This document shows, piece after piece, positions 1 to 64,000 of a DNA stretch of 64,000 nucleotides (the first letter of the stretch is position 1; every line of letters begins with the position of its first letter). The position numbers and the translations under genes are program-made. This stretch comes from Inia geoffrensis. Lineage: Eukaryota > Chordata > Mammalia > Artiodactyla > Iniidae. The notes below the pieces were generated by a model, which ran no database searches, was not told where the DNA came from, and worked only from the letters and a program-made list of their open reading frames with translations. The stretch covers positions 6,634,001-6,698,000 of the forward strand of contig CM070911.1 in NCBI GenBank assembly GCA_036417435.1, given 5' to 3'.

Positions 1-520
1 ATCAGTGCAGGGCTTTAAAGAATATTCCCTAAGACTAGCAAAGTGTCAAAACACTGAAACATAAGATAAAATTAAGTTGATACTTTTTCCTTGTAAATAT
101 CATAGTTCCTACCCCCATGATAATATTCTCTAATCATGATTAAGAAAAGAGAATGATAAGCATCTCAGTAAAGTCCCCTCATGTTACCATAGGATTAATT
201 CCTTTTCAGTGTCCCTCAGAAAACTGAAAGCTCTTTAGGGAAGAACCTTCTTTGTGGATGCATCCATTTAACATTGAAATACGTTTTGGCATTCATGTCC
301 TCTTGATGTTCTGGGATTCACATAAACCCCTAAAGAGGGTAGACTGCGTGAGTGAAAGAGGTTAATCAGAAAGGATCTTTCCAGCCATCTTTGATGAAAA
401 AGATTGATGGAAGTCTTGAAAAACTTGAGAAAAATGTAGGTGGACTAATGGATTTCAGGACTCACTTGTGCACCAGTTCTCAACTCTGGCTGCACATTAG
501 AATCACTTAGGGAGCTTTTT

Positions 521-907
521 AAAATACCAGTGAAGGACTTCCCTGGTGACGCAGTGGTTAAGAACCCGCCTGCCGATGCAGGGGACATGGGTTCCATCCC
601 TGGCCTGTGAAGATCCCATGTGCCATGGAACAACTAAGCCCATGTGCCACAACTGCTGAGCCTGCACTCTAAAGCCTGTGAGCTACAACTATTGAGTCCA
701 CGTGCCACAACTACTGAAGCCCGTCCGCCTAGAGCCCGTGCTCTGCAACAAGAGAAGCCACCGCAATGAGAAGCCCGCGTGCCGCAACGAAGAGTAACCC
801 CTACTCGCCACAACTAGAGAAAGCCCGCGTGCAGCAACGAAGACCCAGCGCAGCCAAAAATAAGTAAATTTTACAGAAATAAAATTAAAAAATAAAATAC
901 GAGTGAA
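521..907 (+). mobile_element. Long CHR-type tRNA-derived SINE with TSD
   Basis: Full-length element (ttccctggtgacgcagtgg head with GGTTCCATCCC B-box-like site, repeated 'cacaactactga' body, A-rich tail). Target-site duplication AAAATACCAGTGAA / AAAATACGAGTGAA at 521-534 and 894-907. It lies inside an older MITE. Confidence 0.95.
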
Positions 908-943
908 TCTGAGAGAATGACCTTGGCCTTTTATTTTTAAGTT

Positions 944-1083
944 CTCTGGGTGATTTTTTTTTTGGCCGCATGGCAAGGCTTGTGGCATCTTAGATCCCCG
1001 ACCAGGGATTGAACCCGGGCCCTCGGCAGTGAAAGCGTGCAGTTCTAACCACTGGACTGCCAGGGAATTACCTCTAGGTGATT
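944..1083 (-). mobile_element. Short CHR/Bov-tA-type SINE, reverse, with TSD
   Basis: tRNA-derived ~115-bp element in reverse (poly-T head, ends ggactgccagggaa). TSD CTCTGGGTGATT / CTCTAGGTGATT. It splits the same MITE as its neighbour. Confidence 0.92.
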
Positions 1084-1607
1084 CTTATGTGCAGCCAGAG
1101 TTGGGAACCAGTGCTATAGTGTAATAGTGTTCTAAATTTTTTGTAGCTGCTCATTGTTTGAAGTTTTTACACAATGACTTGTACTGCGTACTGCTAAACC
1201 ATTTATTCTTGCCGCTTGCTCAAAAGCGCATAAAATAAGAAAATATCACAAATGCAAATCTAAAGTCTCATTTCAAATTTGATGAAATTTGTTGGAGGTA
1301 GGATTTTATCTTCTATCTAGATAGGTTTTCCATATACCTCAGTAGATTTCTTTCCTCATGATCATGACCTTTTTCTCTAAGATATTGAGAATATGTCTCA
1401 AGTTCATTAATATAGAGGTTATCTTTGTGGGCTGATTTTTGGAATATATTATTCCCATTAGTTAGGTTTAATAATTGAAACACTGGATGGTTTATGACTG
1501 AATTACTTTACACATTTTGAATTAGACACAAGCACTGCATCTAAATTCATCAGTTATAGGCCATTTTTTTCTATTGAACCTCACTTTCAAGAATTTATGA
1601 GCTGAAC

Positions 1608-2195
1608 TATTTACAATAGGTAGGACATGGAAGCAACCTAAGTGTCCCATCGACAGGTGAATGGATAAAGAAGATGTGGCACATATATACAATGGAATAT
1701 TACTCAGCCATAAAAAGAAGTGAAATTGAGTTATCTGTAGTGAGGTGGATGGATCTAGAGTCTGTCATACAGAGTGAAGTAAGAGAAAAACAAAAACCAT
1801 ATGCTAACACATATATATGGAATCTTAAAAAATGGTTCCGATGAACCTAGGGACAGGACAGGAATACAGACAGACATAGAGAACGGACTTGAGGACATGG
1901 GGAGGGGGAAACGGTAAGCTGGGACGAAGTGAGAGGGTAGCATGGACATATATACACCACCAAATGTAAAATAGACAGCTAGTGGGAAGTAGCCGCATAG
2001 CACAGGGAGATCAGCTCGGTGCCTTGTGACCACCTAGAGGGGTGGGATAGGGAGGGTGGGAGGGAGACGCAAGAGGGAGGAGATACGGGGATATATTTAT
2101 ACGTATAGCTGATTCACTTTGTTACACAGCAGAAACTAACACACCATTGTAAAGCAATTATACTCCAATAAAGATGTTAAAAAAATAAACTTTGG
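1608..2195 (+). mobile_element. 5'-truncated L1, 3' end
   Basis: Carries the end of ORF2 (aggacatggaagcaacctaa) and the artiodactyl L1 3' UTR ending ctccaataaagatg plus an A-rich tail. A 15-bp left TSD (1589-1603) recurs only at 2919-2933, beyond extra sequence. Confidence 0.93.
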
Positions 2196-2582
2196 CAAGA
2201 AGTGGCAAAAAAAATATAAACAAAATAAAGTGATCAGGGAAGCTGGTAGACTTATGAGTAATTTTATAATTGGTTTTACTTGAATGATCTGTTAGAAATG
2301 GCATGAAACTCCCATTACTTTCAGAATGTAAAGACTAGTGGTAGAAGTGTAACACGGAGAGGATCTGAAGATATTGAAAGTAAAATGGAACTCAGTAATT
2401 GTCCTTTTAGATATTAATGGAGTATAAAGTCTTTTGACCAATTAAAAAAAAAAAATACTGCTGAGAGAAATTAAAGAAGACCTAAATAAATAGGTCTCTG
2501 AATTGGATGATCTCTACTTTCCTGTTCAGTGGATTGAAGCTACTCAAGAAGTACTTAGCAATTGCTTTTAAAAGATATCAGT

Positions 2583-2918
2583 TTGGGACTTCGCTGGTGG
2601 GCCAGTGGTAAAAAATCTGCCTTACAATGCAGGTTACACGGGTTTGAGCCCTGGTCCGGGAAGATCCCACATGCCACGGTGCAACTAAGCCCATGTGCCA
2701 CAACTACTGAGCCTGTGCTCTGGAGCCCATGGGCCACAACTACTGAACCCACGTGCTGCAACTACTGAAGCCTGTGTGCCTAGAGCCCATGCTCCGCGAC
2801 AAGAGAAGCCACTGTAGTGAGAAGCCTGCGCACCGCAAAGAAGAGTAGCCCCCGCTCGCTGCAACTAGAGAAAGCCCGCGTGCAGCAACAAAGACCCAAC
2901 ACAGCCAAAAATAAATAA
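2583..2918 (+). mobile_element. Long CHR-type SINE
   Basis: Same long subfamily as at 535-893, ending acacagccaaaaataaataaaa. It sits at the right end of a probable L1 3'-transduced segment and lacks a clear TSD of its own. Confidence 0.92.
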
Positions 2919-2947
2919 AAGAATTTATGAGCTAAAGATAATAGTAA

Positions 2948-34134
<31,187 letters not shown>

Positions 34135-34198
34135 TAACCTTATGTCTCTGTAGATGTTAAACTTTTTTGTAATGCTTGCCTCTACTTCTGTTACTTAA

Positions 34199-34204
34199 AA
34201 TAAA
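34199..34204 (+). terminator. CPSF3: CPSF3 poly(A) signal AATAAA
   Basis: Canonical AATAAA 65 nt after the CPSF3 stop codon, implying a very short 3' UTR. A T-rich run follows. Functional use is inferred from position only. Confidence 0.75.
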
Positions 34205-35289
34205 ATACATTAATTTCTCTGGGGTAGCCTATTTACTTTTGATGGCAAATGGCCTTTATTCCAGCACCTATTTGAATGCTGCTAAATTACCAACTCATTT
34301 GTCCATTATTCTAGCACTGCTACATAAACTGCCGTTACTGAATTTGCTGCTAGGGTTGTGTGCAGCTCCCACTGAGACCTTTAAGATCTGCTCGTAGCAG
34401 CTGAAACAGAATGTATTATTGTCCGTTTTCAGGAAGGAAATGAGTGATGGTTTGAATTTTCATATCCATTTTCTGAATTTGAATTAATAATTACATATTA
34501 TCACTTAAAGTTTTAAGCCCTATTTCTATTTCTTCCCTCCCATTATTCTTGACAAATTATTTATATGTCTGTAAAATTGGAACTTTTGAGATTCAATAAT
34601 ATTTTCTTTCTATGTCTACATTCAATTCAGAGATATTCAAAATATAATTTTTATGACTCAGGTTCAAGGGTTCGTCATGTGTGTTGAATCGTTCCCTGTA
34701 TAACTTAATCATTAATCCATTTTCTTCCAAGTACGAGCAGTTCAGACTTGCAAGTAACTGGACACAGGACTGTCGGGTGCCGGGTGCTGGGAGAGCAGGT
34801 CGACTGCCTGGGGCGGCTTTGGCCTCTACTTCAGTGAAGGGTCTGGCTGCTCCCTCAGCAGAGGGGGTGGGAACAAGCACGGGAAGGGGCAGCTAAAGAG
34901 CTGTTACACTCACTGTCAAGCTAAAGCCATCGGTCAGCCACAGTCACTAATTTGCACTGACATTGCTTAGTCCTTCCCTGTGCTTTGGTGACACACTTCG
35001 GTGCCTGAATCTGAATTTTTACTTGAAACCAAATACATTTATTTCTATAAGATACCCTACTTTGTCTTTGGCCCAAACCAAAGGCCTAAGGGTCACCTTT
35101 TATAAGTGTCATATAAGAGTGTGTTATGATGTTAAAACATTTTTAAGTTACAAAAGCTACACACTTGTGATATCTTTACCACGCAGGGTTATACACAGCA
35201 AAAATGGCAAGCCCTTTCTGCTAGCCCCTCTCCCTGAGGTAGCCGATTTCAGTTAAGGATTCTAAATTGCTCTTGAATCTGTCCTCGTC
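34205..35289. other. CPSF3-IAH1 intergenic sequence
   Basis: AT-rich sequence following the CPSF3 poly(A) signal. No gene recognised; short open frames at 34593-34896 on both strands overlap in GC-rich sequence and look accidental. Confidence 0.55.
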
Positions 35290-35480
35290 TCATCTCCACT
35301 GTGGCTTGGAGTCCAAGTCATCTTTTCCCCTCTGGTTCCTGCCCCAGCCTCCCTCCCTCCTCTCCCTATAGGCTGATTTCTAAAATAACAGATCTGCTGA
35401 AAGCCTCCCTGAAAATCCTTCAGGGCTTCTTTACTGTGATTAATTAGGATGAAATCCAAACACCTTAACTTGGCCTAACA
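35290..35480 (-). mobile_element. L2-like remnant
   Basis: gaaaatccttcagggcttct and aggatgaaatccaaacacct match the common L2 3' pattern in weak form. Orientation less certain. Confidence 0.45.
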
Positions 35481-35485
35481 GGGGT

Positions 35486-35640
35486 TCTCTACCCTGGCTG
35501 CATATTGGAATCACCTGGGGAGCATTAAAAATGTACTGATGCCCACGACCTACCATCAGAAGTGTTGTTAGTTGGTCTAGAGTGGTGGTCCTTTATCAGC
35601 ACATTCTTAAAGCTCCCAGTTGATTCTAGCTGAAGCCAGG
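35486..35640. mobile_element. hAT-type MITE remnant
   Basis: ggggttctctaccctggctg and gaatcacctggggagcatta match the same MITE type as at 471-1114, closed by an inverted copy near 35600-35640. Confidence 0.6.
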
Positions 35641-35884
35641 GAAATCCAGCCTGAAGACGGGGTCCCGCTCTGTATCGCCCTACCTGCCTCTCCAGCTCCA
35701 GCCACTCTCCCCCACAACACCCTACGTCCAAACCATGGGAAGGGCAGCTATTCTAACACACACTGCTCCCCTTCTGGTTTTCACCTTAAGCTCAGTTGTT
35801 TCAAGACACCCTTCTGGCTCGATTTTATCACAGCTGTCACACTTCATTCAGTGCTTGAGCAGACCTGAACCAGGCTCTTCTGTC

Positions 35885-36310
35885 TTCTCTCTAGGCGCCC
35901 CCCCTCCACCTTGGGTCCTGTCCTTGGCCCCTTCAGCCCAGTTGTAGCAAGAATCCCGCCGAGTCGGTTTAGCAAAAATCCCTCCCTCTTGGTCTGATCC
36001 CCCTGGGTAGCTGCTCAAACTCCTCATCCTGATGTCACCCTGCCCTGCCTTCAGCAAGAACCCCGGTCAGGGCAGTTTAGCAAGGATTTCCCCTGCCTCT
36101 TAGTACTTTTACATTCACCTGACCCCTCACCCTGCTCCTTGGCTATAAATCCCTTTTCTTTCTTGTATTTAGGGTTTAGCCTAATCACCCCTACTGCGAA
36201 AGTCCACCATCGTTGTCCTTCCTGGATAGTCGGCCTGTCTTTAGCAAATGTCGTCAATTTCTCTTTAACTGAGGTCAAAACGCTGGACAAATGCTTGCCT
36301 AATTTTACTT
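35885..36310 (+). mobile_element. Probable solo LTR of an endogenous retrovirus
   Basis: Contains a TATAAAT box (36144-36150) in an LTR-like setting and two ~58-bp direct repeats upstream (35944-36004, 36051-36110; 'agcaagaa..cc' and 'gtttagcaa' cores), like U3 repeats. No internal viral genes are present and no clear TSD was found. Ends are approximate. It lies ~600 bp upstream of the IAH1 ATG. Confidence 0.5.
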
Positions 36311-36816
36311 AACAAGAGAGGGCTGCGTGATGAACGAGCCCCTTGGAAGTGCTTGCGACTCGGTCAAACTGAACCCACCTTCGCGGGGTGGGTGACTCTG
36401 GATCTGGTGGCAGCCCCAAATAGCTCTCCTTTCGGGGTTGGTTTCCGCCTGGGGAACTGACAGGCGACAATGGCCAGAGGGCAGGTGGGCTCCCCGAGGG
36501 CAGGGTAGCCAACGCGCGCCCCGCATCTAACGACTCGCATAAGTGAACAAAAAGCGAATGCATGCAGGAGGCCAAGCTTTTGTAAACGGACAAAAATGAG
36601 CTTTCCAAGAAGCAACAGCTATCGCACGTCTTAAAAGTGACCGGTTGGTCGCCGAAGGAGCCCTGCTACTGGATCCCCGCTACTGGAGCCCGGACGGAGC
36701 GACCCGGGAAAGAGAGCCAGCGTGCGAAGACAGCTAACGAGCAAAGGCGTCCGACTCCGCAGGAGCCTCCGCCTCCCAGCCCCCCGGGAGCCCCTCCTCC
36801 CGGCCGCTCGCCCCAC

Positions 36817-36870
36817 CCGGATATCCGGCCTTCCCCCGCCCCCCGCTATTCGCCTCGCCCGGATATCCGG
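36817..36870. repeat. Tandem pair of 12-bp palindromes CCGGATATCCGG
   Basis: Two identical perfect palindromes (36817-36828 and 36859-36870), 42 bp apart in similar GC-rich contexts, lie within 85 bp upstream of the IAH1 start codon. Each half resembles an ETS-type CCGGA core, though the flanking bases are not the usual GAAGT. Confidence 0.85.
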
Positions 36871-36899
36871 CGTGGCCCCGCCTCCCGGCTACCGGGATA

Positions 36900-36980
36900 A
36901 TGGCGCTGTGCGAGGCGGTGGTGTGCGGAAGCTCTGTGCTCTGGCCTCGGGTGTTGCTCTTCGGTGACTCCATCACCCAG
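36900..36980 (+). pseudogene. IAH1: IAH1 exon 1 (coding part)
   Basis: ATG to CAG, 27 codons, MALCEAVVCGSSVLWPRV then LLFGDSITQ. Contains the GDSIT block-I nucleophile serine. The start codon sits in a weak context (gataATGG) but matches the family N terminus. Donor gtactg. Confidence 0.95.
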
Positions 36981-37130
36981 GTACTGCCGCTCGGCGCTGT
37001 CCATTCCGCGGAACTCGGCTCGGCCCCCACGTGGCCCGGTCTCTTGGGCGTCCTCGCCGCGCCCTCGGGGGGGAGGCACCCTGGCCGAGAGCCGCGGGCC
37101 AGGCTTCATCGGTGATTCCTGGCTCCCCTC

Positions 37131-38927
37131 TCCGCGCAGGAGGGGCCCATTCCTCCCGACTGTTACGAGGTTGTCGGGGCCGCCTCCCTGCACCCCGCTT
37201 CCCCCAGCAGATGCTGCCCCAAGGCCTGGACGCTCACGGAGCGTCGTGTCCCCGCCGCCTCCAGGGCCCCTTGGTGACACCCTGGCAGTGGTTCATTTCT
37301 CGGTGTTGGTAACTTCAGGGAGGGTGACATCTTCAGGAGGGCAGCGCGGCGTCGCAGTCCTGGACACACGTTCCGTTTAGTCTTAGGGGGCCTGTTTGAC
37401 GGATGAGACGAAGTGCAGGGAAGTTCAGGGACTTGTCCACGCCACGCGCTGGGAGTGACAGGGCCTGGGCTGGCCGCTCTTTCCTTTCTGTGTCATTTTT
37501 CATAGAGATTTTCGGAAGTCCTGGCACGTTGTTTTCATCGTAGTGTCTTCCTGGTCAGTGGCTGTTGTCCTTTTCCCTGAAAGGTACTTTGAATTTGCTC
37601 ACAGCGGGAACAGTGCTTTGTGTGCCACGCGGAGCTTCCTGGGGCGTCACCTTGCACAGATCACGGCGGCACCTGAAGCACTTCCTGCAGTTTCGTACGT
37701 CCCATTCCATGCGGAAAACACTCAACCCCCGTGCTTCATCTGATGGAACATCTCGCCGCTCTCTTCAATGAGATGCCGCCAAGTGATACCGACCAGGGTT
37801 CTTGGCCTTCCCAAGTCAGTAGAAATGGATAAGAGGTCAGTCCAGAAATTCAGGCAGGGCTTGACTGGGGCTCCTGCAGCTGCAGGAGGGGAGCGAAAAC
37901 AATAACAGGTTCCCTTGCTCGCTCCGCCCCCCCCCCAAAAGGGGCCCGAGCGGTGGGAGGCGAGCTCGTTCCTTAAATGGGGTGAGGGTAGGGGTGTGTC
38001 CAGGGGTCGGGCGGAGGGGCGGCTGAGGTGTTTCGCCCACCCCCTGGCGGTGTCGAGAGCAGGGGGAACGCGCAGGACCCTGCTTTGGCTCCCGACAGAC
38101 ACTCTGCTTTGGCTCTCTGCTCTTCAGAAGTGGCAGTTGGGTTTTTGGCCTTTTTTGTGTCTTGTCCATAATTTGCCCCAGCTGCGCAGGGACGCAGTTA
38201 TTTTTAGTCCCTTAGCGTTTCTTTGTATTCTGTTGCTGAAGGAGGAGACGTAGGTCCAGGGGCAAGCTCTGCAGCCGAGGACCCCAGGTCCCAGATCACC
38301 TTTTCAGCCAAGATTATTTCAACTCTCATTCAAGGAAAAATAGGTGTTACTTCAGGGAGGGGGAGTACGTTTTAAAAATTACCTTCCCATGGTGTTTTTC
38401 ATTTTGTTTTGTTTTATTCTTCTTACATTCAGACATGACTTCCTAAACCAGTTTTCTGTGTGTATGCTAACAATTGGTAACATTATTTTTAGGCATCTAG
38501 GGCAGTAAGGACTCTCCAAGTTCCATGGGAATGTATATCAAAAAATATTCACCCTGAGTTCTGTAATTAATTTCTTTATTCTTTCAACTATGAAGAGGTA
38601 GTGTAGTGTGGATTTCACTTCCTAACTGAACATACAGTTGATTTCATCTCTTGTACCTAGATGTAAGTAGCTTTTCTAGATAACAGTGAGTCTAATATAG
38701 GTCTCAATAAAATGCAGGTGATTGGCTCAAATCCAATTGACAGGGAAGAAAACTACCTCTTGCTTCCAGAGTGCGGCTGAGGTGTAGCTCTAGTAATCCC
38801 TAAGACCTCGGAGCAAAGCAAATGGTGAAGGCCGAGAAGTCAGGGAGTAAAAGGGAAAACGAGGGGAGTTGCCGAGCAGTGTGGCCTAATTACATTGATG
38901 AAGTGTAATGGGCTTTTCTTTCTGCAG
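37131..38927. other. IAH1 intron 1
   Basis: First ~900 bp are GC-rich and continue the promoter CpG region; the remainder is unremarkable. Contains a C9 run near 37928. No repeat recognised. Confidence 0.55.
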
Positions 38928-38980
38928 TTTTCTTTCCAGCAGGGTGGGTGGGGAGCGTCACTGGCGGACAAGCTGGTCAG
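38928..38980 (+). pseudogene. IAH1: IAH1 exon 2
   Basis: Acceptor ctgcag, donor gtgaga, 53 nt; FSFQQGGWGASLADKLV plus two bases of Arg. Carries the block-II glycine. Intact. Confidence 0.94.
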
Positions 38981-39364
38981 GTGAGAGTAGTTTCTAGATT
39001 CCTACTTGACTGTTTATTGATGGAGAAAAGAGTGAATGATGCAGTTTGAAACAGTAAGTTCCTCTTTTTTGTCTTTGCAGGCCTTTCCTAGTTAGTGTGT
39101 ATCAGGGGTTGGGGGAGAGAAGGGCAGCGCTCAGGTTCAGTTAAACTTTGCCACCTCATGAAACCAAACCCTAAAAGTTGTAAAATATATTAGGGGCTTG
39201 GATCTGAAAATACAGCTATTCACTATCTAAACAAGACAAGTTCTTTTTCAGTTACGGTGGGTACGAGTTAAATAATTAGCAAGGAGTTCAACTGAAAGAA
39301 TACAAAATATATTCTAAAACCAAAGTTGGATTCATTTTTGGATAGAGATTTTTCCCCCCAGATT

Positions 39365-39455
39365 CTCTTTATAAAAGATATCAAATATATAAAATAATAA
39401 AATATATCAGATATATAAAAATATTTTAAAATATATCAGATTAATAAAAATAGTG
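39365..39455. repeat. AT-rich low-complexity tract
   Basis: Repeated 'atatatcagatatataaaa'-like units in IAH1 intron 2. Confidence 0.8.
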
Positions 39456-39504
39456 ATGATTTTGGTATTCCATTTGCCAAATGGAAATCATTAAAAGGGA
39501 AACA

Positions 39505-39790
39505 GTGTTCCAGTTCAGGTGCCAGATACTTTAAAATACTTCATGTTTATTGTCTCATTTAATCTCTACAACTGCCCAGTAATACAGTGATTTATCATCC
39601 TCCTCTCCATCTTAAAGCTGAGAAAAATAAGGTGGAGAGAGGTAGATAACAAAGTCACACAACTAAGAAGTGTCAGGTGGCCTGGCCCCAGAGCCCAGGA
39701 TCCTCCGGCTCTGGGGATGACAAGGGCCCTGCTCTCCTGTCGGGGGGTGAGTCAGCTGCTGTGCACTTAAGCAAGCGCCTGGCCCGTGAG
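39505..39790 (+). mobile_element. MIR SINE
   Basis: Order: actttaaaatacttcatg, ctcatttaatctctacaact, gctgagaaaaataagg, aaagtcacacaactaagaag, typical of MIR. Confidence 0.7.
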
Positions 39791-40129
39791 AAGTGCTCCA
39801 TAAGTACTGGCTCTTTTTCTTTTAAAATTCAGTACCTGTTTAATTAGTCCATTAACCTTTTCTGATCAAATAGGAGATATGGAAAAGCTAAATAATTATT
39901 CATATGGCCTGAAAAACTGCAGGCATTGCAAATGTTTCTCCAGTACATAATAATGTTAGTACTAAAATCGTGTCAGAATTGATTGTTTACAGGTGTGATT
40001 GCTAGCAGACCATTTAATTAGCAAGTAGTTATTTTTCAGAATTGAGAGTAATTATAGGAAACGATGAACTGCAGACAGTGTGTGGTCTGTTAGGTTTTAT
40101 CTGTGTCACTCTTAAAAGCATCTTGTGAC

Positions 40130-40460
40130 AACAGGCACAAAACCGAGCGGCCACCGGGAGGCCTCAGCTAGGTGAGTCCCGCCTCCCCTCTCCTGGGCTG
40201 ACTGCCCTCGGCCAAGCCCAAGAGAGCCCGTTGTGAACCAGAGTGGCACCGCGGCCCGGGAGCTAGAATCCAGGCAGAGCGGGCTCCTCCCGTGCGCGGG
40301 CGGGCGCGCCCACCTTCCACCAGGCAGGCCCACGGGAGAAAGCAGGAGGCCGTGTCGGGAGGGGCGTGCAGCAGAGGGACCGCAGCTCCAGCCCAGCCCC
40401 CCTTTCTGTGCCGCCAGCGCCGCCCTTTGTCCCACACCGACAGCTGCCCTTCGGAGGAAC
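40130..40460. other. CpG-rich patch inside IAH1 intron 2
   Basis: About 330 bp clearly richer in G+C and CpG (gtgcgcgggcgggcgcgccc) than the AT-rich flanks. No conserved coding frame is recognised; open frames here are typical GC-rich shadows. Confidence 0.55.
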
Positions 40461-41234
40461 ACCGTCTTTAGCCACGTTGAGGCTGGGGGTGAATCTTTTG
40501 CAGACCCAGGCCCCGACTGTCTGCTTTAGCCACGTGCAAGGCCCAGAACTGACTTGATTCAGTGTTTTAATTTCACCTAACTTCCAAGTTTGAAGGTTGT
40601 TAAGAGTCACCTTACTGTGACTGCCCTTCTGTACTGCCTATGTGGATAGCAATAAATTTAAAATATGTAATTGTGTCCCATAGTGACGTCCTTAAGTTTT
40701 AGCTTTAAATAAGATCTTTGTATACCCAGTACAAAAAGCATTTTAACCATTCTTAAATCCACTTAAATGCTTTTAATTTACTGATATATTTTCATCAATC
40801 TTTTTTTAGCCTTATCCAAGTATTTAACCAAAAATACTTGGTTTGAAAGGTTAGAAAAAACTCACCTCTTTCAGTTTTTAAAAGCTTCTGTTTGCTTTTA
40901 AAGATATGCTCTTGCCTGTTGTCATTTATAAAAACCTAATTTACATTTTTTCTGGAAGGCAGTCAATCTTACAGAGCCTGCATGTTTTGGAAGGAATCTT
41001 AGTTAATTCCTATCCTTTTCCCACCTTCATCTGAACTTAAATACCTGTTATTAGCCAGGAATTCATGTAAAAACCTTTCTTAATTTTCCAGTTTCTTCCA
41101 GCCTTTTGAATAATTTGGGCACGATTGATGATGTTATTCAATCCAGATATTTTTCCCCTTTCAGAAGGGAACTTTTAACAGTTTCAACCATGGGCCTCAC
41201 TAGCAGTTTTTTTGGTTCACAGCCTTATAATAAT

Positions 41235-41237
<3 letters not shown>

Positions 41238-41294
<57 letters not shown>
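41238..41294. repeat. (AT)n microsatellite, 57 bp
   Basis: Uninterrupted AT dinucleotide repeat in IAH1 intron 2. Confidence 0.99.
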
Positions 41295-41299
<5 letters not shown>

Positions 41300-41305
41300 G
41301 CTGGC

Positions 41306-41440
41306 ATGTATTGAGCTCCTTGTACATATCTGGCTACTACATTACTTTTAATCTTCACATATCCCAGCAGATTGGGTATTACTGTTCATCTCTCACATCT
41401 GGGAAGACTGAGGCCCAGAGGAATTAAGTTGTCAAGGCCT
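41306..41440 (+). mobile_element. MIR fragment
   Basis: catgtattgagctccttgta, aatcttcacatatccc, gactgaggcccagaggaatt. Confidence 0.65.
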
Positions 41441-41525
41441 CCCTGCCAGTAGAGGGCAGCGAGATGCAGGCACTGGCTGCTCTGCGTCACTGCCACAGCC
41501 ACAGGCCTCAGGGAGGGAGCTATTC

Positions 41526-41678
41526 CGCCTCTTGCTTTTTTTTTTCTTTTTTTTTTTGCGGTACACGGGCCTCTCACTGCTGTGTCCTCTCCCGTTGCGG
41601 AGCACAGGCTCCAGACGCGCAGGTTCAGCGGCCATGGCTCACGGGCCCAGCCGCTCCGCCTGCCTCTTGCTTTTTAAA
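41526..41678 (-). mobile_element. 5'-truncated CHR SINE with TSD
   Basis: Poly(T) head and only the tail-proximal ~110 bp of the element (to ccgctccgc), missing the tRNA-like part. TSD CCGCCTCTTGCTTTTT / CTGCCTCTTGCTTTTT shows it inserted already truncated. Confidence 0.88.
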
Positions 41679-42871
41679 GTGCTGCCGTGCGTGACTGAAC
41701 CATTGGATGGATGTAAAACAGACTTGTCAAAATTCTAAAGTGTTCCATTTTAAAGTATTCTAAGTGGAGGCTTTAAAATGGCTAGTCAGCATTTTGTAAT
41801 CGTTACACACTAAAAACACAAGAACCACACTTAGAAATAAATGTGGCTGAAATTTTGTTGCCCCCAAGGCTTATAAATGCTGAGAGCTTTCCGAGTAGCA
41901 CCAAACCGGAGTCCCTCCTGCAGTTCTTTGGCCTCTGGTGCTTGGCCTTTGGCCTGCAGTTATTTCTTGGTGCCCTGGCTTCTCTGCTTAGTTGCTTATA
42001 TGTAGGAATTTGAACCGTACACCAAAATTAACCACATCAGTTTGCTAACCATCAATTGAAGTCGGAGATGCATTGGGGAAAAAATTGTTTTTAGTGGACA
42101 ACTTGAAACATCTACAAACCTACCCGAAGTCCCAGCTACTCGGTGTTGGAGCTGGGATTCTAATGCAGGCAGCCAGCTCAATTTCCATGGTTTTTTTTTT
42201 TTCACTATACCATATGGCACTGTGAATCAAATCATATATTCTTAAGAAGGAATAAAATGCCCGTTAAACTGGTTTAAACTGAAACACAACAAATACATAT
42301 TAACTAAAACTACTGAATCAAAACCACCGGGTAATATTGAGAACCGTGTGTCAGTGTAGTTTGTCATCTGTAACAAATGCACCCACCCACTGGTGGGTGG
42401 TGTAGGTCGTCGGGGTGGAGCTGGGGGTTAGGGGAAGTCTGTACCTTCTGCTCAGTCTTTCCATAAACCTAAACCTCCCTTTAAAAAACGGTCTGTAAAA
42501 TAAGTCTCAGGAATTCCGTGTACGCTTATCCCATTAGAGTTCCAGCTTATTAGTGCCTTTCTACCTTTAATACCTGCCTGCTGTAAACTCCATTTCAAAA
42601 GTACCCCACTGACCATGCATGAAATCAGCTAGTCTGCATAGCCCCTCTGTTCATTATTATTCATAACCTCTCTCATCGAGGAATGGGATGGACATGCTAC
42701 ATCTTGGAACCATGAAGGGGACGAATATGCCTCAACTGTGTTGCTGCCCTGATCTTACCAAAGTGACACCTGGGCAGCGGCAGGGCCATGGCACAGAGCG
42801 GGCACTGTGAGCCCAAGCACACCCTCCCACACGGAAGGTTGGCTACAGGCGACCAGAAATAGTTCTTTGCT

Positions 42872-43202
42872 CACAATTATTTTTTTTTAATTTTTTTAAA
42901 ATTTATTTTTTAATTTATTTTTTTTTGGCTGCATCGGGTCTTCATTGCTGCGCGCGGGCTTTCTCTAGTTGTGGCGAGCAGGGGCTGCTCTTCATTGTGG
43001 TGTGTGGGCTTCTCATTGCGGTGGCTTCTCGTTGTGGGGCGTGGGCTTCAGTAGTTGTGGCATCTGGGCTCAGTAGTTGTGGCTCTCGGGCTTAGTTGTT
43101 CTGCGGCATGTGGGATCTTCCCGGGCGAGGGCTCGAGCTCGTGTCTCCTGCATCAGCAGGTGGATTCTTAACCACTGCGCCACCAGGGAAGTCCCTACAA
43201 TT
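42872..43202 (-). mobile_element. Long CHR SINE abutting IAH1 exon 3
   Basis: T-rich head, ggctgcatcgggtcttcatt body, ends ccaccagggaagtccc at 43194; short TSD ACAATT. The SINE ends 33 nt before the exon 3 acceptor. Confidence 0.94.
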
Positions 43203-43227
43203 CATCGTTAAAAATTTTTCATTTCAG

Positions 43228-43376
43228 AAAATGCGATGTTCTGAATCGTGGATTTTCGGGTTACAATACCAGATGGGCGAAAATTATCCTCCCGAGGCTA
43301 ATCCGGAAGGGGAACAGTTTGGACAGCCCAGTAGCAGTTACAGTTTTCTTTGGTGCCAATGACAGTGCGCTAAAAG
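43228..43376 (+). pseudogene. IAH1: IAH1 exon 3
   Basis: Acceptor atttcag, donor gtaaag, 149 nt; [18 protein letters not shown] to [11 protein letters not shown]. Carries the block-III GAND motif. Intact, but a CHR SINE ends 33 nt upstream of the acceptor. Confidence 0.95.
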
Positions 43377-44129
43377 GTAAAGGCATTCTTGTTTTCCTAG
43401 TTCATTTTTAATAGTTTTTTTCATTACAGCAAACTTAAATTTACATACTTTTTTCATCTGTTTACCTATCTCCCAGTAGGTAAAGTTTTGCCAAATTTAT
43501 AATGAGTTCCCTGAGTTTACTTCCTTATATTTCTTCTGGCTTTCTTTAATGTCAGTGAATTTAATTCCTGACTTATTTTCTACATGCCTGGGTCGTTGGC
43601 AGACCTAAAATTTCAAGCACTTGAATGTTTTTTAGAGTCCAGTAGTGCTGTGCTCCATTTCTAATGTTTCTTTCTCTTTAGTTGATGTAGTTGGACACCT
43701 TGCTGTGTGACTCACACTGATGGAGAAAAAGGGCAGCTCAGGGCAACAGCGCCCTGACCCAGCACAGGCTTGACTCCTGGGCGATGGGAAGCAGGTCTGA
43801 ACAGGAGACATGTCTCCGTATTTTTGGAAGAACTGCTGCTGTGACTAGAGGCACAGGCCTTTCTTCCTTTCCTACTCGTGAAAGGAGAGCCCTCTGCTCA
43901 GCATAAAGGAGAAGAGTAGTCAGCTTCCAGAGGCTTCTCCCATGCCCCACCCCCGGCAGCGAAGGTCTGCTATTAACAGGCACATGGTTGGGCCTCTCAG
44001 GTGAGGCTGGAGAGAAGGGAAGGAAGGGACAGCTGCCGACTGTGATGCAAGGAAGTCTTGCCGCCTGTGAGATCATAGACTACAGGTGTTAGTGGAGACT
44101 GTAAGCTTGCTCCAAAAAAACCCAGAAGT

Positions 44130-44960
44130 TTTCAAACAGGTGAATTTCTGTCAAATTTAGGACAAGGAGAAATACTTTCTAAGTATAAAAACTTAGAGCA
44201 AATTGCAGTGGAGGAAACTGCAAAGGAAAAAATAGATTTGTGAAATAAATTAGCTATGTCAAAAAAACTATTAAAAAAAGAAAATGACACATTAAGGAAA
44301 ATGTTTGCAAAAGCATGAGAGACAAAAGGTTAATGTCTTTAATGTAGAAATCAATTAAGAAAAATATTAACTCCAGTTTAAAAAATAGGCAGAGGCAGGA
44401 ACAGGTAATCGAAACAGGAGAAATTTAGTAGCCAGTACATGTTTGAAAATATGTAAAAACTTCTGTTATCCACAAAATGAAAACTGAAACAAGAAGTTTT
44501 GGTTTTTTGACTCTCAAATCCATGGTTTTAAGCAGTAATACTTACAGCTGACAAGTGTGGAAAACAGGCACTCATACAGTACTGGTGGGAAAACTTGAAA
44601 CCTTTCTGGAAAGCTTCCCTAGAGACTTCCCTCATCTAGAAACCCAGCCTAAGGAAACACCTAGTATGTAATGCAGCCAGGTATATGTGTAAAGATTTCT
44701 ATGCACAGTTATTTATAATAGCAAAAAATTAGAATGCTGCACAGTAAGGAAATGGAAGCATCCATTGTGGTCACCCGACAACTAAACACCATGTTTTTGA
44801 GGACTACCTTTTTTTTTTTTTTTTTTTTAAGTCTCCATATCTGCATGGAAAAGACTGGGAAGAAGTATGACCAAGCGCCAGCAGTGGTTTTTTGGGTGGG
44901 AGGATCATGAGTGCTGTTACTTTTCTCCTAGATTATACTTATGTGTGGTTTGCAAATGGC
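44130..44960 (+). mobile_element. Ancient L1/HAL1-like remnant
   Basis: aaaataggcagaggcaggaa, catacagtactggtgggaaa and gcacagttatttataatagc follow L1 ORF2-end order. A T19 run interrupts it at ~44811. Confidence 0.6.
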
Positions 44961-45035
44961 CTGCAGGGAGCCGTGTGTGAGCCTGTCTAGAAGGAATCCT
45001 TTGCAGTGACGTTAGCTGTTGCTTAGTTTATTTAT

Positions 45036-45275
45036 TGAGGGCTTCCTTCCCGGCTGGCACCTTGCTCTAAGTGCCTTACACACTTCGCTGATGTAATTTT
45101 CACAGCTACCCTAATGAGGTAGACCCTACTGTCATCCTCATTTTACCAGCGAGGAAACGAAGGTACACAAAGGCTGATCGTTTGTCCAAGGGCACATGGC
45201 TAGCCAGTGACAAAGCTGGGCTAGAACCTTGGCAGGCTCGCTGCCCAGCGCAGGTCTTAACTTCTTAACAGATTC
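45036..45275 (+). mobile_element. MIR SINE
   Basis: tattgagggcttccttccc, gtgccttacacacttcgctg, tttaccagcgaggaaacgaa, gcacatggctagccagtgac; near full-length. Confidence 0.75.
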
Positions 45276-45535
45276 AGCCTAATTGACTAATAGCCACATC
45301 ACCAGTAAAGGAGGAAAGACGAGAGCGATTACGAGGCCCCGAGCCAGAGCCTTTGGAGTCTGTTTTACGTAGGACTCTGTACTTGAACTCTTCCCCCTTC
45401 TCTTTCTGTGCTTGGCACTAAACAGTTCCCCAGCGACGTCACGTGGCCCATTTGTGAATGTGCATTAACCTTAATTGTCATCACTTAACAGCAAATGTGC
45501 ATTTGGGCTGAAGTGTCCGCGTTCCTCCCAAACAG

Positions 45536-45699
45536 GTGAGAACCCCAAGCAGCGCATCCCCCTGGAGGAGTACGCGGCGAACCTGACGAGCACGGGGCTG
45601 CCGTTGCAGTCCGTGGGCGTGCCCGAGAGCAGGCTCTCATCCGCATCACGCCGCCGCTGCTCTGTGAGGCCGCGTGGGGACAGGAGTGCCTCAGGCAAG
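45536..45699 (+). pseudogene. IAH1: IAH1 exon 4 with frameshift
   Basis: Acceptor aacag, donor gtgagc, 164 nt. Frame 1 gives GENPKQRIPLEEYAANL; the conserved downstream peptide LIRITPPLLCEAAWGQE is two bases out of register. The simplest lesion is a duplicated CT within CTCTC at 45634-45638. The stretch between (TSTGLPLQ, where human has KSMVQYLK) is also diverged, consistent with relaxed constraint. Confidence 0.9.
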
Positions 45700-46524
45700 G
45701 TGAGCGCAGCCGGATGCCGGGACCAGGGAGGAGCAGGTGGGACCTGGTCTCCAGCCTGGGGCCTTGGCTTCATGGGGGCCTGTGAATTCCCGTCTGTCTG
45801 CTTTAGTCGACAGAAGTTAAAGCAGAGCTCCCAGCATGTCGTAGCGTGACGCAGAAAAGGATTCTGGCCGTGCGTGAGTGAGGGCCCGGGCCTGGTATCT
45901 GCCCGACTCCGGGGTGCACAGGAGGCCACCGCCGTGGCGCTGAGGGTCGGGCTGGGTGCGCTTTGACACTGACATCCGCACTCGGGGTGTTTTCCTGACT
46001 TCTGAACAGCAGGGGGAGGTGGCTTTGCCCATTTCCGCCTGCACGTGGCCCTTGCTCCGCTGCCACCAGTTGCCACTGCCAACTGGTGGTTGAGTGATCG
46101 GAGGCTGCTCCGGGGCTTGCCAGCGCCAGGGTTCTGGGTCCCGTTCCGTCCCCACCAAGTATGCATCTTGGCACTTTTACGTGCTATACCAGGACCTGGT
46201 CTGGCGCGCAGGATACAGAGATGACTAGAACCCAGTTCCTGCTGTTGGGCTAGCAGGGGAGGTAGGCCAGCTGTCATCACATATTTGAAGGGCGCCGTCA
46301 CATAAAGAGGACAGAACGCCCTGCTTGTTAGCTCCAGAGGGCAAAGGGAAGACCCCCATGGGTACCGTCAAGGGCGATTTTAGGTCAAAATGATCGCTTG
46401 TGAGGTGGAAAGTCGCTACAGGAAGCATTGAGGCTGAGCCTGGATGGGCAGAGGAGTGCGGCCAGAGCTCAGTGCTTCTCATGTTGCAGGTCACAACCCA
46501 TGCGCGGATCGCAAAACCAAGTGA

Positions 46525-46760
46525 GTTGTGACTTTTTTTTTTTTTTTTTTTTCCCCCGGTACGCGGGCCTCTCACTGTTGTGGCCTCTCCCGTTGTGGAG
46601 CACAGGCTCCGGACGCGCAGGCTCAGCGGCCATGGCTCACGGGCCCAGCCGCTCTGCGGCATGTGGGATCTTCCCGGACTGGGGCACGAACCCGTGTCCC
46701 CTGCATCGGCAGGCGGACTCTCAACCACTGCGCCACCAGGGAAGCCCTATTGTTGTGACA
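46525..46760 (-). mobile_element. Short CHR SINE, reverse, with TSD
   Basis: T22 head, tacgcgggcctctcactgtt to gccaccagggaagccc; TSD GTTGTGAC. Inserted in an old hAT MITE (gcttctcatgttgcaggtca). Confidence 0.95.
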
Positions 46761-46897
46761 TTTTTTTAATGGACTATAATAGAAAAATCTGTATCTAGAA
46801 TGCGGTGGGCACGTCTCATGAGACTGTTGCACTCTTGTAGACGTGCGTGTAATGAGTCCTGCTGTATCACTCTAGTTTTAGCCAGGTTTATGATTTT

Positions 46898-47075
46898 GGA
46901 CCATGCGTCGTTCTCCCGTGGTCCCAGATTAGCAGACCAGCGTCATCTGGGAACTTGGTAGAAGTGCAGATTCTTGGACTCATCCCAGACCTGTGGAAGC
47001 AGAAGTCTAGGGGAGCGGCCGGTGCACCCCCCGGTGATCCTGGTGCACCTGAGTGTGAGAGTCCCTGCACTGCGG
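46898..47075. mobile_element. hAT-type MITE (MER5A-like)
   Basis: gtggtcccagattagcagac, gggaacttggtagaagtgca, cagacctgtggaagcagaag. Diverged. Confidence 0.6.
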
Positions 47076-47099
47076 GGGCGGTGGGCAAACCACGCCCCG

Positions 47100-47256
47100 T
47101 CGCCTACAACAAACACAATTTCACTGGACGACAGCCAGGCCCATGGTTTACATGTTGTCTGTGGCTACTTTGGAGCTGTGACGGCAGGGCTGAATAGTTG
47201 CCCGTAAAGCCTGTCTCCTATCCAGCCCATGGCAGAGAAAGGTTGCTGACCCCCCC
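47100..47256. mobile_element. Half of hAT-type MITE
   Basis: gacagccaggcccatggttt to gcagagaaaggttgctgacc matches the right part of the MITE at 27803-28175. Confidence 0.65.
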
Positions 47257-47744
47257 AGGCTGGCCTGAGTGACCTCTGTGCTCCCTTCCAGCTCTCACCT
47301 TCTCTGGTCCAGAGTCTGCAAGTGACTTTTCCAGTACGTGGCTGTGGCTTCTCATTACACATAACAATACAGGGGCCTGAGCCCAGCGGTCCTCCCCACC
47401 GTACCCCACAGCGGTCACCTGCCCAACTCCGTTCGCCTCTGGCCTGCACTCTAGCCAAGCCGCTCAGCTCCCCCAGCCTTTTCTGCCTCTGTGTCTATTC
47501 GGTGTCCTCCAAATGCCCTCCATGGCCCCTCATCCCCATCGTCCTTGGCCCTGTGCTGGGGAGGGCAGCACACTAGTGACCCGTGAGGCCCGTCCTTGTG
47601 TCCCCCAAGCCCCGTGGCTGGCCCACTTTGGGTCTGTAAGCACACGCCCGTTCACTTGAACTGAGAAGCCCTTCAGGTGGTAGAACTTGCACAAAGACCA
47701 GCACTTGGGTTTATCAGTTGCACAGTGGACTCTCTTCTCAATAG

Positions 47745-47871
47745 GGTGCAAATTATATTGCCTCAACTCAGTCGTTGGTGAATATGCCATGGCCTGTTTA
47801 CAAGTAGCCCAAGACTGTGGGATTGATGGGATTGATGCACTTGACCTGTGGACCCTGATGCAGAAGGACAG
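47745..47871 (+). pseudogene. IAH1: IAH1 exon 5 with duplication, premature stop and phase error
   Basis: Acceptor caatag, donor gtataa, 127 nt. In the inherited frame it reads [20 protein letters not shown] to [19 protein letters not shown] is repeated in tandem at ~47820-47837, adding three residues (GIDGID). The exon ends two bases into a codon, whereas exon 6 needs phase 0, indicating a further 1- or 4-base loss near the end. In the frame delivered by exon 4, TAG at 47805-47807 terminates translation. A second potential donor, gtgagt at 47899, gives the same wrong phase. Confidence 0.86.
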
Positions 47872-49316
47872 GTATAATGGCATGCTCGGTCCTGTCGGGT
47901 GAGTAGGGTCACGCAGAAGTGACCACGCTGTGCACCGTCCGCCTGGAGCAGCTCTGAATGGGTGAGACAGTTGTCCTTTTCACCAAATGGAATGAAAACG
48001 TTGGCTGGAGTGGAGGAGCTGCAGGGCCGCCTGCAGACCCAGCACCGTGCTTGGCCTGCTGCTGTACCGGCACCCAGCAGCTGGCACCATGCTCTGGGAG
48101 CCCCTTTAATAGGAGTTGGCATGTAGTGAACTGAACAAGCCATAAGTGGTTCATACTTGAGAACACCCAGGCCAAGTTTTACAATATGGAGACGGCGGGG
48201 GGGGGGGGGGGGGGGGCGGGGGGGCCTTAGAAGAGGCAGCACAGTGCACTTAAGTAGAACATAGTATTAACTAAAATTCATATTTTGAGGTACGGAGTTC
48301 TAATTGGCTTAAAGCCAGAAAGCCCACTTACGAATATAAAAGGTAAAAAGCCAGTCCCCGTGCAGAATGACACAGCCACCCCCGAAGACAGCATGACAGC
48401 CTCCTGTACAGTTAAACAAACATGCGCTTACGTGGGACCCAGCAATCCCACCTCAGACGAGAAGGCCGTGTCTGTGTTCCTCTGCACCCTGACTGGACTT
48501 GACCCACCTCATGCGTTCCCAGGTCAGGAGCAGGCTTGGCCATGTGACCGCTGAGACAGCACCCAGAGCTGTTTTTGTCTGCGTTACGCTTTCACCTGAG
48601 ATGGTTTGGAAAAGTAATGCTGCTAGAGAAAAGGAAACTGCAGACTGCTGGGCTAGTGGCTCTTTGAAAGTCCTTTTAGACTTACTTAACGTATTAAGAG
48701 TCCAGAGCTGGGAAGTTCTTCCTCAGCGATCATCTGACCTAACACACACAGCAGCGATGAGAAAACTAAGGCCTGGGAGGAGTGTGACTAATCGGAATCC
48801 CTGGTCTGCAAGTCATGAACCAGCTCCAGGTTCTAACGGGGATGGGGCATGGGTGGAGCTCCCGCGTAGGGAAAGGATTCTTCCCCAAAGGAGAAGGGGC
48901 TCCAGGGGTGGGGCATCTGGACTCTGGACGGTACAAAGTCTTTTCGTCTAATACTGTGCCTGTCAGTTTAATTCCTAGACTGAGAAGAGTCAAAAACAAT
49001 TTGACACACTGGGCCCTGAGCTCTTGTAACAAAGTTTTCACTTCGTTGGCTACATCAGTGTGCTGTACTCACTCATTGATTCTCTTCTTCCATCTGCTGA
49101 CCTGGAACGACACTTCAGCTCAGGCGCTCATTAATGGCGTGAGGTTCTGTGACGCTCCCTGTGTCATATGCAGACACTGTCCCTCCACAAAGGGCGTGGG
49201 AGCATTTGATGAGCTGACGCAGCACCAGAGGCTGCTGTTCAGGCCGGGGACTCGCCACCTGGGGCCACAGCTGGGAGACCAGCCACACTTTTAACTGCGT
49301 TCTCTTCCCCTTACAG
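47872..49316. other. IAH1 intron 5
   Basis: Apart from the poly(G) tract no element is recognised. Open frames up to 159 codons on either strand show no family resemblance. Confidence 0.55.
48197..48224 (+). repeat. Poly(G) tract G20-C-G7
   Basis: G20 at 48197-48216, one C, then G7, in IAH1 intron 5. Could fold as a G-quadruplex; length is likely polymorphic or uncertain in assembly. Confidence 0.9.
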
Positions 49317-49571
49317 GACTTTTCTTCCGATTTGTCAGACGGACTACATTTATCACGAAAAGGAAATGAGTTTTTGTTCTCCCATCTTTGGCCTTTGATA
49401 GAGAAGAAAGTCTCTTCCCTGCCTCTGCTGCTCCCTTACTGGCGAGACAGAGCCGAAGCAAAACCAGAACTAAGTCTCCTGGGAGATGCGGCCCCACTAG
49501 TCACAGAAAACCAAGTCCAGCTGCTGATCTACAGAACAGGAAGTCGCCAGTGCACAGAGACCCCAAGATAA
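49317..49571 (+). pseudogene. IAH1: IAH1 exon 6 (coding part), extended C terminus
   Basis: Acceptor ttacag. Reads [19 protein letters not shown] to [12 protein letters not shown], carrying the catalytic Asp-x-x-His. After LLGD the frame continues for about 25 more residues to TAA at 49569-49571, whereas the human protein ends five residues after SLLG. A CACTAG a few bases on, out of frame, is probably the old stop displaced by one base. Confidence 0.88.
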
Positions 49572-49625
49572 GTGGTCAGAGAAGATGCTTTTCTCAAGTT
49601 TAAACCTCTTTGCTCGTGACCCTGC

Positions 49626-49663
49626 AATAAAAATCACAGACATCTGCCACCAAGATTAATAAA
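49626..49663 (+). terminator. IAH1: IAH1 candidate poly(A) signals
   Basis: AATAAA at 49626-49631 and again at 49658-49663, 55-90 nt after the stop. A third lies in the shared palindrome at 49716. Which is used cannot be told from sequence. Confidence 0.65.
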
Positions 49664-49715
49664 AGCATTGGAATTTTTCAGGAAAGCTTTGTACCTAGGT
49701 ACATTGTGGTTTGAT

Positions 49716-49729
49716 AATAAATATTTATT
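49716..49729. terminator. Bidirectional palindromic poly(A) signal, IAH1/ADAM17
   Basis: AATAAATATTTATT is a perfect 14-bp palindrome, giving AATAAA at 49716-49721 (+) and at 49729-49724 (-). It lies exactly between the convergent IAH1 and ADAM17 genes. GTACCTAGGTAC, a 12-bp palindrome, sits at 49691-49702. Use by both genes is inferred. Confidence 0.7.
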
Positions 49730-51226
49730 GATTGATGCAGGTGTCATCAGTGCCACAGCTACAAAATATACCCTGAGCAGCTTGTTAATTTTATAAATGG
49801 AAAAAAGGTAAAGACAGTGTTGGTTTTTTAAAAAGTCACAATTTTATAAAAAAATGGTTTCTTACATTCAGCTGGGAACCATTTCACTCTCATACATACA
49901 CCCACACCCCCCACTCACCTTATATCAGATTGCAAAAGTGTTAACTACAGTATAGGAATATTATGACTAGTTAAAAGAGCAAATACCACAAGGTACAAGT
50001 TCAAGTATTTAGTGTAACAGGTATCTGCGTAACAAACATCCTTAGAAGAAAAGATACGATTTGTCACAGGTTTGGTTGATTGCTCTCAAAGCTTACAAGT
50101 TATCTCAGTTAAAATGTGTTCGCGGGTGAGCACATTTCAGTACTTAGCAGGGGAAAGAAGCTTTTAAAAGGAAATCAGAATTCAACCTGATGGTTTCTAT
50201 CCTTCACACAGTAGATGCAGACCACACTGAAGCACTAGGTCAAGAAGTAACGTGGGTCAATACCAAGGGTTTCTAGCTAACAGTTGTGTGGGGAGAAAGC
50301 CCCAGGCCAGCACATCACACCCGGTTCTTTTGGCGGAAGCCACCTCCTGTGCACTCTTGGCCACTAGTGTTTGAGAAGAGGCGACCATAATTCTTATTCT
50401 GAAGTAGTTCAGGCTTTCTGAATGGTGAATGTTTTCAGAGGATGGTGACAGTATTGATACATGAAGATACTTCAGAAACACACAAAAACCGCCCAGCTAT
50501 CTAGGGTCCTAAAACAGTTGGCAGAATTCTGTAGATTCATTGGGCTACAATTTGTAACCCTCACTATAAGCTAGATTGTTTTAATTCTAGACATTAGAGA
50601 TTCTTAACAATTTAGAATTAAGAAACATTAACCCAACTTATCCCTAAATTTAGCAGTGTAATTCCCTTCTGCTACAAGTTCTAGGTAATACCTAGAAACA
50701 GAACCCACATTTTGGAGACAATGTACATTGGTTTTATCTCCCTTTGTCTTGAAGGCAAAAGAATAAATAAATCTATTCTGTGTTCCAGTTATCCTCACAA
50801 GAAGCTGCTAAATGCCTCATGTTCGCTGGATCATTACAGTGTTTAAAAAAAACTGAGCATCTCCCTAATCAGTGCCGTTCCCAATATAAAAAGTTAATTT
50901 ACAAAAATGTAAATACTCATAATAGCCTGCTGTACTTTCTGCTTTTGCATCAGAGGTTGAAGGATATCTTAAAGATAAAAAAAAAAAAACAAACAAACCT
51001 GAAAGCCTCAAAATAAGCTAGATTCACCTTACCTCTTCAGAAGGAAAAGGGCCTGACCACACAAGTATTACGTATGCGAAGGAAGTCCAAACACATGACC
51101 GGCATCTGCTGTTGAAGTCACTTCCTTTTTTCTCCCAAATCTTCACAAAAACTGCAGTGACTTCAGGTCAAACCTATAAAACTATCCTGCACACGGAAGT
51201 CGGAGAGCTCGGGACGCGGTCCCGAA
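49724..51226 (-). other. ADAM17: ADAM17 3' UTR
   Basis: Minus-strand sequence from the TAG to the palindromic AATAAA. No other good minus-strand AATAAA was seen in between, implying a UTR near 1.5 kb. It is AT-rich with no transposable element recognised. Extent is inferred. Confidence 0.6.
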
Positions 51227-51586
51227 CTAGCACTCGGTTTCCTTGCTGTGAATGCGGTTCTGACGCTGCAGCTTAAAGGACGAGGCCTTTTCACTTCTGG
51301 TGACCGGATGGCCCGTGAGATCCTCGAACGACTTGGCGGCCGCGCTGCTATTTGGGAAGGGGTCCTTCTCGAAGCCGTCCTCATCGGCGTGCGAGTCCGT
51401 GCTGGGGTCCTCCTGGATGGTGTCCATCCGCTGGTGGTCCAGCTTTGGGGCCACGGGCACTGAAGGCGCGGGGGGCACCGCAGGGGCGGGCTGCGGGGGC
51501 TGCAGGCGGCCCGGGGTCGGGGGCGCGGGAAAAGGCTTGATGATGCGAACCGACGCGGAATCCATGCTGCTCAGCATCTCCACGTT
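51227..51586 (-). CDS. ADAM17: ADAM17 terminal coding exon, cytoplasmic tail
   Basis: Acceptor ttccag; 119 codons plus [22 protein letters not shown] opens the tail; Thr735 is kept in PPTPGR and the end is HSKETEC. Between GRLQP and APKLDHQ there are about six more residues than in human, rich in Pro, Val and Ala. An upstream in-frame reading through the intron is not coding. Confidence 0.96.
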
Positions 51587-54500
51587 CTGGAAAGACACGG
51601 AGTAGATGCACCCCAGGTCCCACAGTCCCAGCCTCACCCGGCAGACGGCCGCGCCCGTCGGCGTCCTGATCCCCACGCTGGGGAAGGCACCCCGAGAAGC
51701 GACTCGAGCGGTTAGCGTTCAAGTCCTGACACGCCGCCGTTTGAAGACCCAAAGGAGACTCGTGAGAAACAACGCTGTCAGGATCCCAAGACAGGAATAG
51801 CTCTCTCAGTGTTAAACTAAGCCCGTGCTGAACAGCTGACCACTCAGGGCTGCGGGGAGGGCAGCGGTGCTGCTTTCGGTCTCAATCCAAGCGACTAGCA
51901 AACGTTCACTGTCACTGTCATGAGAACTGACCTTAGCATCCAACCCAGATCCCTCCTGCTACCACAGGACCTTCCAGCCAGAGAAGGCGCCGCTGGAAAG
52001 GCTGCTGGCTCTTGCTGGGGAGGCCAGTGAAGGTCTCTGCTTAGCAGGCCTCAAAATACAACCGAGAACGACACGTGAGAGATACTTACACTGGGGTGGA
52101 ACAGAGACAGCGATTCAAACTGCTTGTCCAGTTTCTTATCCTAGAAAGAAGAGCAGAGCAGCGTCACTCCTGCGAACAGCTCCGTTCAGCGCCCCTTCCT
52201 CATGAGCCCCTCCTACTGTCCAGGGAAGAACAAACTCAGAGCTGGAGGTGTACAAAGTGGGAGCAGGTCGCGCAGAGGAGGAGGAACTTCGCGGCCACGC
52301 TTTAAGGGTTCTGCCCAAGTGTTTGCACGTCAAGGAAATGTGTTTTTTGGCGTTAAGTAAGGAAACAGGCAAGGTTTAAGTGCTGGTGTCTGAGGCCCCG
52401 CCCCGGGCAGGAACAATGAGGGCGGCTCCGTGCGGCGCCCTGGCCATGAGGGCTGGTCCCGGAGGCTGAGGGGCTGCGCCCGCCGCCTCGCCCGGCGCTG
52501 GCCTCCCAGCGCTCCAGCCCGCCGGAGCCTCGTCACTCCTCCCAACCGTGTCCAGGGTCGCTGTGGCCCCAGCTCTTGGCGGTGCCAGGCCTCGAGTCCC
52601 GACACACACCCTGCAGAAGGCTGGACACGTGGCCCGCCCTCCGCCCTCGGTCCCTGCCCGGGGCCTGGCTTCCAGCCCGGCCGCCCTGAACGGCCGCTGA
52701 GGTCAGAGACAAGCCACCGCCCACCCTCCCGTCGGCAGCCCTGTGCAGAAATCGAGCGTCAGGCCTCTCGGTCCACAGTGGTAACTCTCGCCGTAAACCA
52801 CGCAGGTCTGACTCTCAGGTAAAAGCGACCGTAACGGACGGCACCATCGCCCATCTGTCAAAGCCTCCACCGTGTCCCCTTTTAACACCGCTCCACTTTC
52901 ACAGGGCTTTTCCTGGCGTCCGGCAGGCTCGCTGCCCGAGAGAAGAGCCGTTCAGTGAGAGCGTGCAGCCGAGGGAAGGCACGGGGCCGTGAAGACCCGA
53001 GAGCTCGCCGGGCCGGAGCATCCCACGTGCTTGCGGGAGGGCCCCACGCAGGGGTTTCAGGCCTGGAAGCCTGGCCCTGACGTCCTCGTCTCTACACAGC
53101 AGACAAATCCTCCTTTTCCCACAGAACAGGACCAGGCCGCCCAGAGAAGCCTCTCGAGCCCCTTAAGCCCTCCCCGTGACAGTGCAGGGATAAAATCGTG
53201 TTTCTGTGGACAGCAGAAAGGTCTGACTTAGGCGAGTCAAGCTGCCCGTATGTCTTTCCGATCCACTCGGCACCCGTCTCAAAATCAAACTTTATAAAGT
53301 GCCTGGAGTTTCTCAAAGCCCTATTCAACTGTTAACTGTTACTCATTTTGAATAATAAAGAAGACGGCTCCTTCTCCTCACGTGGAAGCATCTGAGCGAG
53401 CACCCCAGGCGACGATGCCAAGACTGCAGACCTGATGGGGCAGCATGTCTGGAATGCTGCTGTGTGGCATCTGCTCTGCCACAGCAAAGTCGGCCTGGGT
53501 GCACTCGTTGAGAAGCTTCACTCGTCAGAGGTCCTGGACAAGCCGAGTTAACCAGTCTCCTGTGCTTAGAAGTATAAAACTCCTCAGAAATTATACATGA
53601 GAGCAAAATATCTGCGCACAAAAAGTGTAATTTTTTAAGAGACCATTAGTTAATCTTTTTACAAAAAATGCTTTCCCAGGGATAGCACCAAAAATGTCAT
53701 AGGAAACAGCAGGTCAGATTTTTCTAAGAACAAATTTTTATCTTTTCCGAAGGTAACATGGTTCAAGTTGCTCAAAATTTTAATAAAATGTTTCATTACT
53801 TAAAAACTGGTGACTTACCACACAATGGACCAGAATGCTGAAAGGAATCCAAAATATCAAGGAGAAAACCAGGACGGAACCTACGATGTTGTCTGCTAAA
53901 AACTTCCCTGTGAACAATTCCAAACAGTGAATGTCTTGACCAAGTACTTTGGAAACTGACAATGCAACGTTCTTCGAGTATTATCACGTGTCAAACGGCA
54001 CAGACTGCTGGTGGGATGTAACAGCTGAGCTGGTACCGAGAAGCGTTTCTGTGCCACCTGCTCTACACCCAGCCGTCCCCCCACACGTGGGAGCGCTCCC
54101 CGGAATGGCCCCATGTGCTTGTGGAGAACAGGTCACATCACAGGAGGACCCACACAGTCCCCGGAGGGACAGTGCAGGGGACTCATCCTGGAGGAGGCTC
54201 CTACTAGGAAACGAGGCTTGCGAAGACAACGCTGATGCTGTCTGGGTACTACTGTTTTTGTGACTAAACCCTAAATTATGAGCCCTAGAGGACACAGTGC
54301 ATCCTTGCTTCTGCAAAGTGAGGCCCACTTTTAAATAAATGACTCATATCAAGCAGGATTCAGCTTTACAAGCTACAGGACTGAAGGACACTTACGCTGT
54401 CACATGTTCATTTTTTAGTAAAGAAGCCAGTATTTTTACTTCCCTTGTCTGAAAATTTGTGCATCCACACTACACAGGGGCAGACCTATAATGTGTCCAC

Positions 54501-57500
54501 TTTTTTTTACCCAACAAAGTCGTTTCAGAACAAAAGTAACTATTTCCATCTTCTATTGCACGATTAGGGCCTATCAGTCTGAAACCATACTTTTCTAATG
54601 TCATCAGTGAAATCAGCTCAGTTCCAAGCAACCACCCACCCGGGGAAACCACGTACCAAAAGTATTGATGCTCAGCTTGTCGATGAACTCCCAGAACCGC
54701 TCAATGACATCCTGCACTCGCTTCTCACATTTGCCCTGGGAACAGGAAGCACCCGGCATTACCCCAGCAGCCACGCCTTTAGAAGGAACATGGCTTCCTT
54801 CAAGTCAAACACACAATTAACACGAAAAGGGCTCCACTGAAACCAAACGGCCAGGAGAGCCCTCTCTGACACACTGGAATGGGTACCTAAGAAGGTAGCA
54901 TTCTCTGTCACTGACACTCCACAGTCAGTCCATTTTTATGAGTGAATTTAGAGTTACCAGAAGACAAAACTCAAGAAAACCAGTTTGTTAAAGATGGGCC
55001 AATTCCAGTAAGGGCTGCACTGATCTCATACACACACTGCCAGAGAAGCCTCTCGAGCCCCTTAAGCCCTCCCCGTGACAGTGCAGGAATAAAATCGTGT
55101 TTCTGTGGACAGCAGAAAGGTCTGACTTAGGCGAGTCAAGCTGCCCATAGGTCTTTCCTGCCCACTCGGCACCCATTTCAAAATCAGAGCTTGCAACCCT
55201 GCAGAATTAGTGACTTTTATAATTAGCCCAGAAAACCAAGTAAGTAGGACTCCCTGCCTCAAACTCAGCTTTACCACAAAGTCCCCCAGGTCCTGCCCAG
55301 TCTCCTGAGAGCACCTGGTCCTCTCCTCCGAGGTCACACGCACAGGACATAACTAGACTCTCACACAAGGACAACGGATAGACGTGCCAGCATCTGTGCT
55401 CTGATTCCCTTCCATTTGCCAAAACCAGCATTTACAAAATAAAAACTTCACATCTGGCTGTTAGAGATAAAGCTGTAGATAAATAAATACTCACATTCAT
55501 GTCACAAAATCCTACTGTACAGGGCTTTCCCTTCCTCAAAAATAAGTTCTTCTGTTCGGCGTCGACATAGGGCAGGCAGCGGCCCGAGGGGTCCCTGCAG
55601 CACACCTTGCACGAGTTGTCGGTTTCTGAAACAGAGCAGAGCCTCTTAGACACGCGCTCTCCTCCTGCCTGTCCACCTCCTACCCCGCTCCCGCAGGGAA
55701 GGAATCGCACTCATTTTTTATTCCAACAGCGAATACGATCCAGTTTTCACACCCCTCGCCTCCCCTCCCCCCGCCAAAGAGTAACTCCTGAGTTCAGGAT
55801 CCTCAGCCCTCAGAGAGGTAAAGCAAAAGGTAAAAACGATTTACATGGAAAAGTTGCCTTTAAGAGATTAAAAGGCAGATAATTCTACTTCATACCCTTC
55901 ATAATGCTAAATGATCCCCTTCGTCCCAACGTTAGTACACTGCGGGTTTCAATCCTTGGCTTCTCAGTTTCCAGCACACTCTGGAGAGCCAAGGCTCCAG
56001 CGAGAGCCAAGCCACTGTAACAGAACTGCCGGCCTCGGGTGCAGATCTGAGTGACCCACCAGCGACAGGAGCACCGCAGCCTAAGCACGACCTCTCCCCT
56101 CCATGGACACCAACCTCCGACAGCACGTGGGGTATTTGGCACACGTACAAACGGCAGGAATGTCCAAAAGGTCAACAGGCCGTATAACTCGGGACAATCT
56201 TTACTTGACCTCTTAGGAAAAACTGAAATCACCCAGAACACAAAAACAAGCAAAACCACTTTAAAGGGAAAACAAAAACCTTTTCGTCATTCATTCACAT
56301 ATCAAGCATTTCCTGGGCATTTACTATGTGTGCTTCCAGGGCACCCCAAGCCTCTTGCCGCTCACTGAATAAATCATCTGACATTTACTGTGTGTTATCT
56401 TTATTTACATGTTATTCCACCTGGAAGAGCCGCTTGCTCCACTGTGTGGATGCTAAGTGCCCATCCCAGGGGTTCTGACTTCTGGGATTTTTGTTGTGAA
56501 AGCAGCAGAACTCTCTCTGAGGGAGGGCGGGGAGCTCAGAGCCCAGCCAGTCCCTCGGGCCCTTCCTCAGACCCAAGGGTTCCAAAAACAGTGTGGAAAT
56601 CTGAGGACAAGGGTCTCAGAGGCCGTGGCTGAGAGGCCCCTGCCCCAGGCGTCTGGCAGGGAGCGGCGGTGGCTGGCCCAGCAGACGTCCCGACAGAGGG
56701 GGAACCCGGGCCTGGGCCGCGCCGGGTGGGTCCTGAACGGCACCAGAGCTCGAGGTCAGCGGGAGGAGGAGTGAGGACAGACCTCCAGCTGCCCGCCCTT
56801 CCGCAGTGCCCTCTGGCCTCGCCGCCAAGCGGCCTCACAGTCTGAAAACACAGCCCCAAGGGAGACGGACAGGACGGCTTCCGGAGATGACCATGGAAGG
56901 AGCGGGTCCTGGAGGCAGCGGTCCGTCTGCACACACCACCCGCTGCTCCCGCCCTTGCCCTGCTGCAAGGATGGGCAGGGCCACGTGCTCACCGTTACAT
57001 GCGCAGGACTCCAGCCTCTGCTCCCGCTCGCAGAAGGGCACGCACTTGCCATCTTTACACTTGCCAAGATCCAAGCACACCGTGTCGTCGGCAGCATCGC
57101 CGGGAGGGGGGCACTCACTGCTGTTACCTGCAGCACGCAAAGGGCACACGGGCTGTCCTGAGTCATGTGGCCCAGTTCCACGGGGCGGCCCGTGTCCCAG
57201 CAGCCAGGGAGCACCGAGGCCTGGCCACGCCGGGCACTGAGCTGCCCGCTCCGCCCAGCGTCCACTCGGCCCCCGTGGCCTCGCCTCCATCACTACTTAA
57301 ACGTGCCAAGCATTCTGCTTTTACCTTTATATTGTGAAACATAACAAACATACAAAAGAATGTATACACAAAAGAGATCTCTACTACTATCACCAATAAA
57401 AGACACCTGTGTGCCCTCCCTTGACTAAGACGCAAACTCCCTAGGAAGGCACACGACCGTCCCCAAGCCACACACCGGCTCCAACGGCCTCCCTTCAATG

Positions 57501-60500
57501 TACTCCATTTCTCTCTCACCTCAGAACCTGACTGTATGTGCTCAGTACCCACAATGCTCTCGTCTCCACTCTTTCAGGAGGACTGGCTGTTCCCTTCTCA
57601 CCCTTCAGATTTTCTCTCCAAGACCTCCTTTCTCAGCCGTCCCCAAGGACCCTGCCTAAGCTGGTGGCCCCTCACCCCCGCCATGCTCTGTCACTCCACG
57701 GGCTCCTCCCCTTCACAGCACGTTTTACAATTTACCTCTATTCGATTACCGGTGGTTATTTTCTGTTTCTTACCACCAGACTGGCAATCTCCATGAGAGC
57801 AGAGACCAAAACTATTAATGAATCAGTGATGTCCAATCCCTGTCACACTGTAGGAAGCCACAAATACTTCTTAAATGAATCAATGATTCTTAAGGACAAA
57901 GAAAAGCCAAGCAAGGATGTTAAATTCGAGAGAAAGGGTGGAACGAATGACTCATTCTGGAAAATGAGAAGCACGAGCAGTTGAAAGCCAACACTGAAAG
58001 GGAAGAGAAAGACCACTGCACGGAGACACAACAGGCCTGGCCTCTCCATTGAGGATCGGAACCGGTCAAAAGATTCGGACTCAAAGGGCTGTGAACTTAA
58101 AGGAATCTGCCCTATTTCCTACAAAAGCAGCCTTTCATTAACTACCTAACACATATGAGACACTTGCTTAGGCTACTACCTCTGCCTCTGGTTTTATAAA
58201 ACCCGTTATGGGTGCTGGGCATTCAGAGTGCCAACAAGACTGTCTTATAGCAAACTCACTGCCACTGAAAGCAAGCTCTGGAAAAAGTACAGCAAGTTCA
58301 GTGAAGGTTTATATTCTGTATTGTCACCATATTTTTAGTATGTTATGCTGCCCTCAGCAGAGACATAAAAAATGCTTTAGAATATTTGTTGAACATCTGT
58401 TCTTAAAAGATTAAAATTAGAGTATAAAGCGCACAGGAAAATAATTAAAAACATAGCATCACCTATTTAACATGGTACTCAAAGTGGAGCATGCATCAAG
58501 ATGTGCCAGTGGATGCTGCAACAGAGTGCTGGGCCCTGCCCAGAGCTGCCAGTTGCAGGAGGCCCCGGGGAGGGGAGCAAGCATTTCCATTTCTAACAAG
58601 AGCCCAGGTGATGCTGCTGCTACTTTGTATAAAATACCAAGGGAACAAAAGGCTGTTTGAAAAGGAATATCATTTTTTCAAATTGTTTTACCTACAGTTA
58701 TTTAAAGAAAACATCTTTCTATCATTAAAGACAAACACTGAGCACAGCTAGAAAGTGTTTTTTAAAGACTGATTGAGATATTCAGGCTCTTGACATTTGC
58801 CAAACTGATGTGATGCTGACAGATCTCAATGTAAGAATCATAAGTAACATCTTATAAAATGCACATGTAAAAGCTGAAGGAAAAATCAAAATGAGATAAA
58901 ACTTCGCATCCACTAGGATGGCTACAATCAAAAAGACAGGGGAATTCCCTGACAGTCCAGTGGTTAGGACTCCACGCTTCCACTGCAGAGGGAATGGGTT
59001 TGATCCCTGGCTGGGGAACTGAGATCCCACAGGCCGTGTGGTGCGGCCAAAAAAAAAAGACGGACTATAACAAGTGTTGGTGAGGATGTGGAGAAACTGG
59101 AACCTTCACACATGCTGGTGGGAACATAGAATGGGCAGCCATTTGGAAAACAGCCTGGCAGTTCTTCAAAGGATTAAACTTCCCTGGCGGTGCAGTGGTT
59201 GAGAGTCCGCCTGCCGATGCAGGGGACATGGGTTCGTGCCCCGGTCCGGGAAGATCCCACATGCCATGGAGCGGCTGGGCCCGTGAGCCATGGCCGCTGA
59301 GCCTGTGCGTCCGGAGCCTGTGCTCCGCAACGGGAAAGGCCACAACAGTGAGAGGCCCACGTACCGCAAAAAAAACCAAAAACCATAATTCCACACAAAA
59401 ACTTGCACACAGGGACTTCCCTGGTGGCACAGTGGTCAAGTATCTGCCTGCCAGTGTAGGGGACACGGGTTCGAGCCCCGGTCCGGGAGGATCCCACATG
59501 CCACGGAGCAACTAAGCCCACGCATCACAACTACTGAGCTTGCGCTCCAAAGTCCGCGAGCCACAACTACTGAGCCCACGTGCCACAACTACTGAAGCCT
59601 GTGCACCTAGAGCCTGTGCTCTGCAACAAGAGAAGCCACCACAATGAGAAGCCTGCGCACCACAACGAAGAGTAGACCCTGCTCACCACAACTAGAGAAA
59701 GCCCACGCACAGCAACAAAGACCCAATGCAGCCAAAAATTTAATTAATTAATTAATTAAAAATTGGGTGGGTTCATTTAAAAAAAACTTGCACACAAATC
59801 TGCATAGTATCATTATTCATAGCAGCCAAAAAGCAGAAACAATCCAAAATTCATCAATTGATGAATGAATTAAAAAATGTGATACATCCATACAATGGAA
59901 TGTTATTCAGCAATTAAAATAAATGAAGGACTGATTCATGCTACAACATGGATAAACCCTGAAAACATTATTCTGAGGGAAAGAAACCCACATATTGTAT
60001 GATTCCATTTATATGAAACATCCAGATTAGGCAAATCCATAGAAAGTAGATTAGTGGCTGTCTGGAGCTGGGATGATGAGGGGACTCGAAATGGTGGCTA
60101 AAGGGTGCAGATTTCTTTTTTGAGGTGATGAAAACTGACTGGTAGGTGGATGCACAAATGTGAGTATACTAGAAACCACTGAACTTACACTTTAAATGGG
60201 CAGGTGGTATTATATGTTAATTGTGTCTCAATAAAGCGGCTACAAAAATCAAACCAAGCAACCAAAGGGCCCAGAAATTAGCAAAATACACAATGGGATA
60301 TAGATACACCAGACAAACAGGAACAAGAACAACAAACAGGGAGCAGACTGAATATTAAACAAGTTAAAACAGTATATGTGTAACGGACTCACTTTGCTGT
60401 ACACCTGTAACTAACACAACATTGTAAATCAACTATACTCCAATAAAAATTTTTTTTATAAAGTTAAAAGAAATCACAAGGGTCAAAAAGGAGCATTACA

Positions 60501-63372
60501 TACTGATGAAGGAATAGCAGATCAAGAAGATGCAGAGAATATGTCCAATCATGTACCTAATAATATAGCTTTTGGAGATTTTTTAAAGGAACAACTAACA
60601 GAACTACAGGTAATACTGATAATCAACACAATCTCAAAATTAGCTCCAGATAAAGTCCTAAATGTAGGGCTTCCCTGGTGGCACAGCAGTTGAGAGTCCG
60701 CCTGCCAATGCAGGGGACATGGGTTCGAGCCCTGGTCTGGGAAGATCCCACATGCTGCGGAGCAACTAGCCCCGTGAGCCACAATTACTGAGCCTGCGCG
60801 TCTGGAGCCTGTGCTCTGCAACAGAGAAGCCGCGATAGTGAGAGGCCCGCGCACCGCGATGAAGAGTGGCCCCCGCTTGCCACAACTAGAGTAAGCCCTC
60901 GCACAGAAACGAAGAGCCAACACAGCCATAAAAAAAAAAAAAAAGTCCTAAATGTAAAGGGTAAAACTATGAAGCTACAGAAGCAGCTGTGGAAAATATC
61001 TTGATAACCGCCCACAATTCAAAACAATAAACACACAAACAAAATGACAGATTTGATTCGAGTGGAAGATTTCAGTTCCAAAAAGGACAACAGATAGGAG
61101 GAAGGCATATGCAATGTTTAAACCAAATGGATTATCATAAAAGAACTCCTCCAAATCAATAATAGCAAAAATGAAATGCAATTTTTTAAAATGGACCAAA
61201 TAAATGAACTAGTTATTCACAAAAGGAGAAGTCTAAATAGCTAACAAATATAAAGAGATGTTCAAGAAAAATGTAAATGAGAAGAAATCACTTTATACTC
61301 ATCAGACCAGCAAAAAAAAATAAGACAGCTAGATAACACAGTGTGTCAGCAAGGACATCAGAATACAGGAACCTGGACCACTGGCAGGGGCACCGACAAA
61401 ACCCGTTACTGCTGCTCTAGAGCACGCTGGAGTGCCTCCCTCCACGGCTAAGCAATTCCACTCCTCCGTATGCACTCAGCAAGCTCTCAGAGCTCCCAAA
61501 GTAGATGTGTAAGGGTGTTCGGCATAGTCCCATCTGCAGTATTAGGAGATACAGGCAAATCCAAGCAGCTGCTGCTTGGCGAACAGATAAGTAAAATATA
61601 GTAAATCACAAAACTAAACACTCAGCAAGTGCCCAAAACAATGAACTAGATACAAAGATTCAGATACACAGACAGAAATACAGGGCAATAGAAAACAGAG
61701 TTGTAAAAACATGGTATTGAGTTTTAAAATGATCTAAGGTAGAGTATCATTTTGGCACGTTAAAAACACACATATACAGAAGATAAACACACTATCTTTC
61801 AAGGATATACACCTATCTAGGCAAATATTAGACACGTTAAAGCAGATGCCTATGAAGGGAAGGAGAATGGAAGTAAATAAAAGGGAATAAACAACGAAGA
61901 GAAATAATCAACGGACCTTGCACAGACCAATGACAAGTGTGCTGAGATCAACTCAACTCTGCACATGAGGTAAAAAAAAGAAAGAGCTATATTCATCTGA
62001 ATGAAACACAATCTTGCTTTCCAACACACACATACCTGTTTGAGCAAATTATTCCAAGAGAACCAACGGGAGGACATACCTGTGCAGTAAGACACGCCTT
62101 TGCAAGTAGCATTAATAGCCTCTTGGCACTTCTTCTGGGCCGTCTCGAACTGACAGTTTTTACAGCAAGGACTGTTCCTATCACTACAGAGGAAGAGCAG
62201 ACAGTCCAAGTCAAAGGACAGCCCCACAGGACAGACTATGGTCATGTCACAGGGCCCTGAAATGGCAGGGCAGGGGCTCCTGGCTGGGTCACCCACTCCC
62301 GCACAGACTCCCAGGTGCTATAGCACCACCTGCACATGGTCCATCTGCCTTTCCTGATGCAGACTCACACGGCACAGTGGTCCAAAGTGACCCATCTCTA
62401 AAACATCTTGGGGTCCTTGGTTTTCATTAACTTAATACAGTAATTAAAAAAAAAGGACTTCCCTGGTGGTCCAGTGGTTAAGACTCCACACTCCCAACAC
62501 AGTGGGGCATGGGTTCGATCCCTGGTCAGGGAACTAAGATCTTACATGCCGCATGGCGCAGCCAAAAAATTAAAAAAACAAAAAAAATTACACAAGCCCA
62601 CAAGGCAACAGTGGTCAAGAAACTAGTCAGCCCTATCAGTATTTACAATGTTAACATGCACTGTATACCGTTAAATCTGTTACCATAAATTAGTTTTCCC
62701 TCCTACTTCTAAGCCAGGCACTGGATGTTAAAAATGGAAATGTAAGTACCTTCCAACTCGTAACCTGCTTCCTCCAGTTTCTGGGATTAAACAGTATTCT
62801 CCAACACTATTTACAGTACAGATACACAATAATTTATGTCCCAGGATTGTCATTTTGATTGTTTCCCATATTTTGTTATTATAAAAGAATGTAGCCATGA
62901 ACATCCCTGCTAAATCATCTTTGTACATCTCTGTTTCCTTAGAAAAGATTCTTTGTACTATGGCATCGCTACAGCAGAGAGGATGCAAGATGGAGGATTT
63001 GTGATACAATGTCACATTGCTTTCCAGAAAACATTTTTCTCGCTGTAAAGGGCAGAAGGGGTAAACACACACTTGCCAGGCCCTGTGATGATTCTAGAGC
63101 CCCGTGCTTTCAGCCCGCTGTTGTGAGGACCCTTGTCAGGCGCCCAACTCCACCCCGCGCCACGCTCCTCACCTGCACTGGACGCCCGGCCTCAGCGTGC
63201 AGTCACTGTTGCAGCAGGTGTCGTTGTTCAGGTACATGATGCCGGGGTCACACTCCTCCCCCTCGTCCACCCTGGAGTTGCCGCACACTTTGTTGCTGCG
63301 TTCTTGAAAACACTCCTGGGCTTTACTTTCAATGGTCTTATAGATGGACTGTTTACTGCAGTTTGAAAACAT
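51227..63372 (-). CDS. ADAM17: ADAM17 (TACE), 3' portion of gene, 8 coding exons
   Basis: Gene-level entry. ADAM17 is the membrane metalloprotease that sheds TNF, EGFR ligands, Notch and other ectodomains. Eight minus-strand exons join into 382 codons, corresponding to human residues ~449-824 plus six. Visible in order: disintegrin domain; cysteine-rich membrane-proximal domain with the CKVC redox motif (Cys600/603) and phosphatidylserine-binding RKGK (625-628); the CANDIS juxtamembrane helix ([15 protein letters not shown]); a 23-residue transmembrane segment ([20 protein letters not shown] and HCV); and a cytoplasmic tail with Thr735 (PPTPGR) and C-terminal SKETEC. All splice sites are canonical and the frame is open. 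The tail has a longer proline-rich stretch than human. Prodomain and the zinc-binding HExxH catalytic exons lie right of the window. Confidence 0.97.
52090..52140 (-). CDS. ADAM17: ADAM17 exon, residues ~695-711
   Basis: Acceptor ttctag, donor gtaagt, 51 nt, phase 0. Encodes [17 protein letters not shown], the membrane-adjacent cytoplasmic segment (human has Tyr at the Phe). Confidence 0.96.
53140..53290. repeat. Copy 1 of ADAM17 intronic ~150-bp duplication
   Basis: Starts ccagagaagcctctcgagcc; nearly identical to 55039-55189 in direct orientation, with scattered substitutions increasing toward the right end. Confidence 0.93.
53819..53907 (-). CDS. ADAM17: ADAM17 exon, residues ~665-694 (transmembrane)
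   Basis: Acceptor ttcacag, donor gtaagt, 89 nt. Encodes GKFLADN followed by a 23-residue hydrophobic helix ending ILVHCV. Confidence 0.97.
54657..54735 (-). CDS. ADAM17: ADAM17 exon, residues ~639-665 (CANDIS)
   Basis: Acceptor tcccag, donor gtacgt, 79 nt. Encodes [19 protein letters not shown] and KLSINTF, the amphipathic juxtamembrane stalk helix. Confidence 0.96.
55039..55189. repeat. Copy 2 of ADAM17 intronic ~150-bp duplication
   Basis: Same orientation as copy 1, offset 1,899 bp. The two copies lie in different introns (the one upstream and the one downstream of the CANDIS and TM exons). Confidence 0.93.
55495..55625 (-). CDS. ADAM17: ADAM17 exon, residues ~595-638 (membrane-proximal)
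   Basis: Acceptor tttcag, donor gtgagt, 131 nt. Encodes [20 protein letters not shown] to CTVGFCDMN, with the CKVC thiol-isomerase-sensitive motif and the RKGK lipid-binding patch. Confidence 0.97.
56993..57127 (-). CDS. ADAM17: ADAM17 exon, residues ~550-595
   Basis: Acceptor ctgcag, donor gtgagc, 135 nt. Encodes [20 protein letters not shown] to RLESCACN, from the end of the disintegrin domain into the membrane-proximal domain. A 4.95-kb repeat-filled intron precedes it. Confidence 0.96.
57590..57885 (+). mobile_element. L2 3' end remnant
   Basis: cagattttctctccaagacc, ggcaatctccatgagagcag, cttaaatgaatcaatg match the L2 3' pattern ending in an AATGAATG-like tail. Confidence 0.6.
58930..59061 (+). 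mobile_element. Short CHR/Bov-tA-type SINE
   Basis: ggaattccctgacagtccag head, ends gtgcggcc plus A10. Flanking AAAAAGACAGG / AAAAAGACGG is the probable TSD. Confidence 0.92.
59178..59391 (+). mobile_element. Short CHR SINE
   Basis: acttccctggcggtgcagtg to cacgtaccgc plus A-rich tail; TSD not clear. Confidence 0.93.
59397..59797 (+). mobile_element. Long CHR SINE with TSD
   Basis: gggacttccctggtggcaca to aatgcagccaaaaattt, then (TTAA)n at ~59742-59760. TSD AAAAACTTGCACACA on both sides (59397-59411, ~59782-59796). Confidence 0.94.
60375..60460 (+). mobile_element. L1 3' terminus, severely truncated
   Basis: cactttgctgtacacctgta to actatactccaataaaaat: only the last ~85 bp of an L1. Confidence 0.8.
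60652..60956 (+). mobile_element. CHR SINE with perfect 15-bp TSD
   Basis: gggcttccctggtggcacag to acacagccat plus A15. TSD AAAGTCCTAAATGTA is perfect at 60652-60666 and 60942-60956. Confidence 0.97.
61265..61720 (+). mobile_element. Ancient L1-like remnant
   Basis: aatcactttatactcatcag, caattccactcctccgtatg and the following block have L1 3' order but are strongly decayed. Confidence 0.45.
62080..62183 (-). CDS. ADAM17: ADAM17 exon, residues ~515-550
   Basis: Acceptor ctgtag, donor gtatgt, 104 nt. Encodes [17 protein letters not shown] to CKGVSYCTG, the cysteine-rich second half of the disintegrin domain. Confidence 0.97.
62455..62587 (+). mobile_element. Short CHR/Bov-tA-type SINE
   Basis: ggacttccctggtggtccag head, B-box GGTTCGATCCC, ends gcgcagccaaaaaa. 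Confidence 0.94.
63173..63372 (-). CDS. ADAM17: ADAM17 exon, residues ~449-514 (disintegrin)
   Basis: Acceptor cttaag, donor gtgagg, 200 nt. Encodes [18 protein letters not shown] to CTLRPGVQC; contains the start of the disintegrin domain ([15 protein letters not shown]). Confidence 0.97.
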
Positions 63373-64000
63373 CTTAAGAGAAAAGAGGCCACATAGGACC
63401 CAAAATAACATAAAAATTCATTCCCAGGTGGTGTTTGTGCTTCTTTTCCAGGGACAAATTTTAACACAAAAGCCACAATCAGAACCACCTTGAAGGTATG
63501 TCAGGTTCACTGTCGCCTCTAAATGTCATTTGTATGGAATTGAGTCATGGCCCTCTGCAAGATGCTACCAAGGTGACATGAACGTGGTTAAGAGACTAAA
63601 ATTCTTCACAGGAAAGTAAGCTACACGAATGCTGAGACCAAACACCCCAGCCAGTCCAGCACGAGCAGAGTCACCAGACTCTAAGCCACCCCAGGATCAG
63701 GCACAGGCCCTGCTGCAGGGACACTGAGAACGGGGCACAGGCGGCCGTCTTCCCAGATGTAACGATCCAGGCCCGCAAAACAGGGTCTGCTCTGGTTTAC
63801 CTCTTCATCTTTCCCTGAATATTTACATCAATGATCCATGTTTAAAGTGTTTATATAGTTGAGCTTAATAAGAGGCATGTTATTACATATAGTCTATTAA
63901 AAGGCTAAATTCCAAATTATTACCTAAACGTTTTCATGAGTCCCCAAGATCTTAAGTTTCTTTGAGTTTCTACAGTTGATGAGCATCTCAAAGGAAGCCT

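Follow-up and report, generated by a model that had tools for sequence, protein, structure and literature searches.

Does IAH1, an esterase gene in other mammals, still encode an enzyme in this toothed whale, or has it become a pseudogene in place? The window, by which we mean the whole stretch of 64,000 nucleotides analysed, contains CPSF3 (forward strand), a six-exon IAH1 (forward strand, 36900 to about 49500) and ADAM17 (reverse strand). A sequence-only reading had found a frameshift in exon 4 and proposed that the gene is lost in this lineage. The loss is well supported, and by three frame-changing differences rather than one. The window IAH1 is very probably a unitary pseudogene at the original toothed-whale locus.

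Exons, lesions and predicted products

CPSF3 lies upstream of IAH1, and ADAM17 lies downstream in convergent orientation, which we take to be the usual gene order in mammals. Both neighbours serve as controls: the C-terminal part of CPSF3 (residues 173-684) is found in 13 stop-free blocks at 2993..34131 on the forward strand, and that of ADAM17 (residues 448-824) in 8 stop-free blocks at 51230..63375 on the reverse strand. The last exon of ADAM17 (51230-51586) has a proline-rich stretch six residues longer than that of the human protein. The later IAH1 comparisons use proteins returned by database searches.

All six IAH1 exons lie on the forward strand. Exon 1 (36900..36980) carries the start codon and the catalytic GDS motif, exon 2 (38928..38980) follows, and exon 3 (43228..43376) carries the Asn block, FFGAND; the frame is open in all three. 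Exon 4 (45536..45699) has 164 nt and AG/GT flanks, and its conserved peptide is split over two frames. Exon 5 (47745..47871) has 127 nt. The coding part of exon 6 (49317..49500) holds the Asp/His block, DGLH, in an open conserved frame. Thus GDS, GAND and DGLH are all still present in the window DNA. The six exons with their introns, together with the flanking genes, place this unprocessed gene at its original locus; they rule out a retrocopy or stray copy.

A protein search relates the window gene to mammalian IAH1: its first eight rows are 82-85% identical, seven of them named IAH1 and one unnamed. Pfam domains Lipase_GDSL and Lipase_GDSL_2 are found on the window IAH1 read-through. A PDB search with the full read-through gave 3MIL as its sole match (5.4e-19), and one with the exon 4-5 peptide gave 0 matches. 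By protein and PDB searches, IAH1 occurs from yeast (3MIL) to birds and mammals.

The first lesion is a duplicated CT in exon 4 (45634..45637, forward strand), at a place where the residues of relatives (five other whale species and hippo) are continuous. Up to 45633 one frame encodes ENPKQRIPLEEYAANL...VPESR; from 45636 a second frame encodes LIRITPPLLCEAAWGQECLRQ. The join reads CTCTC where the protein models of relatives have an unbroken R-L-I or R-L-V, which gives a gain of 2 nt. Proteins from sheep, hippo, Mesoplodon, Monodon and Phocoena align in one frame before the CT and in the other after it. In tblastn, IAH1 of hippo, Mesoplodon, narwhal, sheep and harbour porpoise finds both halves of exon 4 with E values of 2e-20 to 5e-10, and chance can therefore be excluded; the humpback protein finds them more weakly (6e-5 and 0.005). 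Frame reading, tblastn and relatives' models thus agree with the earlier explanation of the split peptide. Aligning exon 4 to other whales and hippo had been suggested as a check; this was done with protein models, and the CT duplication is absent from those of all five other whale species.

The second lesion is found at the end of exon 5 (47866..47871, forward strand). The exon ends in ...LMQKD plus the two bases AG, followed by gtataat, and the conserved frame of exon 6 opens on a codon boundary (GAC TTT TCT), so that the two exons are out of frame. Elsewhere the models read MQKDSQ-DFSS (narwhal, harbour porpoise, hippo), MQKDSQ-DSSS (humpback) or MQKDGQ-DFSS (sheep, bison), a comparison made without Phocoena sinus, whose model ends at MQK, and without Mesoplodon, which has no exon 5. 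The junction is intact in all three whale models covering it (Monodon, Phocoena phocoena and Megaptera). Judged from these alignments, lesion 2 appears to be a net loss of 4 nt in exon 5.

Another donor could in principle restore the frame. The interval 47800-47960 contains 12 GT sites, and the frame is kept without an earlier stop by two of them, 47803 and 47893; these score 5/9 and 4/9 against the consensus, the exon 5 donor in use scores 6/9, and use of 47803 would halve the exon. A strong donor-like site at 47898 (CGGGTGAGT, 8/9), 27 nt past the exon 5 donor, shares the wrong phase. Because the exon 5/6 junction is off-frame, correcting lesion 1 as an error would not bring the Asp/His block back into frame.

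Exon 5 also contains an in-frame 9-nt tandem duplication (47819..47836, forward strand), reading GIDGID where narwhal, porpoises, humpback and hippo have GID. The third lesion, a gain of one base, lies at a C run beside the former stop (49492..49500, forward strand), where the TAG at 49498-49500 no longer stands in frame. Seven bases (49493-49499) separate two anchors that are 2 residues apart in the Mesoplodon model, a yardstick that itself reads exon 6 in another frame. The exon 6 frame passes the old stop and continues to ...QCTETPR. Lesion 3, which adjoins a run of four C, is the least secure and possibly an assembly error. With it, three frame-changing differences fall within about 750 coding nt.

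When all six exons are spliced in silico, the shifted frame meets a premature TAG at 47805..47807 (forward strand). The product has 169 residues and the stop lies 64 nt before exon 5/6, the last junction, exactly the numbers given before. As had also been predicted, the catalytic Asp/His is missing: translation ends before DGLH, and the Ser, Asn and Asp/His blocks do not stand in one open frame. The frame is broken (exon 4 by +2, exon 5/6 off-frame) before the end of the catalytic domain. Skipping exon 4 yields a 163-aa product that terminates in exon 6, with DGLH not in frame. The later lesions do not compensate for lesion 1, because the full splice hits the 47805 stop first and the exon 4 skip leaves DGLH off-frame.

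An IAH1 transcript would be made and then either degraded by nonsense-mediated decay (NMD) or translated into the 169-residue fragment. From stop position, NMD is a fair prediction; 64 nt is near the usual limit of 50-55 nt. Such a fragment would retain the Ser and Asn blocks, lack Asp/His and be no SGNH esterase.

Other whales and the age of the loss

Five other whale species stand among the matches listed, all as gene-prediction proteins, from which we infer each damage. In four of the five, the IAH1 model is abnormal in exon 4. The exception is Mesoplodon (P0126, isoform X2), whose exon 4 is intact, whose exon 5 is absent and whose exon 6 is read out of frame. NCBI models of narwhal and harbour porpoise (P0007, P0032) contain LFSIG, and the porpoise also LHKIQRL; these residues align to the end of the window's intron 4, directly before the exon 5 acceptor. 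A second narwhal model (P0006) and Phocoena sinus (P0143) omit the final exon 4 residues, and six internal residues of that exon are absent from both porpoise models. The humpback model (P0055) has no exon 4 start and contains RRSVRP, which is what the window's exon 4 gives in the wrong frame; after this it regains the frame.

A protein search with the 169-residue product, aimed at whale models that share the CT, added Mesoplodon and Phocoena sinus to the species compared. The pre-shift part of the product (76% of the query) best matches, among the matches listed, the IAH1 of narwhal (92%) and beaked whale (91%), from which we place the window in a toothed whale. The whole shifted tail has no match among the best 120 of 2032 rows, in which the largest coverage is 84% (P0029) and most rows reach 76%; the 83% covered by humpback reflects the piece of wrong frame that its model reads too. 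Dolphin, sperm whale and river dolphin are not named among the matches listed, which says little, as clusters at 90% hide members. Read against the window, several public whale IAH1 models are probable annotation artefacts. PMC12462620, with its count of 314 genes lost in 57 cetacean species, warns that pseudogenes are often annotated as intact, and the abnormalities of the whale models fit this warning.

Evidence on constraint can be obtained from conserved sites, defined by agreement of all or all but one of 27 comparison rows chosen from the matches (26 named placentals other than cetaceans, plus the unnamed P0001). Changes at such sites number 12/145 in the window, 13/145 in Monodon, 14/143 in Phocoena, 18/141 in Megaptera and 2/85 in Mesoplodon (exons 1-4), some of the whale changes adjoining indels. 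The comparison rows have 1 to 10 (Lepus 10/150, Ochotona 8/149, Sus 7/149, the other 24 rows 1-5); rows with several relatives in the set score low because shared changes unmake a site, so that Lepus, Sus and Ovis (2/147) are the fairer yardsticks. As a protein proxy for relaxed selection, the window count is only slightly above that of the hare. Hippo has 9/132, all at residues 2-31 of a model (X3) with a different N-terminus, and none in exons 3-6. This N-terminus (MLECLLMEKRVN) matches intron 2 of the window at 39002-39037, and the X3 model seems to begin inside an intron.

Four of the window's 12 changes are common to Monodon and/or Phocoena, one is common to Megaptera and Mesoplodon, and seven are private. 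The shared residues H101R, L130R, M114T and D248A place the window nearer to narwhal and porpoise than to Mesoplodon, so that our guess for its source is a dolphin or river dolphin. The catalytic motif at 36960-36980 is GDSI in the window and Mesoplodon, and the models of narwhal, harbour porpoise and humpback have GDST, a distribution that does not fit a simple tree.

Taken together, these observations lean slightly toward a loss of constraint across Cetacea, early or repeatedly: in this reading the lesions, mostly in exon 4, would differ between toothed and baleen whales, with IAH1 kept in sheep and, for exons 3-6, in hippo. The other possibility, that the loss was late and confined to this lineage, other whales keeping an intact and constrained IAH1, is unlikely. 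It draws on the absence of the CT from the models of all five other species, on the intact 5/6 junctions of Monodon, Phocoena phocoena and Megaptera, and on Mesoplodon, with its intact exon 4 and few changed conserved sites. Against it stand the intron 4 sequence in the NCBI narwhal and harbour porpoise models, the six exon 4 residues absent in both porpoises, the missing start and partly wrong frame in humpback, and the conserved-site changes of Monodon, Phocoena and Megaptera.

The loss had been described as looking recent, on the grounds that promoter, splice sites and other exons remain. The splice sites do remain, with GT-AG borders at all five introns, but for the exons the statement is incomplete: junction 5/6 is off-frame, exon 5 holds the 9-nt duplication and the stop is shifted. 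Moreover, at assumed neutral rates, 5 to 35 My would bring only 0.06 to 0.8 hits in 20 splice and 3 start bases. With so few hits expected, intact splice sites say little about the age of the loss. Recency is unsupported: narwhal and/or porpoise share four of the 12 changes, and abnormalities are seen in most models from other whales. At three assumed indel rates, four indels in 747 nt correspond to 27 to 107 My, with wide error, a hint against a recent loss and toward an old relaxation.

Relaxation looks older and partly parallel among whales; constraint had probably been relaxed by the time this lineage separated from narwhals and porpoises, and the other whales would later have decayed by separate routes. 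Since lesions 1 and 2 are absent from the other whale models, the frame breaks may be younger than the relaxation.

Assembly error and alternative splicing

Indel errors of assembly or sequencing in an intact IAH1 could also produce broken frames. The data come from a single assembly, exon 4 is GC-rich (0.69) and lesion 3 adjoins a CCCC run. Lesions 1 and 2, however, lie outside homopolymers (longest run 2), and errors would have had to produce three frame errors and a tandem duplication within one short gene, while leaving the neighbouring CPSF3 and ADAM17 without a frame shift. The control comprises 13 + 8 blocks with 948 aa (short end overlaps included) and zero stops. At 18 of its 19 neighbouring block pairs the in-frame splice pair is best, although at many of these the best off-frame pair has the same donor and differs only by a weaker acceptor score; at the remaining junction (CPSF3 pair 5) the in-frame pair shares the top score with an off-frame pair that uses the same donor. 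Indel errors also leave the amino-acid changes at conserved sites unexplained. Such errors are thus a very improbable explanation.

Least probable of all is an altered IAH1 that survives by skipping exon 5, by which the exon 4 shift meets the conserved frame of exon 6 in a single 233-aa frame holding GDS, GAND and DGLH, with its stop in the last exon, and which the predicted beaked-whale isoform P0126, likewise lacking exon 5, might seem to support: about 60 core residues would be off-frame or missing, including the strand VILITPPPL of relatives, making folding doubtful, a nonzero shift matches by accident in one case out of two, and the Mesoplodon skip enters exon 6 out of frame.

Known systems and significance

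A unitary pseudogene therefore remains the preferred reading, and IAH1 is probably one more gene left to decay in whales. If constraint was indeed lost across Cetacea, an esterase that is widely kept elsewhere would have become dispensable with aquatic life, and several of the whale IAH1 "proteins" in public databases would be misannotated pseudogenes. Whales would also be a natural IAH1 knockout, and their metabolites, set against those of hippo and ruminants, could indicate the substrate.

PMC7224509 reports that Iah1-null mice are not embryonic lethal, with unchanged liver triglyceride and two adipokine transcripts lower in fat, and its authors describe what IAH1 does in the mouse as "largely unknown". 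As null mice are viable, loss of IAH1 can be tolerated. A link to odorant or lipid biology (smell, fat) in whales is speculation.

A term search did not find IAH1 named in the main texts of PMC12462620 and PMC5865188. No published IAH1 loss in cetaceans or mammals was found in the literature searched, though it may well stand in supplementary tables or ortholog screens; the two papers found on IAH1 and pseudogenes concern, by title, liver cancer and Candida.

In other mammals IAH1, an SGNH/GDSL hydrolase related to yeast Iah1 (3MIL), has the same exon pieces and the same GDS, GAND and DGLH motifs as the window. Unlike in those genes, the window's motifs lack one spliced frame that links them.

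The window IAH1 adds a case to a well-known class, cetacean gene loss. The cetacean losses of the Gene Loss DB, as described in PMC12462620, likewise concern single-locus genes with frame-breaking indels and intact neighbours. The loss of MOXD2 in toothed whales (PMC4125168) is alike in that an enzyme gene was reportedly inactivated, with a proposed link to olfaction. The present case differs in that the gene is another one and nothing here ties IAH1 to olfaction.
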